Shown here piece by piece: positions 1-64,000 of a stretch of DNA of 64,000 nucleotides; the first letter of the stretch is position 1, and the number at the start of each line of letters is the position of its first letter. The DNA lies in contig JAFUOJ010000021.1 in the NCBI GenBank assembly GCA_017481945.1, positions 1-64,000 of the forward strand. The letters are read 5' to 3'. Position numbers and translations under genes: made by a program. The notes beneath the pieces were generated by a model. That model worked only from the letters and a program-made list of their open reading frames with translations, was not told where the DNA came from and ran no database searches. This DNA is from Parabacteroides sp. (GTDB lineage Bacteria; Bacteroidota; Bacteroidia; Bacteroidales; Tannerellaceae).

Positions 1-535
1 CCATACCAGTTATCTGCTTCAGATACAAATCTTCCACCGTTAAATTATGAATCGGATTACCAATAACTACTACCCTATTATTTTTATCCAATAAAAAAGT
101 TTGGAAAGTTATATCGGATGGAAACTTATTTAAACGCTCTATCTCATTTTGTCGATCGATACAAACCGGACGATCAAAATTATCTCGTCTTAAAACATAA
201 CGTAATTCTTTATCATCCTTTGATTGAAAAAAGAATAAAAAAGGGACTCTACCTCCTGTAAGTGAATCTACTTGTGCAATCAGTTTTTTCCACCTTGGTA
301 AACGTAATTTACAACTTGTACATCCAATAGAATCCACATATACCAACACTTTGTATTCAGATACAGGTATTTGATAATCTACTGTATCTGTCACAAAACG
401 GGTAAATGTTAGTTCTTTAGGAAAAAAGATTTCTTTTCCTTGCCATTCCTGTACAAGACGAGCAAATTGTTCTTTTTTACTTTCTTGACAAGAACAAAAG
501 AAACAAAATAATATTATATAAAGGAATTTATTCAT
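1..535 (-). CDS. Thioredoxin-fold-like lipoprotein, 3' end cut by window
   Basis: The frame opens with ATG at 535-533 and runs off the left edge, so about 178 residues are visible. It starts with a short hydrophobic signal and a cysteine (FCFFCSCQES), as in lipoproteins. Around residue 75 is a CxxC motif (SIGCTSCKLRL) after a beta strand, as in redoxin-like lipoproteins of Bacteroidales. It is the last visible gene of the minus-strand NVEALA module, 38 bp after the propeller gene. A disulfide-handling role for the cysteine-containing peptides is inference. No catalytic test is possible from sequence, and the C-terminus is not visible. Confidence 0.6.
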   Translation of the reverse strand, partial: MNKFLYIILFCFFCSCQESKKEQFARLVQEWQGKEIFFPKELTFTRFVTDTVDYQIPVSEYKVLVYVDSIGCTSCKLRLPRWKKLIAQVDSLTGGRVPFLFFFQSKDDKELRYVLRRDNFDRPVCIDRQNEIERLNKFPSDITFQTFLLDKNNRVVVIGNPIHNLTVEDLYLKQITGM

Positions 536-573
536 TTCTATTTATTTTCTAAAATCAATCTTTTTTTCCAATT

Positions 574-1620
574 TTAATATTCATATTCTACTATATGAAA
601 TTCAGGTTCATCACTTATACCATAAATTTTTCTATTTTTTAAGTCTACCGTAAATGTAATAATTCCTTGATCTAAAACTAAAGATTCTAAAGGTTTTCCC
701 TCCAAACTAAAAACAAAAATTTGGTTACTCCTATTAGTATAGTTTTCATCATCTACTAAATTTCCATTAAATAAGACATAAAAACGATCACCGACAATAA
801 CAGGATTATAATATGCATCCCTTTGTTTTCCTTTCTCTGGTCTTGACAAAACAATTTTACCTCTATGTGTTTCCTTAAATGGAGAGAAAAATTGTTCAGG
901 ACCATGTAATCTGTGTAATAACTTTCCTTCTTTACTATAAATATCTATTAAATCAGTCCAACTATAGCAAACTATAGTTTTTCCATTAGGAGTAATAGCA
1001 TAAGTAAACTGAAACATATCCCGTTTTTCCACATCTGTAAACGACATTTTTGTTTCTGGATATGTAGCAAATCTAGAAATTTCTTGACCATCATTATTAA
1101 GTAAACAGAAAATATTAGAGCTACGAAATATTGGAGCAATAATATTTTCATTTTTATCTCTTGCTATACCATCTATTATTTGCTGTTTAAACTTTGTTTT
1201 ACGTATAGATTGAGGCTGAGAGTTACTAATAAACTCATAAATATCATATTCAAACAAAGTTTTCTTTGCTATATCATATAACTGAAACGATTTACCTCCC
1301 TTTACAAAACTGGGTTGTAACATATCTTCTGGACCATTTCCGATTACAATTCTATCACCTATTTTAGTCTTTGTATTCAAATTGAATAAACTGATATGTT
1401 TTTCTTCTCCAGAATTAATTGTCATCAAAATAGAATCAAAAACTTCTATTCGAATGGGTTTCATAACTGTATTCTCAAAAGTAAGGATATTTCCTTTCAA
1501 TTGAGTTTTCTTTACAAAATCATCTTGATTAAAAACTATTGCTTTATTATAAATATCAGATTGTTTATTACAAGATAGAAAACCTGACATTACTAATATC
1601 AAAATAAAATAAACTTTCAT
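574..1620 (-). CDS. 6-bladed beta-propeller lipoprotein of the NVEALA module
   Basis: A protein of 348 residues with a lipoprotein signal (lipobox GFLSC, Cys17), followed by repeated beta-strand segments with spaced hydrophobic and aromatic residues. This matches the BF3164-like/TolB-like 6-bladed propellers of Bacteroidetes. The start is supported by a purine-rich AAAAGGAG just upstream of the ATG. It follows the NVEALA gene at 1753-2001 on the same strand, with an inverted repeat in the 132-bp gap, and precedes the redoxin-like lipoprotein. Such propellers often neighbour NVEALA peptides in this order. Their biochemical function is not established, so surface binding or peptide display is only inference. 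Confidence 0.7.
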   Translation of the reverse strand: MKVYFILILVMSGFLSCNKQSDIYNKAIVFNQDDFVKKTQLKGNILTFENTVMKPIRIEVFDSILMTINSGEEKHISLFNLNTKTKIGDRIVIGNGPEDMLQPSFVKGGKSFQLYDIAKKTLFEYDIYEFISNSQPQSIRKTKFKQQIIDGIARDKNENIIAPIFRSSNIFCLLNNDGQEISRFATYPETKMSFTDVEKRDMFQFTYAITPNGKTIVCYSWTDLIDIYSKEGKLLHRLHGPEQFFSPFKETHRGKIVLSRPEKGKQRDAYYNPVIVGDRFYVLFNGNLVDDENYTNRSNQIFVFSLEGKPLESLVLDQGIITFTVDLKNRKIYGISDEPEFHIVEYEY

Positions 1621-1643
1621 ATATTTCTCCTTTTAATTAAAAT

Positions 1644-1737
1644 AAGGTTGTCTAAAAGAATCAATTATTTTTGAGATATTAATATTTAACAGCAATACTA
1701 AAGCGTCAATAATAAATTAAATATTTTAAACAACCTT
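1644..1737. repeat. 14-bp inverted repeat between NVEALA gene and propeller gene
   Basis: The arms at 1644-1657 and 1724-1737 (AAGGTTGTCTAAAA and TTTTAAACAACCTT) are complementary at 13 of 14 positions, and the odd pair is a G-U wobble in minus-strand RNA. The loop is A/T-rich and about 66 nt. It lies between the NVEALA stop and the ribosome binding site of the propeller gene, where it could attenuate transcription or stabilise the upstream message. No T-run typical of a strong terminator follows it. Confidence 0.5.
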
Positions 1738-1752
1738 TTATTATTTGTTTTA

Positions 1753-2001
1753 TTAAGCACGTCTTTGCTGAAGACAACTTATACCCTCTGTTTCCTCACC
1801 ATAAAATATAAAACAATTATATCTACTATCTGGAGAACAATAAGTGTCACAATCAGAACTATTGCTTTCATCTTCTGCCAAAGCTTCAATATTTTCTAAA
1901 ACTAAATCTGAATAATATCCTTTATTCTCACTATGCATATAGTTCCAACCAGCAGCAGCGACAACTGCAACAACGGCCAAAAGTTTAAACATCTTTTTCA
2001 T
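1753..2001 (-). CDS. NVEALA family peptide precursor (four-Cys core)
   Basis: A small protein of 82 residues: a positively charged start (MKKMFKLL), one hydrophobic segment (residues 6-19), then the hallmark leader motif LENIEALAEDE at about 35-45. A short variable tail carries four cysteines at 51, 55, 63 and 76. This matches the NVEALA family of Bacteroidetes (leader ending in N-[VI]-[ED]-A-L-A). The tail differs completely from that of its neighbour, as expected of a conserved leader joined to diverse cores. It lies in a minus-strand series with a second NVEALA gene upstream and the propeller lipoprotein downstream. The function of the family is unknown; export and cleavage near the EALA motif is inference. 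Confidence 0.85.
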   Translation of the reverse strand: MKKMFKLLAVVAVVAAAGWNYMHSENKGYYSDLVLENIEALAEDESNSSDCDTYCSPDSRYNCFIFYGEETEGISCLQQRRA

Positions 2002-2103
2002 TGTTATAAAATTTTTAATTCATACTTAATATTATTTCCAATTTTTCGTCTGTTTCCAGACAGGGAGCCTTGTAAACCTTTTCTAATTTTTCTATGAATT
2101 ACC

Positions 2104-2210
2104 TATCTTTGCTGCACCTCCTTTCTAAATTAGTTTATAATTAAGGAGAGTCCGGGGAGTTTCTGCCATAGATTGCAAGCCTACCGAGCAGAGACTCCCT
2201 CTTTTCTCCC
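2104..2210 (+). ncRNA. Candidate small RNA between the two NVEALA genes
   Basis: A perfect Bacteroidetes -7 box (TATCTTTG, 2104-2111) on the plus strand is followed about 45 nt later by a 12-bp stem (2155-2166 with 2188-2199, one G-U pair) and a pyrimidine-rich TCTTTTCTCCC. This could be a small transcript of about 90 nt, antisense to the NVEALA1 leader. I see no good -33 element, and no open frame of note starts inside. The stem could equally act on the minus-strand transcript as an attenuator between the two NVEALA genes. Confidence 0.25.
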
Positions 2211-2232
2211 GTTCAATTACTTTTATAGCGTT

Positions 2233-2448
2233 TTACCTCAATATATATTTCCTTTTTACTTTATATCCATAACAATCAATATCCCCCGAACCATAACATT
2301 TAGTATTTTCCCCATTTTCCTCTTGAGCCAAAGCGTCAATATTATCCAAAACCAATGCGCTGAATCCAGTCGTTTCTTTATTCTCTACTCCGTAAAAAAC
2401 AGCTATACCTAAAAGCAGTAATCCGATTTTAACAATTGTCTTTTTCAT
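2233..2448 (-). CDS. NVEALA family peptide precursor (two-Cys core)
   Basis: A protein of 71 residues starting at ATG 2448. The longer frame to 2469 begins with a GTG inside the -7 promoter box and is not credible. It has a basic start (MKKTIVK), one hydrophobic segment (8-20), the leader motif LVLDNIDALAQEE (33-44), then a tail with Cys51 and Cys59 in CYGSGDIDC and a basic end (KVKRK). The CxGSGxxxC pattern is common in this family. It is the first gene of the minus-strand module and has its own promoter 20 bp upstream, facing the divergent regulator gene. Function is unknown. Confidence 0.85.
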   Translation of the reverse strand: MKKTIVKIGLLLLGIAVFYGVENKETTGFSALVLDNIDALAQEENGENTKCYGSGDIDCYGYKVKRKYILR

Positions 2449-2468
2449 CTCGTTTTTGTTTTTTCTCA

Positions 2469-2476
2469 CAAAGTTA
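2469..2476 (-). promoter_or_regulatory. -7 box of NVEALA operon promoter
   Basis: TAACTTTG on the minus strand fits the Bacteroidetes TAnnTTTG -7 consensus and sits 20 nt before the ATG at 2448, giving a very short leader. I see no clear TTTG at -33. The 160-bp divergent spacer to the regulator promoter is A/T-rich and could hold an operator. Confidence 0.6.
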
Positions 2477-2611
2477 GAGCTAAACTAAACTTTCCGTAAG
2501 ACCCTCTTTAGAATTAATTTATAACTAATAGATTATAAATAAGTTACAAGGAAATATTTTTATAATTTGGATAGGATTTGGATAGGATTCGTTTCGGATA
2601 AAAAACGGATC

Positions 2612-2645
2612 TTGACTAAAAAACACCCAAAAAGTACTATCTTTG
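2612..2645 (+). promoter_or_regulatory. Promoter of membrane regulator gene
   Basis: TTG at 2612-2614 and a perfect -7 box TATCTTTG at 2638-2645, spaced 23 bp, match the Bacteroidetes housekeeping promoter. Transcription would start about 12-15 nt before ATG 2664, so the message has almost no leader. This also rules out the TTG at 2643 as a start codon, since it lies inside the box. Confidence 0.65.
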
Positions 2646-2663
2646 GGCAAAAATAACACACAA

Positions 2664-3674
2664 ATGACAGCTCAACACTTTAAATACTTACTGATTGTCC
2701 TTTCTTGCCTATGTGGTTTCATAGCTATTGGATGTCTTACCCAAGAACAATCCTTTACAATCCAAACAAAAGCAACAAGGGCTTTGGAACAAGCCATCGA
2801 AAAGGAAAAAGGGATCAGGTTATCAAATATACAAGTAATTTCAATCTTTCAGGACGAAACAACTCCACAGGCCGTTTCTCGAACTGAAAAAGAGAAATGG
2901 GCAGACCAGAGTTATCTCTGCGATGAGGATTCTTGTCGCGTTTTCTTGGACAGCCTTTTCCAGGCAGAGCTTGCACAAATAGGAATCACGACTCCCACGG
3001 CAATTCGCTATGTCAGAAACAATAAGGAATATTCCAGTTGTAAAGATTCTCTGTTTTTCAAAAAGGCAACGGTGTTGGCTCCGATTGTCTACAAACGGGA
3101 GGAAAACACGAACGACTCAATTACGTTATATGCCTATTTTCAAACCTCGTGGGGAACAATTTTAAACCAGGTGTGGGCAAAAATTTTACTTGTCTGTCTA
3201 ATCACCGGCTTGGTGATTGCTTTCCTTCATTTCTTGATTTGTCTATGGGAGAAAAAGAACAAGGTGATTACCATCGAAAAAGAGGTAGAAAAGGTTGTCT
3301 TCAAAACGGAGATTATAGAAAAGGAAAAGGTTTCTTTAGTGAGGACTTTCGGCAGACAAGGAAAGCTACCCAACGGATTGCATTTCGATAAGAAAAACGG
3401 TATACTCATACAGGGGAATAACCATGTGAAATTATCCGGTCAAAAATTAACTCTTTTCATCTTATTACATGAATCTCGTAAACCAATCGTCAGCTACAAA
3501 GATATTTACACACAAGGGTTAATGCATACCTTAAAAGAGAAAGAGCCGGACAAACAAATGATGAAGAATATCTTAAATGCCATCAGCCGTTTACGAAAAG
3601 ATTTAAAGGAATTCCCTGACATCCAAATCAAAGTTCACCAAGGTAAGGGTTGCCAAATGATTATCGAGAATTAA
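2664..3674 (+). CDS. Membrane-anchored winged-helix regulator
   Basis: A protein of 336 residues from ATG 2664. Transmembrane helices lie at about 7-25 and 172-194. The roughly 145-residue segment between them, with paired cysteines (LCDEDSC) and a conserved-looking SLFFKKATVLAPI, should be periplasmic. After TM2 come a charged coiled linker (KKNKVITIEKEVEKVV) and a C-terminal domain (about 225-336) resembling OmpR/ToxR-type winged helices. The layout is that of one-component ToxR-like sensors, and similar proteins accompany NVEALA genes in Bacteroides. It is transcribed divergently from the NVEALA operon, so control of that operon in response to an envelope signal is the natural inference. 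Confidence 0.65.
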   Translation: MTAQHFKYLLIVLSCLCGFIAIGCLTQEQSFTIQTKATRALEQAIEKEKGIRLSNIQVISIFQDETTPQAVSRTEKEKWADQSYLCDEDSCRVFLDSLFQAELAQIGITTPTAIRYVRNNKEYSSCKDSLFFKKATVLAPIVYKREENTNDSITLYAYFQTSWGTILNQVWAKILLVCLITGLVIAFLHFLICLWEKKNKVITIEKEVEKVVFKTEIIEKEKVSLVRTFGRQGKLPNGLHFDKKNGILIQGNNHVKLSGQKLTLFILLHESRKPIVSYKDIYTQGLMHTLKEKEPDKQMMKNILNAISRLRKDLKEFPDIQIKVHQGKGCQMIIEN

Positions 3675-3738
3675 TTGCTTATTAAAAAACTCCTGACAAA
3701 TCAAAAGAATACAAATAAAAATCCTGCATATTATTTAA

Positions 3739-3962
3739 CTATATCTTATTAATAATCCATTTTCCTTTATACCCCCCTTCACGAGTCAATTTTCCATCTT
3801 TTCGTAACTGGTCTATTATTTTTCTTACTTGTCGTTCGCTTATGCCAAGTTGTTTTGAAAGCTCGGTTCTCGAAATAGTCGGACGCATTCTTATCAATTC
3901 TATCAATTGCTCTGGATCACCTCTGGATCACTCTGGATCACTTTCTCTATATAACCGTTCAT
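3739..3962 (-). pseudogene. Broken C-terminal HTH fragment of an AlbA_2-type ATP-binding protein
   Basis: Reading from 3933 to the TAG at 3739, the minus strand encodes a clear winged helix (LIELIRMRPTISRTELSKQL, then GISERQVRKIIDQLRKDGKL and YKGKWIINKI). This is the usual end of AlbA_2/divergent-AAA transcriptional regulators. Upstream, an ATG at 3962 opens MNGYIEKVIQSDPE in another frame. GTGATCCAGAG occurs nearly three times in tandem (periods 10 and 11 bp). Removing one 11-bp copy joins the two frames into VIQSDPEQLIELI, so the duplication breaks the gene. No N-terminal part of the parent protein is present, so this is probably a relic. Confidence 0.6.
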
Positions 3963-4018
3963 CTCTAAAAGTAAAAAATAAACTGAATAATTGAATAACT
4001 GAATATTTATGTTTTCGA

Positions 4019-4026
4019 CAAAGATA
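4019..4026 (-). promoter_or_regulatory. -7 box upstream of HTH fragment
   Basis: TATCTTTG on the minus strand (CAAAGATA on plus), 57 bp upstream of the ATG of the HTH fragment. No obvious -33 element was found. It is paired with a plus-strand box at 4050. Confidence 0.35.
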
Positions 4027-4049
4027 ACAAATCTCATACAAATCTTTGC

Positions 4050-4057
4050 TATCTTTG
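4050..4057 (+). promoter_or_regulatory. -7 box leading into palindrome array A
   Basis: TATCTTTG on the plus strand, about 80 bp before array A. By analogy with 50687-50694, which precedes array C, transcription from here would run through the array. The -33 element is not evident. Confidence 0.35.
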
Positions 4058-4137
4058 TTCACAGACTCAAAAAGTAAATTTAAAGACAGATCTTTTAGGG
4101 TCAAAAGCTTCCCTCTATTTCATAAGCAAGAAATTGC

Positions 4138-4222
4138 CTGTCGACATACGTCAGCAAGTCTGCCGACAGTTGTCGACAAATCTGCTGACATATATCGGCA
4201 GGCCTGCTGACAATTGTCGACA
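4138..4222. repeat. Palindrome array A: four dyads at 22-bp pitch
   Basis: Four 18-bp dyads lie at 4139-4156, 4161-4178, 4183-4200 and 4205-4222, each of the form TGYYGACAnnYGTCRRCA with small variations, separated by 4 nt. The pitch is exactly 22 bp. The sequence changes between units while the self-complementarity is mostly kept, unlike a simple tandem duplication. The same unit and pitch recur at 50711-50794. The array could be a row of binding sites for a dimeric protein on one face of the helix, or a string of RNA hairpins. Confidence 0.8.
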
Positions 4223-4246
4223 GGCAAATAAAAGGCTAATAGTTTC

Positions 4247-4309
4247 AATTATCCGGCAACAAATGAGTAATTTCTCCGCAGCAAATGAACAACAAACTGC
4301 CGGATAATT
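4247..4309. repeat. 12-bp perfect inverted repeat
   Basis: AATTATCCGGCA at 4247-4258 and its exact complement at 4298-4309, with a 39-nt spacer and followed by a T-run on the plus strand. It may be a terminator-like stem for a transcript crossing array A, or another operator pair. Confidence 0.55.
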
Positions 4310-4365
4310 TTTACGATCTGCCTTGTTAATATAGTTTTTCCTTGAATAGGTCATACATAAATTCT

Positions 4366-4416
4366 TTCTTCCTTTTGTTACCGCGGTAAATTTTACGGCG
4401 GTAACAAAAGGAAGAA
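4366..4416. repeat. Long near-perfect hairpin
   Basis: A 19-bp perfect inverted repeat (TTCTTCCTTTTGTTACCGC at 4366-4384 with 4398-4416). The inner GTAAA/TTTAC continues the stem after one mismatch, so almost the whole 51 bp is paired. No T-run follows, so it is not a standard terminator. It lies 140 bp upstream of the DUF3078 gene. Confidence 0.7.
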
Positions 4417-4442
4417 TCTCTCAGTTATACAAAGGTTGTTAC

Positions 4443-4474
4443 CGGATAAAATTTACTTTCTATCGGATAAAATT
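4443..4474. repeat. Two direct repeats 21 bp apart
   Basis: CGGATAAAATT occurs at 4443-4453 and again at 4464-4474, a 21-bp pitch. A similar pair with the same pitch (ATTACCCGGA at 50799 and 50820) lies downstream of array C, so array plus repeat pair looks like one composite element. Confidence 0.5.
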
Positions 4475-4516
4475 AATTATCTACCGAGTTCATTAGTCTA
4501 TTTCGCGTTTTTTCAC

Positions 4517-4524
4517 TAATTTCG
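4517..4524 (+). promoter_or_regulatory. Probable -7 box of DUF3078 gene
   Basis: TAATTTCG differs from TAnnTTTG by one base and lies 35 bp upstream of the ATG at 4559. Confidence 0.4.
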
Positions 4525-4558
4525 CACAATATTATAATGGTTATAAAAAGACAAGGCA

Positions 4559-6106
4559 ATGGCAAAGAGGTCAGTTTTAGCGTTATTTATAGTATTGTTA
4601 TTCAGTAGTCATCAGATCAAAGCACAAGATATTAATCTTATCAATGGGGAGCAATTAAATCGTGCGACTCAGGTTGTGACACGCGACACGCTCTCCCTAC
4701 TGCAATTAGAAAAGGCTGATTTAGATAAAATTCCTGATTTAAGAGCACAATTTGAAAAATTAAACAGCACCTATACCTCTCAAGAGGCTCCAACCGAAGA
4801 TTTACTTCGTTTCATCGAAAAAGATGAAATCGGACTTTCTCCGGAAGCGCAATATTGGGTAGACTGGAAACGGGATCCGGAAACAATCATCAGCTCATGG
4901 ATGACTTTGAAAGATACGGTTATCGTCAATCCTATTTTTACCCCGATTATATTCAGAGGTGGACTCATTCCTAAAGATCTACAACTTTATGATAAAGATT
5001 TTGTAGCGAAACAGTCCCCGCAATATCCTTTATACACACCCGACACAACGCTTTTCCAAATGGAAGCAATACGGAGTGATTTACAGGATATGGTGTACGA
5101 TTACATTCGTGTAAACTATCCGGACTATTTCCATTACACAGAATGGGATCTTCCGACGGATGTAGTAGAAACCAAAGTCATCAACAAGACAAAGGATGAA
5201 CCGGCGTTAATCAAGGTGGCCAGTGATCCAAACGCCTTTGAGGATGTAGACGCTCCTGTAAAATTCATACCGGAACGTCGCTATTGGACCTCTAAACTCC
5301 AAAGTTCTATCCAATTTGCTCAGAATTACATTTCTCCCAACTGGCATAAGGGAGGTGTCAGCGCGTTAAACTTAACGAACCGTCAATATTTTGTTTACAA
5401 TTACAATAAAGACAAAGTACAACTTACGAATGAACTGGATTGGCAGACAGCGTTCTACACCGCACCTAAAGATACCTTACGTGATTACAAAGTCGGTAAT
5501 GATGTATTCCGTTTGCACAGTAACTTAGGGTATAAAGCGTTTGCTAAATGGTATTACTCTTTTGACGCTACATTCCAAACTCAGTTGTTCAGCAACTTCG
5601 CTGAAAACACAGAGAATAAATTAGCTGCCTTTTTAGCTCCATTCACGATTAACATCGGTATTGGTATGAAATATGACTTAGCTAAGACTTTCACTAGCAA
5701 CAAACATAAAAAGTTAACGTTGGCTGCCAACTTAGCACCTCTTTCATACACTTATATGTATAGTGTCAATCGGGACATTGATTTGGCGCGTCACGGTTTT
5801 GCTCTCAATACAGAAACCGGAGAATATGAACATAAATTGAAGAAGTTCGGTTCGACAATCAATGCAACACTCAATTTCCAATTCAATAAAAACATGAGTT
5901 GGTATTCACGTTTCTACTATTTTACCAGTTACGACCGTATACAAGCTGAGTTCGAAAACATCTTGAATATGAAAATCAGTCGCTTCTTCTCCACCACATT
6001 AACGTTGAAATTACGCTATGATGACGGAGTTTCAAAGAAAGACGAATTTGACAGTTACATTCAGGTAAATGAGCTCTTAAGTTTTGGATTTAATTACACT
6101 TGGTAA
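4559..6106 (+). CDS. DUF3078 family outer-membrane beta-barrel protein
   Basis: A protein of 515 residues with a Sec signal peptide (MAKRSVLALFIVLLF, predicted cleavage after KAQ at about residue 22). The second half is a series of amphipathic strands with aromatic ends, including the DUF3078 signature around residues 243-270 (YWTSKLQSSIQFAQNYISPN, then WHKGG), ending in FNYTW as for barrel proteins with a terminal aromatic residue. It has its own promoter upstream and is followed by the rnf promoter, so it is probably monocistronic. The family is widespread in Bacteroidetes, with unknown function. Confidence 0.8.
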   Translation: MAKRSVLALFIVLLFSSHQIKAQDINLINGEQLNRATQVVTRDTLSLLQLEKADLDKIPDLRAQFEKLNSTYTSQEAPTEDLLRFIEKDEIGLSPEAQYWVDWKRDPETIISSWMTLKDTVIVNPIFTPIIFRGGLIPKDLQLYDKDFVAKQSPQYPLYTPDTTLFQMEAIRSDLQDMVYDYIRVNYPDYFHYTEWDLPTDVVETKVINKTKDEPALIKVASDPNAFEDVDAPVKFIPERRYWTSKLQSSIQFAQNYISPNWHKGGVSALNLTNRQYFVYNYNKDKVQLTNELDWQTAFYTAPKDTLRDYKVGNDVFRLHSNLGYKAFAKWYYSFDATFQTQLFSNFAENTENKLAAFLAPFTINIGIGMKYDLAKTFTSNKHKKLTLAANLAPLSYTYMYSVNRDIDLARHGFALNTETGEYEHKLKKFGSTINATLNFQFNKNMSWYSRFYYFTSYDRIQAEFENILNMKISRFFSTTLTLKLRYDDGVSKKDEFDSYIQVNELLSFGFNYTW

Positions 6107-6168
6107 AACAAAGTAGATTATTTCTAAAATAAACTGCATTTATCGCGAGATTATTAGTAAATAATGCG

Positions 6169-6176
6169 TATTTTTG
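6169..6176 (+). promoter_or_regulatory. -7 box of rseC-rnf operon
   Basis: TATTTTTG matches TAnnTTTG and lies 31 bp before the ATG at 6207. The TTG at 6174 is part of this box and is not the start of rseC. Confidence 0.55.
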
Positions 6177-6206
6177 TCTCGATTTTGCAAAGTCGAGATT
6201 ACAAAT

Positions 6207-6623
6207 ATGAGCGAAAACATTCATCATAATGGAATCATAGAGAAAATAGACGGTACAACTGTCTATGTTCGGATTATTCAAAGATCAGCCTGTTCCGGAT
6301 GTCACGCACGTAATATGTGTGGGGTTTCTGAAAGTAAGGAGAAAATTATTGAAGTACAAGACTACTCCGGAAAGTTTCATCTTAATGAGGAGGTTCAGAT
6401 TTGTGGAACAACTTCGTTAGGTATGCAAGCCGTACTTTTGGCTTTTGTTCTTCCGCTCATTCTTGTTTTTGCTACGATTGCCATTGGAACCAGTATGCAA
6501 TGGAAAGAAACCACAAGCGGATTAACCGGACTATTTCTATTAGTTCCTTATTATTGCTTACTCTATTTATCACGCGATTTATTAAAAAAGAAGTTTGTAT
6601 TCACTTTGAAAAAACTTAATTAA
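6207..6623 (+). CDS. rseC: RseC/MucC family protein (SoxR-reducing system)
   Basis: A protein of 138 residues starting at ATG 6207. The N-terminal cytoplasmic half has the family cysteine pattern SACSGCHARNMC (Cys29, 32, 38), followed by two transmembrane helices at about 75-95 and 102-120. RseC homologues sit at the head of rnf operons in Bacteroidales and may help maturation or redox signalling of the Rnf complex. rnfB starts 9 bp downstream, so the two are co-transcribed. Its exact role here is inferred. Confidence 0.88.
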   Translation: MSENIHHNGIIEKIDGTTVYVRIIQRSACSGCHARNMCGVSESKEKIIEVQDYSGKFHLNEEVQICGTTSLGMQAVLLAFVLPLILVFATIAIGTSMQWKETTSGLTGLFLLVPYYCLLYLSRDLLKKKFVFTLKKLN

Positions 6624-6632
6624 CATTATATC

Positions 6633-7556
6633 ATGATTTTAATTGCCGTTATTTCATTAGGAGCGATTGGAGCGATTGGCGCAGCATTGCTGTACGCTAC
6701 CTCCAAGAAGTTTGAAGTAATCGAAGATCCTCGTATCGGACAAGTACAGGAGGTATTGCCTGGTGCTAACTGTGGAGGTTGCGGCTACCCGGGATGTGGT
6801 GGTTTCGCTGCTGCCTGTGTAAAGGCAGATTCATTGGACGGAATGTTATGTCCAGTAGGTGGAGCCCCCGTAATGGGACAAATCGCAACAATCCTTGGTA
6901 AAGAAGTTGCCAGTGCAGAACCGATGGTGGCTGTAGTCCGTTGCAACGGAACTTGTGCTGCGCGCCCTCGCAACAACCAATACGATGGCGTAAAGAGCTG
7001 TGCGATTGCTTCCACGTTGTATGGTGGAGAAACAGGTTGTACATTCGGTTGTCTGGGATATGGTGACTGTGTAGCAGCTTGTAATTTTGACGCCATTCAT
7101 GTAAATCCTGAAACTGGATTAGTAGAAGTAGACGAAGAAAAGTGTACTTCATGTGGTGCTTGCGTTAAAGCATGTCCTAAGAACGTGATCGAATTACGTA
7201 AAAAGGGACCTAAATCTCGTCGCGTATTCGTAAGCTGTATCAACAAAGACAAAGGAGCGGTTGCTCGTAAAGCTTGTGCAAACGCTTGTATCGGTTGCGG
7301 TAAATGTGCGAAAGAATGTGCATTCGAAGCAATTACAGTTGAAAACAATGTGGCTTACATCGACTTTACAAAATGTCGTTTGTGTCGCAAATGTGTGGCT
7401 GTATGTCCGACCGGTGCAATTCATGAGTTAAACTTCCCTCCTCGTAAGGAAGCTGCTCCAGCTGCTACCAAACCGGCTGCACCTGTAACAGACGCTACAC
7501 CGAAAGCTGCTGAAGCACCGAAAGTAGAAACAAAAGAAGAAACAAATCAAAAATAA
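6633..7556 (+). CDS. rnfB: Rnf complex subunit B, multi-cluster ferredoxin
   Basis: A protein of 307 residues. It has an N-terminal membrane anchor (1-22), the ARC-type 4Fe-4S motif CGGCGYPGC (Cys47, 50, 55, with Cys73), then several ferredoxin-type clusters including CTSCGACVKACP (171-182), CIGCGKCAKECA (219-230) and CRLCRKCVAVCP (248-259). The tail is rich in Ala, Pro and Lys. RnfB takes electrons from ferredoxin and passes them to RnfC for NAD reduction, coupled to ion transport across the inner membrane. It is the second gene of the rseC-rnfBCDGEA operon. Confidence 0.95.
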   Translation: MILIAVISLGAIGAIGAALLYATSKKFEVIEDPRIGQVQEVLPGANCGGCGYPGCGGFAAACVKADSLDGMLCPVGGAPVMGQIATILGKEVASAEPMVAVVRCNGTCAARPRNNQYDGVKSCAIASTLYGGETGCTFGCLGYGDCVAACNFDAIHVNPETGLVEVDEEKCTSCGACVKACPKNVIELRKKGPKSRRVFVSCINKDKGAVARKACANACIGCGKCAKECAFEAITVENNVAYIDFTKCRLCRKCVAVCPTGAIHELNFPPRKEAAPAATKPAAPVTDATPKAAEAPKVETKEETNQK

Positions 7557-7568
7557 AAATCGAATCGT

Positions 7569-8900
7569 ATGCTAAGGACATTTCGAATCGGAGGTATACA
7601 TCCGCCCGAAAATAAATTGTCTGCCGGTAAGAAAATTACCGCGTTAGCTGCTCCTAAGCAGGTTATCATACCGCTCAGTCAGCACATTGGAGCTCCGGCT
7701 CAGGCTGTGGTAAAAAAGGGTGATTTAGTAAAAGTCGGAACCCTCATCGCAAAAGCGGGTGGTTTCGTATCTGCCAACATCCACTCTTCTGTTTCCGGTA
7801 AAGTAAACAAAATAGACAATGCTTTAGACGCAAGTGGTTACAGACGTCCGGCTATCTACATTGATGTAGAGGGAGACGAATGGGAAGAAACAATCGACCG
7901 TAGCGAAACTTTGGTAAAAGATTGTACACTTTCTTCTAAAGAAATTGTAGATAAAATTGCAGCTGCCGGTATCGTTGGTTTAGGTGGTGCTACATTCCCT
8001 ACCCAAGTTAAATTAATGCCTCCTCCAGGAAGCAAAGCTGAAATTATTATTATCAACGCTGTTGAATGTGAACCTTATTTGACTTCAGACCATTCATTAA
8101 TGATGGAAAAGGGAGAACAGATCTTGGTTGGTGTCAGCTTGTTGATGAAAGCGGTAAATGTAAACAAAGCTGTTATCGGTATCGAAAATAATAAACCTGA
8201 CGCCATTGCTCATTTGACTAAATTGGCGGCAAGTTATTCAGGTATTGAAATCATGCCGTTGAAAGTTCAGTATCCGCAAGGAGGTGAAAAGCAATTGATC
8301 GACGCAGTAATCCGTCGTCAAGTAAAAAGCGGTGCACTACCTATTTCTGCCGGTGCAGTTGTTCAGAACGTAGGTACAGCTTATGCTGTATATGAGGCTG
8401 TTCAGAAAAACAAGCCGTTATTTGAACGTGTCGTAACCGTAACAGGTAAAGCTGTAGCCAATCCTTCAAACCTATTGGTTCGTATGGGTACACCGATCAA
8501 CGACCTAATTGAAGCTGCCGGTGGTATTCCTGAAAATACAGGTAAAATCATTGGTGGTGGTCCGATGATGGGTAAAGCATTAATCAGCGCAGAAGTTCCT
8601 GTAACCAAAGGTAGTTCAGGAGTTTTATTGCTGACAAAAGAAGAATCAGTTCGTAAGCCAATGCAAGATTGTATCCGTTGTGCCAAATGTGTAAATGTTT
8701 GTCCGATGGGATTGAATCCTGCTTTCCTAATGAAATATACCGTATATAAAGATTGGGATTTGGCAGAAGCTAATTACATTCAAGATTGTATCGAATGTGG
8801 TTCTTGTAGCTATACTTGTCCGGCAAATCGTCCTCTATTGGATTACATCCGTTCAGGTAAAGGAAAAGTAATGGGTATTATTCGTTCAAGAAAGTCTTAA
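7569..8900 (+). CDS. rnfC: Rnf complex subunit C, NADH-binding
   Basis: A protein of 443 residues: an N-terminal RnfC barrel-sandwich domain, a central NADH/FMN-binding domain similar to NuoF (glycine-rich GLGGATFPTQVK at about residues 137-148), a SLBB-like region, and two 4Fe-4S motifs near the C-terminus (CIRCAKCVNVCP and CIECGSCSYTCP). It is the peripheral NAD(H)-reacting subunit of the Rnf complex. It lies 12 bp after rnfB and 13 bp before rnfD. Confidence 0.95.
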   Translation: MLRTFRIGGIHPPENKLSAGKKITALAAPKQVIIPLSQHIGAPAQAVVKKGDLVKVGTLIAKAGGFVSANIHSSVSGKVNKIDNALDASGYRRPAIYIDVEGDEWEETIDRSETLVKDCTLSSKEIVDKIAAAGIVGLGGATFPTQVKLMPPPGSKAEIIIINAVECEPYLTSDHSLMMEKGEQILVGVSLLMKAVNVNKAVIGIENNKPDAIAHLTKLAASYSGIEIMPLKVQYPQGGEKQLIDAVIRRQVKSGALPISAGAVVQNVGTAYAVYEAVQKNKPLFERVVTVTGKAVANPSNLLVRMGTPINDLIEAAGGIPENTGKIIGGGPMMGKALISAEVPVTKGSSGVLLLTKEESVRKPMQDCIRCAKCVNVCPMGLNPAFLMKYTVYKDWDLAEANYIQDCIECGSCSYTCPANRPLLDYIRSGKGKVMGIIRSRKS

Positions 8901-8913
8901 AAACAAGCGCAAT

Positions 8914-9873
8914 ATGGAAAACAAATTATATGTATCTCCTTCACCCCATATTCATGGCGGTGATAGCATAAGCAAAAACATGTACGGTGTACTGATTGCC
9001 CTTGTTCCGGCTTTCTTAGTATCCCTTTACTGTTTTGGATTAGGCGCATTAATCGTAACAGCTGCTGCTGTTGTTTTCTGTGTCCTATTTGAATATTTGA
9101 TTCAGAAGTTCCTCATGAAAAAAGAACCTACCATTTGCGATGGTTCTGCAATCCTAACAGGTGTTTTGTTGGCATTTAACGTGCCTTCAAACTTACCGAT
9201 CTGGATTATTGCAATCGGTTCTTTGGCTGCTATTGGTATTGGCAAGATGTCTTTCGGTGGTCTGGGTAACAACATCTTCAACCCGGCATTGACAGGTCGT
9301 ATTTTCTTGTTAATCTCTTTCCCGGCACAGATGACAACTTGGCCGGAAGTAGGTCAGTTAACAACTTATGCAGACGCGACTACCGGTGCAACTGTTCTTT
9401 CTTTATTAAATGAAGGAGCATTAGACAAAATGCCGACATTGTGTGATATGTTCTTAGGAAAAATGGGCGGTAGCTTAGGTGAAGTCAGTGCATTGGCTCT
9501 ATTGTTAGGTATGGTTTATATGTTATGGAAAAAGATTATCACATGGCATATTCCGGTATCTATCTTTGCTACGGTATTCGTATTCACAGGTATTATGCAC
9601 TTAGTGAATCCGGCTCAATACGCAAGTCCACTTGTTCACTTACTATCAGGAGGTTTGATGTTAGGTGCTATCTTCATGGCAACTGACTATGTAACTTCAC
9701 CGATGAGTAAAAGCGGTATGATTGTTTATGGTATCGGTATCGGTATCTTAACAACCGTTATTCGTCTGTTCGGTTCTTATCCAGAAGGTATGTCATTTGC
9801 CATCTTCATTATGAATGGTGTGACTCCGCTAATTAACAGTTATATGAAACCTAAACATTTCGGAGGAAAATAA
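8914..9873 (+). CDS. rnfD: Rnf complex subunit D, flavinylated membrane protein
   Basis: A protein of 319 residues with about nine transmembrane helices, of the NqrB/RnfD family. The sequence DATTGAT (154-160) is the covalent flavinylation motif, so Thr160 should carry FMN attached by ApbE. It forms the membrane part of the ion-translocating path together with RnfA and RnfE. It lies 2 bp upstream of rnfG. No apbE gene is present in this window. Confidence 0.95.
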   Translation: MENKLYVSPSPHIHGGDSISKNMYGVLIALVPAFLVSLYCFGLGALIVTAAAVVFCVLFEYLIQKFLMKKEPTICDGSAILTGVLLAFNVPSNLPIWIIAIGSLAAIGIGKMSFGGLGNNIFNPALTGRIFLLISFPAQMTTWPEVGQLTTYADATTGATVLSLLNEGALDKMPTLCDMFLGKMGGSLGEVSALALLLGMVYMLWKKIITWHIPVSIFATVFVFTGIMHLVNPAQYASPLVHLLSGGLMLGAIFMATDYVTSPMSKSGMIVYGIGIGILTTVIRLFGSYPEGMSFAIFIMNGVTPLINSYMKPKHFGGK

Positions 9874-9875
9874 GC

Positions 9876-10520
9876 ATGGCAAAATTAAAATCAACATTAC
9901 CCAATATGTTCCTTTCACTTACCATTATCTGTGTAGTGGCAGGAGCTATATTAGCAGGAGTAAACATGATGACTATGGAACCTATTGCCGCTTCTAAAGC
10001 TGCTACTTTGGAAAAAGCAATTCAGGATGTTACACCTGCATTCGATAATAAACCGACAGAAGAGGCTTATATGGCTGTAACCGGTGACGGTGATTCACTG
10101 AAAATTTATCCGGCTAAAAAAGATGGTAAATTTGTAGGTGCTGCTGTAGAAAGTAATACGATGAAAGGTTTTAGCGGTGAAATCAAAGTAATCGTAGGCT
10201 TCGACGTAGAAGGGAAATTGTTAAACTACGCTGTATTGCAACATGCTGAAACTCCGGGATTAGGTGCTAAAATGCAAGAATGGTTCCGTATGGAAGACAA
10301 AAACCAGAATGTATTGGGACGTAGTTTAGCAAACGGTGAATTGAAAGTAACAAAAGATGGTGGTGACGTAGACGCAATCACAGCAGCTACTATTTCCAGC
10401 CGTGCATTCCTAAATGCTGTCAATCGTGCTTACAGCGCTTTTGCTGGTACGGACACAGTAACAGGTGCAACAGCTTCATCTGATAACACAACTAAAGAGG
10501 GAGGAAACAACAATGAGTAA
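9876..10520 (+). CDS. rnfG: Rnf complex subunit G, flavoprotein
   Basis: A protein of 214 residues with an N-terminal membrane anchor (9-31) and a periplasmic FMN-binding domain ending in DAITAATISS (166-175), where Thr172 is the expected flavin site. A second sequence of the same type, DTVTGAT (193-199), lies in the hydrophilic tail, which is unusual. Its TAA overlaps the start of rnfE by 8 bp (ATGAGTAA), indicating translational coupling. Confidence 0.93.
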   Translation: MAKLKSTLPNMFLSLTIICVVAGAILAGVNMMTMEPIAASKAATLEKAIQDVTPAFDNKPTEEAYMAVTGDGDSLKIYPAKKDGKFVGAAVESNTMKGFSGEIKVIVGFDVEGKLLNYAVLQHAETPGLGAKMQEWFRMEDKNQNVLGRSLANGELKVTKDGGDVDAITAATISSRAFLNAVNRAYSAFAGTDTVTGATASSDNTTKEGGNNNE

Positions 10521-11097
10521 TATCAAGATATTGATGAATGGTATCATCAAAGAAAACCCGACATTCGTACTGTTATTAGGTATGTGTCCGACATTGGGAA
10601 CAACCTCTTCTGCTATTAACGGTATGAGTATGGGACTTGCAACCATGTTCGTATTGATCTGTTCTAACATAGCCATTTCTGCTTTGAAGAACGTAATCCC
10701 TGACATGGTACGTATTCCGGGTTACATTGTTGTAATTGCAACATTCGTAACAGTTGTTCAGATGTGTATGGAAGCTTACGTTCCTGCTTTATATGCAAGT
10801 TTAGGGTTATTCATCCCGTTGATTGTAGTAAACTGTATCGTATTAGGACGTGCGGAAGCTTTTGCAGCTAAAAACGGTATTGTTGCATCTGCTTTTGATG
10901 GTATTGGTATCGGACTGGGCTTCACCATTGCATTAACTTTGTTAGGAGCCGTTCGTGAATTATTAGGAACCGGTAAACTATTCAATCTGGCCATTATCCC
11001 GGAAGAATTTGGTTCACTGATTTTCGTCTTAGCTCCAGGTGCATTTATTGCATTGGGATTCTTAGTTGCTATTGTTAATAAATTGCGTAAAGCTTAA
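10513..11097 (+). CDS. rnfE: Rnf complex subunit E, membrane protein
   Basis: A protein of 194 residues with six predicted transmembrane helices, of the RnfA/RnfE family (related to NqrD). I chose ATG 10513, preceded by GAGGAAACAAC and overlapping the end of rnfG. The upstream in-frame ATG at 10465 lies inside rnfG and would add 16 hydrophilic residues. RnfE pairs with RnfA as inverted-topology homologues around the membrane iron-sulfur site. Confidence 0.94.
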   Translation: MSNIKILMNGIIKENPTFVLLLGMCPTLGTTSSAINGMSMGLATMFVLICSNIAISALKNVIPDMVRIPGYIVVIATFVTVVQMCMEAYVPALYASLGLFIPLIVVNCIVLGRAEAFAAKNGIVASAFDGIGIGLGFTIALTLLGAVRELLGTGKLFNLAIIPEEFGSLIFVLAPGAFIALGFLVAIVNKLRKA

Positions 11098-11108
11098 AAA
11101 AGTAAAAT

Positions 11109-11681
11109 ATGGAATATATATTGATATTTATTGCCGCTGTATTTGTTAACAATGTCGTATTGTCTCAGTTCTTGGGTATCTGTCCGTTTTTAGGTGTATC
11201 TAAGAAAGTCAATACAGCGATGGGTATGGGAGCAGCTGTTGCATTCGTGCTTACAATAGCCACCCTTGTAACATTCCTTGTACAAAAATATGTATTGGAC
11301 GCTTTCAACTTGGGCTTCATGCAAACAATCAGTTTCATTCTGATCATTGCTGCATTGGTTCAAATGGTTGAAATCATATTGAAGAAAGTTTCACCGGCTC
11401 TTTATCAAGCATTGGGTGTATTCTTACCTTTGATTACAACAAACTGCTGTGTATTAGGTGTAGCTATTCAGGTAATTCAAAAACAATACAATCTGTTAGA
11501 ATCTATTGTATATGCTTTCTCTATTGCAGTAGGTTTTGCTTTAGCATTGGTGATCTTCGCCGGTATTAGAGAGCAGTTGGCAATGACAAAGATTCCTGAA
11601 GGAATGAAAGGAACTCCTATTGCACTTATTACTGCTGGTCTATTGGCTATGGCATTCATGGGATTTTCTGGAATCGTATAA
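11109..11681 (+). CDS. rnfA: Rnf complex subunit A, membrane protein
   Basis: A protein of 190 residues with six predicted transmembrane helices, related to NqrE and RnfE. It has the conserved cysteine-containing segments SQFLGICPFLG (early) and LGVFLPLITTNCCVLG (about 102-117), the paired half-helices that hold the intramembrane cluster. It is the last rnf gene; galE starts 24 bp later without a terminator. Confidence 0.95.
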   Translation: MEYILIFIAAVFVNNVVLSQFLGICPFLGVSKKVNTAMGMGAAVAFVLTIATLVTFLVQKYVLDAFNLGFMQTISFILIIAALVQMVEIILKKVSPALYQALGVFLPLITTNCCVLGVAIQVIQKQYNLLESIVYAFSIAVGFALALVIFAGIREQLAMTKIPEGMKGTPIALITAGLLAMAFMGFSGIV

Positions 11682-11705
11682 CAATCTAATATATAAAACA
11701 CGTAT

Positions 11706-12746
11706 ATGAAACAGAAGATTTTAGTAGCAGGCGGAACAGGGTATATAGGCTCACATACCACTATTGAATTACAGTATGCAGGTTATGAAGTTGTTATTAT
11801 TGACGACTTATCAAACTCCAATATAGAAGTATTGGATGGTATCGAACGAATCACTGGTATTCGTCCGGAATTTATCCAATTAGATTTGAAGGATAAAGAA
11901 GGTACTCGCGAAGCATTAAAGGCACATCCCGGTATCAAAGGTATCATTCTATTCGCTGCCAGCAAAGCAGTAGGAGAATCTGTTCAGCAGCCATTGAAAT
12001 ACTATCGTAACAATGTCGTTACGTTAGTCAATCTGTTGGAATTAATGCCTGAGTTTGGCATTGAAGGTATCGTATTCTCTTCTTCTTGTACTGTATATGG
12101 ACAACCGGATCCGGAAAACTTACCGGTAACAGAAGATGCACCGATTAAACCGGCAACTTCTCCTTACGGTAATACAAAACAGATCAACGAAGAGATCATC
12201 CGCGATACAATTCATGCAGGTGCTCCGTTCAAGAGTATTATCTTACGTTACTTCAATCCAATCGGTGCACATCCAACTGCTGAAATCGGTGAATTGCCAA
12301 ACGGCGTTCCTCAAAACTTGATTCCTTACTTGACACAGACAGCAATGGGAATCCGCAAAGAGTTGAGCGTATTTGGCGACGATTATGACACTCCGGACGG
12401 TTCTTGTATTCGTGACTATATCAATGTCGTTGACTTGGCAAAAGCTCACGTAATCGCAATGGATCGTATGTTGGGTGGAAAGTCAGAAGAGAACGTAGAA
12501 ATCTTCAATTTAGGAACAGGTAACGGTGTTTCAGTATTGGAATTAATCAATACATTCGAAGCTTCTACAGGTGTTAAAGTACCTCATAAGATTGTAGGTC
12601 GTCGTGAAGGTGATATCGAAAAGGTATGGGCAAATCCGGAACGTGCTAATAAAGTATTAGGCTGGAAAGCCCAGGAAACTTTAGCAGACACATTGGTTTC
12701 TGCTTGGAAATGGCAAGAAAAGTTACGTGAACGCGGTATTATGTAA
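11706..12746 (+). CDS. galE: UDP-glucose 4-epimerase
   Basis: A protein of 346 residues of the extended short-chain dehydrogenase family. It has the NAD-binding GGTGYIGSH (9-17), the catalytic SSSCTVYG region (125-132) and YGNTK (154-158) with Tyr154 and Lys158. It interconverts UDP-glucose and UDP-galactose in the cytoplasm. It lies 24 bp behind rnfA, so it probably shares the rnf transcript, and ends at a strong terminator. The length matches the family. Confidence 0.95.
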   Translation: MKQKILVAGGTGYIGSHTTIELQYAGYEVVIIDDLSNSNIEVLDGIERITGIRPEFIQLDLKDKEGTREALKAHPGIKGIILFAASKAVGESVQQPLKYYRNNVVTLVNLLELMPEFGIEGIVFSSSCTVYGQPDPENLPVTEDAPIKPATSPYGNTKQINEEIIRDTIHAGAPFKSIILRYFNPIGAHPTAEIGELPNGVPQNLIPYLTQTAMGIRKELSVFGDDYDTPDGSCIRDYINVVDLAKAHVIAMDRMLGGKSEENVEIFNLGTGNGVSVLELINTFEASTGVKVPHKIVGRREGDIEKVWANPERANKVLGWKAQETLADTLVSAWKWQEKLRERGIM

Positions 12747-12766
12747 TAAAATTTTCTCCATAACGA

Positions 12767-12801
12767 AAGAAGGCATCCCAAAAGGATGCCTTCTTTTATT
12801 T
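12767..12801 (+). terminator. Intrinsic terminator of rnf-galE operon
   Basis: A 10-bp perfect stem (12769-12778 with 12784-12793), 5-nt loop, followed by TTTTATTT on the plus strand. It could also end minus-strand transcripts, though the acyltransferase stops at 12849 before reaching it. Confidence 0.9.
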
Positions 12802-12848
12802 CTCTACGCTAGGCTTTCTACACCGTAGAATTTATCAAGAGTCTTTTC

Positions 12849-14006
12849 TTACTTTTTCTTCATCAAAACATGCTGCTTTAGCCTCTCACGAACCGGCTCA
12901 TCATACAAACGAAGAGAAGCATAAGCGATACCAATAGCCATTATGAAAAGAGAAACAGAAACACACACATGTGTACCTGTCGGTGCCTCCGGATGATCGG
13001 CAGCCCAAGCCATTTGGAAATAAATCAATGGATAATGAGTAATATAAAGCGGATAAGAGATCTCTCCTAAAAATTTACAAAGAGCATACGATTTCTTTCC
13101 TGTAACCTGACTACCCGCCCCTATTGCAACGATTAAGGGGAATAGGAAAAGAATAGAAACGGCATTATATACGCCATTCATCCATTCATGTTCCTGACCA
13201 CCAACATGCGGAAGTACTAATATAATTGTAATGAACAATGAACACCAGTAAAAGGCTCCTTTTAGGGTGATTAGTTTATTAACACGTGAAATCAGCAATC
13301 CTATAAAGAAGGGATAAAGCAAACGTGTCAAACCGATGTAAAGTTGATCAGGCGTGATACAAAAACCACCAATCACAGTATATTTGGCATATTCTCTGAC
13401 CGACAATAAGCCAAATACGTCTAAATTCAAAGAGAGATCAATAGTTAAAAACGCAGATAAAATAACGAAGATTACCAAGCATAATTTAGAGAAATGGCGA
13501 ATAACAAGCGCATATAAAATATTCGCAATATACTCCCAAAGCAGAGACCAAGAGGCACCATTCAAAGAATTTATCTCAGACCAACCTCGAATATCCATAG
13601 AAGGAGTTGTTGGTATCATCAAGCAACCTAAAAGAGCGATTAATAACATTTTCCACCAAGGTGTCTCCATCACAAAATGAAAAGCGGGAGCGTCCCCAAA
13701 ATAAAAAAACAACACTCCTATTAAAGTACCTAAAATAAGAAGAGGATGTAAACGAACTAATCGACGTTTAAAGAAATCCGTAATCGACATTCTATCCCAA
13801 CGATCGTCATAGGCATATCCTATCACAAAACCGGATAAAACGAAGAAAAAGTCTACAGCCAAATAACCGTGATTCAAAATCTGATCATCCGGTCCGCTCG
13901 AATACGTTTCAAACAGGTGAAAAGCGACGACAATCATAGCCGCAACACCTCGAAGCCCGTCTAAAATCTCATAACGGGGCTTTGAAGCTAAATAAGTAGT
14001 TGCCAT
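12849..14006 (-). CDS. Acyltransferase family 3 membrane protein
   Basis: A protein of 385 residues with about ten hydrophobic segments. It has the family start YEILDGLRGVAAMIVVAFHL (catalytic-type His in the first helix) and HGYLAVDFFFVLSGFVIGYA. These inner-membrane enzymes transfer acyl groups, usually acetyl, to sugars of surface polysaccharides or lipids. The substrate cannot be told here, and no polysaccharide gene lies next to it. It has its own promoter (14035-14042), divergent from the AraC gene. Confidence 0.88.
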   Translation of the reverse strand: MATTYLASKPRYEILDGLRGVAAMIVVAFHLFETYSSGPDDQILNHGYLAVDFFFVLSGFVIGYAYDDRWDRMSITDFFKRRLVRLHPLLILGTLIGVLFFYFGDAPAFHFVMETPWWKMLLIALLGCLMIPTTPSMDIRGWSEINSLNGASWSLLWEYIANILYALVIRHFSKLCLVIFVILSAFLTIDLSLNLDVFGLLSVREYAKYTVIGGFCITPDQLYIGLTRLLYPFFIGLLISRVNKLITLKGAFYWCSLFITIILVLPHVGGQEHEWMNGVYNAVSILFLFPLIVAIGAGSQVTGKKSYALCKFLGEISYPLYITHYPLIYFQMAWAADHPEAPTGTHVCVSVSLFIMAIGIAYASLRLYDEPVRERLKQHVLMKKK

Positions 14007-14034
14007 TGTGTTATATTATAAATAAATTGAGGGT

Positions 14035-14042
14035 CAAAAGTA
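14035..14042 (-). promoter_or_regulatory. -7 box of acyltransferase gene
   Basis: TACTTTTG on the minus strand, 29 bp before the ATG at 14006, matches TAnnTTTG. Confidence 0.5.
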
Positions 14043-14090
14043 GAAGTTTTTTATTGGATGATATTTTATTATTATCAATAAAGATTGTCT

Positions 14091-14098
14091 TATATTTG
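14091..14098 (+). promoter_or_regulatory. -7 box of AraC-type gene
   Basis: TATATTTG on the plus strand matches TAnnTTTG and lies 55 bp before the ATG at 14153. With 14035-14042 it makes a divergent promoter pair. Confidence 0.5.
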
Positions 14099-14152
14099 CA
14101 GATACTTCTCTTTTACAGAAAAAGAGGGGAAATATAATACAATCATCCAACA

Positions 14153-14992
14153 ATGACGAAACATTCACAACCACATTCTTATATTTATCATTACGTACGG
14201 CTCACACCTGAACAGCAAATTGGATTACACCAAGCCTGCTTTTGGGAACTATCTCACGTAATTACAGGGTCCGGAACTCGGATTATAGGTAATACGGAAG
14301 AACCTTTTCAGGAAGGAGAAATAATCTTAATTCCTCCTCATATTCCTCATTGTTGGTATTTTAACCCAGACAAAACGGATAAGGAGGGATTGATTTCAAA
14401 TATTACACTGACATTTAGAGACGATTTCCTAACAAGATATATGCAATTTCCTGAACTGCAAATTCCTATAGAACAGTTTAAACAGAGAAAAAATGCAATC
14501 AAATTCAACTCTCAAAGAGCTCAAGAACTCTCTACTATCTTAAAAAGTATGCAAAAAGAGAATGACGCTGAACGCATAGCGTCTATCCTCCGCTTAATCC
14601 TACTTATTGCAAAGAGTAACACCTCTGATATTGCAGGAGAATATCAACCGGAGATTAGCAAAGAAAAAAAACGACTTGAACAAATCCAGATTTATATCAG
14701 CTGTAATGCCACACGCAACATTACCTTAGAAGAGATGGCTCGGCTAATGGGAATGAACCGAGCCTCTTTCTGTATCTTTTTCAAAAAAGCAACTGGGAAA
14801 ACGTTCATTTCATACCTAAATGAATTCCGAATTGAAATGGCTTGTTTATTACTCAAACAGCAACAACATACCATTGCTGAGATTTGTTTCTCAACAGGCT
14901 TCAATGACGTTCCCTACTTCAATCGGGTATTCAAACGAATTAAAGGAATAACACCCAGCGAATACTTATGTTCTTTAGATCCGGATTCTTAA
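14153..14992 (+). CDS. AraC family transcriptional regulator with cupin sensor
   Basis: A protein of 279 residues. The N-terminal half is cupin-like, including FQEGEIILIPPHIPHCWYF, typical of sugar-sensing AraC regulators. The C-terminal 100 residues carry two helix-turn-helix motifs (ITLEEMARLMGMNRASFCIF, and IAEICFSTGFNDVPYFNRVF ending FKRIKGITPSEY). The stop codon abuts the stop of the convergent HAD gene with no spacer. The GH106 gene 0.8 kb downstream is a possible target, but that is only a neighbourhood inference. Confidence 0.9.
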   Translation: MTKHSQPHSYIYHYVRLTPEQQIGLHQACFWELSHVITGSGTRIIGNTEEPFQEGEIILIPPHIPHCWYFNPDKTDKEGLISNITLTFRDDFLTRYMQFPELQIPIEQFKQRKNAIKFNSQRAQELSTILKSMQKENDAERIASILRLILLIAKSNTSDIAGEYQPEISKEKKRLEQIQIYISCNATRNITLEEMARLMGMNRASFCIFFKKATGKTFISYLNEFRIEMACLLLKQQQHTIAEICFSTGFNDVPYFNRVFKRIKGITPSEYLCSLDPDS

Positions 14993-15622
14993 TCAATGTG
15001 TATTCAATAATTCCTCAATCGCACTACGCCAATCTTCTCCATTCTTAGGTTGATAGGTGTAAAAACCTAACTCCTGCCCTATCTCTATATTCTTTTTCCC
15101 ATCATCAACGAACAGAGTTTCCGATGGATTCAATTGGGAATCACTGATCATATAGTCATAAATTGCCCGATCCGGTTTGATGGCTCCTACTTCATAAGAG
15201 GTGTACATCTTATCAAAATAGGCAGAGATCGGACGACCGGCAGGGGTAAAAGTTTCGCTCCTTGCCCAAGATTGAATGATAGGATTGGTATTACTCAATA
15301 GATAAACTTTATAATGCTTGCGTAGTTCCAGTAAGTAATCTAATTTATATTGAGGAACATCTGTGATAAATCCCATCCAAGCATATTGAATTTGTTCATA
15401 AGTAAGCGGTTTACCGGTATGTTCACATAATTTTTTACAATAAGTATCCAAATCGATTTGTCCATTTTCGATTTCAAGAAAGATACCTTTTTGCCCATAC
15501 AAACCTATCCATTCTTCCGCGTCAAACACACCTATTTCCACAAAACGACGTACAGCGCGTTCACGGTCTAAATCCATCAATACGCCACCTAAATCAAATA
15601 CGATATTTCTTATCTTTCCCAT
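14993..15622 (-). CDS. HAD-superfamily hydrolase (subfamily IA)
   Basis: A protein of 209 residues with the HAD motifs in order: FDLGGVLMDLD (I, nucleophile Asp10 and acid Asp17 area), LLSNTNP (II, about 113), GAIKPDRAIY (III, Lys about 152) and FVDDGKKNI (IV). It resembles the YihX/epoxide-hydrolase-like sugar phosphate phosphatases. Its substrate cannot be assigned. It is convergent with the AraC gene and has its own promoter. Confidence 0.88.
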   Translation of the reverse strand: MGKIRNIVFDLGGVLMDLDRERAVRRFVEIGVFDAEEWIGLYGQKGIFLEIENGQIDLDTYCKKLCEHTGKPLTYEQIQYAWMGFITDVPQYKLDYLLELRKHYKVYLLSNTNPIIQSWARSETFTPAGRPISAYFDKMYTSYEVGAIKPDRAIYDYMISDSQLNPSETLFVDDGKKNIEIGQELGFYTYQPKNGEDWRSAIEELLNTH

Positions 15623-15643
15623 TTTCTATCATGATATTTTCCG

Positions 15644-15651
15644 CAAACGTA
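15644..15651 (-). promoter_or_regulatory. -7 box of HAD hydrolase gene
   Basis: TACGTTTG on the minus strand, 22 bp before the ATG at 15622, matches TAnnTTTG. Confidence 0.5.
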
Positions 15652-15714
15652 TACAAAAGCCCTAAAACTTCCAAATAAGAACGATACCGTCTTTTTTCAT
15701 CAGACTTTTTTTCT

Positions 15715-15722
15715 ATTTTTGT
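15715..15722 (+). promoter_or_regulatory. -7 box of GH106 gene
   Basis: TATTTTTG matches TAnnTTTG, 56 bp before the ATG at 15778. Confidence 0.45.
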
Positions 15723-15777
15723 AGGGTCACTCTTAATCGATAAGAGTTCTTATTCATTTAATTCACCCATAAATATC

Positions 15778-18700
15778 ATGAAAAAGCAGATCTTATCATT
15801 CATAGCATTTACGGCTACTATATGGACCATAGTAGGAACTTCCTGTCAATCTCTTAGTTCGGACGATAAATTGAAAGCATTACCTTCAACAACAGAAATG
15901 CTCCGGCCATTCGGTGAACATGATGTCAAGTCTTTTATTACTCCCGATAGAGTCCATTATCCGGAAACTTGGTTTCATTACATCGGAGGAAACGTATCTC
16001 ATGAAGGTATTACTGCTGATTTAGAAGCCATTGCGTCAGTGGGTATCTCAGGAGTTCAATTATTTCACGGACAATTTGGTGGAAAGTGGCCAGCAACGAC
16101 CGATGATATTCAGTGTTTAAGTGAGAACTGGGATCAGGCTGTTAAACATACAGCGGAAGAATGTAAACGATTAGGTTTACGATTCACTATGCAAAATTGT
16201 CCAGGCTGGGCAATGTCGGGTGGACCTTGGATCAAGCCAGAGAATGCAATGCGTACATTAATACACCGTCGAGTAGATGTTACCGGAAAAGAGATCCAAG
16301 TGGCTTTACCACAGCCTGAAACTGGAAACGAGGACTGGAGAGACTATCGTGATATTGCCGTATTAGCTTTCCCTACTCCTAAAGGGGATACAGGCAAAGC
16401 CTTGGAAGTACATGCGGTAAAGGGAGATGGGGATTATGCTTGGTCTGATTTAATGACAGGGAAAAAGAATCAAATAAAATTTCCTCCTTCTACCGATGAT
16501 CGTCCCCATTGGGTAGAAGTAAAATTCTTAAAACCAACCGTAGTACGTGCAATTGAAATTCCATCTATTCAGGGATTAAATCATCACATGTCCTACGAGC
16601 CTAACATTCACTTTACAGCTTTTGCCTTACTGTCTGATGGAAGTAAACAAAAAATTATAGACACAGATTTTCCACAAAGTAACTGGCAAGACAGAGCACC
16701 TATCACTTTTGCATGTCCTGAAGTGGGTAATGCCATTGGGTGTCGAATAGAGCTTCGCAATGTCTATGACATGAATCTTAAAAAAATTAATATCTGGTCT
16801 GCTGCCCGTAAAAACAGCTGGGAATCAGAGGCAGGATGGACACTACGTAGTTTCGAACGTTCGGCTGATGATATATTGCAAGACACTTATTCCTATATTG
16901 CACAAAACAAAGTCTTGGATATTACTCACTTTTTATCTGCAGATGGTACTCTTTCCTGGACTGCTCCTGAAAATAGTTCATGGACGATTCTTCGCATAGG
17001 TCATATAAATGAGGGTAAGAAAAATTCTCCGGCTCCTCCATCCGGAACTGGATGGGAGTGTGATAAGCTTTCAACAGAGGGACCGGAAGCTCATTTTGCG
17101 GGTTATATCGGACGTCTTACTAACGGAGTCCTACAGGAGGGAAAGTTAAATGGTATGTTACTTGATAGCTGGGAATGTAGAACGCAAATGTGGACAATGA
17201 AAATGGAAGAGGAATTTACAGAACGTAAAAACTACTCATTGCGTAATTGGTTACCCGCTTTATTCGGATATGTCATAGACAATCCTGAAACAACTTCATG
17301 CTTTTTACTTGACTGGCGTTCAGTCGTAGGAGATTTGTTTGCCAATAAATTCTATCGTCGCATGGCAGAATTAGGCCATGAACAAGGACTTAACGTTGTC
17401 TATGAAACTGCAGCCGGTGATGTATTTCCTGCAGACATCATGGAATATTTTAAATACGCAGATATTCCGATGTGTGAATTCTGGCACCCTTTCAGTACCG
17501 GATATGTGGGTTCACTTAATTTCAAACCGATAAAGCCAACTGCTTCGGCTGCACGCCTTTACGGAAAGCCACGTGTAGCCGCTGAATCATTCACCTCTTT
17601 CTCATTGACATGGGATGAACATTTAGAAATGCTAAAAGAATATGCGGATTACCATTTCATTGAAGGGGTAACACATAATGTATTTCATACTTACACCCAT
17701 AATCCGCAAATCAATTTCTTACCCCCTGGAACATCAATGGGATCTAAAATTGGAACACCCTTCTTACGTGGACAAACCTGGTGGCCTTATATGCAAGAAC
17801 TTACAACCTATTTAGCGCGTTGTAGTTACTTGTTAGAAAGAGGTCGTTCGGTATCGGATGTTTTATGGTATTTAGGAGATGAAATCAGCCATAAACCGGA
17901 TCAAGAATACCCATTCCCGGCCGGATATAAATATGATTATTGTAATCCGGATGTATTACTACATCGTTTAAGTGTAAAGGATGGACAAATTGTAACTCCG
18001 GAAGGTCTGTCTTATCGATTCATCTGGATTCCTGAGAACAAACGAATGCTTCCTGAAACCGTAGAACATCTATACACTTTACTAAAGCAAGGAGCCACTG
18101 TCGTTTCTAACGTTCCTCAATCCATCGCAACTTTGGCAGGAGGAGAAGAGGCTCAACTACGTTTTAAAGAAGCAGTCAATACCATTTGGAAGAATGCAAA
18201 GACAGGAAGTATTACTAAAATTGGAGAGGGACGTCTACTCAGTGGAGTAACAATTGAAGAGGCATTAAAGATGTTAAATATCAAACCAGACGTACAAGGA
18301 AATATTCGCTGGTTACATCGTAATATAAAAGGGGCAGATTGGTATTTTATTACACCTCAAAAGAATCAATCGTTTAATGGCAAAATCAAGTTTTTAGCGA
18401 AAGGAGCTGCTGAGTTATGGAACCCAGTTACTGGAGAGATCAAACCTTTAGAGGTAAAACGTAACGGAGACTATGCTATCGTTAATATGGAAATGCCTAA
18501 GGCAGGTTCCTATTTTGTGGTATTTAATCACAATAAAAAGCAACAGAACGTAAAAGAGTTACAATATAATCATGTTCAAAATCTTAAAAACAAATGGTTA
18601 GTTCAATTTCCTGAAGGCTGGGGAGCACCAAGCGAAATAACAATAGAAAATTTAATGCCTTGGTGTGAAATGCCAATCTCAGATGAAGGAAAAGCTTTCT

Positions 18701-19038
18701 CTGGTAGTGTTGTATATTCGACCACATTTGATGTTACAGAAAAACATAACCATCTATTGCTCGATCTCGGTAAGGTAGATATGATTGCAGAAGTTTCTCT
18801 TAACGGGCATAAATTACGTAACCTCTGGTGTGCTCCTTATACTCTCGACATTAGCGATTATATAAAAAAGGGAGAAAACGCACTACAAGTAAAAGTTACC
18901 AGTACTTGGTACAATCGTTTAGTTTATGACGCTTCTTTACCGGAAGCTAACCGAAAAACATGGACCATTAGCGGTCCCCAAGCCGGGTCTACACTAAAAG
19001 AGTGCGGCCTTATAGGACCGGTTTGCTTAAGATATTGA
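15778..19038 (+). CDS. GH106-type alpha-L-rhamnosidase lipoprotein
   Basis: A protein of 1086 residues with a lipoprotein signal (TIVGTSC, Cys23). After it comes the GH106 catalytic region: TWFHYIGGNVSHEGITADLE (about 64-83), FTMQNCPGWAMSGGPWIKPE (about 140-159) and DSWECRTQMW (about 462-471). A C-terminal sugar-binding-like beta-sandwich has LSLNGH-like strands (AEVSLNGHKL, about 1012-1021). GH106 enzymes remove terminal alpha-L-rhamnose from plant glycans such as rhamnogalacturonan. No susC/susD pair or other glycosidase is adjacent, so it stands outside a complete utilisation locus. It ends in a pair of hairpins. Confidence 0.85.
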   Translation: MKKQILSFIAFTATIWTIVGTSCQSLSSDDKLKALPSTTEMLRPFGEHDVKSFITPDRVHYPETWFHYIGGNVSHEGITADLEAIASVGISGVQLFHGQFGGKWPATTDDIQCLSENWDQAVKHTAEECKRLGLRFTMQNCPGWAMSGGPWIKPENAMRTLIHRRVDVTGKEIQVALPQPETGNEDWRDYRDIAVLAFPTPKGDTGKALEVHAVKGDGDYAWSDLMTGKKNQIKFPPSTDDRPHWVEVKFLKPTVVRAIEIPSIQGLNHHMSYEPNIHFTAFALLSDGSKQKIIDTDFPQSNWQDRAPITFACPEVGNAIGCRIELRNVYDMNLKKINIWSAARKNSWESEAGWTLRSFERSADDILQDTYSYIAQNKVLDITHFLSADGTLSWTAPENSSWTILRIGHINEGKKNSPAPPSGTGWECDKLSTEGPEAHFAGYIGRLTNGVLQEGKLNGMLLDSWECRTQMWTMKMEEEFTERKNYSLRNWLPALFGYVIDNPETTSCFLLDWRSVVGDLFANKFYRRMAELGHEQGLNVVYETAAGDVFPADIMEYFKYADIPMCEFWHPFSTGYVGSLNFKPIKPTASAARLYGKPRVAAESFTSFSLTWDEHLEMLKEYADYHFIEGVTHNVFHTYTHNPQINFLPPGTSMGSKIGTPFLRGQTWWPYMQELTTYLARCSYLLERGRSVSDVLWYLGDEISHKPDQEYPFPAGYKYDYCNPDVLLHRLSVKDGQIVTPEGLSYRFIWIPENKRMLPETVEHLYTLLKQGATVVSNVPQSIATLAGGEEAQLRFKEAVNTIWKNAKTGSITKIGEGRLLSGVTIEEALKMLNIKPDVQGNIRWLHRNIKGADWYFITPQKNQSFNGKIKFLAKGAAELWNPVTGEIKPLEVKRNGDYAIVNMEMPKAGSYFVVFNHNKKQQNVKELQYNHVQNLKNKWLVQFPEGWGAPSEITIENLMPWCEMPISDEGKAFSGSVVYSTTFDVTEKHNHLLLDLGKVDMIAEVSLNGHKLRNLWCAPYTLDISDYIKKGENALQVKVTSTWYNRLVYDASLPEANRKTWTISGPQAGSTLKECGLIGPVCLRY

Positions 19039-19079
19039 TTTGTAAATATTAACTATAAAATCTCATTAGGCTTTGTCTA

Positions 19080-19110
19080 TTCTATTCCGGTATTTTAAAG
19101 GGGAATAGAA
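19080..19110. terminator. Hairpin between convergent genes
   Basis: TTCTATTCC at 19080-19088 pairs with GGAATAGAA at 19102-19110 (9 bp, loop 13 nt). With the next hairpin it separates the GH106 gene from the convergent DUF456 operon. It has no strong T-run. Confidence 0.5.
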
Positions 19111-19125
19111 ACAATTCTTTATAAT

Positions 19126-19167
19126 TGTCACATTCCGAGTTTTATTCTAAGAAATCAGAATGTGACA
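19126..19167. terminator. Hairpin between convergent genes
   Basis: TGTCACATTC at 19126-19135 pairs perfectly with GAATGTGACA at 19158-19167. The right arm is followed by TTTC. It probably ends transcription from one or both sides. Confidence 0.5.
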
Positions 19168-19201
19168 TTTCAGTTCATTCTTATCTTTAATCATTTTTGA
19201 A

Positions 19202-19675
19202 TCAAAAATAAGCAACAACACAATATAAAAAATAGCAACAAAGACCAACTTTCAACACGGTACTAACTAAGAAACCGATAAAAGCTCCCAAGCCAGCTTT
19301 AAAAGCATCTTCCAACTCCTTTCCACTTAACAGTTCACCGACTAAAGCTCCTAAAAATGGACCAAACAAAATACCCCAAGGCACAAAAACAAAAACTCCA
19401 ATAATTGTTCCAATTGCACATCCCCAGTTTCCCCATTTGCTACCACCACTATATTTAGTTCCCAACAAAGGAGTTACATAATCTAATATTTGTATAACAA
19501 CAACTAATAGTCCCCAAACAACTAACTGAGTAATCGAAAATTGATATCGTTCTGTAGCTTGTAGTAATAATAATCCTACATAAGCAATTGGGGGACCAGG
19601 CAATACAGGTAAAAAACATCCGGTAAACCCTAACAATAAACAAATACCGGATAATATATATAATACAATCTCCAT
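19202..19675 (-). CDS. DUF456 family membrane protein
   Basis: A protein of 157 residues from ATG 19675. The longer frame to 19714 would put a hydrophilic stretch before the first helix and overlaps the preceding gene's end region. It has four hydrophobic segments and the DUF456 pattern: LPVLPGPPIAYVGLLLLQ near the start, GGSKWGNWGCAIGTIIG, and glycine-zipper segments GILFGPFLGALVGELLSG. The family is widespread and of unknown function, with a possible membrane-associated or glycine-zipper role. It is the last gene of the seven-gene operon. Confidence 0.8.
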   Translation of the reverse strand: MEIVLYILSGICLLLGFTGCFLPVLPGPPIAYVGLLLLQATERYQFSITQLVVWGLLVVVIQILDYVTPLLGTKYSGGSKWGNWGCAIGTIIGVFVFVPWGILFGPFLGALVGELLSGKELEDAFKAGLGAFIGFLVSTVLKVGLCCYFLYCVVAYF

Positions 19676-19716
19676 ATTTAATTCATTTTTAAAAGTTTTT
19701 GAAAGAACTTTCAAAG

Positions 19717-20370
19717 TTATATATTCTTTTTTACTTCATTATACATCGAACCTATATCTCCCTGCCCCAATACATTTTGAGTCATCTCTTTTGCTTTAGA
19801 AATTGTTGTGAAACCACTATGTGCCTCCTGTATAATATACCCTTCCTCTATCAAATAGTCTTCATAATATTTATTATATCGTCGAGCTATTCCATAGCTT
19901 GACAAAACATGAGCAATAATATTTCCAACAACAGGAATCACAGAGCCTAATGTATCTAAAACAATTATTACAAGAAAAAATTTGAGAGCTAAAGAGAACT
20001 GGCCTTTTACTAAAGGAATAAAAAATCCAAATAAAAATACAGGTATAGAAAACCCTCGTCGAACTGTTTGAACATCTCCTGTTCGAGGATGTACATAGGT
20101 TGCTTTTGAAAATAATATACGTTCTTTTTTTATATAATCCTCCCAAATCTCTGGTTGTACCGAAATAATCTCTATATATTTTTTCAAATTAACCAAAGCA
20201 TAATAAGTTAATATCAAAGAGATAGGAATAAAAAGTATTCCTATCATAAAAGCCCAAAATCCAGTATAGGAATCATACACCATATAGGAACCTATAGCTC
20301 CTCCCAAACAAAGTAAACCCGGAATGAGTTTCATGTTTGCATATTCACTTTTTGTATAATGAGTACTCAT
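19717..20370 (-). CDS. DUF2628-like membrane protein
   Basis: A protein of 217 residues. Hydrophobic helices lie at about 13-32, 34-58, 108-125 and 128-152. Between the two helix pairs is a soluble segment that includes YVHPRTGDVQTVRRGFSIPV. The end of the helical part and its tail (GIARRYNKYYEDYLIEEGY) resemble DUF2628, in which small membrane proteins end with a conserved [RN]-x-Y-x-K-x-L-x-x-x-G-Y. It lies 10 bp after the small membrane peptide gene. Function is unknown. Confidence 0.6.
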   Translation of the reverse strand: MSTHYTKSEYANMKLIPGLLCLGGAIGSYMVYDSYTGFWAFMIGILFIPISLILTYYALVNLKKYIEIISVQPEIWEDYIKKERILFSKATYVHPRTGDVQTVRRGFSIPVFLFGFFIPLVKGQFSLALKFFLVIIVLDTLGSVIPVVGNIIAHVLSSYGIARRYNKYYEDYLIEEGYIIQEAHSGFTTISKAKEMTQNVLGQGDIGSMYNEVKKNI

Positions 20371-20380
20371 CTTTATTTGT

Positions 20381-20536
20381 TTAATTGATAATAATTTTAA
20401 TCATTTGCCAAATCTTCATAGCCCAATCATGAATAACTCCATGAAACAAAGCATAATAAAATAATCCTATTACGAACAAAGTTGAAACAATACCTACAAC
20501 CATTTGCTGTATTATATTCTTCTGTTTCTCTTTCAT
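20381..20536 (-). CDS. Small membrane peptide (51 residues)
   Basis: ATG at 20536, TAA at 20381. The product begins MKEKQKNIIQQ, then a single hydrophobic helix (MVVGIVSTLFVIGLFYYALF, about 12-31), followed by an amphipathic tail ending KIWQMIKIIIN. It fits neatly into the operon: 28 bp after the big lipoprotein gene and 10 bp before the DUF2628-like gene. Short single-helix proteins of this kind often bind larger membrane partners. I recognise no family. Confidence 0.6.
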   Translation of the reverse strand: MKEKQKNIIQQMVVGIVSTLFVIGLFYYALFHGVIHDWAMKIWQMIKIIIN

Positions 20537-20564
20537 TTTTTATTTATTAAGTCTATACAACCCT

Positions 20565-22841
20565 TTATGAGGTCATGTTTACATCATCTATCACATTGAC
20601 CTTTACCAATTTTACTTTCCCTTTTTCACTCTTTAAATCCAAACGAAAACACACAAAATCACTGTATATATAAAGAGGGACAGTCTTTCCCGCCTCTATT
20701 GTATATTTAAATTTTAATTTAATATAAGAGCCAGCAAGGAAACTCTCATAAGGTCGTACCCCTACTTCTTCATCTTGAATTGGATTTATAGAAAACTCAG
20801 GATCAATAAAGGTTAATAAACGAGGTAACTCTATCTTCAAATCGGATCCGGAAGTTTCTTCCCAGACACCTTCCAATGTACTTTTCACCTTATCATCAGA
20901 AGTTAACATACCCGTAATAGCAGACATACCACTTTTCGCCCAAGATTTTAAAGCTAAAGAAGCAGACTCCAAAGTTGTCGCGGAACCATTTATCCGAATA
21001 CTTTCTTCTATTGCTTTTTTTAAAGTCGAAACATCAACAGAAAGATCCGACAAATAATTTTTCCTTGCATTATCTATTACATTACTTCTTGAATACTTAG
21101 CAGCAAAATGTTCAATAACCTTTCGGTCTTTTTCCTTTACTTCATCTACCCAACAAATTTTATCATCAGTCATTACAATAGCACGGACGTGAGTAATATC
21201 ACTAACTTTTTTACCATTATAATCCAACTTCACTGTCGATAAATCAACCTCTTCATGTTTTCCTATTCGATTTTTAGTTATAGGTACTTTTACTACGTCA
21301 TAATCATCTTTATACATATCCGTATAATGAATACAAAGAAATACTCGTACATTTTCCAAATCATGATCAGAACGATTATTCAGAGAAACCTGAATTTCAT
21401 CATCCTTACTTATTACAAGCATTTTACTAGCTGCAGAAATAGAAACATCAATAAAAGATTTTTCCGGTACAATTGGACTAAAACTACTATACAAGAAATC
21501 TTCACAAAACTTCATATCGGAAAGTAAACAGTCATACACACCTTGATTTCCTCTACGATAGAAATGTTTTAATATTTCTTCTTTACTACTATTTAAATCT
21601 CCTTTAGAAGTATAATATTTTGCTTTGTAAAAGTTTGGGCTAAACAAACCAAATCCTTCCATTGTCGATTTATACAAATTCAATAAATACAAACCTTCCA
21701 CACTTTTATTTAAATAGGTTCTACTACGATATGAGTTAAGCAAATCTGTTAATTCTACTGCCTGACGAGGATATTCAATAGCAGACTGATCAAAATAAGA
21801 CAAAGCAGACTGTGCATTCCCCATATTCATTTGTAAAACACCTTGTAACAGTAAAGCTGGAGCCGATTTCTCTGGATACTTAGACAAATAATTATTTAAT
21901 GTAAAAGAAGCCGTTCTAAAATAAGGATTCTTTATATCTACATTCTTCATGGTATCACTTGATAACCTTTCTATATCAAATGGCAATCGGAACTGAATAC
22001 CTTCTTCCTCATTTATTTTTCCCAATTCTATTAAGCATAAGGATTTTAACAACAAACCTTCTCTGTTATTAGGAGATTGATCTAAAACGGCATTGACACC
22101 ATTCAAAGCGTCTTCTGCACGTCCGGAATAAATGTCCAAATAAGCCTTATCTTTATTTAAACATAACTTATCCCACTCTTTCATGTATTTATAATAGACC
22201 GGAGCAAATTCAGAGAGATAATTAACATACTGTTCTTTTACTGTTGTAATCTGTTTTTCCAACTCCTTCTTTAATTTTTGCTCTTCCGCATAGTGGTCAA
22301 AAACAGCATTAGCTGCAACATTCACAGCACTAAGAGATTGTGAAGCTGCTTCCATCCCACCTTCCATTCCTATACCTGCTGAAGCCGAAACAACAGCCAA
22401 TCCAACTCCTGCCATATCAACATTTTCTCGTAAAGTCTGTCCACCAGCAGCAACACTACGAGCAACCATCCACAAAGTAGAGAATTCTTTATGCTCTTTT
22501 TGTAATTGATACATACGTTGCATTACAGGAAAGAATTTTACTTTTGCTCTTAAAACTTCTGGAGCTACTCGACTATAATCCTGTTTTGCCATATACAATA
22601 AGAAATCATCAAACGTTTCAGATTGAGTTTGAGCAATCTCTAATGAATTCAAAATACGTATCGTTTCCTCCAAATCATAATCAACACTCCCTGTTGCCTG
22701 TTCTTTCTCTTCAATTACTTCTGTAATAGCTGTATAAGCAGGTTTCATCTCTTCCGACGGAACATAAGGTTGCTCTTCCTCTATTTGCTGCGAACAAGAG
22801 AACAAAACACCTACCAACAATAACGACAAAATCCTTTTCAT
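20565..22841 (-). CDS. Large TPR-like lipoprotein
   Basis: A protein of 758 residues from ATG 22841, one base after the TM2 gene stop. The start to 22874 would only add residues before an already good signal. Lipobox LLVGVLFSC (Cys16). The N-terminal third is helical, with a glycine/alanine-rich patch (AGVGLAVVSASAGIGMEGGM, about 134-153). The middle has TPR-like pairs (ALNGVNAVLDQSPNNREGLL, and SALSYFDQSAIEYPRQAVEL). The last third is beta-rich with a KISKDDEIQVSLNN-like strand region. I do not recognise a named family. It probably faces the periplasm or the cell surface as an assembly scaffold of this operon. Confidence 0.65.
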   Translation of the reverse strand: MKRILSLLLVGVLFSCSQQIEEEQPYVPSEEMKPAYTAITEVIEEKEQATGSVDYDLEETIRILNSLEIAQTQSETFDDFLLYMAKQDYSRVAPEVLRAKVKFFPVMQRMYQLQKEHKEFSTLWMVARSVAAGGQTLRENVDMAGVGLAVVSASAGIGMEGGMEAASQSLSAVNVAANAVFDHYAEEQKLKKELEKQITTVKEQYVNYLSEFAPVYYKYMKEWDKLCLNKDKAYLDIYSGRAEDALNGVNAVLDQSPNNREGLLLKSLCLIELGKINEEEGIQFRLPFDIERLSSDTMKNVDIKNPYFRTASFTLNNYLSKYPEKSAPALLLQGVLQMNMGNAQSALSYFDQSAIEYPRQAVELTDLLNSYRSRTYLNKSVEGLYLLNLYKSTMEGFGLFSPNFYKAKYYTSKGDLNSSKEEILKHFYRRGNQGVYDCLLSDMKFCEDFLYSSFSPIVPEKSFIDVSISAASKMLVISKDDEIQVSLNNRSDHDLENVRVFLCIHYTDMYKDDYDVVKVPITKNRIGKHEEVDLSTVKLDYNGKKVSDITHVRAIVMTDDKICWVDEVKEKDRKVIEHFAAKYSRSNVIDNARKNYLSDLSVDVSTLKKAIEESIRINGSATTLESASLALKSWAKSGMSAITGMLTSDDKVKSTLEGVWEETSGSDLKIELPRLLTFIDPEFSINPIQDEEVGVRPYESFLAGSYIKLKFKYTIEAGKTVPLYIYSDFVCFRLDLKSEKGKVKLVKVNVIDDVNMTS

Positions 22842-22842
22842 A

Positions 22843-23049
22843 TCAATGTTTATTATATTTCTGATTAAACTCACTTTCTGTACTTAATAAAAATAGAACT
22901 CCTTCTATACAGGCCACTATTGCCGGAATACAAGTCCAACAGAATAATAGATAAATGATACCTTGAAAAGTTTTTTTTAAGTAAAACTTATGGACACCTA
23001 ACCCACCCACAAAAATAGCCAATAAGGCTGCTGTTGTTTTATTCTTCAT
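22843..23049 (-). CDS. TM2 domain protein
   Basis: A protein of 68 residues: KTTAALLAIFVGGLGVHKFY followed by a second helix and IEGVLFLLSTESEFNQKY, the full TM2 domain pattern. TM2 proteins are two-helix membrane proteins, often encoded beside zinc-ribbon or secretion-related genes; their role is unclear. The gene overlaps the end of the upstream-transcribed LRR gene by 11 bp and is followed by the TPR lipoprotein after 1 bp, so translation is coupled throughout. Confidence 0.85.
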   Translation of the reverse strand: MKNKTTAALLAIFVGGLGVHKFYLKKTFQGIIYLLFCWTCIPAIVACIEGVLFLLSTESEFNQKYNKH

Positions 23050-25201
23050 ATTTGTATATTATTTTATTTATTTGATCATCCCACTCAGATGAATTTAGAA
23101 TATATGATTTATAATTTTCAGGAATAATTAACTGGACATTAGAGTCTTTTATATCAACAGATTCTAATGGTAATTCTAGAAAATGTAACGATATTCTATT
23201 TTCACCATTTACATCATGTACAACTAAATGATCTATTCCTACAGGTAAATAAATCGATTGTAAGTTCTTTATCTGTAATATTTCCGGTTTCAATATAAAT
23301 TTATTTTTTACTGTATCTTCCCAAAATACTTTTGGTTTATTTTCTTTCACATCCTCATCCATACTTTTTTTTACTTCATTTGCAAAAAACTTTGTAATCA
23401 TACCTGTAAGTGGATCCATACAAAAATCTGCGTATAAAGAAACTCCTGAGGCAATCAATCCTATAAGCTCAGAACCTTCTTTTGAATCTTTTTTTCTTTC
23501 TTCTTCTTGAAGAAATTGTTTTCTTGCAGATTCAATTTCTGATTGTGAAATCACATACTTAGCAGCAGATAGATCTAAACATTTCACCATTCTCATTTCC
23601 TCAAGAACACTTTCTAACTGATATACATTAAAAGATCCTTGTACTTTTAATGTATCTGCATAACGAAGAGACTTCCGATTAAAATTATTATTAAGATCAA
23701 TCGTTCTAACAACAGGATTCTTAGTATCAACAATATATAAATCATCAAGCCATTCTTTATAACTCTCTAAAGATCCATCTGGAATATACATTGTAGTATA
23801 TCTTCCAGGGATAATAAATCCTTCTGGTCTTTCATCCGAATCCATAAAAATAGATAAATCCGACATTGATGAAAAATTATTTTCACCAATATCTTTTATA
23901 TTTTCAGGATATCGTATTGTTTTTAGAGGACAGCCATTCCATACATTATTTCCTAATTTTATTAATGAATTCGGTAATTTCACATCAGTAAGTTCTGTAT
24001 TATAAAAAGCTTGATCTTTAATCACTAATAACCGCTTTGGGAACAAAATATCAGATAACGATTTACATGCTTCAAAAGCAGAGATACCTATCTCTGATAC
24101 AGTCTCTGGTATATATAAATCCTGTAATGATGTACAATCCTTAAAACATGATTTTTCTATTCTTTTAATTCCATTTGGAATATCCAAACGCACCAACGAC
24201 TCACAACCTTCAAAAGCAGAAATACTTATCTCTGATACAGTCTCTGGTATATTTAAATTCTGTAACGATGCACAATCTTTAAAACATGATTTTTCTATTC
24301 TTTTAATTCCATTTGGAATATCCAAACGTACCAACGACTCACAACCTTCAAAAGCAGAAATACCTATCTCTGATACAGTCTCTGGTATATTTAAATTTGA
24401 TAATGATATACATCCTTTAAAACAATAATTACCTATTGATTTCACTCCATAAGGAATTTGTATATCTCTCAGACTTCGACATTCTTGAAATACATTATTT
24501 CCAATTCTATCAATACATCCTCTTATTTCAACACTTGACAATAAATTACACTTCCAAAAAGTACTATCTTCTATAGTTGTCACATCCGGATATAAAACTA
24601 TATGTTTTATATTGTTAGAGAACTTCGTTTTTTCACGTGAAATCTTACCTCTTAATATTCCTATATCTGATAAAAATCCAAAATAACTAAGCATATCTTC
24701 AGAATCCAATATAACATGTAATTTCTGAAAATCACTTCTATTTTCTATTTTAATATTAGCATTTGTTACAAAAATAGATTCTAATTTACACGTATAAAAA
24801 TTATTTTCTATTGTTGTTACAGTTTCAGGAAGTACTAACGATTTAAGACTTCTAAAATCATTATCAAATATATATGAAGACAGAACATTATTTTCTGTTT
24901 TTTTCTTTTCATGTTTATTTTTAAAATAAACTTTTCCCCCTTTAATAATATGACATCTTCTTAAATCTAAATATTCTATCTCATATTTTTTTAAAGTTAA
25001 AATATCAGTTCCATTAATTTCTCCTATAATCGTAAGAGAATCTATCCGATCTATTTTTTCTTTTAACAACACTTTCTTTAATCTACCTGCTTTTTTTACC
25101 TTAACTTCTATTGCTGAAATAGAAAAAACATAATTTAGTAGAAAAATAAGAACTATTACATTCTTAAAAAAAGCATGGAACTTTGTATTTTTATTCTTCA
25201 T
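23039..25201 (-). CDS. BspA-type leucine-rich repeat protein, exported
   Basis: A protein of 720 residues with a Sec signal (NVIVLIFLLNYVFSISA, cleavage near 31). From about 210 to 470 it has BspA/LRR_5 repeats of 23 residues, consensus LxxIxIPxxVxxIgxxaFxxCxS. Two of them form a 46-residue block that is duplicated almost identically (138-bp tandem repeat at 24091-24418). A C-terminal domain without repeats follows. BspA proteins of Bacteroidales bind host matrix or other proteins at the surface. No type IX sorting domain is evident. It lies in the middle of an operon whose other products are membrane proteins. Confidence 0.8.
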   Translation of the reverse strand: MKNKNTKFHAFFKNVIVLIFLLNYVFSISAIEVKVKKAGRLKKVLLKEKIDRIDSLTIIGEINGTDILTLKKYEIEYLDLRRCHIIKGGKVYFKNKHEKKKTENNVLSSYIFDNDFRSLKSLVLPETVTTIENNFYTCKLESIFVTNANIKIENRSDFQKLHVILDSEDMLSYFGFLSDIGILRGKISREKTKFSNNIKHIVLYPDVTTIEDSTFWKCNLLSSVEIRGCIDRIGNNVFQECRSLRDIQIPYGVKSIGNYCFKGCISLSNLNIPETVSEIGISAFEGCESLVRLDIPNGIKRIEKSCFKDCASLQNLNIPETVSEISISAFEGCESLVRLDIPNGIKRIEKSCFKDCTSLQDLYIPETVSEIGISAFEACKSLSDILFPKRLLVIKDQAFYNTELTDVKLPNSLIKLGNNVWNGCPLKTIRYPENIKDIGENNFSSMSDLSIFMDSDERPEGFIIPGRYTTMYIPDGSLESYKEWLDDLYIVDTKNPVVRTIDLNNNFNRKSLRYADTLKVQGSFNVYQLESVLEEMRMVKCLDLSAAKYVISQSEIESARKQFLQEEERKKDSKEGSELIGLIASGVSLYADFCMDPLTGMITKFFANEVKKSMDEDVKENKPKVFWEDTVKNKFILKPEILQIKNLQSIYLPVGIDHLVVHDVNGENRISLHFLELPLESVDIKDSNVQLIIPENYKSYILNSSEWDDQINKIIYKYEE
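24091..24418. repeat. 138-bp tandem repeat in LRR gene
   Basis: The sequence TCTCTGATACAGTCTCTGG begins at 24091, 24229 and 24367, spaced exactly 138 bp, with long near-identical stretches around it (for example AAAACATGATTTTTCTATTC at 24143 and 24281). 138 bp encodes 46 residues, that is two LRR units, so copy-number change keeps frame. Confidence 0.85.
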
Positions 25202-25210
25202 ACCTATATA

Positions 25211-26233
25211 TTATTTTAATAAGTCACTCCATTTAAAACTAGTATATTGCTGAATAAATAATTCTTGCCATTCTTCATTTTTACGAGAATATACTCCGTA
25301 ACAATCAGCAATCACGACTAAATAAGGAATTCCCAAGGTAAATAGGATCAGCCAATAAATCGGAATCCAACTAAAAAGAGTAGACCAAAAGCCATCAGGA
25401 ATATCATAATTTATATATTTATATATCACATAAAGTAATATTGGAACTGCAAACAAGGAATTCTTAATTAAGTAAGATTTCTTTTCTTGTATTTTTTCAT
25501 TTTTGTACTTACGAACCTCTTCATTTATAGCATCTTGAAGTTGTCCCCAATACCATTCCTGCTTTAAAAGAGCTTGCTCTTCTTTTAACTCATCTAATAA
25601 CTTAATGGCATTCGGAACAATTAATGACGTATTTCGTGTAGATTCTTTATTATTTAATAACTCTGCAAACAAGTGATATTCACTATCATTAAACTCATAT
25701 AATGCTTTATTTATATATTTACGAGAAATGTATATATAACCTTTATCCATTTCAATAGCACAATAGGCACAAAAAGCTAATAGAAAATTTAATTCAGATT
25801 TTGGGAGTGGGCTAACCATTTCCTTAGATTCCCATTCAGATAGAAAAGCATCCACTTTTTCTGTGGAAGAACAAATTTCATCACCATTTTCAAAGAAAAA
25901 GTTCCATGCTTGTCTAAACAAAGTAAAATCTTTTATTTCTTGTTCAGTATATCCAGAACCTAACGGAGCTTTCCATACTTCTCCACAACTACAGCTAAAT
26001 TTCAGACTATTTTTAGTAACATTATCAGCAAAAAGATCAATTGCACCTTTTAATCCCAAACTAACAAGACCTCCAACTAATCTTCCTCCTGGAATAAGTT
26101 CTAATGCAGTACCAGCTTTAGCAGCTATCCCTGCAACACTTTTCATTCCTTCTCTTGTATCGTTGCTTACATAAGGTTCACTTACTTCTATACCCTCTAC
26201 CCAATTGCCACATTTCGGACACTGCTGTTTCAT
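25211..26233 (-). CDS. Zinc-ribbon membrane protein
   Basis: A protein of 340 residues from ATG 26233 (a GTG start at 26272 would add 13 residues in a poor context). An N-terminal ribbon QQCPKCGNW (Cys5, Cys8) and a second half SCSCGEVWKAP at about 80-90 make a split zinc ribbon with a small hydrophobic glycine-rich segment between. A helical middle (about 90-250) follows, then two or three C-terminal membrane helices (NSLFAVPILLYVIYKYI, and WIPIYWLILFTLGIPYLVV). It is first in the operon. No family name is recognised. Confidence 0.65.
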   Translation of the reverse strand: MKQQCPKCGNWVEGIEVSEPYVSNDTREGMKSVAGIAAKAGTALELIPGGRLVGGLVSLGLKGAIDLFADNVTKNSLKFSCSCGEVWKAPLGSGYTEQEIKDFTLFRQAWNFFFENGDEICSSTEKVDAFLSEWESKEMVSPLPKSELNFLLAFCAYCAIEMDKGYIYISRKYINKALYEFNDSEYHLFAELLNNKESTRNTSLIVPNAIKLLDELKEEQALLKQEWYWGQLQDAINEEVRKYKNEKIQEKKSYLIKNSLFAVPILLYVIYKYINYDIPDGFWSTLFSWIPIYWLILFTLGIPYLVVIADCYGVYSRKNEEWQELFIQQYTSFKWSDLLK

Positions 26234-26289
26234 AATATTATTTTCGCCATCCCTGTTTCCCCCGTTCGGCACCCTCTTTAAAAATTACA

Positions 26290-26567
26290 CAAAAAAAGCG
26301 TGGAAACTGTTTTATATCTTATCTGTTCAAGAGGTATCGCCAAACACCCACCATACAAATAATAAAACAACAGTCCCACGCTAATTTGATATAATAATCC
26401 CTATAGGGTACTATATACCAACAAGCGTGAGCGTTTTTCTGTTGCTATTAAACTTGTATGGCTTTGAAAACTGGCGATTTTCTTGAACAAGTATAATATC
26501 TTTTAAAAACGCTCTTCTTTATCTTATGTCCTTCTGTTCAAAACCTCTCTTGATTCCTAATTAGAAT
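26290..26567 (-). ncRNA. Candidate structured non-coding RNA of about 280 nt
   Basis: The gap between the HU-like gene terminator and the zinc-ribbon gene has its own -7 box (26573-26580) and ends in a strong hairpin plus T7 on the minus strand. No open frame of note lies inside. Pairings visible on the RNA: 26505-26514 with 26429-26438 (10 bp, GAGCGTTTTT); 26482-26489 with 26324-26331 (8 bp); 26472-26478 with 26336-26342 (7 bp); 26369-26382 with 26297-26311 (14 bp with a bulge, terminator). The first crosses the second and third, so a pseudoknot or a switch between folds is implied. I do not recognise it as tmRNA, RNase P, SRP RNA or a known riboswitch; 6S RNA cannot be excluded. Confidence 0.55.
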
Positions 26568-26572
26568 TGTTG

Positions 26573-26580
26573 CAAATGTA
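26573..26580 (-). promoter_or_regulatory. -7 box of candidate structured RNA
   Basis: TACATTTG on the minus strand matches TAnnTTTG. It lies about 35 bp after the T-run of the HU-like gene terminator, so it starts a new transcript near 26567. The -33 region is T-rich but has no TTTG at standard spacing. Confidence 0.5.
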
Positions 26581-26613
26581 ATAAAAAAACTCTATTTCTA
26601 TTAAAAATGCAAC

Positions 26614-26637
26614 AAAAAAGGGTAGCCGCAGCTACCC
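26614..26637 (-). terminator. Terminator of HU-like gene
   Basis: GGGTAGC/GCTACCC stem (26620-26626 with 26631-26637), 4-nt loop, followed by six T on the minus strand, 8 bp after the stop codon. Confidence 0.9.
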
Positions 26638-26644
26638 TCATTTT

Positions 26645-27088
26645 CTAAAGTTCTTCCGGTTTTTCTTCGGAAGAACTTTCCTCACTGGATTTCACCTCTT
26701 CTTCAGGCGTACAATCAACCAATGTTAAATTGTTCATCATATCCCGAAGATCCTCGCAGGGAACAAAACGGAGCTTCATTCTGTAGATCGAATCAGCGTT
26801 GGCTTTCTCCTTTTCTGTAGAACTCTTTGCGTTGAAAGACGGGATGAAACTTCCCAACCCTTCCACATTCACCGTATGACCCTGTTGGATAAACGTCTTC
26901 ATCGCTTTTACCAACGTTTCTACCATGAACAGCGTTTCACCTCTTCCCTTCCCGGAAATCAATGCGACTTGCTCGCACAAATCTGTTGATGAAACCGGTA
27001 ACGCTCTATTAGGCGTTACAACATACTTTTCGGTCTTTGATTCATCAAAACCGAAGGTCTTTAAGACCCGCTTAAAACCTATTGCCAT
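26645..27088 (-). CDS. HU-like DNA-binding protein (HU-HIG type)
   Basis: A protein of 147 residues. After a short N-terminal extension, the middle follows the HU/IHF fold: helices around STDLCEQVALISGKGRGETLFMVETLVKAM, then GHTVNVEGLGSFIPSFNAKS, which corresponds to the G-x-G-x-F strand turn. The DNA-gripping arm is followed by RFVPCEDLRDMMN. The tail is acidic and serine-rich (SSEESSSEEKPEEL), unlike canonical HU. These variant HU proteins are numerous in Bacteroidales and their targets are mostly unknown. It has a leader of about 420 nt containing palindrome array B. Confidence 0.85.
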   Translation of the reverse strand: MAIGFKRVLKTFGFDESKTEKYVVTPNRALPVSSTDLCEQVALISGKGRGETLFMVETLVKAMKTFIQQGHTVNVEGLGSFIPSFNAKSSTEKEKANADSIYRMKLRFVPCEDLRDMMNNLTLVDCTPEEEVKSSEESSSEEKPEEL

Positions 27089-27412
27089 AACAAATTATTT
27101 AAATTGTTTATAACTTTGAAACATTAATTAAAACTACCTTAGAGCCTTAATTTGTCTCCATCCTTTAGGTAATGGGGCTTTTGGAACCCTCCTTTTACAT
27201 TCATTTGCGTTTCAAATTTTTTTTTAGCTATAAAATCAGAAATAAGAGCACCCAGAATATTCGTCGATACCCCTAAAAAGAATTCTACACGAAAAAAGAT
27301 TGGAAGAAAAAGGCTATCTCGTCTATGAATAAGACTAAAAAAGATGAACTAAAAAGGTTAACTGACACATTTCCTATTAACTAATAAACGTTAACAAAAA
27401 CAAGTCCCAAGC

Positions 27413-27497
27413 TTACTCCTCGAGTAAAGAGAGGCTTACTCGAGGAGTAAAGGGGTATCTTACTCGAGGAGCGAGCTGAACCTTACTCGAGGAGTAA
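27413..27497. repeat. Palindrome array B: four dyads at 23-24 bp pitch
   Basis: Four copies of a 15-bp dyad, TTACTC-nnn-GAGTAA with core CTC or GAG, start at 27413, 27436, 27460 and 27483 (pitch 23, 24, 23). The third has a degenerate right half (GCG instead of TAA). The array lies in the long leader of the HU-like gene. A near-consensus -7 element (TACTTTTTG on the minus strand, 27507-27515) precedes it, as with array C. Its sequence differs from arrays A and C but the architecture is the same. Confidence 0.75.
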
Positions 27498-27564
27498 TAT
27501 TTTTAACAAAAAGTAAGGAATAAGAGTGTATAGGGGGGGGGGAAAAAGAAAGGGTAAAAAGAAA

Positions 27565-27585
27565 GGGTAACCATTTTGATTACCC
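27565..27585 (-). terminator. Terminator of glgB-manA
   Basis: GGGTAA/TTACCC stem (27565-27570 with 27580-27585) followed by TTTCTTTTT on the minus strand, just after the manA stop. A run of ten G lies close by at 27533-27542. Confidence 0.65.
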
Positions 27586-27595
27586 TCTATGATTA

Positions 27596-28570
27596 TTATC
27601 CGATAAAAGTTTCCATGAATTTCGCTCCTGGAATCGGAGATATCGTGACAATTTCAGTATCTGCAGGAATCAAAACAGTTTGTCCCTGATGTACAAAAAT
27701 CTCATTTCCTTTATTATCGCGGATAGAAGCTTTTCCTTCCATACAAATATAAACGACAAATGAATCCAAATTAGAGAAATCACGAACAATAATTGTATCA
27801 ACATCCAACAAATTTGTCGTAAAGTATTTACAATTAGCTAATTCTACAGTTGCATTCGTATGTGCTTTATAGTGTGTACGATAATCAGGATATAATGTAT
27901 AATCTATTGCGTCTTTAGCTAACTCCGTATGTAACTCACGTCCCTTTCCATCCGGTCCTTTACGGTCATAGTCATAAATACGGTAAGTGATGTTACTTGT
28001 CTGCTGAATTTCAGCAATAAAACAACCTGCACCAATAGCATGCACACGTCCTGCAGGCAAAAAGAAAACATCTCCCGGATTCACATCATAACGCTGTAGA
28101 ACATCCATAATTGTATTGTCCTCTACACGCTTTACATATTCTTCCGCGTCAATCTGTTTTGAAAAACCTGAATATAAACCAGCACCTTTAGCAGCATTGA
28201 TTACATACCACATTTCAGTTTTTCCAAAAGAATTATGGCGTTTCTTTGCCAACTCATCGTCTGGATGAACCTGAATAGAAAGATCATCGCGTGCGTCTAT
28301 AAACTTTATCAACAATGGGAAAGTAGAACCAAACTGTTCCATTACTTTTGTTCCCAATAGTTGTGCACCGTATGTATTAATCAATTCGTCTAAAGTCTTA
28401 CCTTCCAACTCACCATTGTCAACAACCGAGTAATTACCTTCAACATGTGAAAGTTCCCAACTTTCACCGATACCTTCTTGTACCGGAGTGATACCCTTAA
28501 ATGGGCAAATATCAGAGCCTCCCCAGATAATATTCTTAAGGATAGGCTTAAAAGTCATAGGATATAACAT
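27596..28570 (-). CDS. manA: Mannose-6-phosphate isomerase, class I
   Basis: A protein of 324 residues of the type I phosphomannose isomerase cupin fold. It has zinc-site motifs IQVHPDDELAKKRHNSFGKTE (Gln, His and Glu ligands, about 100-120) and PAGRVHAIGAG (His ligand, about 172-182). It interconverts mannose 6-phosphate and fructose 6-phosphate, feeding GDP-mannose or glycolysis. ATG 28570 is used; ATG 28558 (MTFKP) is also possible. It lies 33 bp behind glgB, so it shares that promoter. Confidence 0.93.
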   Translation of the reverse strand: MLYPMTFKPILKNIIWGGSDICPFKGITPVQEGIGESWELSHVEGNYSVVDNGELEGKTLDELINTYGAQLLGTKVMEQFGSTFPLLIKFIDARDDLSIQVHPDDELAKKRHNSFGKTEMWYVINAAKGAGLYSGFSKQIDAEEYVKRVEDNTIMDVLQRYDVNPGDVFFLPAGRVHAIGAGCFIAEIQQTSNITYRIYDYDRKGPDGKGRELHTELAKDAIDYTLYPDYRTHYKAHTNATVELANCKYFTTNLLDVDTIIVRDFSNLDSFVVYICMEGKASIRDNKGNEIFVHQGQTVLIPADTEIVTISPIPGAKFMETFIG

Positions 28571-28603
28571 ACTTTCGTCTTCGTTTTATAACCTTCTTGT
28601 TTA

Positions 28604-30625
28604 TTATTTCTTTTCAACTTTTACTTTTCTTAAGACAACAGCGCTACGTGCCGGAATGTACAGTTTCAACCATTCTTTTCTTACCTTTTTATATAATGGA
28701 TCAAACTGTGTGAAATGACGAATAGAATCATCAGAAAGACCGAAACCTCCAAAACGGGTAGCGTCTGTATTCAAAACGACTTCATATTCTCCTCTTGGTA
28801 CCAAGAACCCATAATCGGTAAAAGATTTGTTTGGACTAAAATTGAAGACAAATACCAAATCTTTACGCATATAAGCTAAAATCTGATCTCCATCATTGTC
28901 CCAAACTTTCTGTATCGGCGTTGCTTGGAATTTCTTCACACTACCAATCACTTCTAACATCTCTCTGTCGAAGTCTCCCAAGAAATGATATTTCAAATCC
29001 TTATTATCAACCAAATCCCATTGGCGACGTGCATATTTATGAGACCATCCATTACCTTCACGTGGGAAATCAATCCATTCAGGATGTCCGAACTCATTCC
29101 CCATGAAATTTAAGTATCCACCATTGATCGTAGAAGCTGTTACCAAACGAATCATTTTATGCAAAGCAATGCCACGTTCAACCATGAAATTATGGTCATC
29201 TTTCTGCATGTGCCAATACATATCTGCGTCAATCAAACGAAAAATAATGGTCTTATCTCCCACTAAAGCCTGATCATGGCTTTCTGCATAGCTGATTGTC
29301 TTTTCATCTGCACGACGATTGGTTGTTTCCCACCAAATGGAAGAGGGGTGCCAATCTTCATCTTTCTTTTCCTTAATCATTTTAATCCAATAATCCGGAA
29401 TGTTCATCGCCATGCGGTAGTCGAAACCGTAACCACCATCTTCGATTTTAGCAGCAAGCCCTGGCATACCACTCACCTCTTCCGCAATTGTAATTGCATT
29501 CTTATTTACTTCGTGAATCAGTTTATTAGCCAAAGTCAGATAAGCAATTGCGTCTCCATCTTGATGACCATTATAATAATCACCATAATTACAGAAAGCT
29601 TCACCTAATCCATGACTATAATAAAGCATTGAGGTCACCCCATCAAAACGGAAACCGTCAAACTTATATTCGTCTAACCAGAACTTACAGTTAGAAAGTA
29701 AGAAATGTAATACTTCATTCTTTCCATAATCAAAACACAAAGAATCCCAAGCCGGATGTTCACGACGTCCGTCATTATGGAAATATTGTGAATAAGAACC
29801 ATCAAAACGTCCTAAACCTTCTATTTCATTCTTTACGGCATGACTATGTACAATATCCATGATAACGGCAATACCCATACCATGCGCTTCATCAATTAAT
29901 TCCTTTAATTCTTCTGGTGTACCAAAACGGGAAGAAGCCGCAAAGAAACTACTTACATGATAACCGAATGAACCATAATAAGGATGTTCTTGAATAGCCA
30001 TAATCTGAATAGCATTGTATCCATCTTTTGCAACTCGAGGCAGCACGTTACGACGGAATTCATCATAAGAACCCACCTTTTCTTCATTAGAACCCATACC
30101 TATATGGCATTCATAAATAAGTAGAGGGGATACATTTGGTTTGAAACGTTTATGTTTAAATACATAAGGCTTCTCCGGATTCCAAACTTGTGCACTAAAG
30201 ATCTTTGTTTTCTCATCCTGCACAACGCGACGGATCCAAGCCGGGATACGTTCTCCGCTTCCCCCTTTCCATTCTACCAAAAGTTTGAATAAATCTCCGT
30301 GATGTAGTAAATCTTCAGCGAGCGTGATTTCCCAAACCCCATTGACCAATCGTTTCAACTTATACTGATCTTCTTTCTTCCAGCTATTAAAATCGCCGAT
30401 CAGATAAATAGCAGTCGCATTAGGTGCCCATTCGCGAAACACCCAACCTTTTTTCACCTTATGTAATCCGAAATAAAGATAGCCGGAAGCTAAATCCGAC
30501 AGAGTTTGCTTACCTTTATTAGTAAGGCTCTTCTCTTTATTAATTACATACTGATACCTACCTTCGATTGCCTCCTTATAGGGGGCGAGCCAAGGGTCAT
30601 TCTTTATTAGATTCAGTGACTCCAT
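28604..30625 (-). CDS. glgB: 1,4-alpha-glucan branching enzyme
   Basis: A protein of 673 residues from ATG 30625. The TTG at 30652 lies within the -7 promoter box and is rejected as a start. An N-terminal CBM48-like domain (WVFREWAPNATAIYLIGDFN, about 68-87) precedes a GH13 barrel with IMDIVHSHAVKNE, DGFRFDGVTSMLYY (nucleophile Asp), AITIAEEVSGMPG (acid Glu) and YAESHDQALVG (transition-state Asp). It makes alpha-1,6 branches in glycogen. The compact form resembles eukaryote-type branching enzymes found in Bacteroidetes. Confidence 0.92.
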   Translation of the reverse strand: MESLNLIKNDPWLAPYKEAIEGRYQYVINKEKSLTNKGKQTLSDLASGYLYFGLHKVKKGWVFREWAPNATAIYLIGDFNSWKKEDQYKLKRLVNGVWEITLAEDLLHHGDLFKLLVEWKGGSGERIPAWIRRVVQDEKTKIFSAQVWNPEKPYVFKHKRFKPNVSPLLIYECHIGMGSNEEKVGSYDEFRRNVLPRVAKDGYNAIQIMAIQEHPYYGSFGYHVSSFFAASSRFGTPEELKELIDEAHGMGIAVIMDIVHSHAVKNEIEGLGRFDGSYSQYFHNDGRREHPAWDSLCFDYGKNEVLHFLLSNCKFWLDEYKFDGFRFDGVTSMLYYSHGLGEAFCNYGDYYNGHQDGDAIAYLTLANKLIHEVNKNAITIAEEVSGMPGLAAKIEDGGYGFDYRMAMNIPDYWIKMIKEKKDEDWHPSSIWWETTNRRADEKTISYAESHDQALVGDKTIIFRLIDADMYWHMQKDDHNFMVERGIALHKMIRLVTASTINGGYLNFMGNEFGHPEWIDFPREGNGWSHKYARRQWDLVDNKDLKYHFLGDFDREMLEVIGSVKKFQATPIQKVWDNDGDQILAYMRKDLVFVFNFSPNKSFTDYGFLVPRGEYEVVLNTDATRFGGFGLSDDSIRHFTQFDPLYKKVRKEWLKLYIPARSAVVLRKVKVEKK

Positions 30626-30649
30626 GATTTTTTTGAAATTGGTTTTGCA

Positions 30650-30684
30650 CAAAGGTAAAAGAAAAAAATAAACAATACTACAAA
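30650..30684 (-). promoter_or_regulatory. Promoter of glgB-manA
   Basis: -7 box TACCTTTG (30657 to 30650) and -33 TTTG (30684 to 30681) on the minus strand, 23 bp apart, just before ATG 30625. Confidence 0.65.
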
Positions 30685-30741
30685 AACTCTGGCATTAATA
30701 AAGTTTTACTTGTAAAACGGAGAATATTGGTTCAGATTTCT

Positions 30742-30749
30742 TACTTTTG
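30742..30749 (+). promoter_or_regulatory. -7 box of antiporter gene
   Basis: TACTTTTG on the plus strand matches TAnnTTTG, 26 bp before ATG 30775. It is divergent from the glgB promoter. Confidence 0.5.
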
Positions 30750-30774
30750 CAAGAAACCGTTTTTCATATAACTA

Positions 30775-33093
30775 ATGGGTAAAGGAACAAAAAATATAAC
30801 TTTCTACTTCTTAATGGTTCTAATCTTTGGCTCACTAATGTATTTTATTGTCAAAGAGGGAGAAAGCATACAGCTTGAAACAGCAACTCAGTCTATCCAG
30901 AACGCAGCTCCTAAAAATATGGGAGAAGGCTTTCTTATTTTCTGGGATTCCGTTATCCATCATATCCAATCTCCAATAGGGATTTTACTTTTACAGATTA
31001 TTGCGATTTTATTAGTCTGTCGTGTTTTTGGCTGGTTATTCTTGAAGATTGGACAACCGACAGTTATTGGAGAAATTGTTGCGGGTATCGTTCTCGGGCC
31101 ATCTGTATTAGGGAATCTATTTCCGGAAATAGCCACATTCCTATTTCCTCAAGAGTCATTAGCGAACATTAGTATATTAAGTCAATTTGGCCTTATTCTT
31201 TTCATGTTTGCTATTGGTATGGAATTAGATATTAGTGAAGTAAGAAAGAAATTAAAGGAGACCATTCTGATCAGCCACACCAGTACCATTGTTCCTTTCT
31301 TCTTTGGAATGGTGACTGCTTATTTTGTGTATGGTTCGTATGCCCATAAAGAAACACCTTTCATCTCCTTTGCTCTCTTTATAGGAATTGCGATGAGTAT
31401 CACAGCATTCCCTGTATTGGCACGTATCATCCAAGAGAAAGGGCTAACTAAAACCCATCTGGGAACTATTTCATTAGCCAGTGCAGCGAATGGAGATATT
31501 ACAGCTTGGTGTCTATTAGCAGTTGTTATCGCGATTGCACAAGCTGGAAGTATGCTAAGTGCTATCTACAATATTCTCTTTTCTATCCTGTACATTATAT
31601 TTATGTTCTTTGCTGTCCGCCCCTTTTTGCGAATGGTAGGTCATATTTATCATAATAAGGAAGTTATAGACAAAGCCTTGGTTGCTTTCATGTTTTTATT
31701 GGTAATTATATCTTCCTACTTTACTGAGATATTAGGACTTCATGCCCTATTTGGAGCTTTTATTGCAGGGGTTGTTATGCCAGGAAACATCAAGTTTCGT
31801 AAGATCATGACAGAGAAAGTAGAAGATGTATCACTGGCTCTCTTCTTACCGCTTTTCTTTGTATCTACAGGATTACGGACTGAAATAGGATTATTGAATA
31901 CACCTGAGTTATGGGCCATGTGCGGCATATTCATTTTAGTTGCAATTCTTGGAAAGTTTGGAGGGGCCATGTTTTCTGCACGATTTGTAGGAGAAAGTTG
32001 GAAGGATAGTCTTTACATTGGAGCTTTGATGAATACACGTGGTTTGATGGAATTGGTTGTCTTGACTATCGGATACGATATGAAAATATTACCGCCTTCT
32101 ATCTTTGTCATGTTGGTATTAATGACTTTGGTCACTACATTTATGACTACTCCGTTCGTCTCTTTCATTAACTTTTGCTTTAAGACCCATGACAAAATCC
32201 GAAATCACCACAGATATAACATATCTTTTGATGGGGCATTTAAAGTGTTATTATCTTTCGGACGTGCAGGAAACGGACAAATCATGTTAGATGTAGCTCA
32301 TCAAATGTTTGCTCGTGGCAATAAAAAGTTAGACTTAACAGCACTCCACCTAACAGTAGGTTCCGATATCAATCCTTTACATACTGACAACTTTGAAGAA
32401 GTTAGCTTCGGGCCTATTCTTTATGGCGCAAAGAAATTGGGTATGCAGATACATACTCGTTATGAAGTTTCAAATAATGCCGGACAAGATATTTGCGATA
32501 TCGTCAACAATGAAGGTTTCGACTTTTTGTTAGTCGGTTCAGGTATATCCATGAGTAATGCTCCGGCTGATATTGAAGCCAACCGTTACCGTACTTCATT
32601 TTACAACCGTTACTTCAAAAGATTTAAAGCACCTGAATCTTGGTTCTATCCTGGAGATCTCCTGAAAGATAAAACCAAAATGTTTATCGAACGCAGTCAT
32701 TGTGATGTAGGCGTCTTTATCAATCGAAACTTTGTAAAGGCGTCAAATACAATTCTTATAATCAATAAAGAAGAAGATCTCTTCTTATTAGATTATGCAA
32801 AGACGCTATTAAAAACGACTCACGGTGCTATTAGCTTTGTAAACAGAGCGAGCACTACAACTCCGGAATATAATAAGATAGTAAACTCTATTAAAGAGTT
32901 CACTACCTCTATCCCGCAAGCAAGATGTTTATCCCATAAGGATTTGACTCCTGAACTATTCAACGGTTTCAACTTCATGCTGATTAGCTATGAAACCTGG
33001 AATGACGTCTCAGAACATCGTAAAGAAGCATTACAGAAAATGCCTTCTACTTTGATTCTTAACAAACATCAAGAGAATCCGATTTCGGAATAA
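30775..33093 (+). CDS. CPA2-type cation/proton antiporter with C-terminal USP-like domain
   Basis: A protein of 772 residues. After an N-terminal membrane segment there are about twelve helices of the Na+/H+ exchanger (CPA2) fold (about 60-460). Family motifs include GQPTVIGEIVAGIVLGPSVL, SITAFPVLARIIQEKGL and ALMNTRGLMELVVLTIGYD. The C-terminal 300 residues are soluble, with alpha/beta strands resembling universal-stress-protein domains (LLVGSGISMS). It exchanges monovalent cations for protons across the inner membrane; the ion is not determined. Its stop is 11 bp from that of the convergent HEPN gene. Confidence 0.9.
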   Translation: MGKGTKNITFYFLMVLIFGSLMYFIVKEGESIQLETATQSIQNAAPKNMGEGFLIFWDSVIHHIQSPIGILLLQIIAILLVCRVFGWLFLKIGQPTVIGEIVAGIVLGPSVLGNLFPEIATFLFPQESLANISILSQFGLILFMFAIGMELDISEVRKKLKETILISHTSTIVPFFFGMVTAYFVYGSYAHKETPFISFALFIGIAMSITAFPVLARIIQEKGLTKTHLGTISLASAANGDITAWCLLAVVIAIAQAGSMLSAIYNILFSILYIIFMFFAVRPFLRMVGHIYHNKEVIDKALVAFMFLLVIISSYFTEILGLHALFGAFIAGVVMPGNIKFRKIMTEKVEDVSLALFLPLFFVSTGLRTEIGLLNTPELWAMCGIFILVAILGKFGGAMFSARFVGESWKDSLYIGALMNTRGLMELVVLTIGYDMKILPPSIFVMLVLMTLVTTFMTTPFVSFINFCFKTHDKIRNHHRYNISFDGAFKVLLSFGRAGNGQIMLDVAHQMFARGNKKLDLTALHLTVGSDINPLHTDNFEEVSFGPILYGAKKLGMQIHTRYEVSNNAGQDICDIVNNEGFDFLLVGSGISMSNAPADIEANRYRTSFYNRYFKRFKAPESWFYPGDLLKDKTKMFIERSHCDVGVFINRNFVKASNTILIINKEEDLFLLDYAKTLLKTTHGAISFVNRASTTTPEYNKIVNSIKEFTTSIPQARCLSHKDLTPELFNGFNFMLISYETWNDVSEHRKEALQKMPSTLILNKHQENPISE

Positions 33094-33104
33094 AATTTCA
33101 TCTA

Positions 33105-34064
33105 TCATTTCTCGTCGGTATCATCAGCTGCCTTTATGCGTCCCTCTTCCGGTAACGGGTAAATAGCAGGCTTATGAATCATCGACTGATAGTATGCCAG
33201 TTTCTCTCGACAAATACGCCCCGTTACTTCTTTTAGATACTCAACACGTGAGACTAAATATTCCAACTGACTTCGTGTAGCAATAAAATCCTTATTGTAA
33301 CGAGCGTCAATATAAGCACTACACAACAAATCATAGCACCTAATCGCTTCCGGAGTATCTTTCGGAAAGACTGCGGACAGTTCCCTCGAAAATCCTTTGA
33401 CCATAGCGGACAGTTCATCCAACTTATGATTTTTAGGACGATAATTCATCCAAACCAAAAGGATCACGTAGTAAAACTTCTCACAAGCCTGGTGAAGAAC
33501 AAAAGCGGAATTCATAAAATCGTTATGCTTCAAGAAGAAACAAGAAACAGAGTCCAACAGGCTAACAGCTGTCGGATAGTAACGTTCAAACTCATATTCT
33601 GCAAAGTCCTTTATTTCTGCATAATCAAGAAAACGGGGAGTAGCCAGCTCAAACTGTTTATCATCATATAAGAGAATGCCATCCCGAACTATTTCCGTAA
33701 AGAAATACTGTGAGCATTCCAAATGCTGATTCAGCGTCTTGATATTCTCTACAATAAAGCGAGGAGTTGCGTGGCGACGCGCGGAAAAGTAACGATGATA
33801 CGTATCCGTCAATTTATGCCGCAGTATCTCCTCGGTTATCTTTGCATTTAGATTAGAAATAACGACTAATATGTCATAATCACTTTGATATGATGTATGA
33901 ACACCATATTCATAACGTTCGTCCCAAAGGACATACGTATCACACGCGTAACTTCCATACAAAATAACCATATTAGCGTCCTTCACATAATGATGAATTA
34001 AGCTAAGAATAAGGTTTAATTCTTCTTTCGTTACATAGGGTAAATGATCAATTGAATGTTTCAT
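33105..34064 (-). CDS. Nucleotidyltransferase-HEPN fusion protein
   Basis: A protein of 319 residues. The N-terminal half is a minimal nucleotidyltransferase with the GS motif VILYGSYACDTYV (about 34-46) and an acidic pair SDYDILVV (about 66-73). The C-terminal half is a HEPN domain (about 170-290) with FVLHQACEKFYYVILLVW and NHKLDEL. It lacks the RxxxxH ribonuclease motif of toxic HEPN proteins. Stand-alone relatives form MNT-HEPN pairs. A fused form without the RNase motif may be a sensor or modifier rather than a toxin. It has its own promoter, downstream of sbcC. Confidence 0.8.
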   Translation of the reverse strand: MKHSIDHLPYVTKEELNLILSLIHHYVKDANMVILYGSYACDTYVLWDERYEYGVHTSYQSDYDILVVISNLNAKITEEILRHKLTDTYHRYFSARRHATPRFIVENIKTLNQHLECSQYFFTEIVRDGILLYDDKQFELATPRFLDYAEIKDFAEYEFERYYPTAVSLLDSVSCFFLKHNDFMNSAFVLHQACEKFYYVILLVWMNYRPKNHKLDELSAMVKGFSRELSAVFPKDTPEAIRCYDLLCSAYIDARYNKDFIATRSQLEYLVSRVEYLKEVTGRICREKLAYYQSMIHKPAIYPLPEEGRIKAADDTDEK

Positions 34065-34083
34065 GTACGTAACTTATAGACCA

Positions 34084-34091
34084 CAAAGTTA
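34084..34091 (-). promoter_or_regulatory. -7 box of NTase-HEPN gene
   Basis: TAACTTTG on the minus strand matches TAnnTTTG and lies 20 bp before ATG 34064, inside the 53-bp gap after sbcC. This gene is therefore transcribed apart from sbcDC or in addition to it. Confidence 0.5.
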
Positions 34092-34117
34092 AAGATACTT
34101 TCTCCATTTTGCAACAA

Positions 34118-37090
34118 TTATATAAATTCAAGATAACTTCTACCATTTCCGGAACGATTTACTGATATACGAACAGGTATACGTTCCGTCATCTCTTGAA
34201 CATGCGATATCACTCCAATCTTACGTCCTTGTGTCCGCAAACTCTCCAAGGCGTCCATAGCAACTCGGAGTGTCTCTGCATCCAAAGAGCCAAAACCTTC
34301 ATCAATAAATAGACTTTCCACTTTGATTCGGTTGGAAGAAAGCGAAGACAAGCCTAATGCCAAAGCCAAAGAAACCAAGAAGGATTCCCCACCTGAAAGA
34401 CTATGTACTGTCCTTATTTCATCGCACATATCCCGGTCTATAACCTGTAAAGCCAATGTATCCGGTACACGCTCCAAACGATAACGATGTGTCAATTCTT
34501 TTAACTGTACATTCGCATAATTTAACAGCACATCCAATGTATAACCTTGGGCTATCCGACGGAACTTACCCCCATCTGCCGAACCAACCAGTTCATTCAG
34601 CTTCGCCCAACGTTCGCTTTCCACACGTGACTTCTCTAATTCCTTTTGAAAACCGGCAATCTTTTTCTTATTCTCCTTTTGAGTACGTAAATGGAAATTC
34701 AGTTCGTTTTTTTCTTGGGTCACCTGCTGTAAATTTTCATCCAACGAGAGACCATTTGAAGCAGCCAAATAGTCCGTATTCCACCGAGTAAAAGTATCTT
34801 TTCTTAGTGCTAACTCTTTGGTTTGTTCCGCCAAGTCTTTTGTTATCTGTTCGACAGTACCCCGGGTCTGTTCGACTGCAGTAGTTTGTTCTACCTGAGT
34901 TACCTGTAATTTCTTCAAGCGTTCTTTTAACTGTTCCATCTGCAAGGTATATGCTTGCTCTACCTTATCGGCAGGACGACCATCCAATAGTTTTCCCCGT
35001 TCTGTTTGCAAAGCGACTAAAACAGCACGAGACTTCTCCGCCTGCTCCATAGCCTCTTTATACAGTTGTCCGACATTGGGAAGAAAAGAAGCGAGCGATT
35101 CACAAGCAGCTTTCTTGGCACTCTGTTGTTGTTCCAACTGTATAAGTATCTCCGTATTCTCATGCCACTGTCGAGCAAAGTCAACCAAAGTCTTTCGAAA
35201 AGCAGCCGGTTCCAATTTCCAAGTACTTTGCCAATCACTACTTCCAAACAAACCATCTGCTACAGAGAGTGCTTGTGCTAACTTCTCTGTCTGTTCTTTT
35301 AGAGAAATTTCTTCACGTTCCAGCTGATTTATCAGCAATTGTCGTTGATTGTCAGTTTCTTTATAAGCTGTTTCACTCTCGGCAACTTCCTTTTGAACAA
35401 GAAGCAATCGCTGTTGCAGTTCCGTCAACTGACGAGTTTTTACTCCAAATGATTCCTTCTGTTTAGAAAGTTCCTGAAATTGCAGTGTCAAAGAAGCAAT
35501 AGCAGTAGACAATTTATTGGTGATTGATTTCTCGACAAATGGATGATGGATACTACCGCAGACCGGACAAGGTTCTCCCTCCTGTAACTTCTCACGAAGT
35601 TCTTTGATACTACCGGATGACACCCAACGTGCTTGCTCCACCAGTAAACGTTCCCGCTCCTCTCGTACTTTCTCTATTTGGGAATCTAAAGATTGACTGT
35701 CAAAAGATTTTAATTGGTCTCCAAGTATCCGATATTCCTCTTCCGTCTGTTTAATTTTTAATTGCTTACTGACAACTGTCTGTTGCAACTCAGATAAATG
35801 TTTCTTCAGCTCCTCTCTCTTTTTTTGAAGAGTTACAATCAAACGATTACTTCCATCCATCTTTGAACGAGCGTCCGAAGCCATATCCAAATGAAGTAGC
35901 AGCGTAGATAACTGTTCAGCAATAGTTTCTTTTTTCTTGTAACGTTCCCGCCAAGCCGATAAACGAGTTATTTCCTCTGCCTCCTTTCTCTGTTGTTGAA
36001 GAGCTTCTTGATATTTATTTTCTGCATCTTTCTTTCGAGAGGTAGCCTGCTTTAATTGTTGCTCCGAGGTAGATAAGTCGCGCAGGGCCGCTTCTAACTG
36101 AATATCCAACTTACGTGCTTGCAAAAGTTCCTGTTGAAGTACTTTATAATTTACTTCAAACTGTCGCTGTTCTTCTAATCCCTTATCTGTTTCTTGTTGT
36201 ATAGCAGCCAGGGAGTGAACCAGACGTTCTAACTTTTCCGTCGCCTCCTTTTGTTGTCCTTGACGAGTTACGATCTGCTGTTCTGCCGAACGAACTGCCT
36301 CCTGTAAGGTTTGCCGTTCTGCTCTTGCTTTCTCCAATCGTTGTAACTCTTTTTCTACCTCAACCAATCGGGTTCCTTTATGACTCTCTTCCTCCTCAGA
36401 TAATAATTCAACACCTTGTATCTGCTGTTGAATCAAATCATAAGCTTCCTTTGCTCGGGCACTCTTTTCGTATATTTTACGAGAGATATTTGAATAAAGT
36501 TCCGTACCCGTCAGTTTTTCCAACAAAGAGGCCTTCTCACCCTGTTCCGCCTTTAAAAAGGTCGAAAAGTCATTTTGTGCCAATAAGACCGAACGAGTAA
36601 ACTGCTCAAATGTCAAACCGACTAACTCTATAATACGGGCTTGCAGCTCAGAGCGAGTACCCTGCTCCTCCATCTCCTTATCTATATTAAAAAGGGAAAG
36701 ACGAGGATTCTGCAAACGACCGTTTTCCTTGTCGCGGGCTCTGGATACTGACCAGCGGCTCCGATACCGGCTACCATTGAGGGCCATAAAATCAACTTCC
36801 GCATATCCGGAAGCCGTTCCTCGGCGCAGAAGAAAACGGGGGTCACTTTGGGACAACTGTTCGTTGCAAACATCTTTCAGTTTAACATTGTATTCCTTCG
36901 CCTGCTCCGTACGCGGTGTACGAGCAAATAATGCCAAGCACATGGCGTCCAAGAGCGTGGATTTTCCCGCTCCCGTCGGTCCACAAATGGCATAAATACC
37001 AGCAGAGCACAAAGGTTCTTTCGTAAAATCTATTTCAAAATCTCCCTCTAAAGAGGCTAAATTTCGCCCACGTATTGCCAATATTTTCAT
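34118..37090 (-). CDS. sbcC: Exonuclease subunit SbcC (Rad50-like ATPase)
   Basis: A protein of 990 residues: Walker A GPTGAGKST at about 36-44, long heptad coiled coils, a zinc hook CPVCGSIHHP near residue 505, then a second coiled coil. The C-terminal lobe has the signature LSGGESFLVSLALALGL and Walker B LFIDEGFGSLD. With SbcD it forms a nuclease that opens DNA hairpins and protein-blocked ends, relevant in a genome segment rich in palindromes. It overlaps sbcD by 4 bp. Confidence 0.95.
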   Translation of the reverse strand: MKILAIRGRNLASLEGDFEIDFTKEPLCSAGIYAICGPTGAGKSTLLDAMCLALFARTPRTEQAKEYNVKLKDVCNEQLSQSDPRFLLRRGTASGYAEVDFMALNGSRYRSRWSVSRARDKENGRLQNPRLSLFNIDKEMEEQGTRSELQARIIELVGLTFEQFTRSVLLAQNDFSTFLKAEQGEKASLLEKLTGTELYSNISRKIYEKSARAKEAYDLIQQQIQGVELLSEEEESHKGTRLVEVEKELQRLEKARAERQTLQEAVRSAEQQIVTRQGQQKEATEKLERLVHSLAAIQQETDKGLEEQRQFEVNYKVLQQELLQARKLDIQLEAALRDLSTSEQQLKQATSRKKDAENKYQEALQQQRKEAEEITRLSAWRERYKKKETIAEQLSTLLLHLDMASDARSKMDGSNRLIVTLQKKREELKKHLSELQQTVVSKQLKIKQTEEEYRILGDQLKSFDSQSLDSQIEKVREERERLLVEQARWVSSGSIKELREKLQEGEPCPVCGSIHHPFVEKSITNKLSTAIASLTLQFQELSKQKESFGVKTRQLTELQQRLLLVQKEVAESETAYKETDNQRQLLINQLEREEISLKEQTEKLAQALSVADGLFGSSDWQSTWKLEPAAFRKTLVDFARQWHENTEILIQLEQQQSAKKAACESLASFLPNVGQLYKEAMEQAEKSRAVLVALQTERGKLLDGRPADKVEQAYTLQMEQLKERLKKLQVTQVEQTTAVEQTRGTVEQITKDLAEQTKELALRKDTFTRWNTDYLAASNGLSLDENLQQVTQEKNELNFHLRTQKENKKKIAGFQKELEKSRVESERWAKLNELVGSADGGKFRRIAQGYTLDVLLNYANVQLKELTHRYRLERVPDTLALQVIDRDMCDEIRTVHSLSGGESFLVSLALALGLSSLSSNRIKVESLFIDEGFGSLDAETLRVAMDALESLRTQGRKIGVISHVQEMTERIPVRISVNRSGNGRSYLEFI

Positions 37091-38328
37091 TGAGAAATCT
37101 CCTGTAAAACTTCATTAAACAGTTGTTCTAATTCTTCCGGTAAATCACCTCCGTAGCGGTTGGTAAAAGTGTACTGCAACATATCCAAAGGAGCAATCTT
37201 CTGTAAATCGGTATAAGATAATGGTTGCAAAGACTCTCCCTCCTTTTGAAGATAAGAAGGGACAATGGATGTCAAACGAACCGCTTTGTCTGCTAAAACC
37301 TCTTCAACCCGATGACGAAAACCAGGATTCGGCTCTGTCAATAGAACTTGTACCTCCACATAAGGCCATTGATTCCTATCCGTTTGCTCTTCAGCAGTAG
37401 GTAACTTTGACAATGCAGTAAGTACCTCTTCCGGCAATGCCGGTTTCTTTGGAATCCGCTGCAGACTCGTTTGCAAAGGGATCGGGAGCGATTTCCAATC
37501 CGATAGGCATCCGTTTTCAAGCGTTACGGCAACCACTTGATGATGATAGTGCTCTTCTGAAAAAGACATTGGAAGGGGACTTCCTGCATAACGCACTTGG
37601 TCTCTTCCTGCTACTCGCTGCGCTTTATGAATATGCCCAAGTGCTGTATAAGCCAATCCCTCATCAAAAGCATTCAAACCGACAGACTCCAAGCCTCCTA
37701 ATAGGGTTCGCTCACTTCGGTCATCCTCTGTAAGTTCAGCACCAATGACATGTAAATGTCCCATAGCCACAAGGGCTTCGTGAGGCTGTCGCAATGTCTG
37801 AGCATATTCATACAATTGATTATACATACGAGTAATACCCGCTACATAAGTATCCTTACCATTTTCAGAAGCCGGATAATCACCCTGCCGAAGATAAGGG
37901 ACAGCTAAACATAAAGCCTCTCGCCTCCCCTCTTTATTATAGAGAAGAACCAAAAGGGAATCAAAATCAATCTCGTATGAAGGGGTACGCGGGATAATCC
38001 CAACGATTGTCGTATGCAATTCTTCTAACAAAGGAATCGGAGCTTCTAAACGTGCTGCCGAATCATGGTTTCCGGCAATAATCACAATCTGCAAATAGGG
38101 ACACATCTGATTTGCTTCCCGCAAAAAACGGAAGAAACGCCGTTGAGCAGTTGCAGACGGATTAGCCACATCAAAAACATCTCCCGAAATCAATAAAACA
38201 TCTGTCTCCTGCTCCCTCAACGTCTGAATTAACCAAGAAAGGAAAGCCTCATGTTCAGCCTCTCGATCATACCCAAAGAAAGTTTGTCCCAAATGCCAAT
38301 CGGCTGTATGGAGTATGCGTAATGACAT
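37087..38328 (-). CDS. sbcD: Exonuclease subunit SbcD (Mre11-like)
   Basis: A protein of 413 residues with the calcineurin-like metallophosphoesterase motifs in order: HTADWHLGQTF (8-18), ISGDVFDVANPSA (about 46-58), GNHDSAARLEAP (about 87-98), GHLHVIGAEL and GHIHKAQRV. It is the nuclease subunit partnering SbcC. A promoter lies about 100 bp upstream. Confidence 0.95.
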   Translation of the reverse strand: MSLRILHTADWHLGQTFFGYDREAEHEAFLSWLIQTLREQETDVLLISGDVFDVANPSATAQRRFFRFLREANQMCPYLQIVIIAGNHDSAARLEAPIPLLEELHTTIVGIIPRTPSYEIDFDSLLVLLYNKEGRREALCLAVPYLRQGDYPASENGKDTYVAGITRMYNQLYEYAQTLRQPHEALVAMGHLHVIGAELTEDDRSERTLLGGLESVGLNAFDEGLAYTALGHIHKAQRVAGRDQVRYAGSPLPMSFSEEHYHHQVVAVTLENGCLSDWKSLPIPLQTSLQRIPKKPALPEEVLTALSKLPTAEEQTDRNQWPYVEVQVLLTEPNPGFRHRVEEVLADKAVRLTSIVPSYLQKEGESLQPLSYTDLQKIAPLDMLQYTFTNRYGGDLPEELEQLFNEVLQEISQ

Positions 38329-38429
38329 ATTATTTACATTTCATATTTATACTTGTGAGAGTATGTGCCTCCAATCCTCTACCTTAACTGTTCTCTTTTC
38401 ATTTTCGGATGAAGTCCAAAAATTTATAA

Positions 38430-38437
38430 CAAAGATA
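38430..38437 (-). promoter_or_regulatory. -7 box of sbcDC operon
   Basis: TATCTTTG on the minus strand matches TAnnTTTG, 102 bp before the sbcD ATG. The rest of the 38329-38630 gap holds only A/T-rich sequence and the pdxA terminator. Confidence 0.5.
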
Positions 38438-38573
38438 ATATGAAAAAGAATAATAAAGAAATTTTGTGTTTTCAATTGTTTATAAAATTCCAGTAAAAAA
38501 CGATTCAGCCCCTAGTATCAATAAGTCAACAAATATACGGACAAGTAAGAAAAAGACACCTATTATTAAAAAA

Positions 38574-38611
38574 TAAAAGGCATTCCCGTAAAGATTAACG
38601 GAAATGCCTTT
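38574..38611 (-). terminator. Terminator of pdxA operon
   Basis: AAAGGCATT/AATGCCTTT arms (38576-38584 with 38603-38611), extended inside by CCGT/ACGG. It is followed on the minus strand by TTTTATTTTTTA. Confidence 0.85.
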
Positions 38612-38630
38612 GACTTTACCTATTAAAAAG

Positions 38631-39728
38631 TTATTCCTCTTCTTTTGTTAAATCAAGCTTCTCATTATCCCCACCTTTATCAAAATACTGTTTGCGTAAT
38701 GGATTTGCTGTAGCTTCCTGATAGCGAATGCGATTTCGATAAATATCTAAAGCGGCATATAAAGCTTGACGAAAAGATTCTTCCGAAGCCACATTCTGCC
38801 CTGCAATATCATAAGCCGTGCCATGTGCAGGAGAGGTACGAATAATGGATAAACCTGCAGTGTAATTCACACCATCATCCATCGCTAAAGATTTAAATGG
38901 GGCCAACCCTTGATCATGATACATGGCCAATACGCCATCAAATTTATCGTACATTTGAGAACCAAAGAATCCATCAGCAGGATAAGGGCCAAACGACATA
39001 ACCCCTTTCTTTTCAGCTTCCTGCATAGCTGGAATAATAATATCTTGCTCTTCAGTTCCTAATAATCCGGCATCTCCTGCATGCGGATTCAAAGATAAGA
39101 CAGCAATACGAGGACGTATTATACCAAAGTCTTGCTTCAATGAATGATTAAAGATACGCAATTTTGAAACAATATCTTCCACCGTAATACTAGAAGCTAT
39201 TTGCGACACTGGTATATGCCCTGTCACCAAAGCAACACGCAAACTATCCTTCATCAAAATCATTAGAGCTTTTCTCCCTGTATTTCCAAAATTTTGCTCC
39301 AAATACTCTGTATGTCCAGGGAAATGAAACTGTTCATTTTGAATATTATGCTTATTGATTGGTGCAGTAACCAATACATCTATCGCTCCACGTTTTAAAT
39401 CGTTAACAGCAGCCTCTAATGCTTGATAAGCAGCGACTCCGGCAACTGAAGTAGAATGAGACAGTTCCACTTTTATCTCATCATCTACACAATTAATAAT
39501 ATTCACCCGGTTCTCTCCAGCGTCATCTGCATCAGCAATAATACTAAGGTTTATCGCTGGTAACTCTAAAGCTTTTCGATGATAAGCTGCAACTTTAGAG
39601 GAACCATAAATAACAGGTGTACAAAGTTCTGCTATGCGAGCATCAGACAATGTCTTCAATATAACTTCATATCCGATACCATTTATATCTCCATGAGTAA
39701 TACCTACTCTAATTAATTGTTCTTCCAT
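38631..39728 (-). CDS. pdxA: 4-hydroxythreonine-4-phosphate dehydrogenase
   Basis: A protein of 365 residues with the PdxA signatures: GDINGIGYEVILKTL near the start, FPGHTEYLEQ, the metal-binding LNPHAGDAGLLG and HDQGLAPFKSLAMDDGVN. It oxidises 4-phosphohydroxy-L-threonine in the DXP-dependent route to pyridoxal 5'-phosphate. It lies 17 bp after the DUF4837 gene and shares its promoter. The C-terminus has a short charged extension (KGGDNEKLDLTKEEE). Confidence 0.95.
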   Translation of the reverse strand: MEEQLIRVGITHGDINGIGYEVILKTLSDARIAELCTPVIYGSSKVAAYHRKALELPAINLSIIADADDAGENRVNIINCVDDEIKVELSHSTSVAGVAAYQALEAAVNDLKRGAIDVLVTAPINKHNIQNEQFHFPGHTEYLEQNFGNTGRKALMILMKDSLRVALVTGHIPVSQIASSITVEDIVSKLRIFNHSLKQDFGIIRPRIAVLSLNPHAGDAGLLGTEEQDIIIPAMQEAEKKGVMSFGPYPADGFFGSQMYDKFDGVLAMYHDQGLAPFKSLAMDDGVNYTAGLSIIRTSPAHGTAYDIAGQNVASEESFRQALYAALDIYRNRIRYQEATANPLRKQYFDKGGDNEKLDLTKEEE

Positions 39729-39745
39729 CTATTATGATATGTTTG

Positions 39746-40777
39746 TTACTTCTTTTCTGAAACATTTACATTTTCTGTAGCCTCTTCTTCAAACTCACCA
39801 GGCAAGCGCAGTGTATATAAAGCCGACTCCACTCGACGAATAAAGTTCCGCTTATCCGTTTCCGGAGCGAATACGAACCCTTCTACAACCACTACGCGGT
39901 TATTTTTCTCGTCCAAACGGGCGTGACTAACAAACGGACCACCCATCATATCTCCTTTCATATGCCACAAACCACGCAAAACGCCACAATATTTTCCATT
40001 TATAGTAGCCGGTGTATACGTAACCCATGCCGTATCGGTAGCCATATAAGAACCTGGGAAAGTTCCCGGCATATTTTGTTTCATCACTGAATCACGCTTC
40101 GCTATCAAATACTCTGCCGTAAATGTATTTTTATCTGTGTACGGAAAATCATAGATCACAATATCAGATCGTCCTGTATTCGCATTGTTGGAAGCCCAAA
40201 AGAATCCGGTTGTATCCCGATAATAGGTCATCGTACTTGGAGCCTTCAACTGTACATCAAAACGATCCTTTACATGATTCCAAACTACCATGCTATATTC
40301 TTTTTCCAATTGACTGATTGTACGTTTTCTTTCACACTGCGTAAAGAAATCAACTATATTTCTCGGATGAGCATTCACATATTCTAAAATCGACTCCTCA
40401 TCAGGTGCCGTCATCACCATTACTGTCTGCCCTTTAGCCCAACGGTTATTTTCATAATTCAAAGAGACTTTCGTGTACTGAGTTTTATCTACCTTTACAA
40501 TCAAAATATTGCGTACATAAGTCAACAAACCATTAAACTGATCAGGTGTAACATAAGTCACTTTAAAAGCAGGTTCCGCTTGTGGTAAACCAGGGACATG
40601 AGATATTAATTCTGCCCTAACGGCTCTCCCAGCCGGAGCCTCCCAAATAGACTTATCCATTGTAACAACAATCTCATATGCAAATCCAGTTGCATTTCGC
40701 ATTACAGAACCAGAATTACAAGAGGTCATTACCAAAACTAATGTAAAAAAGCCGATCAATAAAGAATATATTTTCAT
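39746..40777 (-). CDS. DUF4837 family lipoprotein
   Basis: A protein of 343 residues with a lipoprotein signal (VLVMTSC, Cys20). It contains the DUF4837 pattern (ATGFAYEIVVTMDKSIWEAP, about 30-49, and NNRWAKGQTVMVMTAPDEES). This family is limited to Bacteroidetes and usually precedes pdxA, as here. Function is unknown. Confidence 0.85.
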   Translation of the reverse strand: MKIYSLLIGFFTLVLVMTSCNSGSVMRNATGFAYEIVVTMDKSIWEAPAGRAVRAELISHVPGLPQAEPAFKVTYVTPDQFNGLLTYVRNILIVKVDKTQYTKVSLNYENNRWAKGQTVMVMTAPDEESILEYVNAHPRNIVDFFTQCERKRTISQLEKEYSMVVWNHVKDRFDVQLKAPSTMTYYRDTTGFFWASNNANTGRSDIVIYDFPYTDKNTFTAEYLIAKRDSVMKQNMPGTFPGSYMATDTAWVTYTPATINGKYCGVLRGLWHMKGDMMGGPFVSHARLDEKNNRVVVVEGFVFAPETDKRNFIRRVESALYTLRLPGEFEEEATENVNVSEKK

Positions 40778-40798
40778 ACGTATTTCAATTTTATTTTA

Positions 40799-40806
40799 CA
40801 AATATA
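40799..40806 (-). promoter_or_regulatory. -7 box of DUF4837-pdxA operon
   Basis: TATATTTG on the minus strand matches TAnnTTTG, 22 bp before ATG 40777. Confidence 0.55.
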
Positions 40807-40834
40807 GCTCTTTTCCCTTATCCTGAAGCCTTTT

Positions 40835-41866
40835 CTATACTTTTTGATTCTTCTTCGCAGTCGAAAGCATTCCACAAGCAGCGAATATATCTTCACCACG
40901 AGACGCTCGAATCGTACAAGTAATACCAGCAGCATTCAATGTATCCCTAAAAATCTCCATCTTTGTAATATCAGAAGTTTCCAAAGGCACATTGGGTATC
41001 GCATGGAAACGAATTAGATTCACTCGACAAGGAACTTTATTCAATAAACCAATTAAGGCCTTTGCATGTTGAAGATCGTCATTTAAATTTTTAAAAACAA
41101 TATACTCAAATGAAACTCGGCGTTGATGTGTAAAGTCATATTGCTTTATAGTTTCTATAACCTCACGTGCAGGAAAAGCTTTTTCCACAGGCATTAAAGA
41201 AAGTCGTTCTGCCGAATAAGGAGAATGTAAACTCACTGCTAAATGACAATCACTTTCCTCTAAAAATCGTTTTAACCCTTTTGCTACACCTATCGTAGAA
41301 ACAGTAATTCGTTTCGGACTCCAAGCATATCCATAAGAAGCCGTTAATATCTCTAATACTTTAAACAATTCACTAACGTTATCCAACGGTTCTCCCATTC
41401 CCATAAAAACCAGATTGGTTAATTGTTCCGTCTCCGGAAGAGATTGGATTTGATTCAAAATCTCATTAGCCGTTAAATTCTTCGTAAAACCTTGCTTCCC
41501 CGTCATACAGAAAAGACAATTCATCTTACAACCCACTTGTGAAGAAACACATAAAGTTGCTCGGTCTTCTGTTGGAATATATACTGATTCTACAAAATTA
41601 CCAGGTCCGGCAGGATATAAATATTTAATCGTACCGTCTATTGACTTCATAAAATCAGAAGGAGGAACAGCTCCAATCTCAAACTTTTCCTCTAATAAAG
41701 CACGTTTTGCAGCTGCAATATTTGTCATGGCCGCAATAGATGTTACCTTTTTCTTATACAACCAATCAGCTATTTGTTTGGCCGCATATCCAGGAAGCCC
41801 AACTTCTGCTACAACGTCCTTCAGTTCTTCCAAAGTCATGCCTAATAAACGTCTTTTCTCACTCAT
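40835..41866 (-). CDS. rlmN: Dual-specificity rRNA/tRNA adenine-C2 methyltransferase
   Basis: A protein of 343 residues of the radical SAM family. It has the cluster motif CKMNCLFC (CxxxCxxC, about 113-120), the family stretches SIDGTIKYLYP and FMGMGEPLDN, and the C-terminal catalytic cysteine region RASRGEDIFAACGML. It methylates C2 of A2503 in 23S rRNA and A37 of some tRNAs. It has its own promoter at 41891-41898. Confidence 0.95.
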   Translation of the reverse strand: MSEKRRLLGMTLEELKDVVAEVGLPGYAAKQIADWLYKKKVTSIAAMTNIAAAKRALLEEKFEIGAVPPSDFMKSIDGTIKYLYPAGPGNFVESVYIPTEDRATLCVSSQVGCKMNCLFCMTGKQGFTKNLTANEILNQIQSLPETEQLTNLVFMGMGEPLDNVSELFKVLEILTASYGYAWSPKRITVSTIGVAKGLKRFLEESDCHLAVSLHSPYSAERLSLMPVEKAFPAREVIETIKQYDFTHQRRVSFEYIVFKNLNDDLQHAKALIGLLNKVPCRVNLIRFHAIPNVPLETSDITKMEIFRDTLNAAGITCTIRASRGEDIFAACGMLSTAKKNQKV

Positions 41867-41890
41867 TTTCTTATTTCATTTCTTTTTTCG

Positions 41891-41898
41891 CAAAGATA
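41891..41898 (-). promoter_or_regulatory. -7 box of rlmN
   Basis: TATCTTTG on the minus strand matches TAnnTTTG, 25 bp before ATG 41866, immediately after the ppiD-like gene terminator. Confidence 0.6.
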
Positions 41899-41902
41899 TA
41901 AA

Positions 41903-41934
41903 AAAACCACCAATCGTATTCGACTGGTGGTTTT
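41903..41934 (-). terminator. Terminator of the coaX-to-ppiD cluster
   Basis: AAAACCACCA/TGGTGGTTTT arms (41903-41912 with 41925-41934), followed by further T residues on the minus strand. Confidence 0.88.
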
Positions 41935-41973
41935 CCTATTGATAACTTAACAAATCTATCGTAGAATATCCTA

Positions 41974-44112
41974 TTAATAGAAACGAATACGGTTATCAAT
42001 AACTTCTGCTTTATTAATCAAAGATTGGATAGCCTGATATCCGAAACGATAAGCATTAGCAGCGTCCAATGCTTGAATTTCATTCGCTTCGTTAAATTCT
42101 TTTGCGTCTTTATTCTTTTCAATTACTTTAAAGACGTACACACCGTTGTTACCTGCAATAGGAGCACTCAACTGATCAACTTGTGCCAAAGAAACCATTG
42201 CATTCAATTTTGGTTCGACACCAATACCTGCAATACGACGTGTTGAGAAACTTACAAACTTCACTGAATCAGCTGAAGCATTCATAGCCTGTGCATAAGC
42301 ATCAACAGAAGTCAAGTTCTTAGCAGCCAACTCTTGAGCAATCTTTTCACCTTTCTTCTGAGCGATTAATTCAGACTTCAACATTGGAGTTGCAGATTCA
42401 ACAGAACGATAACCTTCCGGTAAAGTTCCTTGAACAGCAGCAATCACAAACTTATCATCACATTCAAAGATCTCAGAAATATCACCTTTACTATTTTGGA
42501 ATGCCCAACGGATTACTGGACGAGAATTCTTAATAGAACCTACCATCTGGTCGTTCGCTGTAACTGTTACATTTGAAAGAACATTATAACCAGCTTCTTT
42601 AGCAGCTTCTTCCAATTTGTCTACATTCTGATTCTTTGAAATAAACTGATTTAACTCATTGTAAATATTACCATAGGTCTTTGTACTTGGAGATACAGTC
42701 ATATCAATATCAGCCACTTTATACTTATCAATGTTAGCAGTTTTATCTGTAACCTTAATAATATGTGTACCATACAAAGATTTTACAATTGCATAGTTAT
42801 TAACCGGAGTTGAGAAAACAGCTTTCTTAAAGTCTTCGTTTACCCCTCTCAATGCAGTAGCTTCAGTAAACCAACCTAATTCGCCACCATTTGCTGCTGC
42901 CTGATCAACTGAAAATTCTTTTGCCAAAGCAGCAAAATCACCACCTTTCTTCAAAACATTCAATAAACTATCAGCTTTAGCTTGAACAGCAGCGTCATCA
43001 CCTGTATTTGCCAACATTATATGACTTACCTTAATTGAGTCAGGAGCAACAGTCTTATCTACCAATTTAAATAATCTGTGCTTATCATTTTCAAATACCG
43101 GACCATAGATATCACCTACAGCAGCTGTTTTAACAAACTGTTTCATTTCCGGATCTAATGCTTTTTCAGAGAAGAAAGCATCTAAATAAGGAATTTCTGA
43201 GTTCTCAGCAACCAAATCAGCCACATTTGTAGTAGAAGCTAATTCACCTTTTAATGCTTCTATCTCAGAACTTGCCTTATCATAATCATCCTGGCTCGGA
43301 CGAATATCCACAGCAATATACTTGATTACTTTACTTTCTTTCTGTTTGAACAACTCTTTACGTTGATTATACAACTTCTCAATATCGCTCTTACTTACCT
43401 GAATTGTTGAATCAGGAATAGAAGCATACGGTTGCATAGCATAAACAATATCTGCACTTTCTACAGAACCATCAAATGCGTCTTTTGCATCCAATTTATT
43501 AGCAGAAATAGCCTTACTTAACAAAGTAGTATATTTCTGTTCTAAACGCTGACGTTTAATATTCTTTTCCCAGAACATCCAGAATTGACGAGCTTGCAAC
43601 AACTGAGCCTGTTGATCAGCAGGATAACTTGCGATATTGTCATCATCAATCGTTTTCAAGAAGTTCAATAACACAGTTTTATCAAACGCACCTGTTTGCG
43701 GATTCACAAACATCTGCATTTGTTGAATCATCGGAGAAATATTTTCACCTTGAACCATATCAAACAATTCTTCCGGACTAACAGTCATACCCAATGCAGC
43801 AGTAGCTTCGTTTAACACGATATCCTGTACCATACCATCGAATACAGATTGACGAATCTGAATCTGATATTCTTCAGGTAAACTGGAAGATCCAGTCTGC
43901 ATTTTGTACATTTCAGTCATCTCATCAATACGATTCTGAAAATCCTGAATTTTAATAACTTCTCCGTCTATTTCAGCAATAGTTTCCTGTGATTGTCTGA
44001 AATAAGTAGAACCGGAATTCAAAAAGTCTCCAATGATAAAAGCGAACAATGCCACCCCTACAACAAGTACGAGTAGTCCCGCTTTGCTTCTGATTTTTTC
44101 CAGCGTAGCCAT
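41974..44112 (-). CDS. PpiD-like membrane-anchored peptidyl-prolyl isomerase
   Basis: A protein of 712 residues. A single N-terminal transmembrane helix (LLVLVVGVALFAFIIGDFL, about 13-31) precedes a SurA_N-like helical domain, a parvulin domain (about 340-450; IKVSHIMLANTGDDA to LYGTHIIKV) and a second degenerate rotamase-like region. It should assist folding of exported and outer-membrane proteins at the inner membrane. It is last in the envelope cluster. Confidence 0.9.
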   Translation of the reverse strand: MATLEKIRSKAGLLVLVVGVALFAFIIGDFLNSGSTYFRQSQETIAEIDGEVIKIQDFQNRIDEMTEMYKMQTGSSSLPEEYQIQIRQSVFDGMVQDIVLNEATAALGMTVSPEELFDMVQGENISPMIQQMQMFVNPQTGAFDKTVLLNFLKTIDDDNIASYPADQQAQLLQARQFWMFWEKNIKRQRLEQKYTTLLSKAISANKLDAKDAFDGSVESADIVYAMQPYASIPDSTIQVSKSDIEKLYNQRKELFKQKESKVIKYIAVDIRPSQDDYDKASSEIEALKGELASTTNVADLVAENSEIPYLDAFFSEKALDPEMKQFVKTAAVGDIYGPVFENDKHRLFKLVDKTVAPDSIKVSHIMLANTGDDAAVQAKADSLLNVLKKGGDFAALAKEFSVDQAAANGGELGWFTEATALRGVNEDFKKAVFSTPVNNYAIVKSLYGTHIIKVTDKTANIDKYKVADIDMTVSPSTKTYGNIYNELNQFISKNQNVDKLEEAAKEAGYNVLSNVTVTANDQMVGSIKNSRPVIRWAFQNSKGDISEIFECDDKFVIAAVQGTLPEGYRSVESATPMLKSELIAQKKGEKIAQELAAKNLTSVDAYAQAMNASADSVKFVSFSTRRIAGIGVEPKLNAMVSLAQVDQLSAPIAGNNGVYVFKVIEKNKDAKEFNEANEIQALDAANAYRFGYQAIQSLINKAEVIDNRIRFY

Positions 44113-44157
44113 TTATTTTTATCTATTTTTAAATTTATTATTTCTCATTTAAGGGCA

Positions 44158-44165
44158 CGAAGATA
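44158..44165 (-). promoter_or_regulatory. Possible -7 box before ppiD-like gene
   Basis: TATCTTCG on the minus strand, one mismatch to TAnnTTTG, 45 bp before the ATG at 44112. Confidence 0.35.
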
Positions 44166-44207
44166 CAAAAAAAAGAGATTGCTACATCTTTTTATGCCCT
44201 TTTTTAA

Positions 44208-45464
44208 TCAATTACCCACTTTCATACGTACTAATTCGATTTTTGTAGCCGTCATTTTGATAATTTTGAAAGAATATTTATCAATAACGACCGTTTCATT
44301 GAGTTTTGGAAAATTCTGATATGAATGTAAAATAAACCCTGCGATGGTCACATAATCATCTGATTCGGGTAATTCCAAACCAAATTTATCATTCAGCGTA
44401 TCAATCTCCATACGGCCCGAAAGAATGTATTCATTTTCTCCCACCTTTCTTGCCACATACGACTTCATATCATGTTCATCCTCAATTTCACCAAATATCT
44501 CCTCAACTAAATCTTCTAACGTAACAATACCCGAAGTTCCTCCAAATTCGTCCACAACGACAGCCAAACTCTTTTTATCCTGCATTAAAACTTTCATTAA
44601 TTTATTAGCAGCCATTGTCTCTGGCACAATTGAAACACTACGAATACTTTGTGTCCAATCTTTGGGATTCTTAAACATCTCAGAAGAATGGATATACCCT
44701 ATAATATCATCAATATTCTCATTATATACTAATATCTTTGAGATTCCCGTCTCTATAAAGCGAGAACGCAATTCTTCAATAGAAATAGTCTTATCACAAG
44801 CCACAATCTCTGTACGAGGTACTATACAATCTCTCAAACGCACATTCGAAAAATCCAATGCGTTCTGAAAAATCTTCACCTCTGTATCCATATCTGAATT
44901 TTGAGGAGCGTCTTCTATGCTTTGTTGAATAAAATAATCAAGGTCAACCTTTCCCAACGCTTTCGGGGTCGAATCCGTCACATTCTTTACTCCGACCATC
45001 TTCAATATCAAATAAGAAAGCAGAGAAGCAAATTTAGAAATCGGATATAATACAACATAAATAATCAATACCGGTATTGAAAAAAGCGAAAGAGAAAAAT
45101 TCGGATTCAACCGGAAGATTGTTTTAGGAATAAATTCACCCGTAAACAAGATTAATATAGTAGAAATAACAGATTGAATGAAAACAATTAAAAATTCATT
45201 TTCTACAACACGAGCAATAAATGGTTCCAATATAATAGCCATTTGCAAACCATAAACAACCAAAGCGATGTTATTTCCGACTAACATCGTCGAAATAAAC
45301 TGACTCGGATTTTTATAAAAAATATCCAGAATCTTAGTTGTTAGACTTTTTTCTTTCTTATCAAGTTCAAACCGCAGCTTATTTGACGAAATAAAGGCAA
45401 TCTCCATCCCTGAAAAAAATGCAGAAAAAGCTAACGAGATTAAGATGTATGTAAGTGTACTCAT
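44208..45464 (-). CDS. gldE: GldE-like CNNM/CBS hemolysin-family protein
   Basis: A protein of 418 residues. An N-terminal CNNM membrane domain (FFSGMEIAFISSNKLRFELD, then four helices to about 150) is followed by a CBS pair (about 200-320; VPRTEIVACDKTISIEEL, and VVDEFGGTSGIVTLEDLVEE) and a C-terminal CorC_HlyC domain (YVTIAGFILH). GldE is the Bacteroidetes member tied to the gliding/type IX system; in non-gliding gut species it may act in ion homeostasis. It abuts lptC directly. Confidence 0.8.
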   Translation of the reverse strand: MSTLTYILISLAFSAFFSGMEIAFISSNKLRFELDKKEKSLTTKILDIFYKNPSQFISTMLVGNNIALVVYGLQMAIILEPFIARVVENEFLIVFIQSVISTILILFTGEFIPKTIFRLNPNFSLSLFSIPVLIIYVVLYPISKFASLLSYLILKMVGVKNVTDSTPKALGKVDLDYFIQQSIEDAPQNSDMDTEVKIFQNALDFSNVRLRDCIVPRTEIVACDKTISIEELRSRFIETGISKILVYNENIDDIIGYIHSSEMFKNPKDWTQSIRSVSIVPETMAANKLMKVLMQDKKSLAVVVDEFGGTSGIVTLEDLVEEIFGEIEDEHDMKSYVARKVGENEYILSGRMEIDTLNDKFGLELPESDDYVTIAGFILHSYQNFPKLNETVVIDKYSFKIIKMTATKIELVRMKVGN

Positions 45465-46235
45465 TTAAAATCTTTTATCTATTCCAACCGGAGCTAAAGA
45501 ATCCGATCTTAATTTTAATTTTCGTTCTAACTTAGCGTCCGGACTTTTTACAACTTTACGTTCAACTACAGGGGCAGCAGAATTTTGCTGTTTTTCCACT
45601 ACAGTTGTATCTTCAGCTTGAACAACAAGCGTTGAATCAGATGTTGTTGTTGATTCACTAACCGGGAAAACACCTTGTGAATCAAATATCTTATATTGAG
45701 TCATGTCTTGATTAGATTCAAATCCAATCCCCGTTATAATTCTATCCTCCTCTTCTATCCGAATATATTTATCGGAATAAATTTTCTCCTCTGTCTGATC
45801 CCAAAACAACAAAGAAGTTTCAAATTTCTTTCCTTCTAAACTTTCAATCTTTACATTTCCAATTAATTTCCAAAGTCCTTTTTTCTCATAGTTATAAGCA
45901 GTATCAGCTTTAATACTCGCTTCAGTCCGAAATAATGTATCAAATTTTTCCACATAAATACCTTCTGGGAAATACCAATAGGGTTCCTTTGCCTTTCCAA
46001 AAATCAACCATTCTTTTGCATTCAAACGATAACGAGTGATTCCTGAGTCTGATATTAAAGTAGAAACCTCTGTTGTCTTCAACGTATAAGTAGTTTCAGG
46101 GTCAAAAGCAACTTCTACCACCTCTTTTTTATCACCGCTACAAGAGGTTGTAAATAAAAGAAGCATAACAACTACCACAAAGATAGTTGTTATGCTCTGT
46201 ATGTTCGTTTTACAAAGAAAACGTCTCAATACCAT
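45465..46235 (-). CDS. lptC: LptC-like LPS export lipoprotein
   Basis: A protein of 256 residues with a lipobox-type signal (LLLFTTSC, Cys32), then the LptC beta-jellyroll: TTEVSTLISDSGITRYRLNA, FPEGIYVEKF, ADTAYNYEKKGLWKLIGNVK and a G-x-x-x-N pattern near GIGFESNQDM. The C-terminal 65 residues are low-complexity (SESTTTSDSTLVV). It should bridge LPS from the inner-membrane LptFG complex to LptA. The gene runs straight into gldE and follows the TPR gene by 2 bp. Confidence 0.82.
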   Translation of the reverse strand: MVLRRFLCKTNIQSITTIFVVVVMLLLFTTSCSGDKKEVVEVAFDPETTYTLKTTEVSTLISDSGITRYRLNAKEWLIFGKAKEPYWYFPEGIYVEKFDTLFRTEASIKADTAYNYEKKGLWKLIGNVKIESLEGKKFETSLLFWDQTEEKIYSDKYIRIEEEDRIITGIGFESNQDMTQYKIFDSQGVFPVSESTTTSDSTLVVQAEDTTVVEKQQNSAAPVVERKVVKSPDAKLERKLKLRSDSLAPVGIDKRF

Positions 46236-46237
46236 AA

Positions 46238-47599
46238 TTATCTGATTGTTACAGTCTCACCAATCCAGCCACCAATTCTGAAAGCTTTACCTTTTTCCAA
46301 ATCTGGGTGCATGAACACTTCTTCTGTAGAAGGAAGGTGAGCACGATAAGTTGCAATCATTTTAGCTGCGTCTTCAGCTACATTCTGGTCTACTTGTCTT
46401 GCTTTTTCAAACTGTGCAATTACAGCATAATAAACAGCCTTTGCCAAAACAGGATCTGAATAAATAGACTTAGCAGACTTAGCATACATATTACCAATCA
46501 AAATATATGGGTTACCATAATCCGGATTAGTTTCAACAGCTTTACGGCAATATTCTCTCGCTTTTGACAAATTATTCTGTTCGTATAACAAAACAGCGAT
46601 CAAATAATAGTCTTCAGCTTTTGATACAGCGTCAGATTCCATGTTTGCAGCTTCTTCAAAATATTTGATAGCTTTTTCATAATCTTTCGCTTTCACAGCC
46701 TGTTTTGCAATACCTAAAGCAGCGTCAGCACTCGGTTGCAACTCATAAGCATAAGCAGAAGCAGCATAAAACGCTTCAATTTCTTGACAACGAACCTTTC
46801 TCAACAAAGAAACGATTTCATTCAAAGCTTCCAAATTACCTTTAGCAGCTTCTACTTTACTTGCATACATATTCTGCAATGTTTCACAATCAGCAGCACC
46901 ACTACCAGCGAAACCACCATCAATTGCAGATTTATAAGTAGTCAAGTTCTTTTCTTCTTTTGCATTACCTGCAGCTTGAGCAGCAGCTAACTGAGTAGAA
47001 ATGTATTTTGAACATTTCAAATAATCTTCCAAGTAAGTTGATTTGAAATTAGGATCTGCCAATAATTGACGGTGAGAAGCCATCATATATAATGAAAGTC
47101 CCATTGCTTCCGTCTTTTCTCCATATTCATTGATCACTTCACCTAACCAGCCATAATAAACTTTAGGATCTGCCTTATCACCCATCAAACGGATATAATC
47201 AGCAGCTTTACGAGAAACAATCCAATCCTTTGCATACTTCTTATCGTTTCCGAAATATTTTACACGTGTATCATAAACTTTCATCAAGTCATCAATAAGA
47301 GCCTCTTTCTTTGCAGCGTCTGTCTCTGTATTGATTTTCCAGTCCATGATTCTTACACCATGCAAATAGATATCTTTATGAGCTGCCGGACATTCTGAAT
47401 AAGCTTTATACCAGAATTCATAAGCGTCTTTAAAGTTACCTGCCTTTGCATACGGAACAAACAAGCTAATATTAGTAATACAATTGATACTGTCTTGACC
47501 AGAACCAAATCGCGTACCTGATTGAACACCTGTTTGTGCATAAGCCCCGAATGACATCATTGAGCATCCGAGCGCCAACATTAATACTTTGACCTTCAT
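46238..47599 (-). CDS. Periplasmic TPR protein
   Basis: A protein of 453 residues with a signal peptide (cleavage after GAYAQ, residue 22). TPR units are clearest at about 290-375 (AIKYFEEAANMESDAVSKAE, and ALCYEQ-like AVLLYEQNNLSKAREYCRKA). The first half has a helical domain around DAYEFWYKAYSECPAA. It lies between the barrel protein gene and lptC, an arrangement that suggests envelope assembly. Function is not known. Confidence 0.8.
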   Translation of the reverse strand: MKVKVLMLALGCSMMSFGAYAQTGVQSGTRFGSGQDSINCITNISLFVPYAKAGNFKDAYEFWYKAYSECPAAHKDIYLHGVRIMDWKINTETDAAKKEALIDDLMKVYDTRVKYFGNDKKYAKDWIVSRKAADYIRLMGDKADPKVYYGWLGEVINEYGEKTEAMGLSLYMMASHRQLLADPNFKSTYLEDYLKCSKYISTQLAAAQAAGNAKEEKNLTTYKSAIDGGFAGSGAADCETLQNMYASKVEAAKGNLEALNEIVSLLRKVRCQEIEAFYAASAYAYELQPSADAALGIAKQAVKAKDYEKAIKYFEEAANMESDAVSKAEDYYLIAVLLYEQNNLSKAREYCRKAVETNPDYGNPYILIGNMYAKSAKSIYSDPVLAKAVYYAVIAQFEKARQVDQNVAEDAAKMIATYRAHLPSTEEVFMHPDLEKGKAFRIGGWIGETVTIR

Positions 47600-47628
47600 A
47601 TCTCTTTTTATTAAAGTTAACTATTTTA

Positions 47629-48918
47629 TTAATCCACTTTTCTCTTACGGAACCAACTTTCGTTAAACGTATAATTTACTGTGAAACGGAAATATTCCTC
47701 CTTAATCATATTCACATCAACTTCCGGTTTCTTTTTCACATACTCAAACGACACGTTAACCAAAGAACGATTATCAATTAATGGTAACCCAAAACCGATA
47801 CTTGCTCCGATTTCATTATAACCATCCCCCGAAGGATTAGCCTCAGTTCGATTCATCCGCAAATAAGAGTTTCCATAATGAACTCCCGCACGATAACGAA
47901 TTCGGTTAAAATACAGCTTACGCATATAATTCGGTATAAATTCAAAACCTGCAGCTACTCGATACCGATTTTTAAAGTTTCCCTTTTCTCCCAAATAAGA
48001 TTGTTTACCCCAATCTTCATAAGAAAAATCAGCAGCTACCGTCAATTTATTCTGTTTCACATACGAAAGCCCCACACCATACGAATTCGGTAAACCAAAT
48101 GATTTATCCTGAATCGTATCAGACTGAATAGTCTCTCCTGAAGTACCATCCGATGTATAAGATTGTGTCAAATGATAATACTTTGCATTCAAAGTATTTT
48201 TCGGAGAAAACACCAACCCCAATGTAACACTTTCTGTCTTACTAAAAGGATGAGTATATTGTAACCCGAAATCCATTTTCAAATCACGTACTTGCAACTC
48301 CTGACTACGAATCGTATTATAAGCAGAGGTACTTTCACCTGTCATCAACACCGTTTGTTCATGCGTAATATTTCCAAATAAATATCCAAAATTCGCACCT
48401 ACAGCCAAACGCTTCTTCCAAAGATCTACCGAAAAACCTCCGTAAAACTCACTTAAACCGCCAGAACCAGCAAATGTTTCGGTGAAACTAACCCCATTTT
48501 CGTCACGTACAGTACCAAATTCATACCCTACATAAGAATAAGGGATCAAACCAAAACTCAAAGCAATCTGACGATGAATCGGGAACTGCATTGCAAAATA
48601 CTCTAAATTCCCGTTAATATCATGTTGGCGATTGGTTCCATCATCAAACCAAGACAACTGCCCAGCTACTCCAAAATCAAAAAGAAACGTCAAAGAATCC
48701 ATACAACTATAAGAAGCTGGATTCATCGGATTAACTTGTTTCGGAGAACGTAACCCATATCCTACGCCACCCATTGCACGACCTGCTCCAAATGAACGAT
48801 CTCCTAAATCTCCATACCCAAATCGAGTATAGGGTGAGTTTGTATTGTTTTGAGCCATCAAAGGCAACGCTACATATATAAGAACGCTAAAAATCAGTAG
48901 TCTATTAATCTTCAACAT
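47629..48918 (-). CDS. Outer-membrane beta-barrel protein, FadL/OmpP1-like
   Basis: A protein of 429 residues with a signal peptide (cleavage after PLMAQ, 23). SPYTRFGYGDLGDRSFGAGR and MGGVGYGLRSPKQVNPMNPA open the mature part, resembling FadL/TodX-like barrels in which the N-terminus plugs the pore. The rest alternates strands with aromatic girdles and ends in FTVNYTF plus a charged tail. It may import hydrophobic compounds. It overlaps the end of coaX by 14 bp. Confidence 0.75.
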   Translation of the reverse strand: MLKINRLLIFSVLIYVALPLMAQNNTNSPYTRFGYGDLGDRSFGAGRAMGGVGYGLRSPKQVNPMNPASYSCMDSLTFLFDFGVAGQLSWFDDGTNRQHDINGNLEYFAMQFPIHRQIALSFGLIPYSYVGYEFGTVRDENGVSFTETFAGSGGLSEFYGGFSVDLWKKRLAVGANFGYLFGNITHEQTVLMTGESTSAYNTIRSQELQVRDLKMDFGLQYTHPFSKTESVTLGLVFSPKNTLNAKYYHLTQSYTSDGTSGETIQSDTIQDKSFGLPNSYGVGLSYVKQNKLTVAADFSYEDWGKQSYLGEKGNFKNRYRVAAGFEFIPNYMRKLYFNRIRYRAGVHYGNSYLRMNRTEANPSGDGYNEIGASIGFGLPLIDNRSLVNVSFEYVKKKPEVDVNMIKEEYFRFTVNYTFNESWFRKRKVD

Positions 48919-49633
48919 TATACTCTAAGATTATATTTAATCCTGTCAACACTAAATTAATATCTGCAAAGATGGAGTTTTTTAACCGTCTTTCAAAATA
49001 AAACGAATGACCGCCTGTTAAAAAAACCAAAAGGTTAGGATATTTTAGCCGTAGTCTTTCAATATACCCATCCATTTCACAAATTATACCATTTACAACC
49101 CCCGATTGAATTGCACTTTTTGTATCTACACCGATCAAAGGAATCTCTTCCTCCTCCATAACCAAGGGTAATTTTTTTGTAAAATGATTCAAAGCCCTAA
49201 AACGAGTTGTCATACCTGGAGAAATATTTCCACCCAAATAAACACCGGAAGCCTCTATAACTTCATAAGTAATAGCTGTCCCCGCGTCAATCACCAATAA
49301 ATCTTTCCCCGGTTGTAAATAATGAGCCCCTACAGCTGCAGCCAGACGATCTTTTCCCAAACTACCCGGTGTCTTATATTGTATAGTAATGGGTAAAGCG
49401 ACTGTTTCATCCAATAGTACGAAGTGACGAAGATTACTTTTCAAATAAGCAATCAATGCTTCATTTTCCTCTGTCACAGTTGAATAGATTCCTTTAGTCA
49501 ACGTATATTTTTCAAATATCGCTGAAAGGACTTCTATATCAAAATGCTTATATACAAAAGAAGCTTCTATTTGCCCCTCCTTATATACTGCAACTTTTGT
49601 AGATGTATTTCCTTGTTCTATAATAAGATTCAC
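48905..49633 (-). CDS. coaX: Type III pantothenate kinase
   Basis: A protein of 242 residues if started at GTG 49633 (VNLIIEQGNTSTKVAVY). The frame continues upstream to 49717, but that part crosses the promoter and encodes a spurious hydrophobic run. Motifs: EQGNTSTK (phosphate loop, normally DxGNT), PGSLGKDRLAAAVGAH, VIDAGTAITYEVI and GGNISPG. It phosphorylates pantothenate in CoA synthesis. The first Asp of the family is Glu here. It heads the envelope cluster. Confidence 0.88.
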   Translation of the reverse strand: MNLIIEQGNTSTKVAVYKEGQIEASFVYKHFDIEVLSAIFEKYTLTKGIYSTVTEENEALIAYLKSNLRHFVLLDETVALPITIQYKTPGSLGKDRLAAAVGAHYLQPGKDLLVIDAGTAITYEVIEASGVYLGGNISPGMTTRFRALNHFTKKLPLVMEEEEIPLIGVDTKSAIQSGVVNGIICEMDGYIERLRLKYPNLLVFLTGGHSFYFERRLKNSIFADINLVLTGLNIILEYNVED

Positions 49634-49660
49634 GAGTCTGAATTTTTCCGCAAAGAAAAA

Positions 49661-49668
49661 CAAAAATA
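49661..49668 (-). promoter_or_regulatory. -7 box of coaX and the downstream cluster
   Basis: TATTTTTG on the minus strand matches TAnnTTTG, 28 bp before the GTG at 49633. It supports that start over any upstream one. Confidence 0.5.
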
Positions 49669-49845
49669 GTGAGATAACAGATATATAAAAGGCATAAAGT
49701 ATAAAAATCATCCACATAAGGACAAATTTTATCTACTTCACCTGGTTTCAACTCTCCAATCCGATTACTTGCAATACGATATTTTCCATAAATCCTTTTT
49801 TGTTACAAACATAGTAGAATAAAAACTTTCTCATTTAGTAAATAT

Positions 49846-50367
49846 CTATAAATCTTTAATTATTCTTTTTTCATTGATCGTTTTCTGAAATAATAATGAG
49901 TTTTCACAACTAATTAGATAAAAACGCCCTCTATATTCTATTTCCAATAGTTCTTTTTCATTATTCGCAAAGGAATAATATCGGTGCTGTCCATTATCCA
50001 AATAGCCAATATATCCCCAAATCCCATTACTACCAAACAATCTCACATCATTACTACTCAAATAAACCCTTTTACAACTATTTATTTCAGCATAAAAAAA
50101 TCTTTTCAAATAAAAGAAACAATTCAATTCAAAATAATCAGTTTTACAATAAATAAATCGAGGAGAGAATATTATAGATAGCGCATATAAAGTAACAAAC
50201 ATTATTTCTATAAACAATAGGCATAAAATTTTCTCAATACTAATTGCCTTTATTGCAATCAACAAATGAATAAAAGTAATTAATATCAGAAATAAAATCA
50301 TCAAACTACCTAATAAGGTTATAATCTTTACTCGCTTACTTAATATACAATTATAATATTCTACCAT
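49846..50367 (-). CDS. Small membrane protein with PH-like domain
   Basis: A protein of 173 residues. Two adjacent hydrophobic helices (about 15-38 and 45-66; VKIITLLGSLMILFLILITF and a second) are followed by a beta-rich segment. That segment includes YCKTDYFELNCFFYLKRFFY, then GYIGYLDNGQHRYYSFANNE and FYLISCENS, a layout like bacterial PH-domain membrane proteins of Bacteroidetes. It overlaps a 33-codon frame upstream by 17 bp. Function is unknown. Confidence 0.6.
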   Translation of the reverse strand: MVEYYNCILSKRVKIITLLGSLMILFLILITFIHLLIAIKAISIEKILCLLFIEIMFVTLYALSIIFSPRFIYCKTDYFELNCFFYLKRFFYAEINSCKRVYLSSNDVRLFGSNGIWGYIGYLDNGQHRYYSFANNEKELLEIEYRGRFYLISCENSLLFQKTINEKRIIKDL

Positions 50368-50452
50368 AAATACTTCGTAAAATCTGACTTTCTATTTCTA
50401 TTTCAGTATTTTGCTTAAATAACTCAGGACGTTCCAATTTCAAGACATCCAT
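50351..50452 (-). CDS. Possible 33-residue peptide coupled to the PH-like gene
   Basis: ATG 50452 to TAA 50351 encodes MDVLKLERPELFKQNTEIEI followed by ESQILRSIYGRIL, a helical charged peptide. Its end overlaps the start of the PH-like gene, as in translational coupling. Upstream, two other frames (MKDNMMKLIV, and SDSDEELDIQPTKRIN) end within a few codons. Together they could be one small gene of about 65 residues broken by two frameshifts. It is too short to be sure. Confidence 0.3.
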   Translation of the reverse strand: MDVLKLERPELFKQNTEIEIESQILRSIYGRIL

Positions 50453-50547
50453 AATATCCTTAATTGATTCTTTTTGTTGGTTGTATATCTAATTCTTCAT
50501 CCGAATCAGACAATAAGTTTCATCATATTGTCTTTCATTCTTGGACA

Positions 50548-50555
50548 CAAAGATA
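50548..50555 (-). promoter_or_regulatory. -7 box upstream of the PH-like gene
   Basis: TATCTTTG on the minus strand matches TAnnTTTG. It is divergent from the promoter leading into array C. Confidence 0.45.
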
Positions 50556-50661
50556 CAAAAGAGTTGGGAAAATTCATGTTCTATATTCCGTTTATTATTT
50601 TTCAAAGCGTCACAATACGACTAAAAGATTTTGAAAAGAGAATATTAATATCTAATTTTAC

Positions 50662-50694
50662 TTGTAAAACTTTTCTATTTCTGTTGTATCTTTG
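50662..50694 (+). promoter_or_regulatory. Promoter leading into array C and the HU-wHTH gene
   Basis: TTG at 50662-50664 and a perfect -7 box TATCTTTG at 50687-50694, 22 bp apart. Transcription should begin near 50700, so array C (from 50710) forms the very start of the leader, which is about 195 nt long. Confidence 0.65.
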
Positions 50695-50709
50695 TCTGCA
50701 AGAATTTGC

Positions 50710-50794
50710 CTGCCGACAATTGTCGGCAAACCTGTTGACAACTGTCGGCAAACTTGCTGACGATTGTCGGCAGACCTGTCGATAATTATCGACA
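50710..50794. repeat. Palindrome array C: four dyads at 22-bp pitch
   Basis: Four 18-bp dyads at 50711-50728, 50733-50750, 50755-50772 and 50777-50794, with 4-nt spacers and an exact 22-bp pitch. The first, TGCCGACAATTGTCGGCA, is a perfect palindrome; the fourth, TGTCGATAATTATCGACA, is also perfect though it differs at several matched positions, which are compensating changes. The unit is that of array A. Two ATTACCCGGA repeats follow at 50799 and 50820 (21-bp pitch). Confidence 0.85.
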
Positions 50795-50893
50795 AGCAAT
50801 TACCCGGAAGAAAATAGCCATTACCCGGATAATATTCACAAAAACCAGGCAGGTAATTACAATTTGTTGCCGAATAAAAAAAACAGATATGCT

Positions 50894-51478
50894 ATGTCAA
50901 TAAAATTTAGTGAGTATACAACTCCTCAACCCAAAGATAGAGAGGGAAAACCTCAGACTCATGCACGCGCCATCGCACGCAGTACACGAAAAATGGATGA
51001 TATTTGCGAATTGGTTTGTGAACGGGGTTCTATCTCCTCGGCAGACGTAAAAGCAGTCCTCGACTCCTTCGTCTGGGTTATCGGCTTCTCTCTAAAAAGA
51101 GGAGACCATGTAGAATTAGAGGGATTAGGACATTTCTCTCCCTCTTTGCATACGAAGAAACTTTCCAACGGACGGACAACAGTCGTTCTCGACAATGTAA
51201 ATTTTCGTTGTTCAGAGAAACTTAAAAAGGAATTAAAAACAGTCCACTTACAGAAGATTAAGAAAGCAGAATCTTACCTTCCGGAAGAACGAAAAAACAG
51301 ATTAGTGAACTACTTGAAGCAACACGAGAGTATCACAACCATCACATACACTGGTCTAAACAACTGTTCGCGTTACCAAGCAACTGCAGACTTGAAAAAG
51401 TATGTAGAAGAAGGATGGCTGACACGAGTTGGGCGCAGTACTCACGTAGCCTACCTACTGACTACGAATGAAGAGTGA
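50894..51478 (+). CDS. HU-like domain fused to a winged helix
   Basis: A protein of 194 residues from ATG 50894 (the frame from TTG 50864 is unlikely). Residues about 30-130 form an HU/IHF-like domain: MDDICELVCERGSISSADVK, LKRGDHVELEGLGHFSPSLH (the G-x-G-x-F turn) and DNVNFRCSEKLKKEL. Residues about 135-190 form a winged helix (NRLVNYLKQHESITTITYTG, SRYQATADLKKYVEEGWLTR, GRSTHVAYLL), as at the end of Fic and related proteins. An HU domain with a second DNA-binding domain suggests a specific rather than architectural binder; array C in its own leader is a plausible site. DUF4105 follows after 36 bp. Confidence 0.78.
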   Translation: MSIKFSEYTTPQPKDREGKPQTHARAIARSTRKMDDICELVCERGSISSADVKAVLDSFVWVIGFSLKRGDHVELEGLGHFSPSLHTKKLSNGRTTVVLDNVNFRCSEKLKKELKTVHLQKIKKAESYLPEERKNRLVNYLKQHESITTITYTGLNNCSRYQATADLKKYVEEGWLTRVGRSTHVAYLLTTNEE

Positions 51479-51514
51479 ATTTCATATACAATTTGATAAC
51501 AGAAAAGATTACTC

Positions 51515-52729
51515 ATGCAGAAAACAACCAAAAGGAAATATGGAGCTCTTACTCTACTGCTTCTCTTATTTTTATCGGTACAGGCACAAAACCGTCCGCT
51601 AAGCAGTCAGGCACAAATCAGTTTATTGACAGTAGCTCCTTCAGATGATGAGGTGTACACCGTCTATGGCCATTCAGCCCTGCGTATACAGGATCCGGCT
51701 AATAAAATCAACCACGTATTCAATTACGGTCTTTTTTCTTTCTCTAAACCCAATTTTATTTATCGATTTGCAAAAGGTGAAACCGATTATCAATTAGGAG
51801 TATCTCACTTCAATGACTTTCTGTTAGAGTATGAAATGAGAGGAAGCCAAGTAACAGAACAGATTTTAGCTCTCGACTCTATGGAGAAGGCACAAGTTTG
51901 GAATGCTTTATTACTAAACTATCGCCCGGAAAATCGGGAATATCGTTACAATTTCTTTTTTGATAATTGTGCAACTCGTCCGGCTGCTATCATAGAGAAG
52001 CAACTTCATGGAGAAATAAGGTTTCCCCAGCAAGAAAAAGCCCAATCGTTTCGAGATATGATTAACTATTGCACCCGAAATCACCCGTGGCTGACTTTCG
52101 GATGTGATTTAGCATTAGGTAGCCCTACCGACCAATTGATCACAGCCCGCGAGGAGATGTTTTTACCTCTTTACCTGAAAGAGGCATTCAGCCAGGCAAA
52201 GGTCACTCGAACGGATGGGACCCAAAAGAACTTGGTTGAGTCTGAAAGGATTTTAGCAGAGGAAATGATAGATGATTCCGACATAGAATCCTCTTTTTGG
52301 ACTCCAATGGTTTGTTGTTGGCTCTTTTTTCTGTTGATTGTCGCTATTACTTATATCGAATGGAGCCGGCAGAAATACTTCCGTATCGTTGATTGTCTGC
52401 TCTTTTTTACTGCAGGAATAGCAGGTTGTGTTCTATTTTTTCTCTGTTTCATTTCGACACATCCCTGTATTTGGCCGAACTGGTCAATCATCTGGTTGCA
52501 TCCGTTTGATTTAATTGCAGTTATTTTGTTTGCAGTAAAAAAGTTAAGAAAGGCGGCAGATTGGTATCATTTTATTAACTTTGCGGCGCTTACGCTGTTG
52601 TTAGCTGGATGGCACTTTATCCCGCAGCACTTAAACACAGCGTTTATTCCCTTAGTAATGAGCCTTTGGCTTCGTTCGGGATACAGCGTTTACAGAAAAA
52701 TATGGAACATCGGGTACGAAAAATTTTAA
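51515..52729 (+). CDS. DUF4105 (Lnb-type) membrane protein
   Basis: A protein of 404 residues with a signal peptide (cleavage after SVQAQ, about 25). The DUF4105 domain (about 30-200) contains VAPSDDEVYTVYGHSALRIQ, FNYGLFSF, KGETDYQLGV and YNFFFDNCATRPAAIIE, with conserved His and Cys residues. Four C-terminal membrane helices follow (about 245-390). Related N-terminal domains occur in the Lnb lipoprotein N-acyltransferase; whether this one acylates is open. It overlaps the next gene by 28 bp. Confidence 0.82.
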   Translation: MQKTTKRKYGALTLLLLLFLSVQAQNRPLSSQAQISLLTVAPSDDEVYTVYGHSALRIQDPANKINHVFNYGLFSFSKPNFIYRFAKGETDYQLGVSHFNDFLLEYEMRGSQVTEQILALDSMEKAQVWNALLLNYRPENREYRYNFFFDNCATRPAAIIEKQLHGEIRFPQQEKAQSFRDMINYCTRNHPWLTFGCDLALGSPTDQLITAREEMFLPLYLKEAFSQAKVTRTDGTQKNLVESERILAEEMIDDSDIESSFWTPMVCCWLFFLLIVAITYIEWSRQKYFRIVDCLLFFTAGIAGCVLFFLCFISTHPCIWPNWSIIWLHPFDLIAVILFAVKKLRKAADWYHFINFAALTLLLAGWHFIPQHLNTAFIPLVMSLWLRSGYSVYRKIWNIGYEKF

Positions 52730-54336
52730 CATCACTTATCGCTATTTTGGCTGCCACCAATCTGGAAGCCCAGCAAGGTGCGCCTAAACTGGTCGTGTGT
52801 ATCACAGTCGATCAGTTGCGAGGTGATTATATTGAATACTTCTACAACACATTCGGCGAACGTGGTTTCAAGCGGTTGATGAATGAGGGGTTGGTATATA
52901 ACAACATCCGGTTTGAATTTGCCGACATTGACGAAGCCAGTGCTTTTGCGACTTTATTTACAGGAAGTAATCCGAACTTTCACGGTATTTCAGGAAAAAA
53001 CAAATATGATTTCGAGAAAGAAAGAGAAGTTTCAATCTTGGAAGATCCTGAATATTTAGGGAACTACACCAAAGAACATTATTCTCCCCGTAAACTATTA
53101 AGTTCAACCATTGGAGATGAACTTAAAATTGCGTCAAAAGGGAGAAGTGATGTTTTTGCGATTGCCCCAAATCCGGAAAGTGCAATCTTAGCTGCCGGAC
53201 ATGCAGCTAATGGAGCTTTTTGGATGGACGATTATAACGGGAAATGGGCTACCACGACTTTCTACAAAGGAATTCCCTGGTATGTAGATCGTTATAACAA
53301 CGGAGCAGAATCTTTATCTCACCGGTTGGAGCAGATGGTATGGACTCCTTCCCTACCTTTCGATAATTTCAAGGCATTTCCTTACGTATTAGATGAGATA
53401 CCTTATAAATATACGTTTAAAGAAAATACAACCGAGTGTTTCTTTAATCTAAAGACCTCTCCTTTTATCAATAAGGAGATAAATCGCCTGGCGCTCCAAT
53501 TCTTGGAATACGGTTCGTTTGGGACACGTGCCTGTCCGGATCTATTGTCCGTCACCTATTACGCTGGAAACTATCGCGGGAATATGAATAAAGAGTACAC
53601 CCGTGAAATTCAAGATACTTACTATCAATTAGACCAAGATTTAGCAGAGCTATTAGACAAGATTGACAAGAAAGTCGGATTATCCCATACATTGATTGTC
53701 TTTACAGGTTCAGGCTATTATCAAAGCGAAGAGGAGTATCCGGACGGTATGCCGTTATTGAATGGAGAATTTCATCCGAAACGGTGTGTCGCATTACTCA
53801 ATATGTATCTGATGGCTATTTATGGTCAACAGACCAACTGGGTAAAAGGATTCTATAATAACCAGATTTATCTCAATCGGAAAGCCATAGAAGATGTCAA
53901 ACTGAGTTTAACGGAAATTCAAGATAAAGCGGCAGAATTTTTACGTGAATTCAGTGGTGTTCAATTTGTGGCAGCAGAACATGTACTGCGTACCGGACAT
54001 TGGAATGAACGAATTGCCAAATACCTGCTGGGTACACATTTGTCAACCCGAGGAGATCTAATCATCGAATTACAACCGGGTTGGACTATCAATTACGATA
54101 ACCAGCAAGTAAAAGCAAAAACACGTACAAAGGCAAAAAACAGTGTAAAGAAAGTTGTACGTAACAATGCTGTTATCACTCCATTGGTATTCATGGGAAA
54201 CGGTATCAAACCGGAACGTGTCTACCGAGAAGTAAAAGCCACAGAGGTTGCTCCGACTGTAACCCATGTGCTGAGGATTCGACCACCCAATGCATCACAA
54301 AGCTTGCCGCTGAGGGAATTGACTATCAATAAATGA
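52702..54336 (+). CDS. PafA-like alkaline phosphatase family protein, apparently catalytically degenerate
   Basis: A protein of 544 residues from ATG 52702, with a signal peptide (cleavage after NLEAQ). The fold of the PafA/nucleotide pyrophosphatase family is clear: KLVVCITVDQLRGDYIEYFY (first Asp ligand kept), LFTGSNPNFHGISG, DTYYQLDQDLAELLDKIDKK. Other key positions have changed. The TxPGHAS nucleophile segment reads IDEASAFAT, the DYxGHxFG metal motif reads NYRGNMN, and the ADHG motif reads GSGYY. The late His ligand is not seen. The fold without most metal ligands points to a pseudoenzyme, perhaps structural. secA starts 23 bp downstream. Confidence 0.8.
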   Translation: MEHRVRKILTSLIAILAATNLEAQQGAPKLVVCITVDQLRGDYIEYFYNTFGERGFKRLMNEGLVYNNIRFEFADIDEASAFATLFTGSNPNFHGISGKNKYDFEKEREVSILEDPEYLGNYTKEHYSPRKLLSSTIGDELKIASKGRSDVFAIAPNPESAILAAGHAANGAFWMDDYNGKWATTTFYKGIPWYVDRYNNGAESLSHRLEQMVWTPSLPFDNFKAFPYVLDEIPYKYTFKENTTECFFNLKTSPFINKEINRLALQFLEYGSFGTRACPDLLSVTYYAGNYRGNMNKEYTREIQDTYYQLDQDLAELLDKIDKKVGLSHTLIVFTGSGYYQSEEEYPDGMPLLNGEFHPKRCVALLNMYLMAIYGQQTNWVKGFYNNQIYLNRKAIEDVKLSLTEIQDKAAEFLREFSGVQFVAAEHVLRTGHWNERIAKYLLGTHLSTRGDLIIELQPGWTINYDNQQVKAKTRTKAKNSVKKVVRNNAVITPLVFMGNGIKPERVYREVKATEVAPTVTHVLRIRPPNASQSLPLRELTINK

Positions 54337-54359
54337 AATAAATAAAACAATATATAATC

Positions 54360-57300
54360 ATGGGATTTAATGATTTTCTGACGAAATTATTCGGCAACAA
54401 GTCACAGCGAGACCTGAAAGAAATCACGCCGTATGTGAACAAAATCAAAGCCGTATATCCGTCTATTGAAAAGCTCTCAAATGATGAGCTTCGTACTAAA
54501 ATTGATGAAATCAAACAGCGCATTCAAGACTATGTTGCTGACGAACGTGCCAAAGTAGAAGAATTACGCAGTGGTATCGAAAGTAAAGAGTTGGAAGAAC
54601 GCGAAGCGATTTGGGCAGAAGTTGACCGAATCGAAAAGAATATCACCGACAAAATGGAAGTGGTATTGGAAGAGGTGCTTCCGGAAGTATTCGCTATCGT
54701 AAAAGATACTGCTCGTCGTTTTGCACAAAATGAAATTGTAGAAGTTACAGCCAACGATTTCGACCGTACATTGGCTACCAAATATGACTTCGTTGAAATC
54801 AATGGTGACAAAGCACTTTATCACAACCATTGGGTTGCCGGTGGAAATGAGATCACTTGGGACATGGTTCACTACGATGTTCAGTTATTCGGAGGTGTCG
54901 TTCTGCACAAAGGTAAAATCGCAGAAATGGCAACCGGTGAAGGTAAAACATTGGTAGCAACTTTACCTGTATTCTTGAACGCATTGACTCGTAACGGGGT
55001 ACACGTCGTAACTGTAAACGACTATTTGTCTAAACGTGACTCGGAATGGATGGGACCGTTATACATGTTCCACGGTTTATCAGTGGACTGTATCGACAAA
55101 CACCAACCAAACTCTGACGCACGCCGTGCAGCTTACAATGCCGATATTACCTTCGGTACAAATAACGAATTCGGTTTCGACTACTTGCGTGACAATATGG
55201 CTGTAAGTCCAAGTGATTTGGTACAACGCAAACATAACTATGCTATCGTCGATGAGGTTGACTCCGTATTAATTGATGACGCACGTACACCGTTGATTAT
55301 CTCCGGTCCGATTCCTCGCGGAGAAGAACAATTGTTCGAACAATTCCGTCCGAATGTAGAAATTGTAGTCAACGCACAGAAGGACCTTTGCTCTAAATTA
55401 TTGATTGAGGCAAAGAAAAAAATGGCAAGCAGCGATCCGAAAGAGGTAGAAGAGGGTTCTATCCAATTGTTCCGTTCTTTCAAAGGATATCCGCGTAACA
55501 AAGCTTTGATTAAATACCTAAGTGAAGAAGGTATCAAATCACAGATGTTGAAGACAGAAGAATACTTCATGTCTGAAAACATGCGTCATATGCACGAAGC
55601 AACAGACGAATTGTATTTCGTTATTGATGAGAAAAACAACAGTATCGAATTAACAGATAAAGGTATCGATCTGTTAACCGGAAAGACAGACGATCCTACA
55701 TTCTTCGTACTTCCTGACATTACAACCGAATTGTCTCAGTTAGATAATCTCCAAGGAACAGAAGAAGAAAAGCAAGCAAAGAAAGATGAAATCTTAGCCA
55801 ACTACTCAGTTAAGAGTGAACGTGTACATACAATCAACCAGTTGTTAAAAGCTTACGCTTTGTTTGAAAAGGACGTTCAATACGTTGTGATGGATAACAA
55901 AGTTATGATTGTAGACGAACAGACCGGTCGTATCATGGATGGTCGTCGTTATTCAGACGGTTTACATCAGGCTATCGAAGCCAAGGAGCGTGTAAAGGTA
56001 GAAGCAGCAACACAAACATTTGCAACTATCACTTTGCAGAACTACTTCCGTATGTATCACAAATTATCCGGTATGACCGGTACCGCAGAAACGGAAGCAG
56101 GTGAATTTTGGGATATCTATAAATTGGATGTAGTCGTTATTCCGACTAACCGCCCAATCGCTCGTAATGATATGAACGACCGTATCTACAAGACGAAGCG
56201 TGAAAAATACAACGCAGTCATTGAAGAAATCGTTCGTTTAACAGAAGCCGGACGTCCGGTATTGGTTGGTACAACTTCGGTTGAAATCTCTGAATTGTTG
56301 AGTCGTATGCTTACCATGCGTAAGATCAAACATAATGTATTGAATGCTAAATTACACCAGAAAGAAGCCGAAATTGTTGCATTAGCCGGACAAAGCAGTA
56401 CGGTAACTATCGCGACCAACATGGCCGGTCGTGGTACGGATATTAAGTTATCTCCGGAAGTAAAAGCAGCTGGTGGTTTGGCAATCATCGGTACAGAGCG
56501 TCATGAAAGCCGCCGTGTAGACCGTCAGTTACGTGGTCGTGCCGGACGTCAAGGAGATCCTGGTTCTTCTGTATTCTTTGTCTCTTTGGAAGACGATTTA
56601 ATGCGTCTGTTTGCTTCTGAAAAGATTGCAGGTCTAATGGACAAATTAGGATTCAAAGAGGGAGAAGTTTTGGAACACAGTATGCTGAGCAAATCAGTAG
56701 AACGTGCCCAAAAGAAAGTGGAAGAAAATAACTTCGGTATCCGTAAACGTCTATTGGAATATGACGACGTGATGAACTCACAACGTACGGTAATCTATAC
56801 TCGTCGTCGCCACGCATTGATGGGCGAACGTATTGGTTTGGACGTTTTGAATACTATCTATGACATATCTGTTGCTATCGTTGACCAACATATCGACGGT
56901 GATTATGAAAGCTTCAAGTTAGAACTATTCAAGACATTCGCTATGGAATGTCCATTTACCGAAGAAGAGTTCAAGAGTATGAAAGCAGAGGCTTTGGCAG
57001 ATAAATTGTTCGACGAAGCTCTTCAATTGTTCAAACGTCGTATGGAACGTATGACTCAGGTTGCAAATCCGGTCATTAAGCAGGTATTTGAACATCAAGG
57101 AGCGATGTATGAGAACATTTTGATTCCTATTACAGACGGTAAACGTATGTATAATGTTTCTTGTAACTTAAAAGAGGCTTACGAAACAGAATCAAAGGCT
57201 ATCAACAAAGCTTTCCAGAAGTCTGTAGTATTACATACAATTGATGAGTCTTGGAAAGAGCACTTGCGTGAAATGGACGAATTGCGCCACTCCGTACAGA

Positions 57301-57731
57301 ATGCAAGTTACGAAAACAAAGATCCATTATTGATTTATAAGTTGGAATCTTACAACTTGTTCAAGAACATGGTAGATGTCATGAACCGTAAAACAGCTGC
57401 AATCTTAATGCGTGGCCAGATTCCGGTACGTGAAGAACCGACAGAAGAGGAAAAACAGGCAATGGCAGCTCGTCAAGAAGCAATGGCACGCCAAGCTGCG
57501 GCAATGGAAGAAGCTGCACGCCAACGTATCGCATTGCGCCAAGCAGCTCCTGAACGTCGTCAAGACATGAGTAAATATCGTGCAGAGAAGAATGACATCT
57601 CAGGTAGTAACTCAGCTCCACAGCAATCACGTCAAGAACCAGTTCGCGCTGAAAAACGTATAGGACGTAATGATCCATGTCCTTGCGGAAGCGGTAAAAA
57701 ATATAAGAACTGTCACGGACAAGGTTTGTAA
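54360..57731 (+). CDS. secA: Preprotein translocase ATPase SecA
   Basis: A protein of 1123 residues, longer than the usual 850-900, as is common in Bacteroidetes because of internal insertions. It has Walker [11 protein letters not shown] (about 196), the DEAD-type [34 protein letters not shown], the helicase arginine motif [20 protein letters not shown], and a C-terminal SEC-C zinc site [14 protein letters not shown]. It drives export of unfolded proteins through SecYEG. It ends at a strong terminator. Confidence 0.96.
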
Positions 57732-57753
57732 TCTTTTCCGAAACAAGGATAAA

Positions 57754-57791
57754 CAAAGGCGATTCTTTTTTTGAATCGCCTTTGTTTTTTA
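57754..57791 (+). terminator. Terminator of secA
   Basis: CAAAGGCGATTC/GAATCGCCTTTG 12-bp stem (57754-57765 with 57773-57784), T7 loop, then TTTTTT. Confidence 0.93.
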
Positions 57792-57920
57792 TCTACAGTT
57801 TAACCGTTCAAACTTCTTTTATATCTCAAATAAATCTAAAAAAAGGAAAAATCATTTTGTCTCTCTCTTTACAGGTGTTACTTTAGCCACGCAAACAATT
57901 AAACTTAATAAACATTCTAC

Positions 57921-58655
57921 ATGAAAAAGATTATTTTATTATTCGCCTTTTGCCTAAGTGTAGGCAATTTATTTGCACAAGATGCAGATACAAACAAACT
58001 TTGTACAGAAGGAGACGCAGCAATGGCTGCAAAAAACTATCCGGAAGTAGTCGCTAAATATAGCGAATATCTAAAACTTACAAACTATGAAGACGCAAGC
58101 CGTATCTTCAATTGCGCTTTCGCGGCCTACAATGCCAAACAGTATGATAATGCTGTTAAGTTCTATGACATGGCAATTCAAAAGAATTACAAAACAAATG
58201 ACGCTTATGTAGGTAAAGCAATGTCCTTACGCAATGCTAATAAAGCGGCAGAATTTACAGCAACAGTAGAAGCCGGATTAAAAGCCGATCCTAAAAATGC
58301 AAATCTGGAAAAGTTATTATATGGTTACTGCATAAAACAAGGACAAGCTGCTCAGAAAGCAGGAAAATTAGAAGAGGCTGAAGAATTGTTTAAAGATGTA
58401 TTAGTAGTTGGAAATACACAATACAAAGGAAATGCACTATACAGTCTTGGAGCAATGTATTATAACGCTGGTGCTAAAATTTTAGCAGCTGCTACACCTA
58501 TTGCAACTTCTGATCCTGATAAATATGCTGCAGAAAAGAAAAAAGCAGACGCCCACATGGCTAAAGCTAAAACATATTTGGAACAAGCTGTTCAGTTAAA
58601 TCCAGCAGACGAGAAATCTAAAAAGATATTAGACGCGCTTAACGCAGCAAAATAA
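57921..58655 (+). CDS. Exported TPR protein
   Basis: A protein of 244 residues with a signal peptide (FCLSVGNLFAQ, cleavage after residue 20). TPR units begin at about 25 (LCTEGDAAMAAKNYPEVVAK, AAYNAKQYDNAVKFYDMAIQ, KAGKLEEAEELFKDVLVVGN) and end with YLEQAVQLNPADEKSKKIL. Probably a periplasmic scaffold; the partner is unknown. A bidirectional terminator separates it from rseP. The gap before it (57792-57920) has only a weak -7-like TACTTTAG at 57889. Confidence 0.85.
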   Translation: MKKIILLFAFCLSVGNLFAQDADTNKLCTEGDAAMAAKNYPEVVAKYSEYLKLTNYEDASRIFNCAFAAYNAKQYDNAVKFYDMAIQKNYKTNDAYVGKAMSLRNANKAAEFTATVEAGLKADPKNANLEKLLYGYCIKQGQAAQKAGKLEEAEELFKDVLVVGNTQYKGNALYSLGAMYYNAGAKILAAATPIATSDPDKYAAEKKKADAHMAKAKTYLEQAVQLNPADEKSKKILDALNAAK

Positions 58656-58660
58656 TAACT

Positions 58661-58693
58661 AAAAAGGGAGACTTTTGTGAAGTCTCCCTTTTT
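58661..58693. terminator. Bidirectional terminator
   Basis: A perfect 14-bp stem, AAAAAGGGAGACTT/AAGTCTCCCTTTTT, 5-nt loop. The A- and T-rich ends make it work on both strands, ending the TPR gene and the rseP operon. Confidence 0.93.
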
Positions 58694-58699
58694 AGTATA

Positions 58700-60022
58700 T
58701 CAATTAAACAAAAGCCGCACCAAATCATTTCCGTTCGCATAAATCAGTAAAGCAAACAGTATAATCATTCCAGCAACTTGAGCATATTCCAAAAATTTAT
58801 CACTTGGTTTACGGCGGGTGATCACTTCATACAGTAGAAACATCACATGTCCACCGTCTAACGCAGGAATAGGTAGAATATTCATAAAAGCTAACATAAT
58901 AGACAGAAATGCTGTCATCTTCCAGAAATAGCTCCAATCCCATACTTCAGGGAACAAATTAGCAATCGTACCAAATCCTCCTAAACTGGAAGCTCCCTCT
59001 TTCGTAAAGACATACTTCATATCACTCACATACCCTTTCAATGTATTTACACCCAACATAATTCCAGCAGGGAAAGCTTCCAGAAAGCTATACTCACGAG
59101 TTACCGTCGGATACACTTGGAAAGGAGTTTTTGTATAAACACCCATCAAACCTACTGTATCCGTATGTAAAATTACCGTTTGCGAAATACCAGCCCGATA
59201 TAAACCGACTGTAACATCTCTATCTTTATTCTGGTCCAATTGTTCTGCAACCTCAAAGAAAGTAGGAGTAACAACTCCATTAATAGAGACAATACTATCA
59301 TTCGGTTGTAAACCTGCAACTGAAGCAGGAGAACCCGGATTTACCTCATGTACCACCATCGGATAACGAATGTTTGCAAATCCTTTTTTATCTCGCATAA
59401 CTCGTTGCGCCATATCTTCCGGTATTGTAATTTCTGTTTCTACGCCATCCCGTAAAACAGTAACAGTTTTAGCGTTTAATACACTACGGAAACAGTCTTC
59501 ACCAAAACGTTCTAACTCCACTTCATCGGCACGTAACAAAATATCCCCATCACGGAACCCGACATTCAAGAAAGTTTCACTGAACTCCATACCGGCCTTT
59601 ATATTCTTCAACGGTAGATAGGTATCGCCGTCCTTAAACAATAGCATCGAATAGATAAGCAATGCCAGTAAAAAGTTAAACAGAACACCACCGATCATAA
59701 TCATTAACCGCTGTCCCGCCGGTTTAGAACGAAACTCATAAGGTTTAGGAGGCTGTGCCATGGCCTCTTTATCCATACTTTCGTCAATCATTCCAGAAAT
59801 TTTACAATAACCTCCCAAAGGAAGCCAACCGACTCCGTATTCAGTTTCACTATTCTTCGGTTTAAACTTAAACAGTGAAAACCAAGGATCGAAGAACAGA
59901 TAGAACTTCTCTACCCTTACTTTAAAAATTCGAGCAAAAATAAAATGCCCAAACTCATGTATCAGCACCAATATTGACAAACTTAGAATCAGTTGCAGTG
60001 CTTTAACTAAAACAGTCTCCAT
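58700..60022 (-). CDS. rseP: Site-2 protease RseP
   Basis: A protein of 440 residues: zinc motif HEFGH in the first helix (LVLIHEFGHFIFARIF, His22-His26 area), a PDZ region (NPGSPASVAGLQPNDSIVSI, about 232-251), and the C-terminal LDGGHVMFLLYE. It cleaves membrane-spanning substrates such as anti-sigma factors. It is last of the murA-rimM-M23-dxr-rseP minus-strand series. Confidence 0.93.
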   Translation of the reverse strand: METVLVKALQLILSLSILVLIHEFGHFIFARIFKVRVEKFYLFFDPWFSLFKFKPKNSETEYGVGWLPLGGYCKISGMIDESMDKEAMAQPPKPYEFRSKPAGQRLMIMIGGVLFNFLLALLIYSMLLFKDGDTYLPLKNIKAGMEFSETFLNVGFRDGDILLRADEVELERFGEDCFRSVLNAKTVTVLRDGVETEITIPEDMAQRVMRDKKGFANIRYPMVVHEVNPGSPASVAGLQPNDSIVSINGVVTPTFFEVAEQLDQNKDRDVTVGLYRAGISQTVILHTDTVGLMGVYTKTPFQVYPTVTREYSFLEAFPAGIMLGVNTLKGYVSDMKYVFTKEGASSLGGFGTIANLFPEVWDWSYFWKMTAFLSIMLAFMNILPIPALDGGHVMFLLYEVITRRKPSDKFLEYAQVAGMIILFALLIYANGNDLVRLLFN

Positions 60023-60119
60023 TTACTCTTCTTTAATTAGCAATTGAGTACTAAGGACTAAACTTTCACCTATCCTTATCCTCAATCAACCTTTGTTATT
60101 AATATCTACTTATATACTT

Positions 60120-61271
60120 TTATACTATCAATTTCTGCGCAATTTGTCTGGCTTCCGTATCTGTCGCCACATAATCCTCATAGGTTGGTGTTTGCACAAA
60201 TGAAGCTTTCGCCATTGTTTTTTCAATAACTTCACTCATTTGCAAGAAACCAATCTCATCTCGAAGAAAAGCGGCAACGACCACCTCATTCGCAGCATTT
60301 AAGATACAAGGCATATTACCTCCTTTACGGACAGCGTCAAAAGCAAACGCCAAATTACGGAATCGCTCCATATCCGGCTCCTCAAATGTCAAAGTTGCAT
60401 ATTGACTGAAGTCTAAACGAGGAGCTTTACTATATAGACGCTTCGGATAAGAAAATGCATAACTAATGGGTAACTTCATATCCGGGATACCTAATTGTGC
60501 CATAACCGCTCCGTCTTGAAACTGAACCATTGAATGAATCACAGATTGCGGATGTACAACCACCTGTATCTGTTCCGGAGTCACATTAAATAGCCATTTT
60601 GCCTCTATCATCTCAAATCCTTTGTTCATCATGGAAGCAGAATCAATCGTAATCTTAGCTCCCATACTCCAATTCGGATGTTTCAAGGCTTGGGCTTTAG
60701 TTACAACAGCCAACTCTTCCAGTGTCTTTGTACGGAAAGGACCACCCGAAGCCGTCAATAAGATCTTCTCAACCGGATTTTCCCATTCTCCTGCCAAACA
60801 TTGAAAGATAGCAGAGTGTTCAGAATCTACCGGAAGAATAGGTACTTTGTGCTCCATAGCCAAAGCCATAATGAGTTCACCGGCAACAACCAATGTTTCT
60901 TTATTAGCCAAAGCAATTGCTTTTCCGGCTTTAATGGCAGCAATTGTAGGTTTCAACCCTGCATATCCTACCATAGCTGTCAAAACCATGTCAATCGGTT
61001 CAGCCTGTACAACTTGTGCGATTGCTTCAGAACCTGCCCACACTTTAATGGGTAGATCTTCCAATGCCTCTTTCAGTTCAGGATATTTCTGTTCATTTGC
61101 AATCACAACTACTTCAGGCATATATTTACGTGCCTGATTAATCAATAAATCAACTTGATTATTAGCAGTGAGCGCATATACCTCAAAAAGATCAGGATGT
61201 TCACTAACGACCTCTAAAGCCTGCGTCCCAATAGAACCTGTAGAGCCTAATATGGCCAAGTTTCTTTTCAT
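60120..61271 (-). CDS. dxr: 1-deoxy-D-xylulose 5-phosphate reductoisomerase
   Basis: A protein of 383 residues with LGSTGSIGTQALEVV (NADPH loop, 7-21), ALANKETLVVAG, LPVDSEHSAIFQCL (metal and substrate residues), TASGGPFR, KITIDSASMMNKGFEMIEA and a C-terminal helical domain. It is the second step of the MEP isoprenoid pathway. DXP-linked pdxA lies elsewhere in the window. Confidence 0.96.
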   Translation of the reverse strand: MKRNLAILGSTGSIGTQALEVVSEHPDLFEVYALTANNQVDLLINQARKYMPEVVVIANEQKYPELKEALEDLPIKVWAGSEAIAQVVQAEPIDMVLTAMVGYAGLKPTIAAIKAGKAIALANKETLVVAGELIMALAMEHKVPILPVDSEHSAIFQCLAGEWENPVEKILLTASGGPFRTKTLEELAVVTKAQALKHPNWSMGAKITIDSASMMNKGFEMIEAKWLFNVTPEQIQVVVHPQSVIHSMVQFQDGAVMAQLGIPDMKLPISYAFSYPKRLYSKAPRLDFSQYATLTFEEPDMERFRNLAFAFDAVRKGGNMPCILNAANEVVVAAFLRDEIGFLQMSEVIEKTMAKASFVQTPTYEDYVATDTEARQIAQKLIV

Positions 61272-61277
61272 GCGTAT

Positions 61278-62150
61278 TTAAAATGCTATATATTCTTCAG
61301 GATTCACGGGTCCCCCTTTGTACCACAACTCGAAATGGAGGTGTGGTCCCGTAGATAACTTTCCTGTATTACCGACTAAGGCAATGGCTTCTCCTGCAAC
61401 TACACGATCACCTACCTCCTTCAGCAATAATTCATTATGTTTATAGATAGATAAAAAACCATTTTTATGCTGTACCTGTATGACATTTCCAAAGTTTGGA
61501 TCAAACCCGGAAAAGACTACTGTACCGTCCAATGTAGCTAATACACTTTCTTTAGGAGCAGCCACTAAATCAACTCCGTAATGACGTACATTTGCGTCAT
61601 AATGAGAAGAAACGACTCCATTCACCGGTTTATAAAAGAAGACCCCATCTGTTGGAACAGGATTCGGATCTAAAACTGCCAGATTATACTTCTCCGCCTC
61701 TTCAAAATCTTTTACAAACTCCATTTCCTTTTGACTTCGTGGGATTTCATAGTCCGGGTTTACCCGAGCCAATGAGTCAATCTCACGAATAGAATCCAAA
61801 GACATTGTTCCGGTTAAAATACCTGTCACATTATCCAAATAAAGTGCATGTATTTGAATCATTCTTTCCAATGAATCTGCACGTAACGCATTTTGCATAA
61901 TCTCCTTACGTACTTCTACGTCCAAATATCCAGGTAAATAATTTCGTATCGGAGTTTTAATAATAATCAAAGAGGTAAAAGCTATCAGCAAGAACGCAAA
62001 CAAAGCTAATGTTGCAAATGCAGAAAGTTGTGACAATCGGAAAGACCATACCTCTTCCAAGGTATTTTCATTAAAAAAGGAGAGCTTATATTTAAAGCGA
62101 ATCCTACGCCAAAACGATCTTATATTTGTTTTTTTCTGTTTACGCACCAT
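61278..62150 (-). CDS. M23 peptidase-domain membrane protein
   Basis: A protein of 290 residues: a basic cytoplasmic start, one membrane helix (about 43-65), a coiled region, then the LytM/M23 domain (about 180-285) with RHYGVDLVAAPKESVLATLD (His and Asp zinc ligands) and GPHLHFELWYKG (HxH). It either cuts or binds cell-wall peptides. It ends 7 bp before dxr. Confidence 0.9.
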   Translation of the reverse strand: MVRKQKKTNIRSFWRRIRFKYKLSFFNENTLEEVWSFRLSQLSAFATLALFAFLLIAFTSLIIIKTPIRNYLPGYLDVEVRKEIMQNALRADSLERMIQIHALYLDNVTGILTGTMSLDSIREIDSLARVNPDYEIPRSQKEMEFVKDFEEAEKYNLAVLDPNPVPTDGVFFYKPVNGVVSSHYDANVRHYGVDLVAAPKESVLATLDGTVVFSGFDPNFGNVIQVQHKNGFLSIYKHNELLLKEVGDRVVAGEAIALVGNTGKLSTGPHLHFELWYKGGPVNPEEYIAF

Positions 62151-62165
62151 TATTTATAATCAAAT

Positions 62166-62687
62166 TCATAAATCCAGCAAACCTTCCGGAAGCGAAACGA
62201 TTAATCTCTTATTTTCATGATCTGCCGATAAAATCAACTCCTCTACAGCAGGAAGTAAGACCTCCTCTCCCTCCCGATCAATCTGCAAAAGTACATTAAT
62301 CGTTGATTCATCCACATCTGTTATTTCTCCAATTTTGCCCTGTACTTCATCAATCACTTGATAACCGATAAAACTATCCCAAGTCATCTCGCCAACCAAA
62401 TCTTCTTCATCGACTTCGTCCAACGAATAGAACACTTCTCTATTGGAGAATTCACGAGCGGCTTTCTCGTCATCCACATTCTTTAGTTTCACTAAAATAA
62501 CAGTATCTGTTTTATAACGATACTCTTCTATAAAGAAAGGGACTAAAATACCGTCTATCTCACAGATTATATAGGGATCCTCGGAATTGTCAAGCACATC
62601 ACTGTTCGTTACCAACGCAATCTCACCCTTTATTCCATGAGGCTTACCAAACTGTCCTATCTTAAAAACCTCTTCCTTCTTAATCAT
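62166..62687 (-). CDS. rimM: 16S rRNA processing protein RimM
   Basis: A protein of 173 residues: IGQFGKPHGIKGEIALVTNS at the start, a middle barrel, then a PRC-barrel domain (GYQVIDEVQGKIGEITDVDE, about 108-127, to LLPAVEELI). It assists 30S subunit maturation. It lies 15 bp before the M23 gene and 11 bp after murA. Confidence 0.93.
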   Translation of the reverse strand: MIKKEEVFKIGQFGKPHGIKGEIALVTNSDVLDNSEDPYIICEIDGILVPFFIEEYRYKTDTVILVKLKNVDDEKAAREFSNREVFYSLDEVDEEDLVGEMTWDSFIGYQVIDEVQGKIGEITDVDESTINVLLQIDREGEEVLLPAVEELILSADHENKRLIVSLPEGLLDL

Positions 62688-62698
62688 GATTAGAACGT

Positions 62699-64000
62699 TT
62701 AAAGTCGAGTAATACGAGCACCTATACTGTTCAATCGTTTATCAATATTCTGATACCCCCGATCTATCTGGTCTATATTATGGATACGGCTGGTTCCTTC
62801 CGCACTCATCGCTGCAATCAACAAAGCAATACCTGCACGAATATCGGGAGAAACCATCGTTGCTCCACGCAACTTAAAACGATTACCTAACCCAATAACC
62901 GTTGCACGGTGTGGATCACACAAAATAATCTGTGCCCCCATATCAATCAACTTGTCCACAAAGAACAAGCGACTTTCAAACATCTTCTGATGAATCAATA
63001 CACTACCTACTGCTTGTGTTGCTACCACAAGGAATACGCTCAACAAGTCAGGTGTCAATCCCGGCCACGGAGCGTCAGCAATCGTCATAATAGAACCATC
63101 AATGAAAGTATCAATCTGATATGAATCATGTGTCGGTATGTGAATATCATCTCCTTTCTGCTCAACCGTAATACCTAAACGGCGAAATGCGTCCGGAATA
63201 ATACCCAACTTCTCATATCCTGTATCCTTAATTGTAATATCAGAACCCGTCATTGCCGCCATTCCGATAAAACTACCTACCTCTATCATATCCGGCAGGA
63301 TAGTATGTGTTGTACCACCCAATACATCCACACCTTCAATCGTTAGTAAATTAGATCCCACTCCTGAGATACGAGCTCCCATCCCAATCAGCATGGAAGA
63401 TAATTGCTGTAAATAGGGTTCACATGCCGCATTATAAATAGTAGTCTTTCCCTCTGCTAAAACCGCAGCCATGAGAATATTAGCTGTACCTGTTACAGAA
63501 GCTTCATCCAACAGCATATAAGTTCCCTTCAACTTCTTGGCTTCAATCTCATACAACTGGCGATTGGGGTCATAAGAGAAGTTAGCACCTAACTTCTGAA
63601 TCCCTACAAAGTGTGTATCCAAACGACGGCGGCCAATCTTATCTCCTCCCGGTTTTGGCAATAAAGCTTTTCCAAAGCGGGCAACTAATGGACCGACAAT
63701 CATTACGGAACCTCGAAGCGAACTACTCTTGCGCAAGAACTCATCCGTTCCCAAATAATTCAAATCGACATCATCTGCTTGAAAAGTGTACGTACCAGTT
63801 GCTGGATGATCCACCTTTACCTGCATATCCCGTAAAAGCTGAATCAAGTTATTCACATCCAAAATATCCGGGACATTATGTATTGTCACCTTTTCGGAAG
63901 TCAACAACGTTGCACAAATTACCTGCAAAGCCTCATTCTTTGCACCCTGTGGAGTTATTTCACCGGACAACCGATACCCGCCTTCTATAACAAATGAGCT
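62699..64000 (-). CDS. murA: UDP-N-acetylglucosamine 1-carboxyvinyltransferase, 5' end cut by window
   Basis: The frame is open to the right edge, so 433 residues are visible, beginning SSFVIEGGYRLSGEITPQGA; probably only one or two residues are missing. It has the substrate-binding QGAKNEALQVICATL and LRGSVMIVGPLVARFGKALL, GGDKIGRRRLDTHFVGIQKL and GRRLGITVEQ-like segments. The usual catalytic Cys loop reads GPLVARFGKALLPKPGGDKI here, with Lys-Ala rather than the canonical Cys, as is seen in some Bacteroidetes. First committed step of peptidoglycan synthesis. Confidence 0.9.
   Translation of the reverse strand, partial: SSFVIEGGYRLSGEITPQGAKNEALQVICATLLTSEKVTIHNVPDILDVNNLIQLLRDMQVKVDHPATGTYTFQADDVDLNYLGTDEFLRKSSSLRGSVMIVGPLVARFGKALLPKPGGDKIGRRRLDTHFVGIQKLGANFSYDPNRQLYEIEAKKLKGTYMLLDEASVTGTANILMAAVLAEGKTTIYNAACEPYLQQLSSMLIGMGARISGVGSNLLTIEGVDVLGGTTHTILPDMIEVGSFIGMAAMTGSDITIKDTGYEKLGIIPDAFRRLGITVEQKGDDIHIPTHDSYQIDTFIDGSIMTIADAPWPGLTPDLLSVFLVVATQAVGSVLIHQKMFESRLFFVDKLIDMGAQIILCDPHRATVIGLGNRFKLRGATMVSPDIRAGIALLIAAMSAEGTSRIHNIDQIDRGYQNIDKRLNSIGARITRL

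Follow-up and report, generated by a model that had tools for sequence, protein, structure and literature searches.

The window, the whole stretch of 64,000 nucleotides of Parabacteroides DNA that was analysed, harbours on its minus strand, from 26565 to 26291, a promoter-led and terminator-ended leader RNA upstream of an operon of seven ORFs. The leader is preceded by a −7 box, TACATTTG (26573..26580, minus strand), which reads as TAnnTTTG, a sequence that we take to be the −7 promoter motif of Bacteroidetes. Folding and matches to two models, R1 and R2, delimit the RNA itself (26291..26565, minus strand), which is predicted to run from a start at about 26565 to the end of a U-tract; both models match positions 26291-26523. 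The 3′ end consists of CCACGC followed by seven T residues, the T-run occupying 26297-26291, and no ORF of at least 60 aa overlaps 26290-26567. An earlier note had described here a gene-free segment framed by a promoter box and a terminator. That frame is present on the minus strand and the elements named do exist, but the range given, 26290..26567, left out the promoter and the strand went unnamed. On the upstream side, an HU-type gene (26645-27088) is furnished with its own terminator-like hairpin (26618-26639).

The first ORF of the operon (25211..26233, minus strand; 340–353 aa) belongs to no Pfam family and displays, by eye, a zinc-ribbon-like N terminus. Its ATG starts at 26233, 57 nt past the terminator as the earlier note had it, and the count of seven genes is likewise borne out, with ORFs of 353, 720, 68, 769, 51, 217 and 170 aa. 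The remaining six, taken from the ORF list and searched with Pfam, extend over 19202..25201 on the minus strand. They include a BspA-type LRR protein (ORF 2, 720 aa), a TM2 protein (ORF 3, 68 aa), a protein with a sub-threshold TPR match and, by eye, a lipoprotein-like start (ORF 4, 769 aa), two ORFs of 51 and 217 aa without a Pfam family, and a DUF456 protein (ORF 7, 170 aa). Between terminator and operon lies a segment, GCCGAACGGGGGAAACAGGGAUGGC (26246..26270, minus strand), which on reading is alike in several Parabacteroides copies of the leader.

The leader is organized around four strands, termed a (AAAGCG..), b (..ACGCUCACGC), c (GCGUGGGCUGUUG..) and d (..CAACAGUUCCCACGC-UUUU), all features being on the minus strand. 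Strand a (26509..26519), which contains GAAGAGCG (26517-26510), is predicted from the minimum free energy fold and pair counts to pair either with b, forming hairpin 1, or with d, closing a rod. It is followed by the 5′ strand of helix H2 (26481..26490), assigned to its partner 26323-26332 by covariation, partner swaps and folding, and by the hairpin K1, GAAA[AUCGCCA]GUUUUC (26466..26482), whose loop is complementary to that of K2. The 5′ strand of helix H4 comes in two parts: an outer one (26452..26462; partner 26350-26360), supported by covariation, partner swaps and folding, and an inner one (26439..26446; partner 26366-26373), supported by folding. Strand b (AAAAACGCUCACGCU, 26424..26438) has a or c as its partner, as judged from pair counts and the fold. 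A folded central stem-loop of variable length (26386..26421), missing or far shorter in short relatives, separates it from strand c (AGCGUGGGACUGUUG, 26368..26382), for which pair counts indicate b as the partner in the rod and d in the terminator. The hairpin K2, GGU[GUUUGGCGAU]ACC (26333..26348), has a covarying stem and a loop that is the partner of K1; adjacent to it is the 3′ strand of H2 (26323..26332), placed by covariation and folding. Strand d with the U-tract (26291..26310), recognized by reading and pair counts, constitutes the 3′ strand of the terminator, CAGUUUCCACGC followed by UUUUUUU.

The pairings listed in the earlier note are all found, namely a 10-bp stem (26514-26505/26438-26429), a composite pairing (26489-26472/26342-26324) and the terminator stem, and they are incompatible as it maintained: the composite crosses the terminator stem and is itself crossed by the 10-bp stem. 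Folding of 26610-26273 on the minus strand against shuffled sequences gives a z of −7.17 (0/100 as good), and folding of 26290-26567 on the plus strand a z of −4.51 (0/200 as good). Support beyond chance for the leader RNA comes from homologues with compensatory changes.

Distribution of related leaders

The RNA in the window appears, from sequence comparison, to belong to a large multi-copy family of leaders of about 170–280 nt spread across Bacteroidia. A DNA similarity search matched 32/59 genomes, one of which is that of the window. The model R1, built on 25 copies with in effect one main loop sequence, matches 35/38 genomes of the genus and 101/295 genomes of the order (71/183 genera); with strict filters it matches 14/395 genomes of the phylum. 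R2, based on 46 copies picked for diversity, detects the family in 36/38 Parabacteroides genomes, all 26 of good quality among them, with as many as 46 matches per genome at E≤1e-5; for both models a few of the matches counted may be echoes on the strand opposite a true copy, and the E-values derive from a short calibration. At class level and with strict filters, R2 matches 52/295 genomes and 30/155 genera.

Named genomes contain a 19-mer core in at least 119 stretches; the carriers, among the matches listed, encompass Parabacteroides, Bacteroides, Phocaeicola, Prevotella, Alistipes and others, reaching as far as Tenacibaculum. Single 19-mer matches labelled Oscillospiraceae and Ignavibacteria may be binning errors or real. 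A 17-mer core is present in 17 viral contigs, and BLAST with the window copy retrieved two plasmid records and, when run against phage records, none. Short motifs recur on either side of the conserved part. In 242 copies, GGGGAC occurs between terminator and ATG in 14 (1.2 in shuffles) and GGGAC in 23 (5.0 in shuffles); GACATA lies on the 5′ side of strand a, close to the model's 5′ edge, in 71 (6.0 in shuffles).

The earlier note had set a match to a known Rfam family, 6S included, against its reading. Rfam 15 yields no match over the whole 64 kb at gathering threshold. At E≤10, the 601 bases from 26100 to 26700 give nine matches, all sub-threshold: the highest score is 20.8 bits against a cut-off of 80, and the lowest E-value, 0.0056, belongs to a 39-base psRNA6 match with 18.4 bits against a cut-off of 60. 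Sixteen further leader loci with their surroundings returned only two tRNAs. An identity with 6S RNA was rejected, since no 6S family appears at gathering threshold or at E≤10, and so was one with Bacteroidales-1 (RF01693), which is absent from the E≤10 matches to the window RNA. The small RNA FopS was dismissed too, as the 35-nt R1′ seed consensus has no match in the window at up to three mismatches.

In the literature covered by the search, passages of PMC11697453, PMC8040213, PMC2864571 and PMC7366714 among it, no description of the leader family was found. Names of Bacteroidetes occur nowhere in PMC11109978 and PMC8632094. PMC2864571 tabulates the Bacteroides-2 and GUCCY-hairpin motifs without an Rfam accession.

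Alternative helices and complementary loops

Compensatory change was examined in an alignment of 25 copies, where 18/32 consensus pairs are altered on both sides, and in a broader one, A6, of 51 copies less than 80% alike, drawn from 73 representatives of which 22 were left out by choice; all counts of covariation, swaps and position are inflated by related sequences and the statistics ignore phylogeny. The terminator helix c:d in A6 exhibits changes on both sides in 8/8 pairs (25 cells versus 4.6 in shuffles), and the central hairpin of the rod, b:c, in 5/6 pairs (14 cells versus 3.4). Both helices use alignment columns 180-182, 184 and 185, and because they occupy the same columns of c they are mutually exclusive. 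These comparisons support the view that one strand, GCGUGGG, may serve either the terminator or an antiterminator rod, the exclusive alternative that is typical of attenuators. The remaining pairings, a:b and a:d, are likely, with less support than c:d and b:c: they pair in 89% and 88% of cells and their covariation scores exceed all 500 shuffles, although 138 and 275 of the shuffles, respectively, had at least as many pairs changed on both sides.

A partner-swap test was carried out on 73 copies less than 80% alike, taken from 116 parseable copies among 191. The strand's own partner beats 95% of swaps in 65/73 copies for H2, 67/73 for H4 and 40/73 for the terminator, and in 19/73 for a:b and 9/73 for a:d, with negative controls at 5 and 2. 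Sequence varies freely in H2 and H4 and pairing is kept. Several class-level copies, on reading, have AAUUUGCG as strand a and CGCAGAUU as strand d, and the pairing is still intact. The pseudoknot or two-state switch that the earlier note had envisaged as a possible control of read-through gains support from two covarying helices that share one strand and from the ORFs that other copies also precede; the covariation whose absence it had named as counter-evidence is present.

Between H2 and H4 each half of the leader bears a small hairpin, K1 with an A-rich/U-rich stem and K2 with a stem of the form GG[U/C]..[A/G]CC. The closing pair of K2 in 130 distinct segments is U-A in 85, C-G in 41, U-G in 4 and C-A in none, a count that admits only segments ending in [AG]CC and whose Fisher test ignores relatedness. 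The two loops share 6–10 contiguous Watson-Crick pairs without wobble in all 46 copies chosen for diversity. Mean loop complementarity amounts to 7.8 for own partners versus 3.8 for swapped ones, and 38/46 copies lie above the 95th percentile of swaps. When class-level relatives are added, 70/73 copies parse with complementary loops, and the three others (L248, L349 and L352) have loops that are complementary by eye and a different K2 stem. The variety of loops is considerable: with length variants counted apart, 27 loop strings in the 46 chosen copies fall into 16 groups by shared 6-mer, and 43 strings in the 70 parsed copies form 24 groups without a shared 6-mer. As many A6 rows were collected with an exact 19-mer, so that their K2 region is fixed, loop variation was judged on the alignment A7 and the class-level rows.

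Because the loop sequence is free and its complementarity is nevertheless kept, a loop-loop contact between K1 and K2 appears to be under selection, and the two hairpins probably form a kissing pair. Swapping of loop flanks did not distinguish own from foreign K1/K2 stems, since the flanks are conserved; this counts against the reading. In one copy (L364, G000:C23:4923-5099) the loop code is in swapped orientation, with K1 = TTTGGCGA and K2 = TTCGCCAAA.

Position and products of the downstream genes

The position of the leaders was surveyed in 217 distinct copies, of which 191 have 600 nt of 3′ flank. A same-strand ATG ORF of at least 50 aa starts within 250 nt downstream in 187/191 copies, and one of at least 100 aa in 169/191, whereas the control, taken on the other side and the other strand, gives 61/175 and 24/175. 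The commonest distance of the ORF is 40–60 nt past the model end. A TAnnTTTG box is found within 150 nt upstream in 165/191 copies, mostly 50–60 nt before the model, against 17/191 in one mononucleotide shuffle. Class-level loci conform to this arrangement, with an ORF of at least 80 aa at 24/27 of those returned versus 8/27 on the control side, and a record from Parabacteroides distasonis has the start of a hypothetical protein 53 nt past the leader match. The order of promoter, leader and gene along one strand is that of an attenuator.

The products of the first genes were scanned with Pfam in 142 proteins, namely the window's and 141 of the 169. They fall into 84 families; among the best 25 of these, the BspA-type LRR family (LRR_5) is at the top with 18/142 and is followed, other LRR models aside, by GLUG (4), polysaccharide export (3) and dockerin (3), and ECF sigma, HSDR_N and LytTR are among those that occur in pairs. 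The genes behind the leaders are mostly diverse surface and accessory genes with no single pathway visible. A defence regulon as such was rejected, as none of the best 25 of 42 PADLOC families matched more than 1/142 proteins.

Individual loci illustrate this diversity. One leader (L298, 1-5633) stands before a dynamin-type GTPase operon (Dynamin_N, 1.1e-18) that also contains, by eye, a second GTPase-like ORF. Another, in the window's genome (L233), precedes three consecutive genes whose products resemble, by eye, a protein kinase, a vWA protein and a PP2C phosphatase. In the genome with 46 matches (G020), leaders are placed on two sets of large secreted-looking proteins with the starts MRTRIFTLLVAFLAI.. 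and MNKKVLTLCAG...

Proposed attenuation, its alternatives and comparable systems

The family is best read, with reasonable though not full confidence, as a cis-acting transcription attenuator present in multiple copies across Bacteroidia, in which loop kissing favours the refolding of two hairpins into a read-through rod. Transcription would start at the TAnnTTTG promoter and hairpin 1, a:b with the K1 loop at its tip, would form first. Once c and d emerge, they would pair as the intrinsic terminator with K2 at its tip, and transcription would stop before the operon. Alternatively, K1 and K2 would kiss, H2 and H4 would zip up on either side and b:c would form; a would then pair with d and part of the U-tract, so that the rod blocks the terminator and the operon is read. 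Termination would be the fast outcome and kissing of K1 with K2 the event that starts the exchange to the rod. Comparison of the copies shows which strands pair, that b:c and c:d exclude each other, that the two loops are complementary and that the leaders stand before genes; the order of folding, a rod that represents the ON state and a regulated choice are what we infer.

Folding of successive prefixes of the window RNA produces hairpin 1 from about 140 nt and the full b:c form once some 220 nt are reached, and the complete RNA folds into the closed rod. The rod is calculated at −83.4 kcal/mol and the terminator at −70.1 kcal/mol, with a terminator probability of 0.0 at equilibrium. When forced, the terminator fold consists of hairpin 1 and c:d with K2 at the tip and is 13 kcal/mol less stable, kissing uncounted. 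The unconstrained fold is rod-like in 39/46 copies. As the energies favour the rod, termination would need kinetic trapping or a factor. The trigger most likely acts on the RNA while it is being made, be it a protein, the pausing or speed of RNA polymerase, or a small molecule. Ribosome-mediated attenuation through a leader peptide is unlikely: an ATG ORF of at least six codons ends in the leader in 199/256 copies versus 235.4 in mononucleotide shuffles, that is, without enrichment.

Natural variation of leader units fits cis control. A tandem array (L297, G003:C158) is made up of four units, each with its own promoter. By eye, units 1 and 3 have altered loops, mismatched between K1 and K2 in unit 3; unit 2 keeps the usual loop pair and the gene-proximal unit is intact. 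In another genome (G014) a second unit has retained K1 and lost K2, and in a further one (G013) the spacing to a second match is the same. Fragments in the window's genome, on contigs C2, C39 and C40, have kept a single hairpin. One derivative of this kind (L358, G000:C2:42750-42839) has a single hairpin with the loop TCTGGAC and a terminator-like end; the 1.1 kb around it contains no ATG ORF of 50 aa, and it could be a candidate free-standing RNA acting in trans or a decayed copy.

A different reading, which we consider unlikely, is that of a metabolite riboswitch, in which the four-way junction of H2, K1, H4 and K2 with its kissing arms would be an aptamer whose ligand sets the choice between terminator and antiterminator. 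Kissing arms are common in aptamers, and terminator-type riboswitch leaders consist of a promoter, a structured leader, an intrinsic terminator and then the gene. The present family has the same order, and its abundance of up to 46 matches per genome could suit a riboswitch too. However, few unpaired bases outside the switching strands look fixed, by eye, in diverse relatives; no ligand or conserved pocket has been identified, the loops vary widely, and the regulated genes (84 Pfam families over 142 proteins) have no visible common pathway.

The chance is small that the terminated RNA is itself the product, a free-standing small RNA of the 6S or sponge type beside which the nearby gene is incidental. 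The leader does possess its own promoter, a terminator stem with a T-run and a strong fold, but the downstream same-strand ATG ORF in 187/191 copies, mostly 40–60 nt past the model, and at 24/27 class-level loci, the intact gene-adjacent unit of the tandem array and the lack of a 6S match at E≤10 all speak against it.

It is similarly improbable that the leaders are portable self-silencing devices, whose terminated RNA would use its K1/K2 loops to pair in trans with nascent transcripts that bear the same loop code, lowering their read-through as pT181 antisense RNA does. Perfect loop complementarity in widely varying sequence would accord with such a device, as would the leader's association with restriction genes and with viral contigs. 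A first signal of loop-code insulation, meaning less sharing of loops within a genome, came with window-like copies found by BLAST, many of which share the loop of the window copy, and is rejected for now. Without those copies (64 copies, 5 genomes) there is no consistent depletion of sharing within genomes, which argues against self-silencing: at 0.70 and 0.75 identity the loop is shared in 3/104 and 20/235 cases within and 36/368 and 77/671 between genomes, whereas at 0.80 and 0.85 sharing is higher within (40/226 and 30/109) than between (32/238 and 1/21). We give equally little credence to the broader proposal of a phylum-wide, protein-independent 'self-kissing' attenuator, in which the loop pair would be an RNA address by which terminated leaders recognize nascent leaders of the same code in trans.

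A DNA element, such as a dispersed repeat or a recombination site, would account for the multiple copies and for two copies cut by a junction near TTTGGCGAT, one on a contig with a tyrosine integrase, but it is very improbable in view of the compensatory changes in helices whose strands lie 100–200 nt apart, the orientation of promoter and terminator and the position before ORFs. In those two copies (L301, near 5748; 81-1226; and L016, near 1662) the leader ends abruptly near TTTGGCGAT and unrelated DNA with GTAACAA(A/T)TCAGTAACAAAA follows. As the L301 contig carries the integrase (Phage_integrase, 3.4e-23), an integrative element may have made use of the leader RNA or landed in it.

If the preferred reading, a cis-acting attenuator, is true, a single RNA design that Rfam 15 lacks controls numerous accessory operons in each genome, with up to 46 matches, in one of the dominant phyla of the gut; among them are genes for BspA-type surface proteins, capsule export, restriction enzymes and ECF sigma factors. 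The design would provide a model, open to direct test, of what switches such genes on or off. Its kissing-loop pairs would be a natural collection for RNA engineering, and it could serve as a marker in the annotation of such leaders. If the reading of the loops as an address in trans were true, mobile operons would carry a built-in, code-specific brake on their expression.

Several known systems bear comparison. The 3161 candidate structured RNAs of human microbiomes, such as HMP2_4205 (PMC8040213), include Bacteroidetes structures that, like the leader, have a terminator predicted near a gene. Those described in the text consulted span 38–132 bp, with no mention of a two-state or kissing design; pieces of the leader family could be among the candidates. 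FopS and GibS, according to PMC11697453, are paralogous Bacteroides small RNAs of about 65–70 nt that act in trans on susC mRNAs; they have in common with the leader that they form a multi-copy RNA family with Bacteroides promoters. Bacteroidales-1 (RF01693; 179 model positions) is likewise a structured RNA of Bacteroidales. Unlike the leader, it is present as one copy per genome at another place in all four genomes searched.

In pT181 attenuators the terminator and antiterminator are exclusive, kissing of an antisense hairpin with a loop decides between them, and a loop may change if its partner changes. The leader resembles these antisense-RNA transcription attenuators (see PMC3753616) in its exclusive terminator and antiterminator, in the loop-loop kissing that comparison of the copies indicates, and in its covariable loops. 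It differs in that both kissing loops reside in one transcript, present in many genomic copies.
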